Source: Aurantiochytrium sp. KH105
Taxonomy: Eukaryota > Sar > Bigyra > Thraustochytrida > Thraustochytriidae
Length of the DNA stretch: 64,000 nt
Reading direction: 5' to 3'
NCBI GenBank assembly: GCA_003116975.1
Contig: BGKB01000036.1
Span: 310,001-374,000, forward strand
Shown here: one piece after another, positions 1-64,000 of the stretch
Layout: each line of letters opens with the position of its first letter
Position numbering within the stretch: position 1 is the stretch's first letter
Made by a program: the position numbers and the translations under genes
The notes under the pieces: generated by a model
Database searches by the model: none
Told to the model about the DNA's origin: nothing
What the model saw: the letters and a program-made list of their open reading frames with translations, nothing else

Positions 1-91
1 CAGTGTTATATGTTTCTTCTTCATCTTCTTCGTCTTCTTTTCTGGTTCCTCTTTTCCTCCTTCACAATACAGTCTTTTCTGGTAGATGAAA

Positions 92-709
92 TCATATCAG
101 TTGCAAGCGACTAGACTTGCCGCGTGCACGTCCTCGCTTACTTGGACCTGAGGCACGCTCCGAGTATGCTTGGCCGCGCTGTCGAGATTTTTCTTTGCGC
201 TGCCGCGCTTTTCGCGAGAGGTTCGGTTGCTTTTTCTTTTTGCTACTCAGCGCAAGACCAGAACCAAGGCCTGTGTCCCCAGCAGTGGATGCCAGAGATC
301 CCGACGTTGCCTTTGTGCGCGCAGTCCCATCAAGGTTGAAGGTTGCTTCGGACGATGCATGCGACGAATGAACACGCAGAGCAAACTGGTCAATAACGGA
401 GAGTCCACGGCCAAAGTCCTTGCGCGAAATCGACGACGTCGCCCCTGTGCTATCCTTGCTGTCTTCTAGCAGACTCTTGGGTCGCACAGGGACCGCGTCG
501 AGGGCGTCAAAGAGCGAGGATGCCATGCCGTCAAACTTTTTGGCATCTTTGCGGCGCTCCAACTCCTCGACACGTTGCGCGGCGGCAGATTTCATCATGC
601 CGCCAGGATTTCCACCGGTTGCGCTGGCGTCTCCGCCATCTTTGCTGGCCCCCTCGCGCGCCGAGGCCAGCGAGAGTCCGCGACTCAGCTCCTCCACCGC
701 CGCCTCCAT
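92..709 (-). CDS. Hypothetical basic protein (205 aa)
   Basis: I do not recognise this protein. The open frame extends further upstream, but that extension is low-complexity Arg/Ala sequence, so I take the internal Met at 709 (MEAAVEELSR), which starts normal-looking sequence. The N-terminal half is acidic/alanine rich with a helical segment (AAAQRVEELERRKDAKKFDG). The C-terminal 50 residues are very basic (SSKKKKQPNLSRKARQRKEK, then RGRARGK), which looks like a nuclear or nucleolar localisation signal. Small basic ribosome-assembly factors have similar tails, but no family motif is clear. It lies head-to-tail downstream of the CFAP97-like gene on the same strand. Confidence 0.5.
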   Translation of the reverse strand: MEAAVEELSRGLSLASAREGASKDGGDASATGGNPGGMMKSAAAQRVEELERRKDAKKFDGMASSLFDALDAVPVRPKSLLEDSKDSTGATSSISRKDFGRGLSVIDQFALRVHSSHASSEATFNLDGTARTKATSGSLASTAGDTGLGSGLALSSKKKKQPNLSRKARQRKEKSRQRGQAYSERASGPSKRGRARGKSSRLQLI

Positions 710-1134
710 GACAGCGTCGGGGCTGCGGTTTCCCTTCTCGAGCCGAGCTCGAGCGGACGCGTCGCGCGAGGATGCTGGTCTACGATGTGCGGTGCCTCGC
801 CGCGTCGGCGCACCGCGCCTTGCCGCGCTTCGCCGTGCCGCTGCGCCGCCTTGGCCCACGCCAAACGAATGCGAGACTGCGACGACTGGTCCAAAGCGGA
901 GGCCTCCGAGAGGCCGGGGAGAAGGGTGTGGTGTGGAGGGGTGCGCAAGGGGTGCGCGCACACACCGTACACACGCGTTTCCCTCGAGGTTAGGCGAGCA
1001 AGCGAGGTGACGCTGATTGTGACTTGCACGAGCAAGCGGCAGCGGCTGTCTGGCTGGCTGCTGGTGATAAGTAAAGCTGGTTGATGTTGAAAAGGTCTGG
1101 ACAAGAAACGATAATTTTCCTTTGTTATATAAAC
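710..1134. other. Intergenic / 5' region of the basic protein gene
   Basis: GC-rich spacer between the stop of the CFAP97-like gene and the chosen Met at 709. Open frames run through it on both strands, but their Arg/Ala/Pro-rich translations look like composition artefacts. Probably holds the promoter and 5' UTR of the downstream minus-strand gene. Confidence 0.4.
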
Positions 1135-1872
1135 TCATGGGAGAGGCTCGAGGGACTTTGCGTCGGGTGGAGCTCCAAGGGCGCGAAAGTCGGCGTAGCC
1201 AGATGAAGAGCCATTGAGATGCGAAGTCGAAGCGCTTTCGCCGTGCAGAGATCGGTCAAGCTTTTCACGCGAGTGACGCTGGTACTCGGAGTCAAGCGAG
1301 GGAATAAGGCCGGAGCGAGAGCGCGAGACACCCTTTTTGCCTGATGCCCCGGGCTCCCCGGCACCAGGCCCGCGCCGCCTCCTGCGCCGACGCTTTTTGT
1401 CGCCATTTACAGGGTATTCGCAAATGTTCCGCACATAGCGCTCCTGCAATCGACGTTCTTCCTCCCATTGCGCGTGGTCGTAGTATGGCTGGCGCTCCTG
1501 AATGCGACGCAAAATCTTTTGGTTTTCCTCTGTAATGCGCTGCAGCTCCTTCTTCCTGTACGATTTGTTGAGGCTCTTGGTGCCCTGCCTGGCGGCGGCC
1601 TCGTTTTTGTTGTCGAGGGCCTTTTGCGACATAATGTACGACATTTTCTCCAGTAAGAGCCTGTTCTCCCGCTCAATCTTGAGAAAGTGCTCCTCCATCT
1701 GCGCCTCCTTCTTCTTATTGTTTGTCAAGTGTGAGGGTTTCTTGGGTGGCGTGTTGTCAATAGCAGGTCGCATTGTCTTGAGTCGCTCGCGATGCGCCTT
1801 TTGCCGCTGCTCGATCTGCTTCGCGTACAAGAACTTGTTCGAGCATGGGTTTGCCGCTCGACCGCGAAACAT
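1135..1872 (-). CDS. CFAP97-like: CFAP97 / Hemingway-like cilium-associated protein (245 aa)
   Basis: Residues about 50-140 carry the hallmark of the CFAP97/KIAA1430/Hemingway family: an initial helix (KKKEAQMEEHFLKIERENRL), then LLEKMSYIMSQ, a KSLNKSYRKKELQRITEEN stretch and a closing ILRRIQERQPYYDH. The family is associated with motile cilia and flagella. An Arg run (KKRRRRRRRGPG) follows the domain and the C-terminal third is disordered and Ser-rich. The ATG at 1872 is the first in frame and gives a length usual for short family members. Presence of the gene implies that the organism makes flagellated cells. Confidence 0.82.
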   Translation of the reverse strand: MFRGRAANPCSNKFLYAKQIEQRQKAHRERLKTMRPAIDNTPPKKPSHLTNNKKKEAQMEEHFLKIERENRLLLEKMSYIMSQKALDNKNEAAARQGTKSLNKSYRKKELQRITEENQKILRRIQERQPYYDHAQWEEERRLQERYVRNICEYPVNGDKKRRRRRRRGPGAGEPGASGKKGVSRSRSGLIPSLDSEYQRHSREKLDRSLHGESASTSHLNGSSSGYADFRALGAPPDAKSLEPLP

Positions 1873-2221
1873 CTTGCTACTTCGCTCGCCCTACGGCGCA
1901 ATCGGACGGAGGTTATGCGATGGTCGCGAGGCAAGTTAGTGTGGATTGACAATACGAGTGCAAACAATCGCGCGAGCACACTTCAAAGCGCAAGCAAGTT
2001 CTCGCAGACCTTTTCGGTTGGCTTTGACGACCGTATGCGAGGCCTCTTGCCGCTTTTTGCTTTTTTCCCTCTTGAGGTTGTTGACCTTGCGATTGCGCTG
2101 CTTCGTCCGCGATATCGCTGTCACGCCAGGAGCTTTCTGGGTATCGCAACACCGGCAATGCTGCACAAGACTGCACCTCGGCAGCAGCGCAGTCTCCGCA
2201 GACGTCCTCCTCCTCGTCCTT

Positions 2222-2259
<38 letters not shown>

Positions 2260-2990
2260 GACCTCCTGACTATGAGGTAGCGCGCCGGCGGTTCTGCTGC
2301 GACGCTACGTCTAAACCGGGAAGGAGACGACCGCTCGGCTTTCGACGGATATAAAAGGACCTGACTGCAGCAGCACCGCACAGCACGGAGCTCGCAGAGC
2401 GTGGTGTGTACTCTACTCTCTCTCTCTCTCTATACCCATTCAAGCATTGCGACGCACACCGCTCTGTACTCTTTTCCACACGCGCGAAAGCAAACGCACC
2501 AACACGTACGTTTTATCCAGGGCAAAAGTCGCTAGATTTTTCCATTCCGACAAAAATGCCTACTTTTGTTAAAGGAGAAACAGCACAGCGCAGTGAGGTG
2601 CGGGCGGGCGGGCGGGCGTGCATCAAAGTTTGAACGGATGAATCGATTGAATATAACCACATACGTGCATGCATGATAGGCAGCAACATAGGATTTGATC
2701 ACCGGCAGAGCCGCTAAAAAGGTTTAACGGATCTGATAAAGGGCCTATTTTGCGATGGTGATGATGACTGTCTCACAGTTAGGCTTGGACTCGGACTCGG
2801 GCTCGGGCTCAAAAGTTGACGATGAGTGAAGGGGGTTGGTTGCATGAGACCTAAGGCCTATGACGATGTTGGGGAATGATGTTGATGGCAGCTGTCAAGC
2901 AAGGCTTGGATGCCAGGCATTTTGAAATTCGTTCGCCTGATCGCTGGCAACCGAAAAGCTTTCTTCTAATTATTCGTCGTCCCCACGAAA
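1873..2990. other. Intergenic, microsatellites and a TATA-like site
   Basis: No convincing gene in about 1.1 kb. It holds a (CGT)n microsatellite (2222-2259), a CT repeat near 2415-2430 and a plus-strand TATA-like box (TATAAAAG, 2350-2357). The only plus-strand frame downstream of that box is a 75-codon one at 2406-2633 without recognisable features. The left part should contain the promoter of the CFAP97-like gene. Confidence 0.4.
2222..2259. repeat. (CGT)n microsatellite
   Basis: About twelve CGT triplets in a row, preceded by a CCT/CGT-rich stretch. Non-coding as far as can be judged. Confidence 0.9.
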
Positions 2991-4138
2991 TCAAATGACC
3001 GGCTTCGTCTCCGCTTGGTATATGCGTTTAAAGAGAGCACCATCTCGAGCAAACATGATGCGGTACGCAATACTTCGCAAGGTCCGCTCCATGAAGGAAT
3101 CTGCTGTGCGGAGCTGGCCTGCGAACTTGGAATTCTTGATGATGCGCGATGTCACAGGCTCGCGAATTTTATAAAACTCTTGCAATGCCGCGTCAATCTG
3201 GGTCAAGTCCTCGGACAAAAGGCGGCCCAGACAGGCTGCGTCCTGAATGGCTTGATTTGCACCCTGACCCATGAAGGGCGTGGTCGCATGCGCAGCATCT
3301 CCCAGCAGCACGATGCGGTCATTCACCCACGAAACGGAGCGAGGCGGTGTGTGATAGATACCAAAATGCATTGCGCGCGAGGAAAATTTGGTGATTTCGC
3401 TCATCTTTTCACGAAGGGCTTCATCCGTTGTTGCCCACTCGTCGTCGGCAGGGGGTTCTGCACATCTGTAAGCGTAGGCAAATGTCCAGTCCCGGCTTGG
3501 GCCGCACTGAAAAGATAATTGCAAGTTGCCCTTGCCCACAGTCTCGGTAATAGCGCCCTCCTGAAAGCGAAAGTCTCCGTGTTTCTTGACTTCGTCATTC
3601 GAAATGACTCCGTAGTACATTGAAAGGCCCGAATACTCGCGATCCCACTCTTTGTCAAAATGTTCGCCGCGAATATGGCTCTTGATGCCGTCAGCTCCGA
3701 TCAGCAAGTCGAAGGGAATGTCAGATTCCTTTTCCGTGTGAAGCATACGGTTCTCCTTGTCAACCGAGACGACGCGCTGGCCGCACTCTACCAGACCGTC
3801 TGGCAAAGTTTTGGCCAGTGTGCCAGAGCCGGCGGGTCCCCCACGAGATCCTTTGCTGGAAAGCTCGCGAGCAACGTGCCATCCTCTTGCACGGTCCTGA
3901 ACAGCTTTGGCGTTGAGCTGATTTTGGAGAGCTCGTCGCTGAGCGCAGGGATCTGCCGAAGACACTGCAGCCCCCCGGAGAGCGAGAAGCCTGCGCCCAG
4001 CTGCGGCCGCAGCTCATGGACTGCCTCCAGGAGTCGAACATGGACGCGGTCTCCCAATCTGTGCACGAGTTCGTGCGCCGCAGCCAGGCCGCCCACGCCG
4101 GCGCCGGCGATGACCACGCGAAGGGGTTTTTGCATCAT
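2991..4138 (-). pseudogene. FAD-dependent monooxygenase, frameshifted tandem copy
   Basis: Homologous along its whole length to the intact copy at 4738-5907. The N-terminal half (frame ending at 3788) has the dinucleotide-binding motif VVIAGAGVGGLAAAHEL. The C-terminal half, in another frame, has DLLIGADGIKSHIR and the flavin-binding RIVLLGDAAHATTPFMGQG. Relative to the intact copy 28 bases are missing near 3820 (the segment encoding FMRDELQIL), shifting the frame and ending the first half about ten codons later. The start is inferred from the neighbour (MQKPLRV at 4135 or 4138). No GT-AG intron restores the frame. The rest is well conserved, so the break is recent, or is an assembly error. 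Confidence 0.75.
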
Positions 4139-4737
4139 ATGCGCTCGGTGTTTCGTCTCTGCCGGGCGGCGCTCGTTCACGAGCTTTTCGCTTGCCACGT
4201 TATGGCGCAAGGCGGCGCAAGGCGGCGCAAGGCGGCGCAAGGTGGGAATTGTTTGTTTGTGTGCTTCTTCCAGGCAGACACAGTTTGGTTGTATTCAGGC
4301 GCAGCGCGTCACTGACGCGGGACGCGAGGTGAAGAGGAAGAGAGAAGAGGACCACGGAGATCAGGCAGGGCAGGCTGCTGCTGTTATTGCTGCTGCTGCT
4401 GCTGCTGCTGCTGCTACTACTGCTGACAATCGATGGCGGAAAGGTATGGCTTGTTCAAAGCCTTGCAAATCGATTGAGGAGTTATGCCGAGATGCAAAGG
4501 CGGCGAGCAACTCGGGACAGCAAATCAGCTAGTAGACTGTCAGCTCAAGTCACGAGGATTACCACGTGAAACACGAAGATCACGATATACTGACTTTTGG
4601 GAATAATATGCGGCCCCGCCTGGCGCGGGATGCTCGCAACATACATATATAAAGATATTCTACCGGCGGCCTGAAAGTCGACTGCTTTGGGATCGAAAAG
4701 AAAGGGAGAAAACAACAACAGTCAAGCAGACAGAAGC
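4139..4737. other. Intergenic spacer between the monooxygenase copies
   Basis: Holds a short tandem repeat of a 10-base unit (GGCGCAAGGC type, about 4203-4241), a CTG-rich microsatellite (about 4376-4425) and a TATATAAA string at 4646-4653. It should contain the promoter of the broken copy and the 3' end of the intact one. No gene seen. Confidence 0.5.
4376..4425. repeat. CTG-rich microsatellite
   Basis: Imperfect (CTG)n run with one TTATTG and one CTACTA interruption. Confidence 0.85.
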
Positions 4738-5907
4738 TCACACGACCGGGCTGGTCTCAGCAGGAAAACGATACTTGAAGATGGCGCCTTCGTTGGCGAA
4801 CATGGCGCGATATGCAAGATGACGCACAGCTCGCTCAAAAATGTTGTCAGCGGTGCGAAGCTTGCCGGCAACCTTGGACGCAGCAATAATGCGCGAAGTC
4901 ACAGGTTCACGTATCTTGTAAAACTGCGCAAGCGCCGCATCAACTTCGCTCGGGTTCTCGGCCAGCAGACGCGCCAAGCATGTGGCATCTTGAATTGCTT
5001 GATTTGCACCCTGGCCCATGAATGGCGTCGTGGCGTGTGCGGCGTCACCCATGAGGACGACGCGGTCTTTGACCCATGACACGGACCGTGGAGGGGTGTG
5101 ATAAAGACCAAAATTCATCGCACGCGACGCGTACTTTGTGACTTCGTTTGTCTTTTCAAAAATGGCCTCGTCAGTAGCGGCCCACTCCCTTGCGTTTGGC
5201 GGTTGAGGAGATCGATAGCTGTACGAGAACGTCCACTCGCGCTTACTGCCACACGCAAAGGAGATTTGCGAGCTTCCCTTGCCCACTGTCTCTGTAATGG
5301 CGCCCTCTTGGAACCGAAAGTCCCCATATTGTTGAACTAAAGAGTCCGGGATCACACAGTAATAAATCGAAAGCCCCGAATACAGGCGGTCCCAGGACTT
5401 GTCAAAGAGCTCGCTTCGAATCTGGCTTTTAATGCCATCTGCTCCGATGAGCAGGTCGTAAGGAATCTCTTCTTTGCGCGTTAGGACCATGCGATGCTCT
5501 TGGTTTACAGAAACAACGCGCTGTCCACATTCGACCATGCCTTTTGGGAGCGACTTGTACAGAAGGATTTGCAGCTCATCGCGCATGAACTGGGCAAAGG
5601 CGGGTGGATCGCCAACGAGATCATGGGCGGAAAACGACGCTAGCGTCGTACCGTCTTCCCAAACCGTACGAAAGGTTGTTGGTTTGACGCTAATGTCATC
5701 GAGTCTATCTTTGATGGCTGGGATTTGGCGCAGACATTGCAGGCCGCCTGATAGAGAAAATCCTGCACCGAGCTTTGGTCGCAGCGCAGGTGCTGCCTCG
5801 AGAATTCGCACGTGCACACGGTCGCCCAGTCTGTGTAAAAGCTCGTGCGCCGCGACGAGGCCACCGACGCCTGCGCCCGCGATGACCACGCGCAGGGGTT
5901 TTTGCAT
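4738..5907 (-). CDS. FAD-dependent monooxygenase (salicylate hydroxylase / zeaxanthin epoxidase type)
   Basis: A 389-residue class A flavoprotein monooxygenase (FAD_binding_3 family), which uses NAD(P)H and O2 to hydroxylate or epoxidise small aromatic or isoprenoid substrates. Visible motifs: GxGxxG in VVIAGAGVGGLVAAHEL near the N-terminus, the DG motif DLLIGADGIKSQIR in the middle, and the GD motif RVVLMGDAAHATTPFMGQG near residue 290. The frame extends upstream to 5982, adding 25 mostly Glu residues translated from a CTT microsatellite; I start at MQKPLRV because the neighbouring copy aligns from there. No signal peptide or membrane anchor is evident. The substrate cannot be read from sequence. 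Confidence 0.8.
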   Translation of the reverse strand: MQKPLRVVIAGAGVGGLVAAHELLHRLGDRVHVRILEAAPALRPKLGAGFSLSGGLQCLRQIPAIKDRLDDISVKPTTFRTVWEDGTTLASFSAHDLVGDPPAFAQFMRDELQILLYKSLPKGMVECGQRVVSVNQEHRMVLTRKEEIPYDLLIGADGIKSQIRSELFDKSWDRLYSGLSIYYCVIPDSLVQQYGDFRFQEGAITETVGKGSSQISFACGSKREWTFSYSYRSPQPPNAREWAATDEAIFEKTNEVTKYASRAMNFGLYHTPPRSVSWVKDRVVLMGDAAHATTPFMGQGANQAIQDATCLARLLAENPSEVDAALAQFYKIREPVTSRIIAASKVAGKLRTADNIFERAVRHLAYRAMFANEGAIFKYRFPAETSPVV

Positions 5908-6835
5908 AGCGACTGCAGTCACTTCTTCTTCTTGTTCTTCTTCTTGTTCTTCTTCTTCTTCTTCTTGCAAGAGTGATCGCAAGCAGGCAGGCAGGCGGGC
6001 AGGCAGGCAGGCAGGTAGGCAGGTTTAGCCAAGCAAGTAAGCAAGCAAGTGAGAGCTTTCTCGCACGCACGCACGCACGCACGCGCGCACGGACGCACGC
6101 TTGCTCACCTAAAGTCGGAGCACGCGACACCACAATGTAGCCTCTGCCTCTGTTCTGAGCTGAGCGAAGCGACGCCGACCTTCTGTGCCGACGTTCCCGT
6201 CGCTCTCACCTCAAGCCCCCCCCCCCCTCTCTCCCTTCCGCCTCCGCCCCGCCCCACCCTCGCCGCCCTGGCCGCGCGCACGCCGCGCGCACGCGGTCCC
6301 GGCCGCGCCTGCTTGCCGCTTTACTTTCTTCTACACTCGTCCGCACCTACGGCGACCTACCCGAGGCGACGTAAGAGTGAAGAGGCACAAGCGGCTGCGA
6401 ATGACTCGCGTGTCCCAGACCTCGTAGAAGCCCAAGACGCGCGAAGGTGCTGCACGAGAGAGAGAGACGAAAAGCGCATGAGAGAAAGGGGGCGATCCCT
6501 TTCTCGTCAGCGCGAAATGCCAAAAATTCTACAGCATTCGACGAGTGGCTATGTAGCAGTAGCCGAAGATTTTGAGGCGAAAACTCTGTTGGGGCCCTCC
6601 ATACGTGGCTAAGATTACGATGAAATGAAGCAGACCAGGCTCTCTTCCGCCAATGTCTGTGAGAACATTCTCTTGACGTAGACCTTGACGGTCTACGTCC
6701 GCAGAGAGAAAATTTTGTTGTTGGCCATGGGGAGAAGATTAACAAACTCATTGCGATTACTATGATTGTTATGGCAGCAGCCACTCTTTCGCGCGGACGA
6801 TCCTTGCCAGCTGTGGCGAGCCACAATTACACGCG
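5908..6835. other. Divergent intergenic region, repeats and a perfect hairpin
   Basis: Region between the divergent monooxygenase and ABC transporter genes. It holds a CTT microsatellite (about 5921-5966), GCAGGCAG repeats (about 5988-6020), a (CGCA)n run (about 6062-6092), a C-rich/pyrimidine stretch (6216-6260) and a perfect inverted repeat at 6675-6699. The open frame at 6049-6612 is compositional and has no protein-like features. Promoters of both flanking genes should lie here. Confidence 0.5.
6675..6699. promoter_or_regulatory. Perfect 10-base inverted repeat with 5-base spacer
   Basis: Arms GACGTAGACC (6675-6684) and GGTCTACGTC (6690-6699) are exact reverse complements around TTGAC. 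Each arm carries an ACGT core with TGACGTA resembling bZIP/CRE half sites. It lies about 140 bases upstream of the ABC transporter start, so a dimeric transcription-factor site or an RNA hairpin in the 5' UTR are both possible. The function is inference. Confidence 0.4.
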
Positions 6836-9055
6836 ATGCAAGCGCGACGCTGGCAAGTATTGTATGCTCTCACTCGGATACTAGGCCTCTTGCGATTTAG
6901 GATGCGCTTGTTGCGACTTTTGGCTTCGATCCTCAATGAAGAAAGGAAATGGAAAGAACTTGCAGAATCCCAATCGCCGATCTGCGGCCTTTTGCACGGC
7001 GCGCGGGCACAGCGAGAGACCATGGAGACGGCTGCAAGGTGGGTCGCAGTGGCGCGGCTCTTCTGGCTGCAGGAGGAGCAAGGCCAAGGACAAGGCCAGG
7101 ACAAGGAGCAGAAAGCGCGCGGAGACAAGAGCCGCAGCCTTTCTGGCAAACCCTCTCATCGCCTCGTGCGACCGAGGAAGGAGGCGTGGCTGCGTCTCGC
7201 AGCTGTGCTGGCGCTGCAGATTGTACGAGGCAAAGCCGCTACGGTTCTAGCGGCCGCGACAAGAGATGTCCTAACAGCGGCCGGCACGGACCGCTTCAGC
7301 GCAACTCTGGCGCGAAAGCTCGGGCTCCTACTTTTACTCTCGCCACTCGACGCCTTTTACGAGCACGTGCTGCGCGGCCTGCGCGCCGCGTGGTCAACCT
7401 GCCTTACAAGTCGTCTCCTTCGCGATTATGTGGACCTCGCGTGCGCCCGACTGCGCCCGCCCGAGGACCTCAGGGACGGCACGGATCATAACCCCGCCGA
7501 GGACGGACATGACGAACTGAGCATCGACCAGCACGTGGCGGAAGGCGTGGACAAGTTCGTTAATCTGAGTCTCGATCTCCTGTTGGAGTCCGTGCAAGCG
7601 GCGATTCACTTGTACTTTTTCACGCGCATGCTCGCGGGGCCCTCGCGAAGCCTTGCCACAACTTCGCAGCGTCTTGCAGTTCTCGGGACCGCCTCGACAC
7701 TCTTTGTCGGCAAGAGCCTGCCCTCACTGTATCGTCTTGAGCGCGAGGCCACCAACGACTTTCGTTACGCTCTCACGAGGGTTCTTGACAACGCTGAGTC
7801 GATTGCTTTTTACGATGGCGCGGCGCAAGAGGCTGAAACGCTGCGGGATCGCCATCTGACCAAGCTCAGTCGTGGTTGGGAGCGCAGTCAACAGCGCGAT
7901 CTGGTGCAAATGTTTTCGTCAACGTTTCGCAAGGTGGCGGGTCTCTTGCCTTTTTATTTAGTGCTCGCGCAGGCTGGTTCCTCGGTCTCTGGCTCGACTT
8001 CAGCAGAAGCAGCTGCTGCAGAGGCGCTTTTGCCTGCGCACGGCCACAGCCACGCCAGCTCTCATGGCCATAGCCATGCGTCGGCACATGCGCATGCACA
8101 TGCGCATGACCACAGCCACGCGTGCAGTCACGGCGATGACAACGGCAGCGCGGAGAGCCCAGCTTCTGTATCCTCGCAATTGGCCGCCGTGCTTCAGGCC
8201 TCGGAGGCCTTTGACGAGGTACTCTTCCATCTCATGATTCTCGCAGAGAACATTAACGACTTTTCGCGCCTCAAAGCCGTCACGGACCAGCTGCATGGCA
8301 TGCTGCGCTCCTCGAAGGATTCGCATCTCGACGAACTTGAAAAGGCGAAAGTTGGGAACCGTGAGCGTGGCGCCTCGCTCATTGAGCGCACGCCGCAGTC
8401 TTCCTCGGATGCCTGGCTTGAGCTCAACGAGGTGACTTTGCAGTATCGAGATCGTGTGCTCGTGTCGCGGCTCAATATTGTCCTTCAAGGCACCGACCGC
8501 CTTCTCATCACCGGAGGCAGCGGATTTGGAAAGACGAGCTTGTTGCGCTGCATCCAGGGACTGGCAATGAATGGCGCCGCTGGCACAATTACTCGGCCGT
8601 TCAAGGACGATATCATGTTCATTCCGCAACAGCCGTACATGACGCTCGGGAGCCTGCGCGAGCAGCTCTTTTACCCGACGCCACGGGACGAGGTCCCACA
8701 GCATCGAGATGCTGAAGCGATGCGTGTGTTGCACGTCGTTGGGCTGAGCCACCTTGAGGGGCGCTGCCCCGAAGGGCTCGACACTGTTTTGCGTTGGTCC
8801 GACGAACTTTCGGTGGGCGAGCAGCAGCGCATCGCTTTTTGCCGCATTTCACTGCGCAAGCCTCGCTTCGTCTTTCTGGACGAGGCTACCTCTGCGCTGG
8901 ATATGGCTGCCGAGGCGCGCATGCACCAGCTTCTCGCAACGTCTTGTCAGGCTTATGTCAGCGTGGGGCATCGCGTCACGATCGAGTCTTTCCACTCTCA
9001 CAAGCTCACCCTCCACGGGGCGGGCCGATGGGACATGTCGCGTATCGCCAAGTAA
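6836..9055 (+). CDS. ABC half-transporter, subfamily D / SbmA-YddA type, with His-rich insert
   Basis: 739 residues in the half-transporter layout of peroxisomal/lysosomal ABCD proteins: an N-terminal membrane domain (about 100-480), then one nucleotide-binding domain. The latter shows Walker A GGSGFGKTSLLR (about 560), a Q-loop region FIPQQPYM, the signature LSVGEQQRIAF (about 658), Walker B RFVFLDEATSALD (about 680) and the switch histidine in YVSVGHR. Such proteins work as dimers and move acyl-CoAs, cobalamin or peptides. Unusual is a run of about 30 residues near 400-432 made largely of His-Gly, His-Ser and His-Ala pairs, resembling metal-binding loops of zinc transporters. The start is the first ATG in frame; the first 100 residues are poorly conserved-looking and may be mis-called. 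Confidence 0.82.
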   Translation: MQARRWQVLYALTRILGLLRFRMRLLRLLASILNEERKWKELAESQSPICGLLHGARAQRETMETAARWVAVARLFWLQEEQGQGQGQDKEQKARGDKSRSLSGKPSHRLVRPRKEAWLRLAAVLALQIVRGKAATVLAAATRDVLTAAGTDRFSATLARKLGLLLLLSPLDAFYEHVLRGLRAAWSTCLTSRLLRDYVDLACARLRPPEDLRDGTDHNPAEDGHDELSIDQHVAEGVDKFVNLSLDLLLESVQAAIHLYFFTRMLAGPSRSLATTSQRLAVLGTASTLFVGKSLPSLYRLEREATNDFRYALTRVLDNAESIAFYDGAAQEAETLRDRHLTKLSRGWERSQQRDLVQMFSSTFRKVAGLLPFYLVLAQAGSSVSGSTSAEAAAAEALLPAHGHSHASSHGHSHASAHAHAHAHDHSHACSHGDDNGSAESPASVSSQLAAVLQASEAFDEVLFHLMILAENINDFSRLKAVTDQLHGMLRSSKDSHLDELEKAKVGNRERGASLIERTPQSSSDAWLELNEVTLQYRDRVLVSRLNIVLQGTDRLLITGGSGFGKTSLLRCIQGLAMNGAAGTITRPFKDDIMFIPQQPYMTLGSLREQLFYPTPRDEVPQHRDAEAMRVLHVVGLSHLEGRCPEGLDTVLRWSDELSVGEQQRIAFCRISLRKPRFVFLDEATSALDMAAEARMHQLLATSCQAYVSVGHRVTIESFHSHKLTLHGAGRWDMSRIAK

Positions 9056-9956
9056 TTTTTATTTCTTTCCTCTCCTGTTCACGATGATCGCCATCAAGTC
9101 CAAGGACTCTTTCGCGCCGGATCCCACGCACAGACTAGGGCCTATACCTCGATTCGGCTCCGCTTCCTTTCACCTCCCCGCGACCTCTGCAACTGCCATG
9201 CTCTCCATCTTGTCTTCATTCTCCCGCTCTGTGCTGCCTGCCGGCAGGCCGCTGCGGAGGATCGATCGACGCCACGATCGTTCCCGGAGCCGGCCCGACG
9301 CGCTGGCCGGAGCCGGTGCGGCCGTTCTCCGCGTGATCGCGCGGCGAGACGGGGTATAGATAGGTGGTGTAGTACGAGGTATCCTGGACTCCTGCGCGAG
9401 GCAGCCTGAGGCGGGGAATGAGAGAATGAGTGAATGAATAGCGAGTGAGTGCAGCAGCAGCGCGTGCAAAGACCCAACGGCGGACCTCGGCGAGAGAGCC
9501 AAGCCGTCGGGCGGGTGGGCGAGTGGGCGGGCGGAGAGCCAGGCGCGTGCGGCGAGGCGAGGCGCGGCGCGGCGCGGCGCTTCGCGGCGTGTGCCGGCGG
9601 GCGGAGCGGCAAGCGAGGAGAAGGAAGATATTTCCAAGCCATCCTCATCCAACTGCTGCGCTCGATCGTCCCGGGTCCCAGCCAGGACACCTCGCTCCAG
9701 CCCTCTCTCGCGCGCACCCGCGCGGCCGCGCCCGGCGCGCAGACGCGGGCAGAGCCGAGCGGAGCAGAGCCGAGCCGAGCCGAGCCGAGCCGAGCCGAGC
9801 AGAGCAGAAGCGAGCGCGACGAGCGAGGCGCCGCCGCGTCGAGGCTGGCCGCCGAGGGTGTGCGCCGCAGCGCAGCGCCGCGAGCGGCACGTGCGGCAGA
9901 CCCGTCGCGCTCCGGCGCTGGCGAGCCAGGAGCAGCTGCGCGGCGCGGAGCATAGC
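9056..9956. other. Intergenic / 5' region of the NEL-type gene
   Basis: Very GC-rich. It contains a purine-rich repeat of GAGCC units (about 9753-9800). Long open frames on both strands across 9170-11102 are Arg/Ala/Ser-rich and look like composition artefacts. Holds the 3' end of the ABC gene and the promoter of the next gene. Confidence 0.4.
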
Positions 9957-12608
9957 ATGGCGCGCGGCGGGGCCGAGGGCGGCGCGGCGGCGCGCGGCGA
10001 GGGCGAGGGGCCCCCGGAGGCGCCCCCCGCGGCGGCGCGCGCGTCGAGGCGGCGGCACGTCGCGGAGCGGTCGAGGTCGCTGCTCAACATGCTGACGCCC
10101 GTGCTGCGCGCGCAGCGGGTCCGGCGCGAGCGCGAGGAGCTGCGCGAGGAGCTGGCGAGGGCGATCGGGGAGAACGCGGAGGACGAGGACGAGGAGTTTG
10201 TCGCGCACCGCGCCTCCGACGACTGGGACGAGCGCACCCAAGAGGTCGTGCGCGGGATCGACAACAGCGAGATCGTCAAGGAGCTGAGCCGCTTCGCGCT
10301 CAGCGTCGACGAGGACGGCCGGCTCGTCGTCGAGCCGAACCTGCGCAGCGAGGTGCGGGCCGCAGCCGCCAACCAGGAGCCCCGCGCCAGGGTGCTGCGG
10401 CTCACAAAGGTCACCGACACGAACCTCCCGCCGCTCCTCCTGCGCGACGTGGCGCTCTTTCTGCGTGATTGCCCGATGCTCATCAGGCTTCCCGACAACA
10501 CGCGCATCGAGGGCAGCCTCATCGTCGATCTTTGCCCGCGACTCAATTCTCTCGGCGAAGGCTTCGAGCTCCAGCCTGGGAAATGGTCCACGGACGCGCT
10601 CCTCCATCTGCGCAACGAGCTGCGCCATGCGCGGCCTCGCGCGTCGTGGGAGAATCTCCTCTGGGCCGGCGTCGACACCGTCAAGCGAGCACAGGCCCTT
10701 TCGGACAGACGCTGGTACCAAATCACCGCCCGGCGTCGCAGCACGCTGAGCGAAATCCCGCACGCGGCGCCCGGGTCCGCCGCCGCCGCTGCCAGCGCTG
10801 CCGTCGCCGAGGATCTTGAAGCAGAGCAGGACGATATCGCCGCGAGAACGCGAGGCTCCAGCATTGCACAAGTCGGTCTCGAAGCCGCTGTGCGAGCCGC
10901 TCGACCATTCGGTGCCGAGCCCTCCTTTCAGCGGACGCTTCCTGACATTGTCACTCCCGCGTGCGCGCTTCGTAAGCTTCCGTATGCTTCTGAAGGCTTT
11001 GCCGAGGTGGACTGCCGCAAGTGCCCGGCCCTTGTCGAGATTCCCATGGCGCTGCGAGTGCAGGGCGACTGCAACTTTCAATGGTGCTCCTCTCTGGCCC
11101 ACTTGCCTGACACGGTGGAGGTTGGCGGCAATCTGGACCTCTCAAGCTGCAAGTCACTTCAGGGTCTCCCGGACAAGATTGCAGTCGCTGGAGACTTGAC
11201 ACTCCGGCAGTCGACCGGCGTGCACGCCTTGCCCGAGGTGCTCGAGGTCGGCGGAGACCTCAAGTGCGGCGGTTTGCGGGGTCTCCGCACTCTCGGACGC
11301 CGTCTCATCGTCCATGGGAATCTGGACTGCAGCGCGCTGCGCTCCATCGAGGAGCTCCCGCAGACGCTGGTGGTTGAGCGTGATCTCAATTGCAATTCGT
11401 GCGTCAATCTGACGAGCCTTCCGGCCGATCTTGTCGTGGGAGGCGACGTGTACCTCGAGAGGTGTGAGGCCCTCGACTCGCTTCCTACAGAGATGCTCGG
11501 TTGGCAAGCCCGCGAGGATGGCGAGCCCCACGAAGTCTACCTCGGCAGCTCTGGGCTCGGAGTTTCGGCCCTCGAGTGGCTGCGCAACGTGGAGGCCCCG
11601 TTTTTGCGGTTCCACGTCTCGTTGCGCGCCAATCGCCAGAACGAAGAGACGGTGGACGTGCCGCCATTCGAGAGTTTTGCACAGGCCGTTGCGTTCTGGA
11701 GCACGTATGCGGCGGACGAGCACGGCGACCCGGTGTCTCCCGACTTTACAGCCGAAGATGTCAACGATGTGGTAGACGATGCAAGCAAACGTGGCGTGCT
11801 CGTCTTTCTCTCGCGCCTGCGAGGTGCAAAGGAATTTCTCTTGGCCGAGATGCGCCCTCGACTCGCCATGCGGGTTCTTGAGGTCCTTGGGATCCTCGTC
11901 AGTGACGAGGTGGCGCGCGAGGAGGTCATTCTTCGCATGGTCGATAGTACTGATGCTTGCGATGACAAACCAATTTGGGCTTTGAACCAAATGCAGTTGC
12001 TCGTAGAAACTGCGCGCGCGCGCGGAAGCGAATCGAGACTCCGGGCTCTTGCGCGCCGTGTGATGAATCTCCAGGTCGTGCACGAGCATGCCATGGCCAA
12101 GTGCAATTCGCTCGGCTTTGTCGACGACGTATGCGTGTATTTACGTTTTGAGATTGCTTTGCTCGAGGACCTCGACCTGCCCGTGTCTGCGCTGGCCATG
12201 CACTTTCCCAAGTTCATGGAAATCAAGGATCGCGAAATTGACGCTGCTCGTCAGCAGGCGCTTGCCATCAGTGAGGAGCAAGTCGATGCGTTTTTAGAAA
12301 CGTGGCCAGAGTGGCAGCGTTTTCGCCGCGAGTCTGTTGCGGCCGAAATTCGCTGGGAAGAGATCCCAGAGGCTCGTGGCGTTTCGCTGCGCCGGAGTTT
12401 GCGTGACCTCTTTGGTCAGAAAGTCGACGAACCCGTCATTTTCCGTGGCCGTCAATGGAGTCTTCCGGATCTTCTCCGTCATTGGGTCGCACATGGCGTC
12501 GATTTCAACAACGTTCCTATTTCCGAGGACGATCTCATTTCAGGCCTATCGCGCCCGAAAAACTCGCGCTCCTCAACTCGTCGCTTCTGGTCCTTTTACA
12601 TTGAGTGA
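9957..12608 (+). CDS. LRR protein with C-terminal NEL-type (IpaH/SspH-like) E3 ubiquitin ligase domain
   Basis: 883 residues from the first in-frame ATG (MARGGAEGG). Upstream frame has only a GTG and GAGCC-repeat sequence. Residues about 340-511 form leucine-rich repeats of about 22 residues with the pattern LPxxLxVxGDLxLxxCxxL (for example LPDKIAVAGDLTLRQSTGV). From about 560 the protein matches the NEL ligase fold of bacterial effectors: DACDDKPIWALNQM around Cys668 corresponds to the catalytic CxD motif (CDDR/CEDR followed by TWN.M in IpaH/SspH). The later segments FVDDVCVYLRFEIALLEDL and ALAMHFPKF follow the family pattern. Known NEL enzymes move ubiquitin through that Cys onto target lysines and come from bacterial pathogens and symbionts. 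The gene has this genome's GC-rich composition and a full-length frame, so it appears resident. Ligase activity is inferred from motifs. Confidence 0.8.
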   Translation: MARGGAEGGAAARGEGEGPPEAPPAAARASRRRHVAERSRSLLNMLTPVLRAQRVRREREELREELARAIGENAEDEDEEFVAHRASDDWDERTQEVVRGIDNSEIVKELSRFALSVDEDGRLVVEPNLRSEVRAAAANQEPRARVLRLTKVTDTNLPPLLLRDVALFLRDCPMLIRLPDNTRIEGSLIVDLCPRLNSLGEGFELQPGKWSTDALLHLRNELRHARPRASWENLLWAGVDTVKRAQALSDRRWYQITARRRSTLSEIPHAAPGSAAAAASAAVAEDLEAEQDDIAARTRGSSIAQVGLEAAVRAARPFGAEPSFQRTLPDIVTPACALRKLPYASEGFAEVDCRKCPALVEIPMALRVQGDCNFQWCSSLAHLPDTVEVGGNLDLSSCKSLQGLPDKIAVAGDLTLRQSTGVHALPEVLEVGGDLKCGGLRGLRTLGRRLIVHGNLDCSALRSIEELPQTLVVERDLNCNSCVNLTSLPADLVVGGDVYLERCEALDSLPTEMLGWQAREDGEPHEVYLGSSGLGVSALEWLRNVEAPFLRFHVSLRANRQNEETVDVPPFESFAQAVAFWSTYAADEHGDPVSPDFTAEDVNDVVDDASKRGVLVFLSRLRGAKEFLLAEMRPRLAMRVLEVLGILVSDEVAREEVILRMVDSTDACDDKPIWALNQMQLLVETARARGSESRLRALARRVMNLQVVHEHAMAKCNSLGFVDDVCVYLRFEIALLEDLDLPVSALAMHFPKFMEIKDREIDAARQQALAISEEQVDAFLETWPEWQRFRRESVAAEIRWEEIPEARGVSLRRSLRDLFGQKVDEPVIFRGRQWSLPDLLRHWVAHGVDFNNVPISEDDLISGLSRPKNSRSSTRRFWSFYIE

Positions 12609-13204
<596 letters not shown>

Positions 13205-15896
13205 ATGGGCAAGAAGCGGAGGCGGCCCGCGGGCACGGGCGCGGGCCCCTTGCGCGGCGACACGCTGCTGGTGAACCGCGTGCACGCGCTCCTGGACGGC
13301 GCCGAGGTCGGCGCTGAAGAAGACGGTGCGCCCAAGCTCACCTCGGAGCGCGCGTACGAGCTGCTGCTGCAAAAGCACCGCGAGTATGCGCGCAAGTCGG
13401 AAAAGGGCGTGCGCCAGCTGCTCAGCGCGCTCATCATCGAGCGAAGGCAGGCCTCGAGCCGGCCGGCGTCGCCCGCCGGCGGAGATAACGAGTCCGACGA
13501 CAGCGACAACGATGCCGACGGCGACACCGAGGACAAGCATAACATGCTCAATGGCGGCTTGTACGCGGCGCAACGTAAGAAAACCCGCCTCGAACAGGCT
13601 CAGCAGCGACAGCAAGCGCAGGAGCAAGATCGACAGCCAGTTAAGGCCAAGTCGCGCAAGCGAGCTATTCCCAAGCCTGGCCAATTGCCGATCCCTCCTG
13701 CTGGCGATGGCTTTGGAGTCCAGGCACAGCGGCCGGGAGTGCGTTTCAAGGATATGGGCGGAATTGACTCATGTATCAAAGACATTCGCGAGCTCTGCGC
13801 ATACCCGCTCGTGCACCCAGAGTTGTACGAGCATCTCGGCGTTGACCCTCCACGAGGCGTGTTGCTGCACGGACCCCCGGGTTCGGGAAAGACGATGCTT
13901 GCGCGCGCCATTGCCGGTGAGCTGGATGTTGCCTTTTACTCCATTTCGGCACCAGAGATTGTGAGCGGTATGAGCGGAGAGAGCGAGCAAAAGTTACGTG
14001 GCCTTTTCGATGCTGCACGCGTCAACGCGCCCGCGATCATTTTTATCGACGAGATTGATGCAATCACTGGCAAGCGCGAGTCGAGCAGCCGCGGCATGGA
14101 GCGTCGCATCGTTGCCCAGCTGCTGACTTGCATGGACTCGCTCCGACGGGAGGTGGAGGCCGATGACGAGGATCTCGACCCTAACGCTGTCGCCAGCGAG
14201 ACGAAAGAGGGCCGCGCGGCTGACGGAACGAGCAGCGGGGCTGTACTAGTGATTGGAGCAACAAATCGACCTGACGCGCTGGACCCAGCATTGCGACGCG
14301 CCGGGAGGTTTGATCGAGAGATTGCAATGGGCATCCCTGATACACCCGCCCGTGCAAAGATTTTGCAGTGCTTGTCGTCGCGAATGCGACTTGCGGGCGA
14401 CTTTGATTTCGAGGAGGTGGCTCGTCTCACACCGGGATTCGTGGGTGCCGATCTCGACGCCCTGTGCAAAGAGGCAGCTGTGCTTGCAGTCAATCGTGTC
14501 TTTCACTCGCTCGGATCTGACAAGACTGAGATTCTATCCGTGGACCAGATGCGCGAGCCGTTTTCTCCGGACCAACTGGAGCCTGTGTTTGTACAAATGT
14601 CAGACTTTCTTGAAGCCGTCGGAAAGGTTCAGCCGAGCGCAAAGCGCGAAGGATTTGCCACCGTTCCATCGGTTACTTGGGATGATATTGGATCCCTGGG
14701 TGATGTAAGTTTTTATTTCTCCATTTACAGGAAAAGAGAGAGAGAGAGGGGGGGGGGGGGGTTGTGTGCGATGCCATGCGTCACGAAGAGAGGTCGCGTG
14801 CTGTGATGATGACTATAAACAGTCGTTTGACATGCCGTGAAACTAAAATTACCTCCTACTCATTCTGAGCACGAGAGACCCTCTTCGTGCGCAAGGCCCG
14901 TGTGAACAATCCATAGAAAACGGGCGTGATCGTTGTTGCTGTCTCCTTTGAGACAATGCGCAAGAAAGAACTCGAGAAAACTGACGGAAACTCATGTATG
15001 CAATGATACAGATTCGAGAGGAACTCAGCATGGCTATTACCGAGCCTATTCGGCATCCCGAGCGTTTCCGTGCTATGGGTTTGACCGCACCAATGGGTGT
15101 CCTTCTCTATGGCCCACCTGGATGTGGTAAAACCCTGACCGCCAAAGCAATTGCAAATAGCAGCGGCTCCAATTTCATCTCCGTCAAAGGTCCCGAGCTT
15201 CTTAACAAGTACGTTGGTGAGTCTGAGCGCGCAGTCCGTCAGGTCTTTGCGCGGGCGCGAACGTCGGCGCCTTGCGTTGTCTTTTTCGATGAACTGGATG
15301 CGCTGTGCCCGCGCCGCGGATCGGATGGCAGCAATGGCGTCAGCGAGCGCGTGGTGAATCAGCTGCTCACTGAAATGGATGGCCTCGAGGAGCGGCGCGA
15401 AGTCTTTGTGATTGCGGCCACCAATCGCCCTGACATTATCGATCCGGCCATTCTGCGTCCGGGACGTCTCGATAAGCTCTTGTACGTGCCGCTGCCGACC
15501 TCAAAGGATCGTGTTTCGATTCTCAAGACGTGTGCTCGCAAGACACCCATGGATGGGTCAGTGGACCTTGAAAGCGTCGGTTGCTCCCCTCGTCTTGAGC
15601 GATTTTCGGGCGCGGATCTTAATGCACTCGTCAAGGAGGCCGCCATGAATGCCTTGCGCCGCATTCGTATTGAGGAAACTCAAAAGAAGGCGAGCGAGGA
15701 CGCAGATGCCGGTGAAGCAATGATGGTTGATGCTGGAGATGCAGTGCAAACGTCGTGCCAGACGCGCGTGAACGCGGATGATTTCGAAAAGGCCATGAAC
15801 TCGATCCGGCCGTCCATTTCCGAAAAGGACCAGCTCCTGTATCGTTCCATGGAGAGCGCTCCTTTGTCCAACACGCTGGACGCCACAAGCAAGTAA
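13205..15896 (+). CDS. NVL/RIX7: NVL / Rix7-like AAA+ ATPase, two exons (794 aa)
   Basis: Coding exons 13205-14704 and 15012-15896; the intron (14705-15011, GTAAGT...ACAG, phase 0) contains a G-run. The N-terminus has a basic start (MGKKRRRP) and a helical segment, [20 protein letters not shown], resembling the Rix7/NVL nucleolar N-domain, then an acidic linker. Two AAA+ modules follow. D1 has Walker [19 protein letters not shown] (about 222) and Walker [12 protein letters not shown]2 has [16 protein letters not shown] (about 533) and [10 protein letters not shown]. The split at GSLGD/IREEL falls where family members read DIGALxDxREEL, supporting the splice. The family is a hexameric unfoldase that removes assembly factors from pre-60S ribosomes in the nucleolus. 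Confidence 0.9.
14705..15011 (+). other. Intron of the NVL-like gene
   Basis: 307 bases, GTAAGT donor and ATACAG acceptor, phase 0. Contains an (AG)n and an uninterrupted G run near 14748-14760. The longest intron identified in the window. Confidence 0.85.
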
Positions 15897-16236
15897 CATA
15901 CCTATGTACATTTTTGTCATTTTTTGTTTCTTTCTCCTTGGAAATCTCCGGCTTGGCCAAGTCTTCCACTCATTGCCTGGAACGTATGCATGTACTTATG
16001 CATACAGGGCCTGCATCGCGGCGAAGTCACCAATCTTGATATCAAGACAAAGAAAACGTGCATACGCTTTGTACATTGATTTACTGATTGATTTTCCTTG
16101 TATATGTTTACGAAAAGTCCGTCGTCCGTAAGTAGGAGCGTGACCGGGGAAACTTTGAGGCAGGCGGTGTGAAGAGGAATGAAGGATTGCACGGTGCACA
16201 TGGCAGAATGAACGTTTTGCATGCCATCGTGAAACT
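15897..16236. other. Intergenic between convergent genes
   Basis: The NVL-like gene (plus) and the RING gene (minus) converge here, so both 3' ends fall in this AT-richer 340-base spacer. No gene seen. Confidence 0.5.
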
Positions 16237-16884
16237 TCATCGCTGCTCCAGAGACTGACGCAGCACAGCCTGGAGAATGGCGTCTTCGTCTCCAGCCTCC
16301 TGATAATCAACATATTCATCGTAGGTGAATTTGTGTCTCAAGCGGATGTGGCCAACGACATCGCGCGAAATGTAATTTGGGTCGCCCCAAGGCATGGTGA
16401 CGCAAACGGGGCAGATGGCCGCGCACGAGGCGCCTGGATGAACCGTGTCAAAGTGCGCGCAAAGGTCTTTGCCATCCATGTGGTCTGCAGGGCAATCGGG
16501 GAATGGACATTTGAAGGTGCTCCGGTTCGGATTTCGGGATGCATCGGGTTTCACGCGAGCCCGTGCTTGTTCGACAGATTCTTGGGCGGCTTTCATCTCA
16601 GCAGCGCATCCTGCCTTGTGTTTACGTAGCGCCGAGGCCTGCACTTCTTCATTGCAAGAGGGGCAGCGCAGCTTGCGCGAAACGAGCGCCTGTGCGGTCT
16701 CCGTGTCCGCATCCACGGCCGTTGACATCTGGCGACACAAAGGGCATTTTGGCGTCGCAGTCATTGATGATGCAGCGCTTTCGAGACATGTACGACAGAA
16801 GCCGTGCCCGCAGGGCCGCAGACGTACAGGATCTTCGCGCACCTCAAGGCAAATGGCGCAGTCGAGGTCTAGCGTCGCCGCCAT
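16237..16884 (-). CDS. RNF114/RNF166-type RING E3 ubiquitin ligase
   Basis: 215 residues. An N-terminal C3HC4 RING (CAICLEV...CGHGFCRTCLE...CPLC, residues about 9-55) is followed by a C2HC zinc finger (CPSCNEEVQASALRKHKAGC), two C2H2-like fingers (CPFPDCPADHMDGKDLCAHF, then CPVC...HIRLRH) and a C-terminal ubiquitin-interacting motif (DEDAILQAVLRQSLEQ). This is the exact order of the RNF114/125/138/166 family, whose members are about 230 residues. I start at MAATLDLDCAICLE because the frame to 17019 adds 45 residues before the RING that family members lack; the longer start is possible. Confidence 0.85.
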   Translation of the reverse strand: MAATLDLDCAICLEVREDPVRLRPCGHGFCRTCLESAASSMTATPKCPLCRQMSTAVDADTETAQALVSRKLRCPSCNEEVQASALRKHKAGCAAEMKAAQESVEQARARVKPDASRNPNRSTFKCPFPDCPADHMDGKDLCAHFDTVHPGASCAAICPVCVTMPWGDPNYISRDVVGHIRLRHKFTYDEYVDYQEAGDEDAILQAVLRQSLEQR

Positions 16885-18845
16885 CCTCGCCCAGTTTTGC
16901 GATGAGATGCAAGACGAATGCCCTGTCGGCAACAAAGGGAGTAAAAATTCGCCAAGTCCCTGCCGTCGTTCGTCAACGTGCGCAAGATGAACGACCTCTT
17001 TGACCACGTCCACGTCCACGTCCTCGTCCTCGTCGAGGCAAGTCCAGTAGCTAGCTAGCTAGCTAGCTCCGCGTCCAGTGGCCCCGCGTTCAGGGCCACG
17101 TTCGAGTTGCGGCGAGTCTGCGAGAGGGAGAGTGTGGTCGTAGTATGTCTACCCGCACGAGGGCACACCGCCGCGCAGACTAGACTAGAGAGCACGCTCT
17201 CTCCGACGCAGGCGGCCCGGGCTACAACGCTGCGGACGCGAAGAACGAGCAGAGAAGAGCAAAGCAGAGAGGATGATCTGGGTGGCCGAATGGATCGAAC
17301 TCTTGCGGCGCGCGCGCAACTATGACAGACGCAGCTCAACCGAGGAAGACGCGGCGCGGCGCGGCGCGAAGCTAGCGTACGCCTATGCGGTTGCGAACGC
17401 GATTGCGGATGCGGCACAAGGAGTTCTGCAACCCTTCTCGCTCACTTGTAGAATTGACTGTGAACTGACTGCAGAACGCGCCGGTCAGCCATTCCTTGCA
17501 AGTAGTGGGCCTATTTGAGCAACACAAAACAGAGATACAAGTTTTAGCGTGTGCTTCCGAAGGAGGCCTGAGAATGAACCAAATACATCGAAGCGACTGG
17601 CATGGGAGCTATGGCACACGCTTCTGCCTCTAATGATACATTTAGCCAAGGCGAAAGAAACTCGATGATGCGTCTGTGAATGAATTTGGTCCACATCCGC
17701 GTGTACGATCAGTACAAGCTCACGCGGAATCTCATTGGCGTTCATTTTCCAAAAAAAAGAGAAGGGAAAGCGATAGCGTTGCAAGCGCTCGGCGTAGACA
17801 ATGTCACATCTGTTCTCGAACTCAGCCCCGAATATAACTCGTCTTCACTTCGTTCGTCCGACTCAATGTGTTTGTCTGCTGAATATCAACGTCGCAAAAG
17901 CGACTAGCATTTACGAGATTGAGCCTTTGTTAGCATCTGCAACATCTCTCCTCCTCGTGTAAAAGCATGATGTACTCCTCCCGAATGCGTCGACAGTCAA
18001 CGTTTAGGTGTCATCTTTGGTGACGAAGTTGTGTGTATACTATTCCTTCCTAATCTTTTTGCTGCCTGTACGGCCTGATCCTCTTACCATCGGTCTCAGT
18101 GTATACTTGAGCAAACGAAGCCCAGATCCCTCTCCATGGTTGATCACGAGGACGCAGGTTGTCGACGATTGCTGTCTCCTCCAATTCCCTCGAAAACTCA
18201 CAGCACTTCGGGCCAAAGCAACTCACTGCCTTTGAAAAGCTCGTCGTCAGCTTATTATAAGCCAAAAAATTCCATCGAACGTGATTGCCATGCTGAGCAT
18301 TTCGCATTAGACTCGAAATCTGTTTTCAAGAGGAAGTGCTCTGAAGAAGTTTTCCCCCAAAGCGTGTAACAAGCATGCAGCTCGACTCCAGCCAGGTCGC
18401 TGTCTGTCAATCAGCCTCTATGGCCCGGGCGTCCAAAGTAGCCAGCCACCCACTGAGTCAAGCTCGGCCAAGCGGCGCATGCTCGAGTCGGTGTCCCAAC
18501 TTCGCGCGACCGCGTCTTCCGCCGTCGCTCTCGCCATACCTCGAGCGTCTCCGCGCGCCCGTCGGCGGGGCCCGCTCTGCCGAGCCAGGCTGCCGAGCTT
18601 GGCTCGCGGCGTCGAGGCTCCTAGGGGCGCGCTGCGGCTGGCATGGCGGCTCCCAGAAAGGCCGGGTTGGCGCGTGCCGCTGTTCTCTTCTGTTGCAGTT
18701 GCTCACGTGCACGCGCTGGACACGCCAAAAAGCCTCGCGCTGGAAAGCAGCAGCATAGACGCCGACGAGCAGAGCAGCAAGGCGCGGCAGCGGCGCGGGC
18801 GCGGAGCGAGGGCAGGGGCGCGGGGCAGGAGCGCGGGGAAGGAGG
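16885..18845. other. Intergenic, about 2 kb, no recognisable gene
   Basis: Contains a TAGC repeat (about 17047-17068) and many short unrelated open frames on both strands, none with a family motif or membrane/signal pattern. The right end (18450-18845) turns strongly GC-rich and should hold the promoter of the FISHPW/TPR gene. An RNA gene or small spliced gene cannot be excluded. Confidence 0.4.
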
Positions 18846-20792
18846 ATGGGGGCGTGCAGCAGCGCGCCGAGCGAGCCGGAGGGCCCCGTGGGGCCCGACC
18901 GCAAGTCGCGCGGGCTGGGGCCATTCGTTGACGTGGTCGCGCCGGACGACGCCGCGCTGCAGCCGCTCTTCGAGGTGAACGTCGAGGTGGAGCTGCCCGA
19001 GGTCCAGGTCGAGGACCAAGGTCTGAGCCTGGCGTTCCTGCGCGATTTTATGCAAGAGTATGACCTGGAGCGCGGCACAACGTGGTCCACCGGCAAGGTG
19101 TGCAAGGACGTGGTCGTCGAGGTGACGCGCGAGCGCGGCTGCCCCATGGTCGATATGGTTCGGGCCGACCTGCGTGGACGCGTTACGCACTTCATCTCGC
19201 ACCCGTGGGATAATCTCTTCAAGCTGACGGTGTCGGCCGTAATTGAGGCCTGCACCGAGTGGGAGGCCGCGACCGGAGAAACGGCCTATGTCTGGATCGA
19301 CATTTTCGCCGTCAATCAACACAAGATGCAGCGTCGCGAGTACACGCAAGACGACATCGGTGAGATGCTGAGCCGCGCATTGCAGGCTGCACGCATTACT
19401 CTTGCATGTCTGTACCCATGGAAGGAACCTGTTTACATATCGCGGGCATGGTGTCTCTACGAAGCCCATCAGGCCCTCGTCCGCGCCGAGCAATCGCGCA
19501 GAGGATCATCTTTCACGGCCGATGCAGGGCGCTCGCAGAGTATCACTTCGCTGCTGCGGCGTTCGCAGCCTCGCGAGCCGCAACACGAGCTCCGCTTCAT
19601 CCTCAGCCCTGACGCTCGCGAGGAGTTTGAACGCGAGGCGCTCGCGAGCGAGTTCGATTCCGTGCTGCAGGCCCTGGCCGATATTGATGTCCGTCGTGCT
19701 CAGGCGTACAAGATGGAAGACAAGGAAATGATTCTCGACGCCATCGAAAGCTCGCCCGGCGGATCCGCAGCGCTCAATCAAAATGTAGCGCTCAGTCTGC
19801 GCAGGTGGCTCCTCCAGAGCGGACGAACCATTGTGGAGCGCAGGCGTCGGACGCACATGAACACGGCCAAGCTTTCGCAAATTCTGATCAACTTTGGTCG
19901 CCTGCTTGGCGACCAGGCGCAGAGTGCCAAGGAGCAAAAGGAGGCCGAAAAGCTCTTCCGCGAGGCGCTCAGCATCGATCAGAGTATTCTCACATTGCAC
20001 CGTCTGGATCCGGAGGGCGACATTTCAGAGCAGCTGGCCAATGTTGGGCGCGACGAATTCATGCTCGGACTCTGTTTGTATGACCAGGGTCGATTCTCCG
20101 ACTGTCTTGAGCGCCTCGAGAGTGCCGTCGAGGTGTACCACGAGTACGACAAGGCCAATGAAGGCGAGCCCGTCGAGGTGGGTCGCGTCCTGACGCGCAT
20201 GGGACCAGTTCACATGAAATTGCAACATTGGGGAAAGGCGACGGACACGTTGCGCACTGCCGTTGGCATCTTTGAGGAACGCGATCCGGGGAGCTCCGAG
20301 CACGCCGAATGCCTCGGCTTCCTCGCCTACGTGCTTTCCAAGGCGCCCGAGCGCCAAGAGTACCCAGAGGAGGCCTCGGACATTCGCCGTCGCGTTCTCA
20401 CGTTTCGTCTCAAGCTTCGCGGCGAGAACCACCCAGATGTGGCCATGGCCTTGCGTGAGCTTGCCTCGCAGGAGCAGGCTGCGGGAAATCTGCAGGGCGC
20501 TATTGACAACCTCACACGCGCGCTGGCGATTTACCGCAAGGTTTACGGCGACGAGCACAGCAAGACGCGACATGTCGAACGCAAGCTTGTCTCGATATCG
20601 GCTGCGCTCTCCTCGGTGCACAAGCATGCAAGTCGCGGTCCCAAGATGCTCGAGGCGCAGCGCAAGGACTCGCTCAGCCCTACGGATCGTCCTGCGCTCG
20701 GACTGCTTCCTAGCGCGCTGTCCACACGAGCATTGGAGGTGACGGACGACAACGACGACAATGACGCTACGGATGTGGGTGCAGCAGCCTAA
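18846..20792 (+). CDS. HET/TIR-like 'FISHPW' domain protein with TPR repeats, probably N-myristoylated
   Basis: 648 residues. The start MGACSS fits the N-myristoylation consensus (Gly2, Ser6), with Cys4 available for palmitoylation, suggesting membrane attachment. Residues about 110-220 read THFISHPWDNLF (about 113), TAYVWIDIFAVNQH (about 146) and ISRAWCLYEAHQAL (about 198). Similar order and spacing occur in fungal HET domains (S-W, then WIDxxCINQ), which are distant relatives of TIR, and in uncharacterised algal and oomycete proteins. From about 340 to 580 there are kinesin-light-chain-like TPRs (for example HPDVAMALRELASQEQAAGN, then LTRALAIYRKVYG). TPRs typically bind partner peptides, so a signalling or scaffold role is likely; whether the domain hydrolyses NAD+ is unknown. 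Confidence 0.7.
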   Translation: MGACSSAPSEPEGPVGPDRKSRGLGPFVDVVAPDDAALQPLFEVNVEVELPEVQVEDQGLSLAFLRDFMQEYDLERGTTWSTGKVCKDVVVEVTRERGCPMVDMVRADLRGRVTHFISHPWDNLFKLTVSAVIEACTEWEAATGETAYVWIDIFAVNQHKMQRREYTQDDIGEMLSRALQAARITLACLYPWKEPVYISRAWCLYEAHQALVRAEQSRRGSSFTADAGRSQSITSLLRRSQPREPQHELRFILSPDAREEFEREALASEFDSVLQALADIDVRRAQAYKMEDKEMILDAIESSPGGSAALNQNVALSLRRWLLQSGRTIVERRRRTHMNTAKLSQILINFGRLLGDQAQSAKEQKEAEKLFREALSIDQSILTLHRLDPEGDISEQLANVGRDEFMLGLCLYDQGRFSDCLERLESAVEVYHEYDKANEGEPVEVGRVLTRMGPVHMKLQHWGKATDTLRTAVGIFEERDPGSSEHAECLGFLAYVLSKAPERQEYPEEASDIRRRVLTFRLKLRGENHPDVAMALRELASQEQAAGNLQGAIDNLTRALAIYRKVYGDEHSKTRHVERKLVSISAALSSVHKHASRGPKMLEAQRKDSLSPTDRPALGLLPSALSTRALEVTDDNDDNDATDVGAAA

Positions 20793-21007
20793 AAAGGAAA
20801 TGACTACCAAATTATAAATGATAAAGAAGAAACCGCGGCCGTCGCGAAAAAGACTCTCTTGAAGACTTCACGTACGACCTATCCTGCAAGTGCGAATTCT
20901 AGCGGCAGACAGCAAGCAATGGACATTACGGATATACGAGAGAAAAAGGAAAGAGAGATTAAATTTTGCGTAACAGTCAACTTTTATACAACAAGAACAA
21001 TTCAGCG

Positions 21008-22525
21008 TCAAATTAAGGGCGGACATTGTACATTGCGAAGCGTGCGGAAAAGCCGCTGGAAAAATTCGCGTTGGTCCGTAGTGCTGTCAGGAAATGGGAC
21101 AACCGAAAAGTGATCGTGGCGCTCATTCATGAGCACGGTATATTGTCCTGGCGCAAAGCCAAGCTTGCGATGGGCCGCGTCAAGGTCTTCTTCGCGAAGC
21201 GTAGAGTTGCTCTCGAACTGCGCGAAGGCGTTACAAAGGCCATCACCGCCGCTCTCGATATACTCTTTGACGGAAAAGGCGTCCTCATGATGCTTTTCAG
21301 CGAACTCAATAGCATACTTGGACGCAAAGACGCGCTTGGCCAAATGATAGACCCAAAAATCGCGGAGAAAAAGGGTGCCACGCCAAAGAAACGAAGACTC
21401 TTCTGTTGCCGGTGCTACTGCTGTTGTAGCCGCTGCAGCTGCTGCACCCTCTATTGGTGCGACGTCGTCGCTCGCCAGGAGAAGCGCCGCTTCCTTGGTC
21501 TCGGTAAGTCTTGCAACAGGCTCGCCCACCTGCCGAGGAATGTCGGTGTTGGCAGCGGCGGCAATTGAGTAGTCGTCGTCGTCGTCGTCAGAGTCAATCT
21601 CACTGCCGCTGTGCGACGCCGTGGTCGAAGATCCGGAGGAGAGCGAAGTGACGGACCGAGGGCGAAAGAGCTCACGGGTATTACCAACAAGCGAATAGTT
21701 CAAGAGGTTCTTTTTGTTGGCCACAAAGTTGAACTCGGTATGATGCGGGTCCTTGGCGACAGCTTGCGCGATGCGCTCATTCCATTCAAAGGCTGCCTGA
21801 ATCGTCATGTCATGTGCAGCATTGTCCCTTGCGCAAACAGCGGGCGTGCCGCCGCCATTGCTGCCGCCGAGCAAGCTGTAGAGAAAGAACTTGAGACCCT
21901 TTTCCTCCACGTCCCATTGCGACATCCCAAAGTCGAAAAAAGCGTCAAGGCCGGTCTTGTGGCAAAAGAGCTCGTAAAAGTGCACCGAGAGACCGAGCAT
22001 GTAGCCCGGACTGAAGCGATGCACGGGTTTACTCTCATTGTGGTCCTCGGATGCGCCCAGCTTATACGTGAGCAGAGATCCTTTGAGCGGCGAGCTCAAG
22101 GTTGTGGTGCTTCGCACCCAGGCCGCCGAGGTTCCGACGCCAAAATAGTCCGTCGCCACGAGGTACTTGAAGACGCGCACCGTGTTGCCGCCAAAGCTGT
22201 GGCCCACCACGTGTATTGGGTGTTCTGCCGACCAGGCGGCGTAGGCTGCTGATCCGGTGTAGTCCTTGCCAAAGCGCGCGTGGCCCGCCTCCGCCGCGTG
22301 AGCTTCGCCGTAGTCAACTCTCGTGCCCAGAATCCGCGCGAACATCTCGCAGGCGCGGTCGAGCGCGCTGCCCACGCACGACACGGGCACGACGAGCACG
22401 GGCGACTTCTGCGTCGACAGGGCCGCCGCCTCGCCCCAGTACCTCTCGCACCACGCCTCATTGTTCGGCCCCAGGAAGCCGCTCACGAGCACCACGGGGC
22501 ACGCCTCGCTCGCGCTCGCCGCCAT
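21008..22525 (-). CDS. Triacylglycerol lipase of bacterial (Staphylococcus/Geobacillus-type) family
   Basis: 505-residue alpha/beta hydrolase. The N-terminus VVLVSGFLG...YWGEAA gives the oxyanion-hole loop; VGSALDRACEMFARILGTRV and DYGEAHAAEAGHARFGKDY are family hallmarks. The nucleophile is Ser110 in HVVGHSFGG, followed by the typical STTTLSSPLKGS. The likely acid is Asp428 (SGGDGLCNAF) and the likely base His472 (NERHDHFSVV). Bacterial family members are about 390-420 residues; the excess is an inserted Ser/acidic loop (residues about 285-375, with a run of Asp). There is no obvious signal peptide, unlike the secreted bacterial enzymes, so it may act inside the cell on storage lipid. That role is inference. 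Confidence 0.85.
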   Translation of the reverse strand: MAASASEACPVVLVSGFLGPNNEAWCERYWGEAAALSTQKSPVLVVPVSCVGSALDRACEMFARILGTRVDYGEAHAAEAGHARFGKDYTGSAAYAAWSAEHPIHVVGHSFGGNTVRVFKYLVATDYFGVGTSAAWVRSTTTLSSPLKGSLLTYKLGASEDHNESKPVHRFSPGYMLGLSVHFYELFCHKTGLDAFFDFGMSQWDVEEKGLKFFLYSLLGGSNGGGTPAVCARDNAAHDMTIQAAFEWNERIAQAVAKDPHHTEFNFVANKKNLLNYSLVGNTRELFRPRSVTSLSSGSSTTASHSGSEIDSDDDDDDYSIAAAANTDIPRQVGEPVARLTETKEAALLLASDDVAPIEGAAAAAATTAVAPATEESSFLWRGTLFLRDFWVYHLAKRVFASKYAIEFAEKHHEDAFSVKEYIESGGDGLCNAFAQFESNSTLREEDLDAAHRKLGFAPGQYTVLMNERHDHFSVVPFPDSTTDQREFFQRLFRTLRNVQCPPLI

Positions 22526-23544
22526 CTCCCTCCGCGGCCCCGCCCGCCCGCGCGCCCGCCCGCCCGTCCGTCCGTCTCCGTGCCGCTGCCGCTGCGCTGC
22601 TGCTCCTCGCCGCCGCTCCTGTCGCTGCTGCCGCCGTCGCTGCGATCGCGGTCTGCCGCGTTACGTTGCGAGGCGGTGCGTTGCGTTGCAGTTTGCGCTG
22701 CGCTCTCGACGCGCCACCGAGGAGGCGTCGCGAATGCTCGCACCGCAGCTCTTGAGTCGCGCCCGACTGTGGGTGGGCGCCGCCCAGACCGGCAAAGCTC
22801 AACGCGAGCTCGGAGCGCAGCGGAGCGGAGCGCTGCCGGCCGGCACGGATGGGCCCGCGGCGGCTGGCAGTGGGCGGCGAGGACGCACGACAAGGCAGCA
22901 GTGAAGACGGATCACCGCGAAGGGAAGGAAGGCGAGGCGGCAGCGGCAGCGCCCGCGATGGAGATGCATGAACCCTCGACAGGCGAGCGCTCGTGCTCGT
23001 GCTCGTGCTCGTGCTCGAGCTCGACTGCGACGCGGCGTCCCTCCGCTGCCACTGCCGAGCGATCCGGCAGCGATAGCTGCTCCGCTGCCGCGCCTCGAGG
23101 GCTGACTCACGTCGCAGTCAGTGACATCGGCGGGCTGGTGGCTGAAAACCTGAGGATGACCACTGACCATGAGCTGCTGTTCGATGGCTTTGTCGAAGCT
23201 GAGAGAAAAGCCGTCCCGCCTTCTGCTAGCTGCTTTGCTGCTGCTGCTAGCTGTAGCTGCTAGCTGTGGCGGCTGCCTGCCTCGCTGCTGCGACCGTTTG
23301 CAGTTAGTTCTACGCAGTACTACGCGCAGACTAGCAGCAACAAGAAGTGCAAGCAGCAGCACAAGCCGTAAACGTGGGAGGGAACAAGGAAGAAAAACCT
23401 TTTTTATTTGATAGGTATAGCCTATGGCCCCAACGAGTTGACCACTGGCACGATCGACCCACCGACATGGGAGATGAAGTGAGAGGCATGGTGTCTCTTC
23501 TTGGACTAATTTTATTGATCACAGAGTGCTGGACGGAGCTGAGT
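22526..23544. other. Intergenic, promoter of the lipase gene
   Basis: Very GC-rich near the lipase start, with CTCGTG repeats (about 22991-23025) and a GCTAGCTG/GCTGCTG patch (23224-23268). Long plus-strand frames here are Arg/Ser/Ala-rich and antisense to the lipase for part of their length. No gene seen. Confidence 0.4.
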
Positions 23545-24621
23545 TTAGTAAATTACATCGCCGCACTTGAAGAGCGAAATAGGATCGACGGAAGCGTACC
23601 GACCGTCGCCGCGACGCGCAAAGCGCTTCGTCTGCACCTTGCGACTGTGCCGGACGCAGTGCCGGTGCGTGAGGCGGACGACGCGGCAGGGGTTTGTAAG
23701 ACGATAACCCTCTGTGCGCAGTTCGGAGAGGAGACGGTTCTCCGCGCCTAATAAGTTTTGCACAAAGTCCATTCGACCGATTACCGCCGACGAAAGTGGA
23801 GGCGCGAAGATGAAGGAATCATGACTCCCTCTGTACTTGAAGCACTCGTTCCACTCCCCGAGCCGCACGCCACAGGGAGCTGGATGTCGACTCGGCGAGA
23901 GGATGATGCGCTTCATTGTCTGGTTGAACATGGCCTTGTTCTCAGGCGTCACTTCGCGCACGCACGATATGGTCTTGCCCAGCACCACGTCAACATTGCT
24001 CACAATGGCAACGGTGCCGCGTCCAAGCACATGATTTGCATATCCAAAGAGGTCTTCATACGTTGGCTGGTGATCTGCTTGCTGGAGACGGACCAAGACC
24101 AACCTTTCCGCCCATTGCGCCATCAATTCCAGCACAAAGGGGTCCTCAAGCGTGACATCTTGAAGCAAAACGTGAACCTTTTTCAGATATTCGTTGCTTA
24201 GATTCTCCTTGATCACACCTTGCACCTCTTGATGCCGGGCCGAGCTGTACTGGCCCTCGTAGTATGAGATGATCAAGTGTCTTCCTGATGTCCACGTCTC
24301 GCGCGCTGGGAGGTCGTCTTCGTTAAACACTCCCCGTAAAATGGGAGGCTCGTGTCGGGTAAAAACCTCTTGCTCGAGTGCGTCTGCCAGTGGCACAGGT
24401 TGCACCTTTTCTGGTTGCACGTCGAGCTGGTACGAGTCCGCCAATGGAAAGGTTTGCGGTTCATCGTTATGCCGAAAGTCGAGCTCGATCGAGACAGTCG
24501 GGCGCAGATCGGCGAGCAAGGTCACCTCGAGGCGCAGGCAGACCAGTACGGTGACGACACTCAGAAGCGCCAGCACCGCGCAGACTGGCCTCATGCCAGA
24601 CAGGCTTGCTTGCCCTCGCAT
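23545..24621 (-). CDS. Type II membrane protein, possible glycosyltransferase
   Basis: 358 residues from MRGQASLSGM, chosen because it is followed directly by a single hydrophobic segment (VCAVLALLSVVTVLVCL, residues about 14-30), the usual type II Golgi anchor. The luminal part has ISYYEGQYSSARHQEVQ, a repeated-sheet stretch KKVHVLLQD, then TVAIVSNVDVVLGKTI and YRGSHDSFIFAPPL. The NxDV and GSxDxxIF motifs resemble GT-A-type transferases (a DxD-like site and the SQDAWIF element), so a Golgi sugar transferase is my best guess. Several cysteines near the C-terminus could form disulphides. The 86 residues further upstream in frame are basic and probably untranslated. Confidence 0.55.
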   Translation of the reverse strand: MRGQASLSGMRPVCAVLALLSVVTVLVCLRLEVTLLADLRPTVSIELDFRHNDEPQTFPLADSYQLDVQPEKVQPVPLADALEQEVFTRHEPPILRGVFNEDDLPARETWTSGRHLIISYYEGQYSSARHQEVQGVIKENLSNEYLKKVHVLLQDVTLEDPFVLELMAQWAERLVLVRLQQADHQPTYEDLFGYANHVLGRGTVAIVSNVDVVLGKTISCVREVTPENKAMFNQTMKRIILSPSRHPAPCGVRLGEWNECFKYRGSHDSFIFAPPLSSAVIGRMDFVQNLLGAENRLLSELRTEGYRLTNPCRVVRLTHRHCVRHSRKVQTKRFARRGDGRYASVDPISLFKCGDVIY

Positions 24622-25926
24622 GGCTCTTGTTTTCCTTGCTGTTCGTTTCGCCCGGCCCTTCCCCACGCGAGACCGCCTGTGTCGCGCGCGGGACCGATCG
24701 TTTGTTCCGCGTTGCGGTCGCGCTGCAAAGCTGCCGAGCGTGCCTCCGCTCGGCAACCCCTCGAGCTCCGTCCGTCGCGGCTCTCTCGCGTAGAGGCGGG
24801 TTTGATGGTCGTCTCGTTGACAACTAGCTTCTTTATTACTCACGGCCGTCCGCAGCCGACAACATGAATAGCGAGTCAACGCGTTGTCCGCTCAAAAGTT
24901 AATCTTGAGGATGGGGTTATTGACGATGGAAGGGGATATGCATGTGCCTCGCAGCTTGTTGATTGACACTGAGCGCAATGGCGCAAGCGTAGAAATGACC
25001 GACCTTGGAAATATCAAAAACTGAAGGGTTGCACAATCTGATCTGTGAGTTCCTTCACGTTTGCGCAGAGCAGAGTCTCTTGCGACGCAGTGACCCGGTA
25101 ATACAGTTCCTTGGCCTGGGTCTGTTTACTTTTGGAACGAGTTGGACGGTTGACAGTGAGGATGCATCCAGATGTTAAGGCTCCTTTCACCCCATTTTAC
25201 GAGAAGCGATTCTGCTTGACGTCACTTAGACGTCACGCATACGGTAATGTAAACTTGTTGCCGATACGAATAAAGCAAAGCAAGAGTGCATTTGCTTGCT
25301 CAAATCGCTCAGCCTTTCTGAACGCGCTCGCTCGATTTGCTTTGTGCATGAATTTGAATCGTGCTTGCCCGAAGTTGTCTGGAGACACGTGTACAGTTAT
25401 TTCAGTCCTTAGCCTAAGAGATACAAACTCTCGACTTCCACCTTGGCTCCCGTACTCATTTCCTCGTTTCAAAAAGAAATGCGGATTTGAAGGTTGTGAT
25501 GTTACGTAGTGCCTACTCGTGTGGTCAACACGGCTCGAAGTAAGCCATGCCTCCCATGCAGATATTGTCCTCATATTTTGCGAACTCTTCTCAATCAACA
25601 CTTGAACTTCACTTTTGCGTTGTGCGCTTGGGCTGGTCACATGGCATTTGTCCTCTTTGTGCATACCCAACAAAAGCTCTTCATCTGCTTTTCAGATGGA
25701 CAGACCAAAAAAATGACCGTTGAAAAAAAGAAAAGAAAAGAAAAAGTCCAAGTCCACCGGGCTAGTGGCCTCGATGGCTGCGCAGTGCCGTTCGCGTGAG
25801 GATCACCAAAGGCATTGGTCTTTGTCCATACAAAGTGGGACTCGCAACGAGACGCGGAGCTTCGCGGGAGTGCGCGTCCCGCGCGCGTCACGAACTAAAA
25901 CGCAGAAAACCTCGGCAACAACCACC
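24622..25926. other. Intergenic, no recognisable gene
   Basis: About 1.3 kb between divergent genes. The left end should hold the promoter of the type II membrane protein gene. A 132-codon frame at 25111-25509 has no family features. Composition is lower in GC than the flanking coding DNA. Confidence 0.4.
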
Positions 25927-26644
25927 ATGACGCAGAGTTTGCGGCGCCTCGAGGCGTAAGTTGCTTCGATATTCCGAAAAAGGGGAAAGCAGGAGAGAAC
26001 TGACACATACACCTCCCGATCGCAGCATCACCTCGGAGGATGCACGTATAGGGAACCTCGGACCAGCGTCATTCTTTGTCATCTGCGTGCTTGCAGCGGT
26101 CATCTTATTATGTTTCTTTTCGAGGTACGTCAACGTGCGCTTTGTTGCAACGAGTTCGAAAAAGTCGCACTCTAACCTTTTATGCTTCTCGCTTGCAGCT
26201 TTATTGATAAACCAGGGCCGAGACGCGGCATGAGGTACGTAGCAAGCTCAGAGCATCATATTTTTCAATTTTTCTCACATGCAACGAGCGCCAAATCAAT
26301 TCAGAATCGGAGCGGTGGTCCTGATCATTATTCCAACACTATTTTTCTCGATGACAACGTATGTCACCGATACTTCACAGATCCTTGACGAGAGGGTGAG
26401 TTTCCGTGCTCTGCAGAGCTGCAAGTTTTGGTGCCGAAAGGTCTTGTTTCTGACGACGCTATGGAATGCGAAAAAAAAGAATGTTGACACCACCCACAAG
26501 CCACGAATGCTCATTTTCGGTCTTTGCATCATCATGATTGTCACCGGTGTAGCCAGTCTCTTTGCCGGGGCTTCAGCACCGCTCACCATGCACAGGCAAG
26601 GACGCAATGTATATTCATTTGCGTCCAAGAGTCAACCAGTATAA
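25927..26644 (+). CDS. Small multi-pass membrane protein, four to five exons
   Basis: Assembled from exons 25927-25955, 26026-26124, 26199-26234 and 26305 onward; phases match and the first introns have GTAAGT or GTACGT donors. It reads MTQSLRRLEA, a membrane helix (ASFFVICVLAAVILLCFF), a short loop FIDKPGPRRG, a second helix (IGAVVLIIIPTLFFSM), and a last helix (MLIFGLCIIMIVTGVASLF). After 26395 the frame may continue unbroken or a 105-base intron (26396-26500, GTGAGT donor, weak AAG acceptor) may be removed; both keep the frame because its length is a multiple of three. The result is about 130-165 residues. I do not recognise the family. Confidence 0.5.
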
Positions 26645-26901
26645 TGCACAAGCCCAAGACGATCACGCCAAGCTGGACTGACAAAATGTCAACATGAAGG
26701 GCTGAACCTGCTAGCTAGCCATGTACACGCGTTGCTTGACTCCACAAGAGCACGCGCAGGAAACTAATGAGGATCTGCCGAGGAGGTGTGGAAATACGAA
26801 CCGATGTGAAATGAAATAAATGTTTTCATCAGGCTTCCAGAAGCGCTTCAGGAATAAAATTTCACTAGGTTTGGAGTCAGTCCGAGTCAGCGAACGCGGC
26901 G

Positions 26902-27732
26902 TCAGACGGTCGATGATGGGTTTCTCGCGCTGAGAAAGTCGCTGATGCGAATCTCGCGAAGCTCTCTTCTCATGCACAAATACTCGCCTGTGGGTAAGAC
27001 ACATCGCCAAATGGTTAGTCCTATTTGAAAAGAAGGCATTGGAATCGAGCAATTCTCTTCAACGTACCGACAACAGCAAGAACAATCATGGATGCGACAT
27101 CGAGCACCCACCATTCCCAATTTGATGGAAAGCCCTCGTACATGGTGCAGAATATGAGATGAAGCAGGTGATTCGTAAAGGCAAAGTCGAGACATTTTTT
27201 TGCCCTCTCGACAATGATGGAGAGAAAACCCGCGCTGCACATAGCAAGTCTCGAATGTGAGAGCGTCGAGCGTCAGCAAGGACTTTCCCATTTCCATAAA
27301 TGACGAATTTATCTCTCTCTTAATTCTTCCACTTGTTGTCCTTTGTGCTTTTGGACAAACGTACCTGACAACTGCGTTGAAGAGAGTCGAGAGGATGATG
27401 ACCCATCCTGTCGGCGCACCTGCATCAACGGCGCGGTACCCAAAGAACTGCGCTCATGCCAGTGCTTGTGAGCCAGAGCAGATCTTCGGCCACGAGCGAC
27501 AGCATAAACTTACCTGCTCGAGCGTGAGCTCGGTACCAAAGATGGCGTGGAACATGCCAAGCAGCATCCCCAGGGTTGTGTACGAGAGGCACTGCACATT
27601 TGTTTCGAACCACGTCAGCAAGTGCAACTCTCAGATCGCGCCCTCTTGTCCCGCCGCGCAACGCACCTGTATCGCGACAATTTGCGCCACGATCAGCTTC
27701 GGGTCCCACTCCTGCGAGCCATAGAACGGCAT
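26902..27732 (-). CDS. SYS1: SYS1 Golgi membrane protein, five exons (159 aa)
   Basis: Coding exons in order: 27667-27732, 27514-27591, 27365-27447, 27068-27234 and 26902-26987. All junctions are GT-AG and the total is 480 bases in one frame. The product starts MPFYGSQEWDPKLIVAQIVA, like the GQFRSYxWDPLLIxxQI start of SYS1. It has the family's KKCLDFAFT near the middle, FPSNWEWWVLD, and the strongly conserved GEYLCMRRELREI near the end. Length equals that of human SYS1 (156). SYS1 is a four-helix Golgi protein that recruits the small GTPase ARL3/ARFRP1 to the trans-Golgi. It is divergent from the ATG4 gene. Confidence 0.92.
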
Positions 27733-28286
27733 CGCGCGCGCGTGCACGCGCTGCACGCGCTCGCGCCGCGCCGCGCCGCGCCGCGCCGCGCGGGCTCCTC
27801 AACGTCCCGCGCAAGCAGGCGCGGCGCCGCTCGGCTCGGCTCGCTCGTCTCCGTCGCGGCCTGGAGCAGCTCGCGCCGGCCGGCTCGCGCCCGAGGACGC
27901 GCCGCGCGCGACGCCCCGCCCCGCCAGCCCGCTCTGCCGCCGCGCGCGACGCAGAGCTCGAGGTCCGCGGGCTCGGAGTTGATGATTCTATCGGTCGAGA
28001 CAGCCTGAGACAGAGAAAGAGAGACGCGGGCCGCGTCGGTTACGCGGCGGCGCGAAACCGCTCGCCGGGCGGTTTCGGCCGCGACAGAGAGAGGGAGAGA
28101 GGGAGGGAGATCAAATCAAACGGAGAAGCAATTTCCTTGCGCGGGGTCTCGCGCGCGCAGCGCGGAGCCGGCACCATCTGGCCGCGGGAGCGCGGCGCCG
28201 GCGCGGCGCCGGTCGTGTCGCTGGGCCAGGCGTGGGTGTACGAAGGCCTGCTCCGCGCCCGGCAGACCGTGGAAGGGCTCGCGGGC
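27733..28286. other. Divergent SYS1-ATG4 intergenic region
   Basis: About 550 bases between the two start codons, very GC-rich with Arg/Ala-type open frames. The ATG4 frame stays open through it without any ATG, so part of the segment nearest ATG4 could be coding if an upstream spliced start exists. Probably a shared promoter. Confidence 0.45.
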
Positions 28287-29942
28287 ATGCTGGGCGCGCA
28301 GCTGGGCAGGGCGCCCGCGACCGGCGAGGACGCCGACCCGGTCTTCCTCTTCGGCCGCAGCTTCGACCTCGCCGCTGCTGCCGCCGCCGCCGCAGCTGCC
28401 GCAGCTGCTGCTGAGACAGAATCCGCTCAGACGCACGTCCACGATAGCAAAATCGGAGCAGGCGGGGGAACCGAGGAGGACGAACTCGAAGTTGGAAATC
28501 ATGCGAAGAACGAGGAGGGCACGCTTTCGACCTCGGGCCATAACGGCGACGAATGGGCACAGTTTCTCGCTGCATTCCGGGCCGTCGTGTGGATGACATA
28601 CAGACGCGGCTTCCTCCCGATGAAGCCGCCTTCGTCCTTCACCTCGGACAGTGGATGGGGATGCATGCTGCGCAGTGCGCAAATGATGCTCGCTGAAACC
28701 TTGGTGCGGCATCTGGGTCGCGAGGAATACGGCCGTCATTGTCCCGCTTCAAACGCTCATCGTAACCTGTTGCGCTGGTTCGTCGACGCTCCCAAGTACT
28801 TTGCGTTTTACTCGATTCATCGCATGACCGAATGCGGTAGACAATTTGGAAAAAAACCCGGAGAATGGTACGGCCCCAATACGGTGGCCCTCGTGCTGCG
28901 TGAGCTTGTCAGCTCGCACAGCCTTCGTGCCTCTGCCAAGAGCAACGCGCCTGCTACAAGCATCCTGGACCGCGACTTTCAGTCCCTTCGCTCCATGTCC
29001 TCGCGCCAGGACATTTCTGTATACATTTCGGACGATGGGGCAATCTACCTTGAAGAGCTTCGCGGTCTCTGTGAGAAAAAGCTCGATGATCCATCGAGTG
29101 GTCAGACCGCTACTGTGGATGCTGATGCTACCAGTGACGGTGAGGAGGATTCTCAAAAGCAAAGCGCCACGCCCATAGGCCAAAAGAAGAGCGTGCCGTC
29201 GTTGGACGACCCCATGCTCCACCCGAGACGGGCGCCGCAGTGGACTTCGGCGCTTTTTCTAATTGTCCCGGTTCGTTTGGGACTACACACTATCAATCAT
29301 GATTACATTGCGCCCCTCATCGAGACGCTCAAGCTGCCGCAATGCGTAGGCATGATTGGCGGCCGTCCTGCGCACTCCCTGTACTTTATTGGCTCTCAGG
29401 GGCAGGATCTCTTGTATCTGGACCCACATACTGTCCAGGTCGCCGCCAACGAGCAAGAGTGCGACAACGAATTCTTTCCTTATCAGGACACTGTCAACAC
29501 GTACCACTGCGCGTCACCTCGGGTGATTCCCGCGCGGGCCATCGATCCGTCTTTGGCAGTGGGGTTTTACGTGAATTCGCCAGAAGAACTCGCTGATCTG
29601 GTGGCCCGCGTTGGTCAATTTCACACGTTTGGGCTGCCTTTTGTTTCCTTTGCAGAGTCTCGGCCCTCCTATGGAGACCTTGATGATGATGACGACGACG
29701 ACGACGACAATGATGGCAGCGCTGGTATGTTCGCCACGGCGTCGGCAAAATGTCGCGCCGAGGCCACACGGCCCAAGCCTCCGCGGCAAGCCAGCAGACT
29801 GAATGCAAATGCAGCAGCGCGCGCCAATGCCCAAGCTGACGCGATCACTACGAATGAGGATGATGCCGAAGACGACGATGATGCAGGCATGGAGACGGCG
29901 TCTGAGGGCTCTGATGGCGGCGACGAGTTCGTTTTGTTGTAA
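28287..29942 (+). CDS. ATG4: ATG4 cysteine protease (autophagy)
   Basis: 551 residues of peptidase family C54. ATG4 trims the C-terminus of ATG8 and later strips it from lipid. Visible: the N-terminal PVFLFGRSFDL element, the catalytic Cys in SDSGWGCMLRSAQMML, the substrate-pocket strand ALFLIVPVRLGL, PQCVGMIGGRPAHSLYFIG, and the catalytic Asp-His pair in LLYLDPHTVQ. Inserts not usual in the family: an Ala run just after the N-terminal element, an acidic linker before LFLIVP, and an Asp run near the C-terminus. The last residues, DEFVLL after an acidic tract, fit an LC3-interacting motif (acidic, F-x-x-L) like that ending human ATG4B. The start is the first ATG in frame. Upstream WVYEGLLRARQ might belong to the protein if a 5' exon exists. 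Confidence 0.88.
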   Translation: MLGAQLGRAPATGEDADPVFLFGRSFDLAAAAAAAAAAAAAAETESAQTHVHDSKIGAGGGTEEDELEVGNHAKNEEGTLSTSGHNGDEWAQFLAAFRAVVWMTYRRGFLPMKPPSSFTSDSGWGCMLRSAQMMLAETLVRHLGREEYGRHCPASNAHRNLLRWFVDAPKYFAFYSIHRMTECGRQFGKKPGEWYGPNTVALVLRELVSSHSLRASAKSNAPATSILDRDFQSLRSMSSRQDISVYISDDGAIYLEELRGLCEKKLDDPSSGQTATVDADATSDGEEDSQKQSATPIGQKKSVPSLDDPMLHPRRAPQWTSALFLIVPVRLGLHTINHDYIAPLIETLKLPQCVGMIGGRPAHSLYFIGSQGQDLLYLDPHTVQVAANEQECDNEFFPYQDTVNTYHCASPRVIPARAIDPSLAVGFYVNSPEELADLVARVGQFHTFGLPFVSFAESRPSYGDLDDDDDDDDDNDGSAGMFATASAKCRAEATRPKPPRQASRLNANAAARANAQADAITTNEDDAEDDDDAGMETASEGSDGGDEFVLL

Positions 29943-30485
29943 GAGAAGAACTAGAAGGCTAAATCATTTTCACATTGAGTTTTTGAGTCGATGGATGGTA
30001 TGTCTCCAAGTCTTGACCACGGCGAACAGAGGAGGAATAATAATACAGACCAAATCGAATTCGATTTCGAAAAGTTCCAAGGCTCTGCTTAGATCTCTAT
30101 CCGAAAATCGAGCTGGTCGTTTGACGACGGGGCCAAAGTCAGCCAGAGCTCAACGCAGCAGCTCGATGTAGCAACTCCGCGCGCCCGAGCGCGTGCTGCA
30201 GTACTTGTTTTCGTTTTGTTTTGGGCTTTCAATTCATTTGTCATTTGTGGCCGCCGAAACTCACTTTCAGACGCAGAGCTTTGCGAGAGCATCCTGCACG
30301 CGCCACTCAAGCTCCGAAACTCCAGCAACAACAAACATCCTACAAGGGAGAAAAGGACTTTTTTTTCTACAGAAAGTCCAGAAAAGTGAACAGTTGTTTC
30401 GAGGAAAAAAATTCAGGGTTCGCGTAAGATTTTCACCAGTTATCTATTCAGCGTGTGTCTACTATTCAAAAAAGGTGAGATAAGA
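29943..30485. other. Intergenic between convergent ATG4 and Sec14-like genes
   Basis: The 3' ends of both genes fall in this AT-richer 540-base spacer. No gene, repeat or RNA structure seen. Confidence 0.5.
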
Positions 30486-31913
30486 CTATGTGGACGTCTT
30501 GCGCATCACAAGCAAGCAGCTTGGTGCACTATCTCCAAACCGAGGCTTGTACTTGATGTTGGTAACCTTTTTGTCCTTGGAGAAGCGGTGAATGCCATGA
30601 TGGATGGTAAGAACGTCGCCATTGGAGAACTTGCAAGTGAAACGCAGGCAAGGCGTGCATGAAGAGTCCACGAGGAAAACGGGACGCTCGACAAGATCGA
30701 GACGCACCTCTGGATCGGGGACTTTGTCGTCTTCTTCATCATCACTTTCCTCAAAGGTGCCATCATAATTACCCGAAAGCATTCTGGACATGGGACCTGC
30801 CCATGCATTAACCGTCACTTTCGGGCCGTCCACCGTGATTGTCTCGGAGAAGCTGACCATTGAAAAGGCTGTCCGACTCAAGTACGAGACTCCGGCAGCG
30901 CGCATAATCGGGTCGAGAGACTCACTTTCAATGCTGATTTCGGTCCATGAGCCCGGTAAGGCGGCAAGGAAACTATCCTTGTCGTAGAGCACGGCAGGCT
31001 CGTGGTCGTCTGCGCTACCGCCCGGCATGACCGACTGAGGTGAAGCATGTTGGGCATTGATGCGTCGCACAAAACGACTTAGCGTTGACTCGATACCTAC
31101 GTGTTCAAGGTCGCGCGAGAGCTCGCCCATGAACACGTCGGGCATGAGGTCCTCGGGCAGTTCGAGTGGCGAGTTGAGCAAATGCACGGACTCGCGTGTG
31201 CGCTCGTCGAGAAAGTTGGCCATCAGAGACCAGATGATGCGAAAGGCTCGCGAGACGTTGACAAAGTAGATTTTGGCTGTCAGACCCGGGTAGTGGTACA
31301 TGGCAATACTTGTCGCCCCAAAGTACTGGCGCACACTACCGAGCGATTGGGCGAGAATGGGCGTGTCCTGGACGTCGATAATGCGCACCATTTGCCCAGT
31401 GCGTGAAAGATTCTGATGGATCCAGTACTCTGTGAGAAAGCTTTGATGGCGCGCGAATCGTTCGGCAGAGATGCCGGAGCGGCGCAGCAAGGAGACAATC
31501 TCGCGAGTGTCGCGCAGGAGCTCGAGCGTGACGAGATTGCCCTGAGCATCTTGACCGAGCCAGAATTGAGGGTACAACTTTTTGATGCGAAAGAACTCCT
31601 TTTGCTCACGCCGCAGCATATCGTCCATGGCGTGGGCCTCTCTGTACGTCGCCATGGCGCGCCAGCGTCGTCGCGCCTTGTTCTCGTCGCCACCGCAGTA
31701 TTCGACCCATCGCTTGGGCACGGTGGCCTCGGGGTCCTCTGCGCGCGAGTAATCCAGAGCGTCGAGCAGGTCCTTAAGTCCGCCTTCATCGCCCTCTTCG
31801 AAGGCGGCCACCGTGGTCGACGAGACCGCGAGGCCCGAGGCCCATACCGCCTTGGCCGCGTTGGCGCCCGCCTCGAGCTTGTCCTTGGACTTGCGCACAG
31901 AAAGTCGCGGCAT
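30486..31913 (-). CDS. CRAL-TRIO (Sec14-like) lipid-transfer protein
   Basis: 475 residues from MPRLSVRKSK; the frame upstream of it is Arg-rich, non-conserved-looking sequence. After a helical CRAL-TRIO N-domain (KRWVEYCGGDENKARRRWRA) the Sec14 lipid-binding core is visible: YPQFWLGQDAQGNLVTLELL, MVRIIDVQDTPI, then YPGLTAKIYFVNVSRAFRII with the usual NxPxxF-like helix, and LELPEDLMPDVFMGEL. A C-terminal region of about 150 residues, rich in beta-type sequence with an acidic loop (EESDDEEDD), follows. Layout resembles Sec14-GOLD proteins, which bind phosphoinositides and other lipids and act in membrane trafficking. Confidence 0.8.
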   Translation of the reverse strand: MPRLSVRKSKDKLEAGANAAKAVWASGLAVSSTTVAAFEEGDEGGLKDLLDALDYSRAEDPEATVPKRWVEYCGGDENKARRRWRAMATYREAHAMDDMLRREQKEFFRIKKLYPQFWLGQDAQGNLVTLELLRDTREIVSLLRRSGISAERFARHQSFLTEYWIHQNLSRTGQMVRIIDVQDTPILAQSLGSVRQYFGATSIAMYHYPGLTAKIYFVNVSRAFRIIWSLMANFLDERTRESVHLLNSPLELPEDLMPDVFMGELSRDLEHVGIESTLSRFVRRINAQHASPQSVMPGGSADDHEPAVLYDKDSFLAALPGSWTEISIESESLDPIMRAAGVSYLSRTAFSMVSFSETITVDGPKVTVNAWAGPMSRMLSGNYDGTFEESDDEEDDKVPDPEVRLDLVERPVFLVDSSCTPCLRFTCKFSNGDVLTIHHGIHRFSKDKKVTNIKYKPRFGDSAPSCLLVMRKTST

Positions 31914-32797
31914 CTTACTTCTTGCTCTCGTGCTCTCTCTCCTCGCCACCCTCTTTCTCTTGCGTGCGCGCGCCGACTGCCCTCGCTGCCTCGAGGTCTC
32001 CGCGCTCGCCTTGCTGCTCGCTCCACGTCGCCGTCGCCCGCGTCCGTCCTCCCCGCGCGCCAGCGCTCGGCGATCGCCAATTGCCGACCGCCGTCGAGGA
32101 CCGCAGGGAAGGTACTCGACACTCTGCAAGCACGTCTTCCGCCACGGCAAGGGCGGCTGTGTTCACCTACTTGTCGCTGTTGTCGCTCTTGTTCTTGCTC
32201 TCCTCCGCGGCGTGGCGTGCATCACTAGACTTGGAAGAAGGCGAAAGAAATGAAAGGAAAGAAAAAAAAAGTAGCCTAGGCCAGGCCTAGCTGGGCCTAC
32301 TGCCGCGACAGGAAAGCGCTGCACGTGCCGCACACCGCCGGCACGTGGCGCAGCAGGCACTGCCTCCGCCGTCGCTCGCCGCTCGCGGCATGAAGCGCCG
32401 CGAGGCCGCTCCCACTGCACTGCCAGCCCCTCCTCCCCCCTTTGGCGACGCGCGCGAGGCGGAATCTAGCCAGCTAGCCATAGCTAGCTAGCTAGCTCCA
32501 GCGAGCGAATGGTGCTTTATTACTCGTGGGTGACGCGTGCGGCCGTTACGGTTTCGGGCGTTTCGCAGAGAGGTCTCTGCGACTGCACGTACGAAGAGCA
32601 AACCAACTCACCGCCTCGGGACGGCACTGGAGGGGACGATTCGCGCGCTCTCCGGGGCCGCACGAGGGGCCGCGGAGCGGCACCGCGGCGCGCAGGATCA
32701 GGCTCCGCGGCCGGGATTGTTTGCGGGTGGGTCTCTGGGACAGCGCGGCTCTGCAGAGTCGCTTTCGCGCGCTTTCGCGGACTCGCGAACGAGGCTC
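31914..32797. other. Divergent intergenic region, TAGC repeats
   Basis: Between the Sec14-like (minus) and LRR-Roco (plus) starts. Contains a TAGC/CTAG repeat (about 32466-32497), similar to that near 17050, and short GC-rich frames without family features. The frame containing the first LRR-Roco exon is open back to 32537, so a longer N-terminus is possible. Confidence 0.45.
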
Positions 32798-35700
32798 ATG
32801 ACGTGGGTGAAGGCGGACGACGTGGCCTCGGCGGTCGAGGACATGGCCAAAGGAGAGACCAAGATCAGGTAGGTTGCTCTGCTGGAAGGTTCTGGTGATA
32901 CGTGTATATGGAGGCGCGAGAGCATCATCGACTCACGATGTCTGAACTTCGATTATGCGCTCCCAGCCTATTTGACAGGAATGCTGGTCCAGAGGCGACC
33001 AAGGAGCTCGCGGCGGCACTGGCAGAAAAACCCATGCTGCTCACTCTCGAGTACGTTGACGAACTGCAACTCCCATCATCTTTGCACGTTCGCTTGAAGC
33101 TAACGGGTCCGTTGATCTATCCATCCATCCTCTTGTACAACGTTAATGTTGTAGTCTTCGAGCCAACAGCGTCGGGGACGAGGGCGCAAAGGCTCTTGCC
33201 TTCGCCTTGAAGCAAAATGCTACGCTAACTTACTTAGAGTACGTGCCTACCACTGCTGGCAGCAGCAGCAAGAAATGTGAGTCGAAATGCTGACGTTTTT
33301 ATTTTGTTCTTGTTGCTTGTTGCGCAAACAAAGCCTTAGCAGCACGAACATTGGCGACGAAGGAGCGCGGGCACTTTCGCATGCGCTTCTTGCAAATAAC
33401 CACCTTCGCACGCTCTAGTACGTTTTTGACTCGGCTGATGGTTGTGTAGTCTGCACGACTGACATGACAAGCTTGATTCCGCAACATTACAGTCTGCAGA
33501 ATAATCTGATTTCAGATCTAGGCGCTGCAGCGCTAGCCGCGGCCCTTTTAGAAAATACTGCGTTGAAAGAACTCGAGTACGTGAGAAACGTTTTTCGTGC
33601 GTGCGCTCTTGGTCTTGCCGACTCACATGTTTGTTGCCTTTACAGTCTTCAGCACAACCGAGTTGGAAGTGCTGGCGCAGAGGCTCTGGCTGCGGTTATC
33701 GGCCACGACTCGCAACTCGAAAAGCTCGAGTACGTTTTCCTTGTTCTTCTTAAAATTTCCTGGTTTTTCTTTAGCTGGAAATATCGCGCAGCGAGAACGT
33801 GTCAAAGACTAACTTATCAGAGCAGTCTCGGAGGCAACCATGTTTCTGACGACGGAGCATGCGCCCTTGCGCGAGGACTCGAGGCCAACTCACATTTGCG
33901 TAAACTCAAGTAAGTCGACGAGCGAGCAAAGGAAAAGGGAACGTATTTTGGGCTGACGTGATGCTCTGCCTAGTCTTAGCCGAAACAACATTCACGTCGA
34001 GGGCAGCAGAGCCCTAGGAGAGGCTCTTGCACAGAACACGGGACTATGTGCTCTCGAGTACGTTTTCATGTGGTCGATTGCCAATCATCTCCACTGGACA
34101 GAAAGGGCACTGACAGATTGAGTGGCTTGATGACTTGACTTTTCTCTCTCGCGTTTGATCGTATATTAGTCTATGGGTCAATGAGATTGGCGACGAGGGC
34201 ACGGCGGCTCTGGCGAACGGCTTGAAAGCCAATTCAACCTTGCGAATCCTCGGGTACGTTCGAAGAACTTTAAGCGAAGCGCTCGAATTAAATGGCGTGC
34301 TAACTCACGTTCCCGGTACAGTCTTGCATACAACAAGATCGGCGACACGGGAGCCAAGGCCATGGCCGGCGCGCTGGCATGCAACTCGATCCTGCAAAAT
34401 CTTTCGTACGTTGGCGCACGCGATACACGGGGAAGACGAAACATATGCTCACTTTGAAAACACAAATCCTTCTCTTTGCACAGTCTTCGTAACAATGACA
34501 TTGGTGATCAAGGCGTCAGCGCTCTCGCCAAATCGTGCGAAAAGACTCGCTCGCTACGAAAACTAGAGTACGTTGCGCTGTATTGCAACCAAGAAAGGTT
34601 TGTGAAATCGTGTACTCACGCAAATTTGACATCGCAGTCTGGCCAGCAACTTCCGCATGACACTGCTCGATGCCGTGGACAAGATCAAGTTTCTTTTAGG
34701 AAAGAACAAAGCACGAGCAGGCCGTCTTCAACATTATGGTTCCACAGAAGATGATGCTCCATGGCTTGACGCTGTCCATGCGGTCATCTCACACGGCGAC
34801 GCCCATCCCTGGGGTCGAGCCAAACTTATGATTGTTGGCCGCGGCGCCGCAGGGAAGACTTCGACGGTTCGGTCTCTGCTGGGCCAATCGCCGATTCACG
34901 AACATCGATCCACCGAAGTTGCCGATGTTCATCGGACGCGGGCGCACGACTGGAGAGAAGTAGCGTCAGACCAAGGTGAATTTACCGCGCAGGTGCGTTT
35001 TGCTGCTGCTCGCCGTTTGCGCGAGCTTGCAGACATGTCTGATGCACAACAGCTCGATGCACCTTTCAAGGATGTGCCGTCGGCCCCGCCACCCCTGCCA
35101 TCGTCTTCGCAGGAGCTATCTGGCGTGGCTTCGGATCCCAAGCCTGCATTACATTTGGAGGCTTCTCCGCGACAAAAGGCGCTCCTCTCCTCGGAGGAGG
35201 TCGTTCGCAAATTTTCCATTACGGAAGACGAACAGCTACTACTTCAGAGCTCGATTTCATCAGAGACGCGCGTAAGCTTTACGATATGGGATTATGGCGG
35301 ACAGGAGGTGTTTTACGCTCTTCATCACATCTTCCTCACGGACAAAGGCCTCTACCTCGTCGTTTTTGACATGCGAGAGATTGTTGGAAAGGAGATCTTC
35401 AAGGACTCTCTTTCGGAAGAAGCCTATGGGAAACTCGCAACACAGGAGGAAGCCCTGAAGAGTCTACGTTTCTGGTTTGATAGCATCAGGATGCATGCGC
35501 CTGACGCTCCTGTGCTTCTTGTCGGCACGCATAAAGACCAAGTGCACGATCTTCGCCAAGTTAACCAGAAGCTTCTCGAGGCCAGTTGCCTTAAGAGGAC
35601 GCGAGGCACTCTGATACGGCCCGAGGGCGATTTGATCTTTGTCCCCGTTGACAACACAGACACGGATCCGAATCGAGCCGCAAGTCTTCGCACTCTCATT

Positions 35701-37246
35701 GCAGCGACTGCGATGGCACAGTCGTACGTGAGAAAAAGGGTTCCGCTTGCATGGCTCAAAGTCCACGAAGATCTCTTGAATAGCCACGCTCCGTACATGT
35801 CCCTTGAGGATATCGTTGACTTGGCCGCAGCATACGGTCTGCCACGCCGCGACGTCGACGCCATGCTCTTCTTTTTCCATGGTCTTGGTGTCGTTGTGCA
35901 CCTCCGGGGCTCGCAAACGCTGGAGCGTTTCATCGTCATCGATCCTCAGTGGCTTGTTGACAAACTAGCGCGCGTCATTGCCGATGACCTGCATGCGCAC
36001 AAGTTTTTCTATGACGCAGACCTCAAGGCCAGCGGCTTGATGCCAGACTTTGAGCGTCTGCGCGATCACTGCATTGCATCTCGGCGACTGCTTGCGTGGT
36101 TGTGGGGCAACGAGGCAGTTGACTTTTTGCTCGAATTCATGGACGCTAATATGCTTCTCTGTCCGTGGCACTTTGCACATGAAGCTGGCTCGAATGAAGA
36201 CTTTCTCGTCTCGGGTCTGTTGTCGACCTTTTCGCGAGAGGTCGACACCGAGGATTTTGAGCCCGGTCTCTCGTGTGAGCTCGACTTTTCCGAATTCTTT
36301 TTGCCGCGAGGGGTTTTTCATCGGCTGGTAGCACAGTGTGCAGAGTACGCGGCACGCCCAAGTGTGATTGGCGACGACGAGCCCATGGCCCCATTGCTCG
36401 GCAGTGAACAGGCTATGATGTCCTTCGGCATCAACAACTTTCTCCCCCCTCGTGAAAGAGAATGTCGTCCGGGTAAGTCTCGCCAGAGAGGCCGAGCGCC
36501 CAGCGATGGTGATCAAGCTGCTTGTGTCCATGTTCCGCGAGCAGGAAGAAACCGTCTTTCGTGGACTTCCTTGGGACCTTCTCCTCGAGAGCCCAACGTC
36601 GCGTGTGCTCGTCTCCAACGCAAAGATCACCAAGGCTCGAAGCGAAGGCAAGTTCCGCGCTCGTCTGCGAGGGCGTAACAGCAAAAGAGTGGCTACGGTG
36701 AGCGAGTTCGAGCCCTTTTTCGTCGAGCAGATTGGGGCTCTGGATACCGATGAGGATGGTCCCGCAGTGCCTCGCGCCAAGGCAGTGTCATCCCTTGGCC
36801 CGGACGAGGACACGCACGTGTTTTTGAGTCATGTGCAATCAACGGGCGGCGACCTTGCCGAGACGTTGCGGCTGAAGCTTGAGAATCGCGGCGTTAAGGT
36901 TTGGTTCGACCAGTCTCACAAAGACAAATTGAACCAGGAGGCCATGCTCGATGGCGTGCGACGCACGCGAACCTATGTTCTCGTTCTTACCGAGGGCATT
37001 TTCAAGAGCAAAGCAGTCAAAGCGGAATTGCGTTGTGCCTTGGAGGCCAAAAAGCCGATCGTCTTGGTGCACGAGCCGGACACCCACCGTCTCAGCTACA
37101 CGAGCTTTAGCGAGTACATCACTTCAACGCCAGACTTTTGCAAAGATCTCCTCATCGAGGAAGAGTCGCTCCCTGTGCGACGCAAGTGGTACGAGGAGGA
37201 CAGCTTCTTCCGTGAGCTCATTCGACGATGTGCGACCACTGTCTAG
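32798..37246 (+). CDS. LRR-Roc-COR-TIR protein, 12 exons, frameshift in last exon
   Basis: Exon 1 is 32798-32868 and the last exon 34638-37246; between them ten 84-base exons each encode one 28-residue LRR of the ribonuclease-inhibitor type (LDLRANSVGDEGAKALAFAL pattern). The long exon holds a Roc GTPase (P-loop VGRGAAGKTSTVRSLLG near 34835, switch WDYGGQEVFYALHHIF near 35286, GTHKD near 35523), a COR domain (DPQWLVDKLARVI) and a TIR domain (HVFLSHVQ near 36816, VKVWFDQS, catalytic-type Glu in VKAEL near 37017). The frame changes at a C6 tract (36444-36449); the paralogue at 38900 aligns across it, so one base is extra there. As written the protein ends at 36678 (983 residues) without TIR; read through it is 1172 residues. 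Roco proteins are dimeric GTPases; TIR domains often cleave NAD+. Confidence 0.8.
32967..34567 (+). repeat. Array of ten 84-base LRR exons, all phase 2
   Basis: Exons 32967-33050, 33155-33238, 33334-33417, 33493-33576, 33646-33729, 33826-33909, 33974-34057, 34170-34253, 34322-34405 and 34484-34567. Each is exactly 84 bases, begins with the third base of the codon before the repeat's first Leu, and ends two bases into the next. Donors are GTACGT-like except one GTAAGT; introns are 64-112 bases. The repeats are diverged in sequence, so the array is old. Confidence 0.9.
36444..36449 (+). other. C6 tract at the frame break of the LRR-Roco gene
   Basis: Six C in a row. Dropping one base joins FGINNF to LVKENVVRVSLAREAERP, which aligns with the paralogue's FGLSEF...NQIRLIMVPGTENP. 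Either a sequencing/assembly error, a real allele lacking TIR, or a slippery site. Confidence 0.7.
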
Positions 37247-37304
37247 ATGACTCATTCTCACAGGGGAAAAGAGAAAAACGATGAGAAAAAAAAAAGACCT
37301 GAAA

Positions 37305-37674
37305 GTCCTCTACGCGGTCGTGATCGACGCGCAGCGCATGGTGAGCGGGTCGAACGACGACCAGGTGAGGGTCTACGCCGTGCCTTCCTTCGAGCTCGTC
37401 CACGTGCTCGAAGGACACACCAACTGTGTGCGCTCTGTCGCGCTCGTTGACACCGCACCGTGAACGAGTCCTGGGAGAACTCTGGGACGCGCGCAGCGGA
37501 GACGCGCTGCATGTCTTGCTTGCAAGGACGCTCGAACTAGGTGCAGTCGGTCTCTCTCTTCGGGTCGGAGATCGTGAGCGGATCTCACGACAAGAGCGTG
37601 CGCATCTGGGACGCGGAGACGGGCGCAGAGACGCGCGTGCTGGACGGCACAGAGGCCGTGCGGCCCATCGAGGA
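37305..37674 (+). pseudogene. WD40 fragment, remnant of a WD40-Roco copy
   Basis: Nearly identical in many stretches to 39405-39765 of the WD40-Roco gene: AQRMVSGS, VRVYAVPSFE, HVLEGHTN, then RSGDALHVL and VRIWDAETGA. Several indels disrupt it: a stop after ALVDTAP, a missing repeat segment with the HTVNESWENSGT-type frame change, and no Roc domain afterwards. It ends at RPIE, just where the intact gene enters the linker to its Roc domain. Same strand and orientation. Confidence 0.85.
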
Positions 37675-37800
37675 AGAAGTCCCTGCATCGCCAGCGGAAG
37701 ATTGAAAACAGAGGGGTCCATTGAAGAAATCCTTGCATCGCCAGCAGAAGATTGAAAACAGAGGGGTCCATTGAAGAAAGCCTTGCATCGCCAGTAGAAG
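37674..37800 (+). repeat. 50-base tandem repeat, about 2.5 copies
   Basis: The unit runs from CCTTGCATCGCCAGC through GATTGAAAACAGAGGGGTCC to GAAGAAA. It begins exactly at the 3' edge of the WD40 fragment, as if generated at the breakpoint. Confidence 0.85.
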
Positions 37801-38899
37801 TAGAAACAGAGCTTACAAACCGGCACGGATGGATGAGTCTTCATGCAAAGATGTGCCCTACTTGTTCGGCTTCGTAATCTTTAGAAAAAAAAGAGATCGA
37901 CTTTTCAAGCTTTCCTATCAAGGCTAGCTTGCTCGACGATTTCTTTTTCTACGACAAGCATGTTGAGATTGCCCCACAAATCGTAAAGATTCATGTCAAG
38001 CAAACGTGGTGAAATCCGAAGTAGTGCAGAGGAAGGAGCCTTATTGACGTTAAATCTTAAAAGATGACGGGGTCTGCGCACTGCCTCTTGATGTCGACCG
38101 CGCAGCTTCGGAGCCCGGATGATTTATTTCCTCGTGACCGGCATCGTTGATTGGAACCCGACCCGCGAGCGCTGCTCGCGTGCGAGTTGGTTTTCAAGAA
38201 ATGTTAAAATAAGACACTGTGAAATTATGGCAGAGCGAGAGATGCATGCTCCTTTTTTGTTGATAGCACCACGAGATCCAGGCCTACGTTCAGGTAACGT
38301 AGTTCCGTGAATGTTGATGTTATTCTTCGTTCACGTCAAGCCTGGGATTACTGTTTCGGCATCTCCAACATCGCGCGGTTGTTCGCTTGCAGTTCTGTGG
38401 CCGTGTGGATGATCATCAACGAATCGCAACCTGCGACTTCTCCAGGCCAGCCTGAGCCAGCCAGCGCGCGTGCACCGTCCGCGCGTGCCAGCGTGTGCAC
38501 ACGCTGGTCTTCCTCCTCGCCCAAACACCTAATCCCCCTTTCACCCCTGCGCGTGCGCGCGTTTGCGCGGCAGGCAGGCGCGGCAGGCAGGCAGGCAGGC
38601 GCGCAAGCAGCTCCCCCCGGACTACCCCCCTCCGCGCGGGCGCCGCCGCTACACGCTCCGTTCGCGCGCGCCCCACGCGGAGAACGCGCCAAGGCCGCAT
38701 CGCATCAGCAGCCAGCCCAGGCTCTCTCTCCCCTCGCTCCCATCTTTTCTTTCCTCGCCCGAGTCTTTCTCTCTCTCTCTCTGCTTTCTTTCTTGTCCCC
38801 CTCTCCGCCCCACCCGCTCGCTCGCGGCGCCTCTTCGCGTCGTCTGCCCGCCCGCCCTCCCGCCCGCCCGCCCGCGCTCCCCTCGCCGCCGTTGCCGCC

Positions 38900-41800
38900 A
38901 TGGGCCGCATCCAAGGCTACGTGCTCGGCGTCGCGCAGTCCGCCGACCTCGTGCTTGCTGCCAGCTGGGACGGCTTCCTGCGCGCCTGGAGCAAGGACGG
39001 CGCCCTCGTCTCGGAGATGAAGACGCGCAACGACAAAGAGGCCAACACCGTGGCCGTGCAGGGCAACCTCGCCGCCGTGGGGACTCAAGAAGGCGGCCTC
39101 TTCCTGATTGACCTGGCCACCGCCTCCGTCCTGCACGCGCTCCAGGGCCACACCGGCAATGTCTTGAGCGTCGTCTTCGACGGCAACGAGATCATCTCCG
39201 GATCCGAGGACAAGACCGTCCGCGTCTGGGACAAGATCAGCGGCCGAGAGACCTTGAGGATCGACGCCGGGGCGAGCGTGCGCAGCGTTGCCGCCCACGA
39301 GAAGCTGCTCGTGGCCGGGTTGAGCGGCTACACCGTGCGCGTCTTCGACCGGGTCAGCGGCGACCCACGCCACGTCCTCACGGAGGCGACACGCGTGGTC
39401 AACGCGGTCGCGATCGACGCGCAGCGCATGGTGAGCGGGTCCGACAACAAGGTGAGGGTCTACGCCGTGCCTTCCTTCCAGCTCCTGCACGTGCTCGAAG
39501 GACACACCAACACGGTGTTCTCTGTCGCGCTCGAGGGAGACCGCATCCTGAGCGGGTCCTGGGACAACACGGTCAGACTCTGGGACGCGCGCAGCGGAGA
39601 CGCGCTGCACGTCTTGCGGGGACACTCGGACTGGGTGCAGTCGGTCTCTCTCGTGGGGTCGAAGATCGTGAGCGGATCTTTCGACCAGAGCGTGCGCATC
39701 TGGGACGCGGAGACGGGCGCCTCGACGCGCGTGCTGGACGGCACGGAGGCCGTGCGGCCCATCGAGGGAGTGCTCGGCGCCACCGCGACTACTCCGGCGG
39801 CGGAGGAGGCGCTCAAGGCGGCGCTGGTGAACGGGGACCCCGCGGAGCTGGGCCGCTGCAAGCTCATGGTCGTCGGCCAGGCCGCCGCCGGCAAGACGTC
39901 CACGGTGCGCTCGCTGCTGGGCATGAAGCCCGTGGCGGAGCACATCTCGACGGTGGGCGTCGAGCTCAAGCGCACCGATGCAGAGTCCTGGAATGAGATC
40001 GAGGACCTTGACAGCGGATTTGAACGCCAGGCGTATCGCGTGGCGGCGCTGCGCATGCAGGAGCAAGCGGCGAGCAAGAAGCGGCAATCACTGCCTAAGC
40101 GCATCAGCCGCAAGGCGTCGGATCTCGTCTCAGGGCGCCGACGCTCTTCTGCGGCGCAACCCTTTGTTGCAGAGGTGCAGGTGGAACTGGTGCCTGAGGC
40201 CGAGGTGGCGCGGCGGTTCGACATTGCGGAGATCGAGACCATGGCCGGCAAGACGCAGTCAGGCCAGAAGATCTACTTTACGATTTGGGACTATGCGGGT
40301 CAGGAGGTCTTTTACGCGCTGCACCACATTTTCCTCACGCGTGAGGGCATCTTCATGCTCGTCTTTGACATGCAAGAACTCCTCACCAAGCAAGAGCAAG
40401 CTTTGGAGTATTTGTCCTTTTGGCTAAACTCCGTCAGGTTGCACGCGCCCAAGGCCCCCGTTCTTTTGGTTGGAACACACTACGACCACGCATCTAACAA
40501 CGGGAGTCTGCAGACAGTGGAAAGGACTCTGCGGGATGCCCTCGAAGCGCTGCGTGGTGTCAAGCTCGTCAAAAACCAAGCGCAAAAACTGAGCTTCTTT
40601 CCGATCGACAACATGAGCTCTGCGGCAGATCGTGCCGTCGAGCTACGCCGCGCTGTTGAAAAGTCCGCATCAAAGCTCGAGTCCATCTCGCAAAAGATCT
40701 CGCTGCGCTGGCTCAAGGTCATCGACGACCTCATGATGCTTGAATACGATCACGTGCCCTTCGCAACGGTACAGGAATTGGCGGACCAGTATCACGCTGG
40801 CGACCAAACAGACGAGCTTCTCAAGTTTTTCCACGAGCTCGGTATGCTCGTTCACCTGCGCGCCACCGACACCTTGCACGACAAGGTGGTCTTGAACCCG
40901 CAATGGCTCTTGGACAAGCTGGCACGAGTGATTGCGGACGAGATCCACGTGCAGGAGATTTACTTTGACGAAAGGCTTGCCGATCTCGAACTCGAGGACG
41001 ACTTTGTGCTCTTGCGTCGCAAGGGCATCGCTACACGCACTTTGCTCGATTTTCTATGGGATGGCGAAGAGGTCGGCTACCTCGAGGAGTTCATGCGCGA
41101 CACCATGCTCTCGTCCAACTGGAAGTTCCCAGAGAGGTCGCTGCCGAGACACCGCCGAAATGAGACACTTTACCTCGTGAGCAATTTGCTGAAGAACTCG
41201 AGGGATAGCGGTATACAACGCGACATTGCCAGTCTCTCGAGTGGGTTAACCTGCGTGCTGGACTTTTCCGAGTTCTATCTCCCTGACGGCGTCTTTGCGC
41301 GTCTTCTTTCACTATGTGCCGAGCGTAGTGGCGAGTCGAACACGCGTGTGGGCGCTCCACGACTTACCGGCCAGCAAGCCATTATTCGTTTTGGCTTGTC
41401 CGAATTCGCACTCGAGGAAACGGGCAATCAGATTCGCCTCATCATGGTGCCTGGAACGGAAAACCCTGCCAGCACGCTGAAGACGCTCATCAGCATGTTT
41501 CGCGGGGCTCGTGACGCCGTTTTCAAGGACCTGCCCTGGCAGCTGCATTTGCAGTCGCCCCAAAACCCGCTTGTTCGCGTCGAGTACGATACTTTGGTCG
41601 AGTCTCGCGATGCGAATGCTGTCGCCGTTGCGTCAGTGGGCCTTGGCAATGCTCGCGTCGCTGACTTTGAACCGTTTTTCACGGACGGTTCACTTACAGA
41701 AGACGAGCACGATACGGGTCATGTGGAGCTGGCGTCCGTTCGACAGCTGGGTGCTGGTCTCGAATACCACGTCTTTCTGAGTCACCGACAGAAGGAAGCC

Positions 41801-42193
41801 GGCGACGCATGCAACCTCATGGCGGAGAAACTGAAGAATCGAGGTCTCAAGGTCTGGCTCGATCAGGAGAGCCAGGGCAATCTGGCAGAGGACGCTATGC
41901 GTCGCGGCATTCGTGCGTCAAAGTGCTATCTTCTTTTCCTCTCCAAGACCGTTTTTGAGGGCGCCGTGCGCATGGAGCTGGAAACAGCACTGCAGGAAGA
42001 AAAGCCTGTGTTGCTCGTGCACGAGAGCGATCCGGATCGATTCGGCTTCGATACTATTTCCAATTACATCAAGTCTGCCCCGGACGCTGCCAAACATCTC
42101 TTTCGCGAGACGGAGTCCATGCCGTTTCAGCGTCGCCATTACCTGGCTGAAGCTTTTTATGAAGAACTTATTGCGCGCATTGATGCGTGTTAA
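38900..42193 (+). CDS. WD40-Roc-COR-TIR protein (1097 aa)
   Basis: Intronless. Start at ATG 38900 (MGRIQGYVLG); upstream frame is low-complexity. Residues about 1-290 form a WD40 propeller (for example VLHALQGHTGNVLSVVFDG, SGSEDKTVRVWDK). Then Roc: P-loop VGQAAAGKTSTVRSLLG (about 324), switch WDYAGQEVFYALHHIF (about 463), VGTHYDH (about 523). Then COR (NPQWLLDKLARVIADE) and a C-terminal TIR (HVFLSHRQKEAG about 956, VWLDQESQG, and VRMELETAL with the catalytic-type Glu about 1027). The Roc-COR-TIR part is a clear paralogue of the gene upstream; only the sensor domain differs. Architecture suggests ligand sensing by the propeller, GTP switching and a TIR output, probably NAD+ cleavage or TIR assembly. 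Function is inferred. Confidence 0.88.
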   Translation: MGRIQGYVLGVAQSADLVLAASWDGFLRAWSKDGALVSEMKTRNDKEANTVAVQGNLAAVGTQEGGLFLIDLATASVLHALQGHTGNVLSVVFDGNEIISGSEDKTVRVWDKISGRETLRIDAGASVRSVAAHEKLLVAGLSGYTVRVFDRVSGDPRHVLTEATRVVNAVAIDAQRMVSGSDNKVRVYAVPSFQLLHVLEGHTNTVFSVALEGDRILSGSWDNTVRLWDARSGDALHVLRGHSDWVQSVSLVGSKIVSGSFDQSVRIWDAETGASTRVLDGTEAVRPIEGVLGATATTPAAEEALKAALVNGDPAELGRCKLMVVGQAAAGKTSTVRSLLGMKPVAEHISTVGVELKRTDAESWNEIEDLDSGFERQAYRVAALRMQEQAASKKRQSLPKRISRKASDLVSGRRRSSAAQPFVAEVQVELVPEAEVARRFDIAEIETMAGKTQSGQKIYFTIWDYAGQEVFYALHHIFLTREGIFMLVFDMQELLTKQEQALEYLSFWLNSVRLHAPKAPVLLVGTHYDHASNNGSLQTVERTLRDALEALRGVKLVKNQAQKLSFFPIDNMSSAADRAVELRRAVEKSASKLESISQKISLRWLKVIDDLMMLEYDHVPFATVQELADQYHAGDQTDELLKFFHELGMLVHLRATDTLHDKVVLNPQWLLDKLARVIADEIHVQEIYFDERLADLELEDDFVLLRRKGIATRTLLDFLWDGEEVGYLEEFMRDTMLSSNWKFPERSLPRHRRNETLYLVSNLLKNSRDSGIQRDIASLSSGLTCVLDFSEFYLPDGVFARLLSLCAERSGESNTRVGAPRLTGQQAIIRFGLSEFALEETGNQIRLIMVPGTENPASTLKTLISMFRGARDAVFKDLPWQLHLQSPQNPLVRVEYDTLVESRDANAVAVASVGLGNARVADFEPFFTDGSLTEDEHDTGHVELASVRQLGAGLEYHVFLSHRQKEAGDACNLMAEKLKNRGLKVWLDQESQGNLAEDAMRRGIRASKCYLLFLSKTVFEGAVRMELETALQEEKPVLLVHESDPDRFGFDTISNYIKSAPDAAKHLFRETESMPFQRRHYLAEAFYEELIARIDAC

Positions 42194-42996
42194 ATTATTG
42201 AAATAATCTTGCTCTTACTTGGTTGTATGTGGTCGCTCGAAGAGATCGAATCACAGTATCTCTTGCAAAAGAAAACAATCAAGAAGAAGATGTTGTTGTT
42301 GTTTTTGTTGTTGATGACGATGATAATGATGAGCTCCACTCGAAGGAATTGGGAATTTCTTTTGTGAAAGTTTCGAGGTTCCTGATTGTCGCGACGAAAG
42401 AAAGAAGTTCTGGGTGCGTCATCAAGCAACAGGACTAATAAGCAGGTGGTGGGAATGTCTGGATATTTTGACGAGTCAACGCTACTGAAGAAAGCGAGCA
42501 TGGAAACGAGAAAATAAGGGAGGTAAAGACTCTCGCCTGGCTGGGTTTTCTCGTTTGGCACACCATGGTGAATCGAGTTCTCCACAATCAGCAATTATCT
42601 TGTGCGAGTTCTCCAACCAGCAAACTGGAAACAAAGTGCAAGAGCGCGGACGCACCGGGGCGGGGCGGAGCGGGGCGACTCCGCCGCGTGCGTCTTCACC
42701 CCGCGCGATCGAGCTTGCGTGCGTCTTTACTCCGCGCATCTGACTTTTCTCTCCAGACGCGCGCGCGCGCGCAGTGGCGGAGAGCAAGCGAGCCCAGCCG
42801 CGGAGATTTCGTCGTTCTCAAACAAGAACTTTAGGCCAAAGGCCCGCGTCCGCGTTTGCGCAGGGGGGGCGCGCAGGGACTCGCCTCTTGCTTTGCATCC
42901 TTGCTGCGCGTTTGCCCCAAGAACGCACGGTCTGTTGCCAGTATTTTATTGCATGAAGAGTCGAGTTCTCCGCGAAAGAATCCTTGCCAAGAAGGA
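42194..42996. other. Intergenic between WD40-Roco and PARP genes
   Basis: AT-richer near the Roco stop (AAC/AAG and GTT runs, 42265-42330), GC-rich near the PARP start. The PARP frame is open to 42856 but offers only a TTG there. No gene seen. Confidence 0.45.
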
Positions 42997-45369
42997 ATGA
43001 ATTTCTCGACGCAGTCCTCGATTTCTGTGTCTCCATCGGCGGCGACGGCGGCAGCGGCGGCAGCTACGTCGCCAAATTCGCCTGCGCTGTCGTCACTGCG
43101 TTTAATGTCCGCCCAAATGCCGTCTCGCAATGCTTCGCAAGAGAGCCTTGAGACGATCTTGTCTCACGAGAGCCCCAATGGCGATGCGAGTGAAGACGAG
43201 GAAGAGGACTTCAATGTACTGCAAGCGATCAAGTCAGGAAGCGTGAATGATTTGGTGCAGAGTGAGACTGTTCAGAACAAGACGAAACCGTCCACAGCAA
43301 GGAAGAAGCGTCGCTTCTCCGCATTATTTGACTTTTTTTCGCCGGCCTCAGGAGTGGCGGCGTCGCAGCGTACGACGAGTGGTGAGCCCGAGGACGACGC
43401 AGCGGCATGCAATGACGAGGACGCCGCGAAAGAAAGCGCAGTCAGTTTCGAGCTGGAAGATGACGATGACATGGACATTGTGTATGAAGATGAAGACGAA
43501 GGCGAAGGCGAAGGCGATGAGCAGGGCAGTGCCGTGGTGGAAATGAGCGAGGCTGCAATTTGCGCCGCGCACGAACTCGGCGTGACGCACGAATGGATCA
43601 ACAGAATGCGGGAAGAAGGACGACTGTGGCTTGGTCCCGGAAAACTCGAAGCCAACCTCAGCAAAGCGTGCGCAGACCTGCCAGACGGCTATCGCGGCGC
43701 GTTCTACGCACTAAGTAGCAACATTTCCTGGATATGGATCGAAGTCGACATGCGCGACACGAGCAATCTTACAAAGGTGCAACTTAAAGGTTTGCAGGCC
43801 TTGTGTGAGACCGAAGCAGAAAAAAGCAACGCAAAACACGTCGTCGTGCGCGTGCTCTTCAAGGCCAACTATAGCTTGACCTGGGAGAACGTGCAGTGTT
43901 TTGGTCTTGTTCGAGAATTTCCCAACGTTGGACTCGGTATCTTCGAGAGCGCGTTCCCACCGGACCTGAAGCGTGATATCCTGCAGAGCTCTATGACTTG
44001 GATCATTCAGGACAGACTGCGCCAGAAGCAGTACGCGTCCAAGCACGAACGCGAGGAAGATCGAAAGCAGGCGGCGCGAAAACAATCCTCGCCACAATTC
44101 GCCTCTTTGAATACACGTGTGGGCTCTTTCATGTCCACGTGGTTACACACCGGAGGCGAAGACTCGAAAGGCAGAGACAAGAGCACCCACGGACTTGTCG
44201 AGCTTTCAGACCTAGGGAACCTCGTCAGGTCCACCATCGTAGGCATTGTGGGACGTTGCATGCTGTGTTCGTCCTCACTTCCACTGACAATGTTCCGGCC
44301 AGCAGTGTGCGATGCGGATCAGTGCATCTTCCAGGCAGAGGAGCTCAAGCTTGGCGTAAGCGTGGAACACGAGCTTGTCGAGAACTGGAAGGTTGTCGAT
44401 TTTCTACTCGTCCTCCTTTCCATGGCACTCACGGATATCCACGAGACATCCATTACACTTTGCGCGCCCAAGGGAACCGGCATTCCAGACCAAAAGCGCA
44501 TCGTGGAGCGTCTTGTAAGGCGGATGCCACCCATGACGGTTCTGTGGGAGCATGCGCAAAGCGGGACCTTGCGCAGCTTTCTTGACAAGATCGATTGCCA
44601 GCTCTACTCGCTTCTCGGTTGGATTATTGGTGGCGGTTGCCGAAGTTTTCTGCGATGCCTCGAACCCGATGAGGAGATCCCTGGGCTTTCCACGATATGC
44701 CAGTTCCAGGTCCTCAGTCCTGCAGAGAAAGAGGCGCGATTCCGTCACTTGCAGCGCAAGCACGGAACTTTCTTGGCCTTTCACGGAAGTCCTGCTGGCA
44801 ACTGGCACTCGATTGTGCGTCTAGGTCTCAAAAACTTTTCCTCGCATTCCAAGTACCGTCGTCACGGCGCATCGTATGGTAATGGTATATACCTCGCGGA
44901 ACAGACATCGACAACGTCGTCGTACATTAAATCGGGCAATGTGAATTGGTCGGGGAGCAAACTCTTACCCAACGTCCATTCGGGCCAGTTCCTTTGTCAG
45001 GCCGTATGCGAGGTAGTGAACAACACTGGCGCCTTTGCGTACTCATCTTCGCTCCGCGACAACAAACCTTGCGTCACTGCGGAACCTGATGCAAGCTGGG
45101 AAGCCAAGGACGGGATTCCTGACCCAGCGCTCGAAGCAGGTGCAGGCATGGGCGATAGTGGCAATGTTTGCTCGTCTTCGAGTTTTAGTTTGCGACGTCG
45201 TCCCAATGGCAACGGTATCCATGTCGTTCCATTTGAGGACTATGTCAGGACCTCGGTCATTCTCATTCACAATGAACATCCTCACAATGTCTCCGTTCAC
45301 GACCTCAAGCTTCCTCCTGCTCTATTTCCAGCGGCTGCAGCCGTTACACAGAGTCGTTCTTCACGCTGA
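42997..45369 (+). CDS. PARP6/PARP8-like ADP-ribosyltransferase (790 aa)
   Basis: Starts MNFSTQSS at the first in-frame ATG. Residues 1-200 are disordered with an acidic tract (EDEDEGEGEGDE). The middle contains an RWD/UBC-like segment (HEWINRMREEGRLWLG to SAFPPDLKRDI). The C-terminal PARP catalytic domain has His596 in LAFHGSPAGNWHSIVRLGL and Tyr627 in HGASYGNGIYLAE, the NAD+-binding H-Y pair, and closes with VPFEDYVRTSVILI where a Glu would sit in poly-ADP-ribose polymerases. The absent Glu and the HGSxxxNWHSIxRxGL signature place it with PARP6/8-type mono-ADP-ribosyltransferases. It uses NAD+, as TIR domains do, and sits on the same strand just after the Roco pair. Confidence 0.82.
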   Translation: MNFSTQSSISVSPSAATAAAAAATSPNSPALSSLRLMSAQMPSRNASQESLETILSHESPNGDASEDEEEDFNVLQAIKSGSVNDLVQSETVQNKTKPSTARKKRRFSALFDFFSPASGVAASQRTTSGEPEDDAAACNDEDAAKESAVSFELEDDDDMDIVYEDEDEGEGEGDEQGSAVVEMSEAAICAAHELGVTHEWINRMREEGRLWLGPGKLEANLSKACADLPDGYRGAFYALSSNISWIWIEVDMRDTSNLTKVQLKGLQALCETEAEKSNAKHVVVRVLFKANYSLTWENVQCFGLVREFPNVGLGIFESAFPPDLKRDILQSSMTWIIQDRLRQKQYASKHEREEDRKQAARKQSSPQFASLNTRVGSFMSTWLHTGGEDSKGRDKSTHGLVELSDLGNLVRSTIVGIVGRCMLCSSSLPLTMFRPAVCDADQCIFQAEELKLGVSVEHELVENWKVVDFLLVLLSMALTDIHETSITLCAPKGTGIPDQKRIVERLVRRMPPMTVLWEHAQSGTLRSFLDKIDCQLYSLLGWIIGGGCRSFLRCLEPDEEIPGLSTICQFQVLSPAEKEARFRHLQRKHGTFLAFHGSPAGNWHSIVRLGLKNFSSHSKYRRHGASYGNGIYLAEQTSTTSSYIKSGNVNWSGSKLLPNVHSGQFLCQAVCEVVNNTGAFAYSSSLRDNKPCVTAEPDASWEAKDGIPDPALEAGAGMGDSGNVCSSSSFSLRRRPNGNGIHVVPFEDYVRTSVILIHNEHPHNVSVHDLKLPPALFPAAAAVTQSRSSR

Positions 45370-46615
45370 CTGTGAGATGACGAATTGCTTTTCGCGAGAC
45401 AACTAAGGAATACCAAGTTTTTTCTATACTTGTCGCCGTTGGCCGCGAAAGAAAACCGAATCAGATCGGGTTGCTAGTTTTGGCACCGATGGCCACGAAA
45501 GAGAAAGAACAAAAATTCGAACCTTTTTAGAAATTCTCTGCAACTTTGGAGCCTATCCTTTTCGCAAATAGAATCTTATGATCTTGACGCAGTTTGCAGT
45601 AAGCTTAGATACAAGCCATCGTCGAATCGAGGCCACGTTGTTAGGAAAAAAGAAATAATCATTGTTTGCCAAAAACTACAGCTTGATCATGTCCGCGTGG
45701 CATTGGATTTACGCTCGACTCGACTGCGGACGTGCGAGGAGAATGCAAACTCTCCTCTTATTGCGTTCATTTAGGGCTTGGGTAGAAGCAGAGCTTGCAG
45801 TAGGTTTTCTCGAGTCAGTTGTTTGAATTCTTCAAGAAGGCATCGTGACGTTCATCCGATTCCTCGCCCTCCATTTTGTTCTGGGAAACTTTTGCAATCA
45901 ACACGCTCGGAATCATGTTTGTCAAGCAAAAGCGCATCTTGATCATTAGCGATAGTCTGAACGTGTCCGCGCGACGTTAGATCCAAGCTTCACTCAGCGT
46001 TCGACGTACGCGTAGGATGTGACCCGCTCTCTTATCACGTGCGCTCGCCACATCCCAGGCAAAGGAAAAGAGAAAATACCATGGCAACACAACACTGGGC
46101 TTAGGTAGAAACAGAGCATGAATCGATCGTCTGAAAATAAAAGGGTACCCGAGTTCCTCCCTCTCCATCTCGTCCCAAAACTTGCGTCGCGAATGTTCTC
46201 ACGCTTGGCCGACGTCAAGCCACGCTCTGCTCGTCTTCCGGCCGTTCCACTCGCGCACAAAACAAAACATCGCGCCCCGAGCTCATCTTCCTCGGCGTCG
46301 CTGCCCCTTTCGCTGCCCCTTTCGCTGCCCCTCTCTCCTCTCCTCTTCTCTCCCTCTCCCCCCTTCCCTCGCCCTTTCTTTTCCATTTTTTGGAGGGACC
46401 CCGCCGCCTCCGCGGCCAGCAAATCCCGAATAGCCACACGGACAAGCAAGCAGAGAAGCGACCGTGCCCAGCCTCAGCCCAAGCAGTTCCTCCCGGCAGC
46501 CCCTCCCGGGTAGCGAGCGGCACGCGCGCGCGCGCGCGCGAGTGGACGAAGCAAGATAGCAGCGCGGCACGACTGGCAGGCAGCACGCCCTCCGTTCACA
46601 GCGAGCGACGCTACG
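45370..46615. other. Intergenic, about 1.2 kb
   Basis: Left part AT-rich and featureless apart from two similar 20-base strings (TTGGCCGCGAAAGAAAA near 45437 and ATGGCCACGAAAGAGAA near 45488). Right part has a pyrimidine-rich stretch with a repeated GCTGCCCCTTTC (about 46299-46335) and a (CG)n run (46522-46540), likely the promoter of the Crinkler-like gene. No gene seen. Confidence 0.45.
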
Positions 46616-48880
46616 ATGAGTAGAAGCAGGCCTGAGGAGGACGCTGAGGAGAGCGATGATGAGGAGGACTCGTCGTTAACCAAGGAGGACCTCGAGAACT
46701 TCAAAAGGAATATTACTGTGGCGCAGCTGGAAGCTTGGGGGGGTGCCGGTGAGATGGACACGATCTCAGATGCAGAAGATTTGTTCGAAAAGCTTGCAAG
46801 CACGTTGGGGAAGGAAGCTTTCTCCAGGTCAGAACGCAAGAAGCTAAGGGAGGCTTTTAGGAATAACTATAGACTCGCTTCTAAAAAGGCGGTGGCCGAA
46901 AGGGATAAGAAGGTGGCCGAAACTGAAAAGGCGGCGGCCGAAGCTGTAAAGACCGCGAACAAGGAGAAGATATCCGTTCTGATTAGCCAGCCATGCATTC
47001 AAAGAACAATCCGCAATGTGGCCTACTCCAGTACGTCTCGAATGCCGCATGTCGCTTCGGTCTCGCAAAAGCAAATCGATGGCGACTTCCTCATCCCAGT
47101 CGATATAGAAGAATGGGCCACCTTCGCAGCCGACACATCACTGGCACAATTGCCTTTTGGCGACGACATCCTTATGGGAGTCGATTTATGGGCGCCTCTG
47201 ACGGAATTCGACTGTGGCGACAACGAGTTCACATCGCAGACCCAGATGACTGTTTCGGGACTGGAACAGATTCGTAGATACCACGAACTTGATCCCAACT
47301 TACCGAACATCAAGATGTACCAAGAGGAAGGTCCTTGGACCGGTGGGCGCGTCGACATCACATGGACTCGCAAAATGAAAGCGTCAGACAAGTCAAAGCT
47401 GCAGCTGTTGTCGTCCTTTCATGAGATGAATGCCACCTGCGACAGTATCGTCTTCCTCGTGCACGAGCACAAAGCCCCGAAAGCTTTTCCGTTCGTCCCT
47501 GAGGCGGGTGCCGAGTTTAAGGTGGACAAAAAAACGGGTGCATCGGTCTCCGCTAAATATGGGCATCGCCATCGTTCAAGCTCGCAAAGAAGCTCGCAAA
47601 GTAGCCTCAGCTCGTCCCAGTCGTCCCAGTCGCCGCTGCCACCGCCGCAGCCTGAGACGATGGAAGATGGCAAGCGTGTGTTCCAGAATCTGAACCTGGT
47701 GGGCATCTGGAGTCGATTTGAGAAGTGCGACAGATCAGATTACTTTTTCAAGTTTGTCGCACCTATCTGTCAGATTTTCACCTACATGGTGTCCACTGGG
47801 CTCAAGTACGGCATCATCTCAACATTCGACAAGACCTGGTTCTGTCGCCGAGACAAAAAGGGGGTCATGCAGATCTCGCAGGCATTTGACGCCTGTACTG
47901 GAAGAGGTATTGACGCAATGCGGCGGGCGTACCTCGGCATCATTACACTTGCGCTCGAGGACCCTAATGCCACCGGGTACGGTTTGGTCAAGGGCGACGG
48001 CACGCTTTACCAGGCGATGAAGAACCATTCCAGACCTACCTTTCAAAAGTTTGCAGACACGCTTGCATCCAATGGAAACGAGGACCTCGACTCGACGATC
48101 AGCAAGAAATTCGCAGATAAATTCGCGTTGTTCTGCAAACAAAAGTTTAATGGAGGTCGGCAACCGACGCGACAGAACGCGATTGACGCGGTGCGAGAAG
48201 TTCTACCTCTGTCTGACGAGGATTTCTACCTCCCCCTCGACGGCAAGACTCTCCACCGCAACTCGCGAACGATTGTGGACCGGTGCGCATTATCTGGTGC
48301 ACCGATAATCGTCAAGCGCTGGGCCTACTCGCTCTTGCCCAGAACACCGGATGCGAACGACGAGGCCAAACTTGCTATGCAGAACGAACGCTGGGCCTAT
48401 GAAGTGACGTTGGCCTCTTTGCAGGGCATTGCGATCCCGTTTCTCATCTACGCCGGCTCGTATGCAATGATGCCTTTCGTCCTGGCCGTTTCGGACGAGG
48501 GTGATTCGCTGGAGCGGCTTCTGATGGCCGCAGCGGACGATGGCGAACGTGCTACACTTCTCGAGACCTACTTTGACGATGCTCACGACGCGCTGGCGGC
48601 CATTCACTCCTGTGGCGTCCTGCACAACGACATCGCGGCACGGAACATTGTCATCCATCCTGAGCGTGGCGTGAAGATCATCGACTTTGAGAGCGCTGGC
48701 GAGTGCTGCGAGGACCTTCTCGCCCAGGAGGAGATGCGCGAATTGTTCAAGATCTTCAACCGCACGGTTACAGGCACTCCGAAGAAGACGGGAAAGAAGG
48801 TCTGGCGCCGCTTAAGTCAAACTCTGCCCATCCCCTTTAACAACGCGCGCGAATCGAAGCCCCCTATGGAGGAAACATAG
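46616..48880 (+). CDS. Crinkler-like protein: nuclease-like middle domain plus kinase-like C-terminus
   Basis: 754 residues. An acidic N-terminus is followed by a Lys/Ala/Glu coiled coil (residues about 80-120). The middle contains IWSRFEKCDRSDYFFKF and QIFTYMVSTGLKYGIIST, FDKTWFCRR, a pattern seen ahead of kinase domains in fungal and oomycete FunK1/Crinkler-type proteins and thought to be a restriction-endonuclease-like fold. The C-terminus is a divergent protein kinase: candidate Lys in APIIVKRW (about 567), Glu in NERWAYEVTLASL, catalytic loop LHNDIAARNIVI (about 670), and DFE in KIIDFESAG. HND and DFE replace HRD and DFG, as in Crinkler kinases. No secretion signal is visible, so an intracellular or nuclear role is likelier than export. 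Activity is inferred. Confidence 0.65.
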   Translation: MSRSRPEEDAEESDDEEDSSLTKEDLENFKRNITVAQLEAWGGAGEMDTISDAEDLFEKLASTLGKEAFSRSERKKLREAFRNNYRLASKKAVAERDKKVAETEKAAAEAVKTANKEKISVLISQPCIQRTIRNVAYSSTSRMPHVASVSQKQIDGDFLIPVDIEEWATFAADTSLAQLPFGDDILMGVDLWAPLTEFDCGDNEFTSQTQMTVSGLEQIRRYHELDPNLPNIKMYQEEGPWTGGRVDITWTRKMKASDKSKLQLLSSFHEMNATCDSIVFLVHEHKAPKAFPFVPEAGAEFKVDKKTGASVSAKYGHRHRSSSQRSSQSSLSSSQSSQSPLPPPQPETMEDGKRVFQNLNLVGIWSRFEKCDRSDYFFKFVAPICQIFTYMVSTGLKYGIISTFDKTWFCRRDKKGVMQISQAFDACTGRGIDAMRRAYLGIITLALEDPNATGYGLVKGDGTLYQAMKNHSRPTFQKFADTLASNGNEDLDSTISKKFADKFALFCKQKFNGGRQPTRQNAIDAVREVLPLSDEDFYLPLDGKTLHRNSRTIVDRCALSGAPIIVKRWAYSLLPRTPDANDEAKLAMQNERWAYEVTLASLQGIAIPFLIYAGSYAMMPFVLAVSDEGDSLERLLMAAADDGERATLLETYFDDAHDALAAIHSCGVLHNDIAARNIVIHPERGVKIIDFESAGECCEDLLAQEEMRELFKIFNRTVTGTPKKTGKKVWRRLSQTLPIPFNNARESKPPMEET

Positions 48881-49043
48881 GACGGCGACGGAAAGAAGCG
48901 GCGCATTCTATCTTTTCTTCCGGGCGGGTGGTCGCCGTCGCGCGCCTCTGATTCCTCCTTCACGGAGTGAAGAGCATTAAGAAGATTTTATCAAAAAGAA
49001 AATGAATTTTGTTGTTGTTTTTACCCAAGTATACTCCTTCTTT

Positions 49044-50817
49044 CTATTCCACGTAAGCCTCTCGCGCGCCTTTGAAGTCAGAAGCTTGTTTTTCGAGATA
49101 GGTCGACAGCTTCCCGATCGCCCTCTTTTTCTCTGTACTACCTAAATTCAAGGCTTCCTCAAGAGCGATTTTGATGTGGTCCGGTAAGTTTGCGATTGAG
49201 CGCAAGTTAGTTTGGTGATGACTAAATTGGGTCAGGATCTCCTTAAAATATGCTTCATCCACCGAAAGATGACCCAAAACTCCGTTTGCGACGTTAACTC
49301 GCGCGCTAACATCCGGGCTATCCACGAGCTTTAGCGTTGAGAAGCGAGTGAGAAGTGCGTTAAGCACACCCTTTCCCCGAAAATCAGATAGCGGGGCGTT
49401 TGTATTGATAGCAATAGATACGTCCGGGTGTTTTGATTCAGCCCGTTTGAAAACGGCATGTTGTTCTTTTAGGATCTCGTCTGCTTCGTCAAAAAGCAGA
49501 ACAACCTTTTCGCCTTGAGCCATGAGTGCGTCAGCGATGGCAAAGAAGCTTTCGATAGATCTTTCGTCACCGCCCCCCATACTCGCATTCATCGTGCTCG
49601 CATTGACTCGCAAAATAATCGTCCCTTGTGTCTCTTGTAGGTAATCATAATAAGCGGTTTTACCGGTTCCGCCTGGTCCATAAAGGAAGATTGTCTGGCG
49701 GTTTTCAGGCGTTCCAAGATCGTCTGGAATCTCAGCAGCCCAGGCGGGCTTCATCGTAATCGATTTCGATGCAGGCTGATAAATTCTGCTCATGATATTG
49801 AGAAACTCAAACCGTTCGATGGGCGTTAGAGCAGTAGCCCCTCCTGTCATTTTCTTTGCTTCATCCGAAATTACACGAAGCAGCCCTTGGTCTGAAAATA
49901 AAGCTGTATTGCTATTCTGTAGAACAAATTGTTCCACTTCTGCATTATATTTTTTAATCATTTGACTGAAGTCATTCTTCTCATAATTCCGCAAAAGATC
50001 GATCCTAGTTGACGTTTCTCGGAATTGTTGGCGTAATATCTCGAGCTGATAGGCCTTATCAAACGCATTCTGTCCATAAGGTACAGGTTGTCCGCGAAAA
50101 ATTGCGTCGATATTGTCGTTCAGCTCACTTAACTTCAAATTCGTTTTGATCTTCTCGAGCGCCGTGAGGTGATTAAGTACGTCCGAATCGCCTTTAGCTC
50201 GCGCTCGTGCATTACGAAGTTGATTGTCCTTCCTACTTCCTGGCTCTAAACAATCCATTATGCTCCCTGAGACCCTTTCTGTTTCTCCGCCAAACATTCT
50301 GAACCACAGTCGTTTGAGAACTTTTCTGAAACCACCTTTAGCTCGAATGTACAGATAGAACGCTAACAGGAGCAAGAATCCAAGCACTCCTCCGGCTATT
50401 GCGAGCTCTCTCACCGGTAGGCCCTTCTCCTGACAGAATCCGTCCTCATTGATGATATGAGAAGACGACAAACAGTACTGTTGGCCAGCCGTGTTTTTGC
50501 AAGGGATCTGCCCGTCGCCACCGCAAGCCACGCACTTGGAGTTACTGATCACAGTGCCACTTGAGCACACCTCAAGCCCACTAGAGTTCAAACACGGCAC
50601 CTGTACCGCGGCGCCGCACTTCTGGCACGTTCCATCCACATTACGGTTGCCTACGGTACAGCTCAGCGTTCCGGTATCTGGGTCCTCGCAAGGCGGTTGC
50701 CCGGCAGCACCGCAGAATGGTGTGCAGAAGCCGGTGTCTGGGTCGACTGAGAGGTTCGTGGAACAGGTCTTAGTGCCTTCTGCATCCTCGGCCCAGAGCC
50801 GCGCGCTAGCCGCGCTC
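49044..50817 (-). CDS. Cys-repeat ectodomain, membrane helix and AAA+ ATPase, 5' incomplete
   Basis: The frame is open from a stop at 50818-50820 to 49044, about 590 codons, but contains no ATG before the Cys repeats, so the 5' exon is missing or displaced. Order: three Cys repeats (FCGAAGQPPC, KCGAAVQVPC, ACGGDGQIPC, each followed by further paired Cys), one membrane helix (LAIAGGVLGFLLLLAFYLYI), a basic stop-transfer stretch, a helical region, then an AAA+ ATPase with Walker A FLYGPGGTGKTAYYDYL (near 49690-49640) and Walker B KVVLLFDEADEIL (near 49510-49475). The topology suggests an outer sensing part and a cytosolic ATPase. Base composition is visibly more AT-rich than neighbouring genes, which hints at a different origin. 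I know no family with this layout. Confidence 0.65.
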
Positions 50818-50868
50818 TAGCCGCGCGCTAGCCGCGCGCTAGCCGCGCGCTAGCCGCGCGCTAGCCGC
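50809..50868. repeat. 11-base tandem repeat (TAGCCGCGCGC), about five copies
   Basis: Perfect or near-perfect copies directly abut the 5' edge of the AAA+ reading frame and supply its upstream stop. It also marks the switch from AT-richer to very GC-rich DNA. Confidence 0.9.
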
Positions 50869-53431
50869 TCCTACGGTAACTCGGTCACACGATCGCCCGC
50901 TCCGCGCGCCGGAGCTGCGGAGCGGTTGGCGCCTGTGGGGGTCCCGCGGCCTCCGCGAGGCGCCGGGCGGCGAGGCAGGCGGACCTTCGGCCGCGACGCC
51001 GGCGGACGCAGCCTCGCTGGGGCGGGGCGAGGCGAGGCGAGGCGAGGCGAGGGTCGCGGCCTGAGGGAGGGATGGAGCGAGCGAGTGAGGGAGGGACGGT
51101 CGGCGGGCGGGCAGGTTGGAGGGAGGGAGCGAGGGAGGGAGCGAGGGAGGCGCAGTCCTGACGCGGGGGAGGCGCGGACGAAAGACCTGAAAGACCCCGC
51201 CCGCGGAAGAGCAAAGAGAGGGAGAGCGAAACGAGTGGGTCGTTTCCCTTCGCTCGAATGCCCTTCCCTGGACTTTGTTCCTCCTTGACATCTGGTCTGG
51301 TCGGTCGTGCGGCCTGTTTTGAAGCGGAAGGCCGGGCTCGCGGAAGGCCGATTGAAGCGCCGGGCAGCGCAGCGCAACGACCGACCAAGCGATCCTTCTT
51401 GAGCGCGCCCGGCCGGCCCTGCGGCGACCTCGCCTTCTCTCCATCCCTTCTCTCTCCCCGTTTCCCGTCCGCGTCGTACGCTCCGTAAAAGACCTGCAAG
51501 CGGTCCTCCTCTCGCGCGCCCTCTCTCATCCGTGGCCGCGCCCCGCACGCAAGCCCGGTCGACCAGCATCGGGGATACAGGTCAGCCAGGATCTTTGAGC
51601 GTCAGTCGCTCCGCGGCTCCTCCTGCTCCTCCTCGCTCGCGCTTCACTTCGTCGCGCTGGCCGCGCCGCTCGGCCTGGCTGAGCCGACGCCAGGGACGCG
51701 CGAGAGCTCCCCCGGCCTGGCTGTCCAGCACGGAGACGCGGGACGACGACCTGCGAGAGCCCCTGGCGGCGGCTTCCCTCCCGCCAGCCGCGGCTGGCTC
51801 CCTCCCTCTCTCGCCCGCTCCATCCCGGCGCGAGGCGGCGTCGCATCACATCACATCACCCACTTCGCAGCGCTTGCTGGCTCGCGCTTCCTTCCTCCCC
51901 TCCTTCCGCGCTGTCCAAGCTCGCGTCGCATCGCATCGCATCGCATCGCATCGCATCGCAATTTTTCGCATTTCATGGCACTAATTCGCATTTTTTCGCA
52001 TTTCTGCACATTTTTGGCCTTCAGATTTTTTTCGCTTCCCCGCCCTCGTTGGCCGGCGCGCCCTCTCGGCCGAGGCTCTCCCGCCCTACCGCCCTGGCTG
52101 GAGTGCGGCGCTGCCTGGAGCACGCGGCTGCAGCGGCGCCGCGCCTTCGCCGAGCGCTCGCCGGGACCGGCCGCGTCGGAGCGTCGGAGCTGCGTCTCCT
52201 CACTGGACTCCGCCGGGTCTTTCAACCCAGGTCTTTCAACTTCTTTTCTTCCTTTCCTTCCTTCAGTGGCGTCAGTCAGCCAGCCGCTCTTCGTTTTTCT
52301 CCCGTTTCTCGTCGCCCTCGCATCTGCGTCTCCGGCCGCCGGCGTGCGACCCGCGCGCGCGGAAACCTGCAGACTCGCATGCCGCTCGGCCCGCGCGCCT
52401 GCCCTCGCCCGCCGCCCCGCGCTCGCTCGCACGCACGCATCGCGCTCGCGCTCGCGCTCGCTCGAGGCGTCGTTGGCTTCCCAGCTTCCGCCGTCGCAGT
52501 CTCCCTCCGACAGCTCGGCCAACTAACTGCCCGCTCGATCAAGCGCTCGATCGAGTGCTCGTTGATCGATCGAGTGCTCGATCGATCGTTGCTCGGTCCC
52601 CTCGTCGAGGCGCGACGAGCTCGGCAAGCCTGGGCGGGGCGAGGTGCGACGGAGCTTGGCGCCAGGGTTGGTCAGTCGCCAAGCAAATCAAGTTCGCGTC
52701 GTGTTGAGTTGTGTCGTGTCAAGTCGTGTCGCGCGGGGCCGGGCAGGACCGCGAGGACATAGAACGCTTGCGCGCTGCTTGGGCATCGCGCCTTTGACTG
52801 CCGGGGTCCAATTCCTGCGCGCGAAAGCAAATCCGAAAAATACGTGCATACGCCGGCGTTGCGCAGGGCCTGCACGGACGGAGGGGCAAACTCGCTCGCA
52901 GCGAGGGGGGAGGCCCAGCAGAGACGAGTCGCTTCGCGTCCGCTGCGATTCGCTCGGTGTAGTTTGCCTCGCTCGAGCTTGGCTTGACGGGCCAAGCCTG
53001 GCTAGGCCAAGCCAAATCAAGGCTAGATCATCGCACGGGCGCAGCGAATCGAGGCAGGGCCCTCGCGGCTGTGAAGCCTTGCAAAAGAAGACCTCACAAC
53101 GAGGCCAGCGTATCTTGTTAAAAGCAAACGGGCGCATTGCTTGTCGCTCGTGAATCCGTTCTTAGCCAAGTGAGTGAGTGAGTGAGTGAGCAAGCAGAAG
53201 AGCGCAGCAGCTGTTGCTTTCAAGGCAGAGCCTGACCGTCAGCAAGCGGGTCGACCACCAACGCAAGACGCAGACGTCGTGGTCTTCAAGCACACGGACC
53301 TGCTCTTCCGTTTTCATTTCAGCCTATTGCGTGACTCAGCAGACCTTGTGCGCCCCAGGAGAAGGGAGGAAAAAGAAAGCAAGCCCAAGGGCCCACCCCC
53401 CCCACCCGCTGCCATTCCAGCAAATCGCGAA
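50869..53431. other. Repeat-rich gene desert, about 2.6 kb
   Basis: No credible gene. It carries GAGGC repeats (51020-51050), GAGG repeats (51110-51150), (GCATC)n (51924-51960) followed by spaced TTCGCATTT strings (to about 52010), GATC/TCGA palindromic runs (52535-52590), and (GAGT)n (53169-53190). Several long open frames on both strands are Arg/Ser/Pro/Ala-rich and overlap each other, as expected from GC-rich composition. The right end is the promoter of the Gln-rich protein gene; that frame is open to 53186 but first has ATG at 53432. Confidence 0.5.
51924..52015. repeat. (GCATC)n run and degenerate TTCGCATTT repeats
   Basis: Seven GCATC-type pentamers followed by several copies of TTTTTCGCATTT-like strings. 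Confidence 0.8.
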
Positions 53432-56400
53432 ATGGAACCCAAGTCCGCCTTGGTGACCTCGGCCGCGGTCGATGCCCTTTCGGCGAACGGCGTGGTGCGC
53501 GGGACCGACGCCAAGCATGGCAACATGTCCAAGGACTGCGAGATGCTGCCGCGACTAGAGTTTCACAGCAACATCCAATGGGCTCAGGCATACCAGCGCA
53601 ACAACAAAGCCAATGGCCAAAAGAACCTGCGTTGCTTTCCGAACCACTGCCAAGGACTTGGTCATCAGCGCGGCTTTTGCGGCCATAGCATCGTCATCAA
53701 CTTTTACTACCTGCCGCAGTCCGTTCAGGGTCAGCTCTACAGCTTTGCTCATTTTTGCATTGCAGACTGCGAGCTCAACAGCCCTGCCGCTGCAGCGGCC
53801 AAGGGAATCTCTCGCGAGCGTTTCAAAGCCGGCGACGTTCTTTCCATCGAGCAGGTGCGCACAAAAATTAGACAAGCCGACGAACCCCTTCTCGAGTACA
53901 TTGAGGGGCTCGAGCTCCAAGATCGGCGAATCGACGCTGATGGCAGCGTTCGCGTCAATTTCGAGTTCAATCGAAACCTCAAGGGCTGGCATTACGGTTT
54001 CCTCGGAAGCAAGCTGACGCGTAACGTCTACCACAACTTTCGCGCTTACGTTCTCGAGCTCATTCCAGGGACGCAAAAGCGCCCCGAGCACTATCGCGTC
54101 CTCGCTGCGGTGACCTCGCCCAAATGGAAGTTGTTTTGTCGTCGCCGCAACCGGACAGGCGTGCTTCCACCCAAGATGGAGAACGGGATCGCAACCAAGC
54201 TCGAAAACTCGCGTCAGACCCGCTTGCCAATGAACAGTCCGCCATTGCCCACGCGTCGCGCAAAGAAGCGTCGCGAGGTCGAGCCTGGTCGCCTTACACG
54301 CCACTCGGCCCCGCAGACGAGTGCTCTTTTGCGCCATCAGCGCACAGTTCCGCTTCAAGCACGCAGGTATCCGAGCGACGCGGCCTCATCAGAAGGCTAC
54401 TCAAGCGGGCAGGGTGCACCGCCTCATGTCTCGGCGACGCGGCACATTTCGCAGCAACAGCGGCAGCCCTCGCAGTCGCAGCAGCGGCATGTATATGGGT
54501 CTTCTACGTACCACAGTGGAACATATCAGGATCGCTACCTTCATGGCGGTGTCGACGACTTTGACCCGCCCATGCTCACCAAGTCGCAGAGAACGACCCA
54601 AGATTCCCGCATGCACGCAGGGCAGACACGTCACAGTACCGCGTGGGCAGAGCCTCCTGCCCAAGCCTATGGCGTCAAGCAATATGTGCGTCGACTTGCT
54701 TCGCAAGAGCGTCTCAATGTCTCGGGACGTTCGCGCTTCTCTAAAAAGCGGACCTCGAGCGAGCCCAGCGATTCGCACGGTCCGTCAAGCGTCACCTTTG
54801 CGCCAAGCCAGCACGCCGTGCATCCGCGTGATCAGCAAGAGCACATTATGCAACGCCGTCAGCAGCAACAGCAACAACAGAGGGAGCGACAGCAGCAGCA
54901 GCAGCAGCAGCAGCAACAAAAACAACAACAGCAAAGAGAGCGACAGCAGCGCGAACGGGCCAATGATTCGTGCGCGTGGGCGTCGTGCTTTGCGGAACCA
55001 AGCATGTCGCGATCGCAATCCATCCCGCAGCTCGAAGTGTACAAAGCAAGCAGCGCGACTAACGAGGCTGATGCCACAAGCAAACAGCGTGCTGGAAGTA
55101 TGAACGATCCGCGTCAAGTGTGCCTTTACGAGCTCTTGCGCATGGTAAACTTTTCGATCAAAAACGCCGAGCCGCACGCGTCACTTTCGTTGCGAGATCA
55201 TGGCGATTTTCAGCACTTTAGCGCCACCACATTGGATCTGGCGCAGCATTGGCTCGCCGTGCCGCCGGCCAAGGCAAGTCTCCCATGCGCTGGCCCCGGG
55301 CTTCGGAGTCGGTCGAGCCACAGCGGCAACGACTCGCCCAGCCGCTCCCCGTGCGACGACTACATTCTCAACGAGGTCGGCTTTAGCAAGTTCCTCGTTG
55401 ACGATGGACGATTCGGGGCGCGAATTGTAAAATTTGCCCGCGAACAACCTCTCGAACAGCGCCGGCACGACCCGTACGGCACCGTCGCCTTTATGCTCAA
55501 CATTCTCAAGGCATTCCAGAACGTCTTTTTGGGCCATTGCGCGCAGCCAGATCCGGAGTTCCTCGCTTCGCCCCAGGGAGTGGAGTCCCCGGCATCCCGA
55601 ACGGGTCGTGGTTCCAGCGCGCACGGAGGCAATCCGAACAAGGCGTCTCGCAGTCTCCGCGATCGCGAGGAAAAGACCTGCGACGAGATCATGGGCAGCC
55701 TCTACCCGGTCATGTCCACGCTCAGCTTGCGTCAAGGTCTCGACAGCCTGCTAGAGGCCGACCGCTTGTCGCCGCGCAACCATGTCAATAACCAGTCGCA
55801 CTTTAGCTTCTCCCACATGCTCTCGTCATCTTCCTCGTCGGGGCGACCGGGAACGAGCGACAGCACGAATACGGCTCCGTTGTCTGGCAGCAACGCAGCG
55901 CACGAGCGCGATGAGCCAAACGCGACATTGACCAAGTCGCGCCCTGCGCAAGGAAGAACCACATCGCACGAGGTCTCTGCTGATAGCAACAATGCCTCCA
56001 ACAGCGACCACCACGACGACGTCGGAGCGGGAACCGCTGATCTCGAGCGCTTTACGCAGGACCTGGAGGTGCTCGCTTCTGGTGACGCTGACGACCTGAC
56101 GCTGCGTGCGACCAAGTCGTGGAAGACACTCTCGACGGCTAAACTCACGCACAAGCTTTCGCAAAACTTTTCCTCATCGCTGTACGGAACACGGGTCTCG
56201 GAGCACTCGCTTTTGCACGCAGCCTCCTTTCTGCGGCCCATGCACCGCAACGCGTCCATTTTTTCCTTTAGTAATCTTCCTTCCGCGCTCAACATTCTCA
56301 GCGGCGATGTCTTGCAGTCCAGCGCGGCCCTTGGTGGAATTGCTGGAGATGATTCCAAGACTGCGACCGAGAAGGCCTCGCAGCGCGCCGACCAGGGTCG

Positions 56401-56527
56401 CCATGCGCACGCGTCTCGCAAGCAGCAGACGCCCGAGTCCTCAATGAAGGAACTTGACGATTTTCTGAAAAAGGAGTGCGGCGTGCAAGAGGTCGAGGAG
56501 GTCGATGTCCCGTCTCTCGCCGTCTGA
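53432..56527 (+). CDS. Large hypothetical protein with Cys/His-rich N-terminal domain and Gln tracts (1031 aa)
   Basis: I do not recognise the family. Start at the first in-frame ATG (MEPKSALVTS). Residues about 40-240 look like a folded domain: LEFHSNIQWAQAYQRNNKAN, then NLRCFPNHCQGLGHQRGFC, GHSIVINFYYLP and HNFRAYVLELIPGT; Cys and His spacing could bind a metal. Then come long Ser/Arg/Gln-rich stretches, a Gln tract interrupted by Arg-Glu (54855-54955), and a second ordered region (RQVCLYELLRMVNFSIKNAE to DPYGTVAFMLNILKAFQNVF). The rest is disordered. The layout of a small N-terminal domain with Gln-rich linkers is common in transcriptional regulators, but no DNA-binding fold is evident. 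Confidence 0.7.
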   Translation: MEPKSALVTSAAVDALSANGVVRGTDAKHGNMSKDCEMLPRLEFHSNIQWAQAYQRNNKANGQKNLRCFPNHCQGLGHQRGFCGHSIVINFYYLPQSVQGQLYSFAHFCIADCELNSPAAAAAKGISRERFKAGDVLSIEQVRTKIRQADEPLLEYIEGLELQDRRIDADGSVRVNFEFNRNLKGWHYGFLGSKLTRNVYHNFRAYVLELIPGTQKRPEHYRVLAAVTSPKWKLFCRRRNRTGVLPPKMENGIATKLENSRQTRLPMNSPPLPTRRAKKRREVEPGRLTRHSAPQTSALLRHQRTVPLQARRYPSDAASSEGYSSGQGAPPHVSATRHISQQQRQPSQSQQRHVYGSSTYHSGTYQDRYLHGGVDDFDPPMLTKSQRTTQDSRMHAGQTRHSTAWAEPPAQAYGVKQYVRRLASQERLNVSGRSRFSKKRTSSEPSDSHGPSSVTFAPSQHAVHPRDQQEHIMQRRQQQQQQQRERQQQQQQQQQQKQQQQRERQQRERANDSCAWASCFAEPSMSRSQSIPQLEVYKASSATNEADATSKQRAGSMNDPRQVCLYELLRMVNFSIKNAEPHASLSLRDHGDFQHFSATTLDLAQHWLAVPPAKASLPCAGPGLRSRSSHSGNDSPSRSPCDDYILNEVGFSKFLVDDGRFGARIVKFAREQPLEQRRHDPYGTVAFMLNILKAFQNVFLGHCAQPDPEFLASPQGVESPASRTGRGSSAHGGNPNKASRSLRDREEKTCDEIMGSLYPVMSTLSLRQGLDSLLEADRLSPRNHVNNQSHFSFSHMLSSSSSSGRPGTSDSTNTAPLSGSNAAHERDEPNATLTKSRPAQGRTTSHEVSADSNNASNSDHHDDVGAGTADLERFTQDLEVLASGDADDLTLRATKSWKTLSTAKLTHKLSQNFSSSLYGTRVSEHSLLHAASFLRPMHRNASIFSFSNLPSALNILSGDVLQSSAALGGIAGDDSKTATEKASQRADQGRHAHASRKQQTPESSMKELDDFLKKECGVQEVEEVDVPSLAV
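54855..54955 (+). repeat. CAG/CAA repeat encoding Gln tracts
   Basis: In-frame CAG/CAA codons give Gln runs of up to about eleven, broken by Arg-Glu-Arg. Likely length-variable. Confidence 0.85.
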
Positions 56528-57918
56528 ACCCGCGTGTCCGCCCCCATGCTGCCGCGCTCCAGTGAGCGCCACAGCCAAACAAGCAAGCGGGCAAGCAATC
56601 GATCAAGCAAGCGACCAAACAAACAAACAAAAGAGACTAGTGGCGTTATTGCCCGCAACAAGATGCCAGAGCTGACCGCTTGCGTCGCGACGTCTGGTAT
56701 TCCCCTTGAAATGCTTCCAACTTTTTGAAATTATCTCGTAACGATGCCCGGTCCCGCTCCTCAAAGTCATGCACTTGTTTTTGCTTTCCTCTTTTCCTCC
56801 CTTCTTGCATTTTGCACCGCAGTGTAGTGCAGTCTGATCAAAGGCAAGCGCCATCTCGGCTTCGAAATGACTCATCCCAGTTACACGTCGATGCCGCTTG
56901 TGCCGGGGGCCCAAGATTACATTGTCTGTCTCAAATCAACGATCGCATCTCAACGCCACCACCAATAACGCCGCCGCCGACGCCGCCGCCGCCGACGACT
57001 CCTCCGACTCCAGCAGCAAACTCACCCTGGGCCTCCTAGTATGTGTATATACACTCCCTTCCCACGACAACCCACGATCCACTGCGCAACCCAACCCAGC
57101 GCGATCATCATCATGATGATCATCGTCGCCGTCTCGGACGCGGGGTCCACGTCCCGCACGCGCACGCGCTCCGATCCTGCTCATTTCTTTACATGTTATA
57201 GTACTCCTAGCAGCGCACACCGATACCGTACATACCAGCGCGGGGGCAGGCCGCGGGCGCGTGCACGCGCGGGTTTTGCGCCCTCTGCGGTCGCAAAGTC
57301 AAGGTGCGGCAAGCAGGCGCTGCCTGCGCGAGGGGGCACGCGGGGACTCCGAGCGGGGGACCTCTCTCTCTCCCCCTTTTTCTTTCTTTTCCTGCCGCGC
57401 TCGCCGCCGCCGCCGCGCGCTCTCGCGCGCCCAGCCCTCGCGTGCCGCCTCCACGCCCGCGCGCGCGCGCCGCCCCCGCGCCCGCCGCCCCTGCGCCCGC
57501 CCGCTTGCCCGCCCGCCCGCCCGCCCGCCTGCCTGCCTGCCCGCGTCAGGGCGCGCGTGTGCGAGGGCGGGGCGCGCGGCGCGGTACCTCTCTCCCTCCC
57601 CCTCTCTCGGAGGGGGCGCAAGTGCGGAATGCGCGTCTGCGCAAGTAGACTATACCCTCGGCGCAAGTGCCTCTCGGCGGCGCGCAAGTGGCCTCTGCGC
57701 TCGCGCCTCCCCCGCCTACAGTCGCTCTTTCCCGGCGAGGCCCACTTGCCGGTCTCCATTCTTCACTTGCGCGCGGCGCGCCGCAAGTCGCCCCTGGCCG
57801 GCCAGGTCGCGCTCCGTCCTCAGTCCTTCATCGCGCGCGTCTCGAGCTCCGGCGGCGCGCGAGCGAGGGAGCGCGCGCGCGGAGGCAGGCCGGGTCGAGC
57901 GCGGGCGGCGGCGGGAGG
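56528..57918. other. Intergenic, about 1.4 kb
   Basis: Left part: CAAG/CAAACAAA repeats near 56580-56630 and no gene. Middle: CCG/CGC triplet runs (56955-57010). Right part (57240-57918): extremely GC-rich with CCCG and (CG)n runs and several GCGCAAGTG strings (57614-57790), probably the promoter and 5' UTR of the repeat protein. Frames here are compositional. Confidence 0.45.
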
Positions 57919-59757
57919 ATGACGGAGCGGCAGGCGCTGTACAGCCGGCTGGTGGAGTTCTTCCAGCGGTACGACCCCGGCCGGCTGGAGCATGGCATCG
58001 ATGCCGTAGTGGACTTCGGCCTGGCCGAGGGCCTCGACGCGCTCAACGCCGCGCTCGTGGATCGGTACGGGGCGTACCTGGGCAGCGGCGTGGACACGGC
58101 CGACTTCGGGGACGCGGAGAGGGCGATCCTGAGGTCCCGCATCGAAATGTTCTACATCAAGCACGACGTCGCCAAGCTCGACAGCCCCACCGACATCGAC
58201 GCCATCACCGACTGGGCCCTGCACAATGGCGTCGACGTGCTCTCGGAGAAGCTGGCGCGCAAGTTCGGAGAGGGCGTGGAGGACGTCTTCGAGTCCGATG
58301 TCCTCGTGCAGCTCGAGGCATTTTACGAAAAGTATGATCCCAGCAAGAGCGAGGAGGACGTGCGCACCGTGCTCACGTGGGGCATCGTGCACGGGTTCAC
58401 AACGCTCAACCAAAAGATGATCAGCAAGTACGGCGAGGGCCTCGGGTCCATGGACCGCGCCAAGGTGCGGGCCGAGATCGAGCGCAAGCTCATCTCCTTT
58501 TACGAGGCAAACGCCCCCGAAAAGCTCGACCCGGACAACCTGGAGTTCGTCGTCGACTTTACGCTCAAGCACGGGATCCACGACATGAACCGCCGACTCC
58601 AGCAAAAGTACGGCGTTAACATGAACACCATCTTGCGCAGGTCCACGACCAAGTCGCGGCCCGCATCGCGCTCTGCGAGTCTGCGTCGAAGCCTCCGCCA
58701 GAGCATGGCCTCGCTGCGCAGGTCCCAGCGCAAGAGCGGCAGCTTGGCATCCAGCGCGCGCGAGGAGGCCGAGGCCCAGGTCGAGGCCGACCTCGCCTAC
58801 CAAGAGTACCTGCGCAAGCTCGTCGAGGTCTTTTACGCGCGTCATGATCCCAACCGCCTCTTGGAGGAGGGTGTCACGCCCATCATTGAGTTTGCTATTG
58901 AAGCCGGCGAAGTTGCGCTCAATGAGAAACTGCGGGCCAAGTACGGACAGGACCTCATCGACATTGACGCCGAGTTCCAGAGCGTTCGCGAGCAGCTCGT
59001 CCGCTTTTATGCGCGGTTCGATCCCACCAAGCTCGAGCCTGAGAACGAGCACCAACTCGACACTGTCACGGGCTGGGCGCTCGTCAACGGTCTCGACCGT
59101 CTGAATGAGACGCTGCGTCGCAAGTACGATGATGATCTTGACGGTACGGGTCTTCGCGCACGACTGCGCCTCTTTTACGACGCCGTGGGCGCGAAAAAGT
59201 CGGACAAGGACATTCAGACGATTGTCGACTGGTGCTACGAGAACTCGGTCGAGGCCCTCAACAAGAAGCTGAAAAAGCGTTATGGCAAGTCGCTCGAAGA
59301 TACGACCTTTGCCGAGGAGCCTGACTTGGGTCAAGGCCGACCTCGAGGGGACACGGAGGCCTCCGTCGGACCTCCGCACCCGGACATGCCGCCACCGCGG
59401 CCCGCGTCAACCTACAAGTACACGCGCGAAGCTCCGCTCCCGCCGGGTCCGCCTCCTTTGGTGGACTTGCCAGAGGAGCATGAGCGCTCCAAGCAGGGTG
59501 CCGCGCTCGAGGCCAAGATTCTTGTGTTTTACTCCAAAAAGGATCCTGCCAAGGCAACCCCAGAACAGGTTGCCAAGGACGCTGCACGAATTCTCGAGGA
59601 TGGCATCGATGCTTTTAACGCGGAGCTCATGGAATTGTACGGCGAATCTCTTGTTTCGCTCGACCGAGGCCGGAGCAGCGTGCGCATGAGCACCCGCTCC
59701 AGTGTTCGCTCGAGCAGTTTCCGCGCTTCGCGCAAGGTTGCTGTTGACAAGGTCTAA
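57919..59757 (+). CDS. Protein of eight FY...KYG repeats (612 aa)
   Basis: Start MTERQALYSR; the frame is open upstream but Arg/Pro-rich. The protein is built of eight degenerate repeats of about 45-50 residues with the pattern L-x2-FY-x-K-x-D-P-x-KL, about ten residues, then WAL-x-NG-x2-LN-x2-L-x-KYG-x2-L. Examples are LEAFYEKYDPSKSEEDVRTV and LNQKMISKYGEGL. A basic Ser-rich linker separates repeats 4 and 5, and a Pro-rich linker 7 and 8; the tail is Ser/Arg-rich. Similar FYxKYxPxK...KYG repeats occur in uncharacterised kinetoplastid and oomycete proteins. The repeats are predicted helical. Function unknown; a cytoskeletal or scaffold role is possible. Confidence 0.8.
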   Translation: MTERQALYSRLVEFFQRYDPGRLEHGIDAVVDFGLAEGLDALNAALVDRYGAYLGSGVDTADFGDAERAILRSRIEMFYIKHDVAKLDSPTDIDAITDWALHNGVDVLSEKLARKFGEGVEDVFESDVLVQLEAFYEKYDPSKSEEDVRTVLTWGIVHGFTTLNQKMISKYGEGLGSMDRAKVRAEIERKLISFYEANAPEKLDPDNLEFVVDFTLKHGIHDMNRRLQQKYGVNMNTILRRSTTKSRPASRSASLRRSLRQSMASLRRSQRKSGSLASSAREEAEAQVEADLAYQEYLRKLVEVFYARHDPNRLLEEGVTPIIEFAIEAGEVALNEKLRAKYGQDLIDIDAEFQSVREQLVRFYARFDPTKLEPENEHQLDTVTGWALVNGLDRLNETLRRKYDDDLDGTGLRARLRLFYDAVGAKKSDKDIQTIVDWCYENSVEALNKKLKKRYGKSLEDTTFAEEPDLGQGRPRGDTEASVGPPHPDMPPPRPASTYKYTREAPLPPGPPPLVDLPEEHERSKQGAALEAKILVFYSKKDPAKATPEQVAKDAARILEDGIDAFNAELMELYGESLVSLDRGRSSVRMSTRSSVRSSSFRASRKVAVDKV

Positions 59758-60241
59758 TCTTCGCGCCGCTCCTCTTTACTGTTTCCATGTGTACGTCGCT
59801 GCGCAAACTTTGTTTCGCGCGCTCTTCGTTCTCGCGGCTCCTACGCCTTCCGATGATCCTTTATTTCCTTCGAAATTAGGAAAGGTCAAGATATCTGTGT
59901 TGTTTCGTGCCTCCTCCTCCTGTATGTTCTTTTGCACAAGCTTTTCATAAAACTTGCGGGCGTGAGAGTACCATTCGATGGTATTGTATACATTTACAGC
60001 CCTGCTTGTCGTCTGTATCTACGGTAAGAGAGACGGTTTGCATACGCTTCGGGACTTGTGTGTATCCATCGCGCTCACGATACAAGTTGTCCCATTTCAT
60101 GTTCTTGTCATCCAATTTCAGCAAGATCACGTGCATTTTCGTAGTACTGTTCTCCTTTCTTCGCGTCCTGGCCTATGACTGGAAGCGTAGACAGCCTGCG
60201 GAGCTTGGACGTGCAAACATCTTGAGAACCTGCAAGACCAG

Positions 60242-60409
60242 GTGAGAGCTGTGCTCGTCCGGCCGAACCTCGACAAGTCCGAGGCGAGAGCTGTGCCCGT
60301 CGAGCCGAACCTTGACAAGTTCGAGGTGCGAGCTGTGCTCGTCGAGCCGAACCTCGACAAGTTCGAGGTGAGAGCTGCGCTTGTCGAGCCGAACCTCATC
60401 AAGTTCAAG
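60242..60409 (+). repeat. 42-base tandem repeat, four copies, open in one frame
   Basis: Units 60242-60283, 60284-60325, 60326-60367 and 60368-60409. Each translates to a 14-residue unit of the form VRAVLVEPNLDKFE. The frame lacks an ATG and ends at 60535. Confidence 0.85.
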
Positions 60410-60616
60410 ATTCCCCACCACAAGAGCTCGATCTTGGACCGCGTGTTCTCCAAGGGAATGGCCCAACGACCAACGATTTTTTTTGGTCCTGAGCATGCAT
60501 GCACGCATGCATGCATGCACGCATGTACGCGTTAGTCAGCGGCTCGGCTCCAGTTGAGACCAGAGAGAACCGGTGTTCTCGCGCCGCAAAGCCAGCAAAG
60601 GCTTGATGGAATCGAG

Positions 60617-61317
60617 TTTCTCGGGCCAGATGGTCAGCGATCGTGCATTGTGCTTGCGTATGCTGTTTCGTACCGTGGTGGGACAAAGTTCAAGTTTTAC
60701 CCGAGGTAATCGGGGTCCTCGCGTACCCTGCCAAGGAGGCAAAGAGCCGGGTGGATCCGAGATTCCGAGGTTGCAACTTCGCCACCACGGCCTGAAGTTA
60801 TCGCCAACGCGAGCTCATTCTGCGCGACGAGACCTTGGGACCGTCCGGCACTGCTCTAGTGGCTGGCGAGCAGGCAATGTTGGCAACGGCGCCGCTGCGC
60901 TGCGCCGAGCACGGCCAGACCAGCTCGGGACGGGTACCCCCTTATCACCCCTCATCAACCCCGAATTTCTCGGGCCAGATGGTCAGCGATCGTGCATTGT
61001 GCATTGTGCATGCGCATGCTCTTTTGTACCGTGATGGGACAAAGTTCAAGTTTTCCCTGAGGTAATCGGGGTCCTCGCGTACCTTGCCCAGGAGGCAAAG
61101 AGCCGGGTGGGTCCGAGATTCCGAGGTTGCAACTTCGCCACCACGGCCTGAAATTATCGCCAACGCGTGCTCATTCTGCGCGACGAGACCTTGGGGCCGT
61201 CCGGCACTGCTCTAGTGGCTGGCGAGCAGGCAATGTTGGCAACGGCGCCGTTGCGCTGCGTCGAGCACGGTCAGACCAGCTCGGGACGGATACCCCCTTA
61301 TCACCCCTCATCAACCC
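60617..61317. repeat. Tandem duplication, period 349 bases, two copies
   Basis: Copy A 60617-60962 and copy B 60966-61317 are nearly identical, from TTTCTCGGGCCAGATGGTCA to CCCCTCATCAACCCC. The main difference is a short GCATTGT duplication and scattered substitutions. Neither copy encodes a convincing protein. Confidence 0.9.
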
Positions 61318-61601
61318 CTTAGCACCTCCCTCCCAGTGAGGACAAGCGTCGGCTGTGGGGAGGAGAACCTGTCCACGGGCACGCTCTCGCGCGCGCTCGC
61401 TCCTGAAGCGTCCGCCCGGGCTGCGAAAGCGGCGGTTATTGGTCGCCGCCGGCTTTGTAAGTTAGCAGCAAAGTTGCCATGGGGTTGTCCAGCACGATCG
61501 CAGCGCGGAGTGAAAATCGGCGCCGAAGCAAACCCCGAAACCGAATTCGAAAGCTTGGACAAAAAAAGAGAAGAAACAAGCAAGCAAGACCAAGGTGCGC
61601 A

Positions 61602-62687
61602 ATGAAGACCCAGATCTATGGCCTCATGATGGCCAGTATGGTGGTCGCTGCATGCGCAGGCGACAATGCCACTGCTGGCGACACCTCCGAGGCGCAATTG
61701 GCCATGCCCACAGAGGTGCGTCCAGGCGTCTTCACCTTTATCCCCGGAGCCGCTGACAACGTGGATCCGAACGCGGATCGCCGCCTTGCGACAGCTGCCA
61801 CTGACGATCAACGTGATCTTCTGCAGCAAAATATTGACGAGGCTCAAGACGACACAACCAATGAGAGTCACGATGGTGACCGCAATCTCCGGACCATCGT
61901 TAGTGCGGCGGATCGTCGAGCCCTTCTCAACAACATGGGTGAGGTTCGAAGCGAGATTGAAAGCAAGTGTGACATTACAATTTGGGGCGCACATCTAAGT
62001 CTCGCGGACAAGATCAAGTCCTTTGCACTCGAAGCGTTCTCCTTGTCAAGCGGCGGACCGCTCGCCTGGCTCGGAAGCGAAATTGGGGACACCACTGCCG
62101 AATTTGTTGCGATGGGGGCCGAAGCTTTGCTGATTGTCATCAAAGACAACGGGAGCATTGTCGTTCCTGCAGGAAAACTCACAGGTGGAACTGCAACGTT
62201 CAAACATTGGTCCAGAGTCTGCAAGACGTGTTGGAAAGGAGTCTTCAATTGCGATAAGTGCGGGTCGTACAAAGTGTATGGCCTTGACACAATTCAGCCC
62301 TACCTGTGCTTCAATTACAAGGCAGCAAGAACGATTCGCTTAAAAGACACCAACAACAAGGTGAGATGTTTGGACGCGTCCATTAAGACCAACAACGTAT
62401 ATCTCCAGACTTGCCATGGTCGAGCGAATCAGAGGTGGTACCTCCAGGATGGCAAGATCAAGTCGGTCTATAACAGGAAGGCCTGCCTGAAATGGCGCAT
62501 CATTGGAGGAGATGCCTTCCTGGGAAGCTGTAACGGCATCATTTCAAATGACGAATGGACCTTCACCGCAAATCGTATCAAAACCAATACGTTTTCAACC
62601 AGGTGCCTTTACATGGACCCTAGTGACGACAATAATGCTCGTGTCGGTACATGCGGGAACTCACTTTCTACTTTTTACTGGAAATGA
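61602..62687 (+). CDS. Secreted protein with ricin-B-type (beta-trefoil) lectin domain
   Basis: 361 residues. MKTQIYGLMMASMVVAACAG is a signal peptide, with Cys18 making a lipobox-like end. A Thr/Asp-rich linker follows, then a middle region with a hydrophobic segment (AFSLSSGGPLAWLGSEIG) and a CKTCWKGVFNCDKC cluster. Residues about 245-361 match R-type lectin repeats: LKDTNNKVRCLDASIKTNNV, LQTCHGRANQRWYL (QxW-like), CLKW...NDEWTF and RCLYMDPSDDNN. Such domains bind galactose-type sugars and occur in hydrolases, transferases and lectins. No catalytic domain is recognisable, so I call it a lectin-like secreted or surface protein. The start was chosen for the signal peptide; the frame extends to 61479. 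Confidence 0.72.
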   Translation: MKTQIYGLMMASMVVAACAGDNATAGDTSEAQLAMPTEVRPGVFTFIPGAADNVDPNADRRLATAATDDQRDLLQQNIDEAQDDTTNESHDGDRNLRTIVSAADRRALLNNMGEVRSEIESKCDITIWGAHLSLADKIKSFALEAFSLSSGGPLAWLGSEIGDTTAEFVAMGAEALLIVIKDNGSIVVPAGKLTGGTATFKHWSRVCKTCWKGVFNCDKCGSYKVYGLDTIQPYLCFNYKAARTIRLKDTNNKVRCLDASIKTNNVYLQTCHGRANQRWYLQDGKIKSVYNRKACLKWRIIGGDAFLGSCNGIISNDEWTFTANRIKTNTFSTRCLYMDPSDDNNARVGTCGNSLSTFYWK

Positions 62688-62978
62688 GACTAGTATCCAC
62701 CACAGACAGCACTTGCACGACATTTCTCGCTCGGTGGATGGCGTTTTCATGTATCGAAAAATAAATAAACTGAACGGAATACTGTTGCAGATCATCTCAG
62801 CGAAGAGGAGATCATGCATGCATGACGGTGCACGTACTATCCACGTATCCGACCTTGACAGTTATCGGGAACTCGCTTTGGTTTTGTTGCGAACGATACG
62901 CTGGTCTTTCCCAGGCCTGAACACGCGTGCATATGTATACTTCACTCGAGAAAACATAGCCTATTGCAGGCGCGATGA
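62688..62978. other. Intergenic after the lectin gene
   Basis: About 290 bases with no recognisable gene; holds the lectin 3' end and the promoter side of the mucolipin-like gene. Confidence 0.4.
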
Positions 62979-63239
62979 ATGCCGAAGACTTGTAGCAGGA
63001 GGAGGCGACTCGCCGCCGAGATGCAGAGTGCCGCTACGGCTCATGACGCGGCTGGCATCTTTGGCGATGACAAGGGCGCGAGGGATGACGATGACAATGA
63101 TGGCGTGGCCATCATGCTCCTCACGACGTGCGAAGAGCTCGCGGACGTCAAGCTCAATGAGATATGGTTCGCCTACAAACACATCAACGCCGGGTCCGTG
63201 CGCGAGAACCCGGAGTTCGTCACCATTATGAAACTGTAG
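62979..63239 (+). CDS. Short open frame, possible first exon of the mucolipin-like gene
   Basis: 86 codons (MPKTCSRRRRLAAEMQSA...) with an Asp run and a segment ELADVKLNEIWFAYKHINAG. It ends three bases before the ATG of the next gene. A GTAGTA donor at 63236 and a CCAG acceptor ending at 63308 (73-base intron, matching phase) would join it to the channel frame. It may equally be a chance frame. Confidence 0.35.
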   Translation: MPKTCSRRRRLAAEMQSAATAHDAAGIFGDDKGARDDDDNDGVAIMLLTTCEELADVKLNEIWFAYKHINAGSVRENPEFVTIMKL

Positions 63240-63240
63240 T

Positions 63241-64000
63241 ATGCCACGGGGTACGCTCGATCATTTCATTTCGTCGTTCGACTTCAAGTTCGAGCTGTGC
63301 CATGCCAGGCGGCGTATAGACAAAACGATGATTGCGCAGGGAACCGCGCCGAGCGCGCGTACCCGGTTGGCTGACGGGCGAGCTGGCGCGACATCTGAAA
63401 GACAGACGCTAGCGCGCGATGAGGCGAGCCAACGTGAGCATCGGAGCCGACGTCGACGTCGCCGGCGCTACTCGAGCGCAACGGGCCCGCTCAGGGCGGG
63501 GCCTGGAGATCTGCTCGAGGAGATTGAGATAAGTCCTTGGGAGCGGTGGGCCCGCTACGGGGTGTGGCCGACGCGCATGCTCGTCCACGGATTCTGTATC
63601 GCTTCGCTGATGTGCTATGTACTCTGGATCGAGGCCGGCATTCTGCGCAATTCGGTGAGCTACGAGCGCAATGCATACAACCTGCTCTTTCGAGGTGCTC
63701 TTCAGCACGATGAATTCTCGCGGCATGGCGGCTTTGGGCTGGACGCCGAGGATTTTCACGCAAACGACTTTGTACTATTCAATACAAGCCAGACACACAA
63801 GCAGATTGCGCGCGTCGTACGGAACTACTTTCGTCTTGAGGTCAACTCGGTGGATTATATTATGGTTGCAGGCTCTCCCGCAAGTCCTGCGCTACCCTTT
63901 CCGCGCCTGCTCTTCATGCTTCGCAATGGCACTAAGATTGCGCACAATGTCCATAACTCGCGCGATCTTGGACCGCTTAGCAAAGCACAGTCCCGAGAAG
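63241..64000 (+). CDS. Mucolipin/TRPML-like cation channel, N-terminal part, cut by window end
   Basis: The frame is open from ATG 63241 to the window end (253 codons). It begins MPRGTLDHFISSFDFKF, has a very basic stretch (RSRRRRRRYSS), then SPWERWARYGVWPTRMLVHG followed by a hydrophobic helix (FCIASLMCYVLWIEAG). This is the pre-S1/S1 layout of mucolipins and polycystins, which read PWKxxLxxxK before the first helix. The following region (YNLLFRGALQHDEFS, then VNSVDYIMV) would be the start of the luminal domain. The family forms endolysosomal or plasma-membrane cation channels; phosphoinositide binding uses the basic N-terminus. The pore lies outside the window. Confidence 0.6.
   Translation, partial: MPRGTLDHFISSFDFKFELCHARRRIDKTMIAQGTAPSARTRLADGRAGATSERQTLARDEASQREHRSRRRRRRRYSSATGPLRAGPGDLLEEIEISPWERWARYGVWPTRMLVHGFCIASLMCYVLWIEAGILRNSVSYERNAYNLLFRGALQHDEFSRHGGFGLDAEDFHANDFVLFNTSQTHKQIARVVRNYFRLEVNSVDYIMVAGSPASPALPFPRLLFMLRNGTKIAHNVHNSRDLGPLSKAQSRE

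Follow-up and report, generated by a model that had tools for sequence, protein, structure and literature searches.

Bacterial NEL ligases, among them IpaH, SspH1/2, SlrP and the rhizobial NopM, share one layout: leucine-rich repeats (LRRs), then a NEL domain near the C-terminus. Published accounts present this ligase type as something delivered by bacteria into the cells of their hosts. A 2022 review covers their mechanism, including the roles of the catalytic cysteine, the aspartate of the CxD motif and a second aspartate; in the sections drawn on here, it describes the family as bacterial and specific to Gram-negative bacteria (PMC9320238). By analogy, passage of ubiquitin through a catalytic cysteine thioester may be likened to the relay of HECT E3 ligases.

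No report of a eukaryotic NEL ligase family was found in the open-access literature, including text searches for PF14496 and IPR029487; unremarked InterPro entries may exist. The PF14496/IPR029487 accession is listed in the methods only in the accessible parts of one paper (PMC7029713), and the corresponding parts of another deal with bacterial effectors (PMC6557245). NEL similarity has been claimed in a eukaryote, Klebsormidium, where the ODAL region with LRR motifs in plant NLR-like genes is called NEL-homologous; the portions of that paper drawn on here describe no ligase family bearing a CxD motif (PMC7145615).

The window analysed here, a stretch of 64,000 nucleotides from the protist Aurantiochytrium sp. 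KH105, contains an LRR-NEL gene (Table 1). Its sequence and those of its paralogs make it quite probable that the product is an endogenous NEL-type E3 ubiquitin ligase, one member of an old HECT-like thioester family of 16 genes. As far as the literature searched shows, the catalytic domain is known; its owner, its set of modules and its tail are new.

A NEL domain in a protist LRR protein

Table 1. Parts of the LRR-NEL gene (window positions) and the frame of its armadillo-type paralog (positions in locus L007)
Feature	Position	Strand	Remark
LRR-NEL gene	9957..12608	+	single uninterrupted ATG-to-stop frame, 883 aa plus stop
N-terminal region, residues 1-340	9957..10976	+	without confident Pfam domain
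Leucine-rich repeats, residues 341-508	10977..11480	+	21-residue units of the form LPxxLxVxGxLxLxxCxxLxx
NEL E3 ligase domain (PF14496), residues 609-795	11781..12341	+	predicted from Pfam and profile comparisons
CxD catalytic motif, Cys668-Asp669-Asp670	11958..11966	+	read in frame
Asp723, aligned with a near-invariant Asp of bacterial NELs	12123..12125	+	alignment with bacterial NELs
C-terminal tail, residues 796-883	12342..12605	+	common to paralogs
Armadillo-NEL frame	L007 1515-5024	+	allele L011; front end resembles a nuclear-import adaptor

A first-pass annotation, made from the letters of the DNA, had seen the C-terminal ligase pattern of IpaH/SspH/SlrP in this protein, and had proposed a search with the Pfam NEL profile. 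That search scores 75.2 bits (E 6.1e-21), the family cut-off being 24. NEL and DUF7162 are the only Pfam entries returned for the window protein, the latter at residues 243-304 with a score below its family cut-off; the same search gives no match to the HECT profile.

Solved structures lead to the same family. The window protein, searched as a single sequence, matches 15 distinct sequences, of which 12 are NEL effectors, the best at 2e-8, and the other three align with the LRR part. A family profile built from 16 rows (window residues 534-883 and the corresponding part of the 15 paralogs described below) matches 12 distinct sequences in the PDB at E 1.1e-28 to 1.7e-23, all named IpaH, SspH, SlrP or invasion plasmid antigen. 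In a profile-profile comparison with 24 bacterial NELs (one further row, L060, was omitted for its long branch), the family aligns over 186 columns with 99.4% probability and E 1.8e-21, CxD on CxD. Together, these comparisons confirm that the frame encodes a predicted NEL-type ligase domain in an LRR protein.

The LRRs precede the NEL domain, as the first-pass annotation had described. Laid out as repeats, they comprise seven clear 21-residue copies starting at residue 362 and a degenerate copy before these; the pattern LPxxLxVxGxLxLxxC was compared with the LPX-type LRR of IpaH/SspH effectors. The other haplotype agrees with the start codon: there, the stop-to-stop frame begins two codons ahead of that methionine.

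Active site and C-terminal tail

Two of the motifs noted at first reading, Cys668-Asp-Asp and FVDxxxVYLxF, are present in the frame, the second as F721-V-D723-D-V-C-V-Y-L; the presumed WNxM-like helix reads LNQM. When the 16 genes are aligned, each represented by a single copy, 19 columns are invariant. These include Cys668 and Asp670, and no other cysteine. The cysteine and second aspartate of CxD are kept in 16 of 16 eukaryotic genes and in all 25 bacterial NELs that were aligned (out of 33 loci, L033-L065). In the column of Asp723, 15 of the 16 eukaryotic rows have aspartate, the exception being paralog N13, with glutamate; among the 25 bacterial rows, 22 have it. From its place in these sequences, Asp723 is probably the second catalytic aspartate; its spacing, rather than an alignment to IpaH9.8, suggests equivalence to Asp397 of that enzyme.

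Many more positions are shared with the 25 bacterial rows, yet the two groups are distant: 18% of residues are identical when the first rows of the profile alignment are compared. The eukaryotic rows carry their own extended motif, DxCxDKPxWALNQM, and sit beyond a long stem in the tree. The motif and the stem would suit a NEL fold kept for some other role, whether transfer of another ubiquitin-like protein, hydrolysis of E2~ubiquitin, or binding only. Such a role seems improbable given the invariance of CxD across both groups, and given that a bacterial NEL depends on the CxD aspartate to transfer ubiquitin to lysine, according to the review sections cited above (PMC9320238). A ubiquitin ligase remains the preferred reading.

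The profile-profile alignment stops ahead of the C-terminal tail, which is shared by the eukaryotic paralogs and finds no match in the bacterial NELs compared. Its consensus includes a DPV-like stretch and W-SLxDLLxHWVxTGxD, with an invariant tryptophan and glycine. The tail may have a docking or regulatory function specific to this lineage.

By eye, DPV...W-SLxDLLxHWVxTG resembles half a U-box, which raised the thought of a U-box-like docking role; this was set aside as no more than an idea because profile tests were negative or too weak. The Pfam U-box was found in none of the 16 tails (matches were requested up to E 10, of which HMMER drops most above 0.1), and hhalign of the tail against three U-boxes gave a probability of 2.3% and P 0.021, in the register seen by eye. 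Two further Pfam families each hit a single tail (E 0.045 and 0.24), and the tail profile has two weak matches in the PDB, both viral polymerase chains (E 0.26 and 0.27).

Sixteen genes with exchangeable front ends

The window gene had been presented as a single gene, which understates the case. A PF14496 search of its own 76-Mb genome scored 33 candidates and returned 32 places, every one over the Pfam cut-off and free of inner stops; none of 14 control genomes matched. Pairwise comparison of the NEL parts yields 16 pairs at 97-100% identity, with the nearest other gene at 43-75%. The natural reading of these sequences is 16 genes on two haplotypes, the window gene being one of 16 paralogs that each occur twice in the assembly. 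The window locus, on contig C36, and its allele on contig C17 are 95.2% identical in DNA over 9736 alignment columns, neighbours included.

NEL is a sizeable class in this genome: 32 places, compared with 44 for HECT and 11 for the U-box. (There are also 49 places for the E2 family UQ_con.) Most of the NEL, HECT and U-box places come in haplotype pairs. The HECT frames are separate from the NEL genes, a further difference from HECT ligases besides the missing HECT match in the window protein.

With a profile built from the seven clear repeats of the window protein, LRRs are detected N-terminal to NEL in 15 of the 16 genes at E 7.4e-5 or better, a range that includes the window's own row; the best of five shuffles per gene reached 0.06. 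The profile match of N03 is weak, and Pfam gives LRR_1 and LRR_6 for this gene. (The Pfam search took a single copy per gene; in N03, N08, N22 and N29 the frame runs past the start of the fetched stretch, and their N-termini are incomplete.) Two LRR-carrying genes, N03 and N16, also contain a SPRY domain according to Pfam, and SPRY, LRR and NEL lie in one frame at L003 3-5069 (+) and L016 185-5764 (+). Animal TRIM ligases also use SPRY as a substrate module.

The sole gene without LRRs, N07, has importin-alpha-like armadillo repeats in their place. These repeats match a designed repeat protein (2e-55) and importin alpha-7 (7.1e-27) in the PDB; Pfam finds one Arm repeat just over its cut-off in N07 and under the cut-off in the allele. 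Judged by domain composition, genes that join SPRY or importin-alpha-like repeats to NEL in a single frame would have been built inside a eukaryote.

Two arrangements among the paralogs may be mentioned. At L001 1181-7301, N26 (-) and N01 (+) are arranged head to head; about 0.5 kb separates the two stop-to-stop frames, and the genes perhaps share a promoter. Both belong with N05 in one clade (99/97); N01/N26 is a probable local duplication. Another NEL gene lies at a contig start in both haplotypes, on C4 and C55. Its frames, L005:181-3918 and L006:196-3954, end about 0.2 kb from that start, so that a telomere is perhaps nearby.

A resident of the genome

The first-pass annotation placed the gene in a eukaryotic chromosome with eukaryotic neighbours, and named bacterial contamination as the case that would overturn this. 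The neighbours in the window include a C54 peptidase (ATG4 family), CFAP97, PARP, a RING/Di19 protein and AAA ATPases, and the placement is borne out by neighbours of eukaryotic type (the C54 peptidase, CFAP97, PARP and others) together with the presence of the locus in two haplotypes. Contamination or misassembly, in favour of which nothing was found, has next to no probability: the same gene lies in the same context on C36 and C17 among neighbours of eukaryotic type, and its paralogs carry in-frame SPRY and armadillo fusions.

Codon use is host-like. The window gene correlates with the mean of 16 other window frames at r = 0.94, within the range of those frames themselves (0.72 to 0.95); 25 bacterial NEL frames range over 0.63-0.88. 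GC content is 0.651 in the bin at 10001-12000, near the top of the window range, and 0.544 in the next bin.

The product is a NEL-domain protein and not a type III effector of the IpaH/SspH type, because it is encoded in a eukaryotic genome, on two haplotypes, with native fusions among its paralogs. Further differences from the bacterial enzymes are its presumed use by the eukaryote that encodes it, the 21-residue, cysteine-bearing LRRs of the window gene, the protist motif, the extra conserved tail, and a set of 16 genes with SPRY and armadillo versions.

Selection between alleles

Comparison of the paired alleles shows purifying selection on the NEL domain. Over the NEL part of the 16 pairs there are 47 nonsynonymous and 177 synonymous differences (pN/pS 0.08), compared with pN/pS 0.26 for the N-terminal part and 0.24 for the part after NEL; these counts use stop-to-stop frames and may include some untranslated codons. 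For the window gene, counted from its ATG, the differences are 6 nonsynonymous and 48 synonymous, and pN/pS is 0.04. All neighbouring frames compared lie above this value: an ABC transporter at 0.33 (part of the frame), AAA-a at 0.19 and AAA-b at 0.08. The window gene is maintained, not diversifying. Purifying selection on an intact active site suggests that the cell uses these enzymes itself.

These numbers bear on an idea raised at first reading: that the gene serves defence or sensing. LRR-NEL proteins would then be receptors or ligases that recognise microbes or microbial proteins and tag these for degradation. The different front ends (LRR, SPRY, armadillo) attached to a common catalytic domain do look like recognition modules, the N-terminal part is more variable in some paralogs (66 nonsynonymous and 38 synonymous differences in N07, 91 and 63 in N05), and a WD40-Roc-COR-TIR gene lies in the same window. 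However, the few nonsynonymous differences of the window gene, counted across the whole protein, are the opposite of what an arms-race receptor would display, and even the N-terminal ratio over the 16 pairs is well under 1. Defence is therefore unlikely, and for the window gene itself the idea finds no support. Because its alleles hardly vary, the enzyme encoded there most likely acts on a conserved cellular protein.

Phylogeny and origin

The 16 eukaryotic NELs were placed with 25 bacterial ones in an unrooted maximum-likelihood tree, computed with a program warning of long branches. A single branch separates all eukaryotic sequences from the bacterial ones; its support is 100/100, and it recurs in 100% of 200 bootstrap trees. 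The eukaryotic stem is about 2 changes per site long, and the radiation beyond it is largely unresolved. The split persists in quick trees without L060 and without three short-type bacterial rows; in the tree without L060, midpoint rooting divides the eukaryotic rows from the 24 bacterial ones. This pattern fits one origin, followed by what would have been early duplication.

Phylogeny with bacterial NELs had been proposed as a check on acquisition from bacteria. The tree does set the eukaryotic genes apart; as it has no root, transfer from bacteria to eukaryotes, transfer in the reverse direction and an older shared source are not distinguishable, and acquisition from bacteria does not follow from it. 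(In the first tree, L040, L041 and L048 joined the eukaryotic rows at 99/97; in view of the long-branch warning, no donor is claimed.) One form of acquisition can be judged on other grounds: a recent transfer from a bacterium, now decaying or selectively neutral. The NELs of the review are all bacterial in the sections cited (PMC9320238), as such a transfer would have it. It is nevertheless very improbable in the face of 16 diverged paralogs on one side of a long branch, host-like codon use and strong purifying selection.

Relatives were also sought elsewhere. Patterns of the eukaryotic motif, which are insensitive, gave 7 matches and no relatives in IMG/VR, and 85 matches with 2 relatives, both from Pseudomonas fluorescens, in a collection of genome contigs. 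Of 398 genomes from the same phylum that were searched with the NEL profile, 9 contain NELs, including G001 (the genome of L031). Given what the profile search found and how insensitive the pattern scans are, the viral negative is weak.

A more radical proposal is that NEL is native to at least one eukaryotic lineage, forming a further class of thioester E3 with swappable front ends from which the bacterial effectors descend. Little probability attaches to it at present. If true, a eukaryotic source would explain how bacteria without ubiquitin come to own a ubiquitin ligase. Whether NEL arose in bacteria or in eukaryotes becomes testable by sampling protist genomes.

Proposed function

The preferred reading, an endogenous ligase, suggests the following scheme. 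If it works as its bacterial homologues do, Cys668 would receive ubiquitin as a thioester from an E2~ubiquitin conjugate of the cell itself (transthiolation), in an active site set up, presumably, by Asp670 and Asp723. The LRR domain would hold a substrate protein, and a lysine of that protein would then accept the ubiquitin. By analogy with the bacterial enzymes, the LRR domain may also keep the enzyme inactive until substrate binds.

A conserved eukaryotic NEL family breaks the rule, as worded in the review sections cited, that NELs belong to Gram-negative bacteria only (PMC9320238). Moreover, the protist family offers a place to study NEL enzymes serving the cell that makes them.

Other features of the window and genome

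A TCAA microsatellite lies right after the NEL gene, at about 12700-12960 of the window, and can be aligned between the haplotypes in several registers. In the genome, fragments resembling the polyunsaturated fatty acid synthase PfaA score 930 bits, and the family cut-off is 1010. They may point to a thraustochytrid, although the profile is matched in 11 of the 14 control genomes too, never above the cut-off.

Upstream of the NEL gene, FAD_binding_3 matches lie at 2994-4013 (-) and 4741-6024 (-), that of the first frame limited to positions 137-348 of the 349-position profile. Downstream, a single 1245-aa frame at 38456-42190 (+) contains a WD40 propeller and a Roc-COR GTPase, with a TIR domain at the C-terminus; such an architecture resembles those of signalling or immune proteins. 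A second Roc-COR frame is found at 34630-36675.
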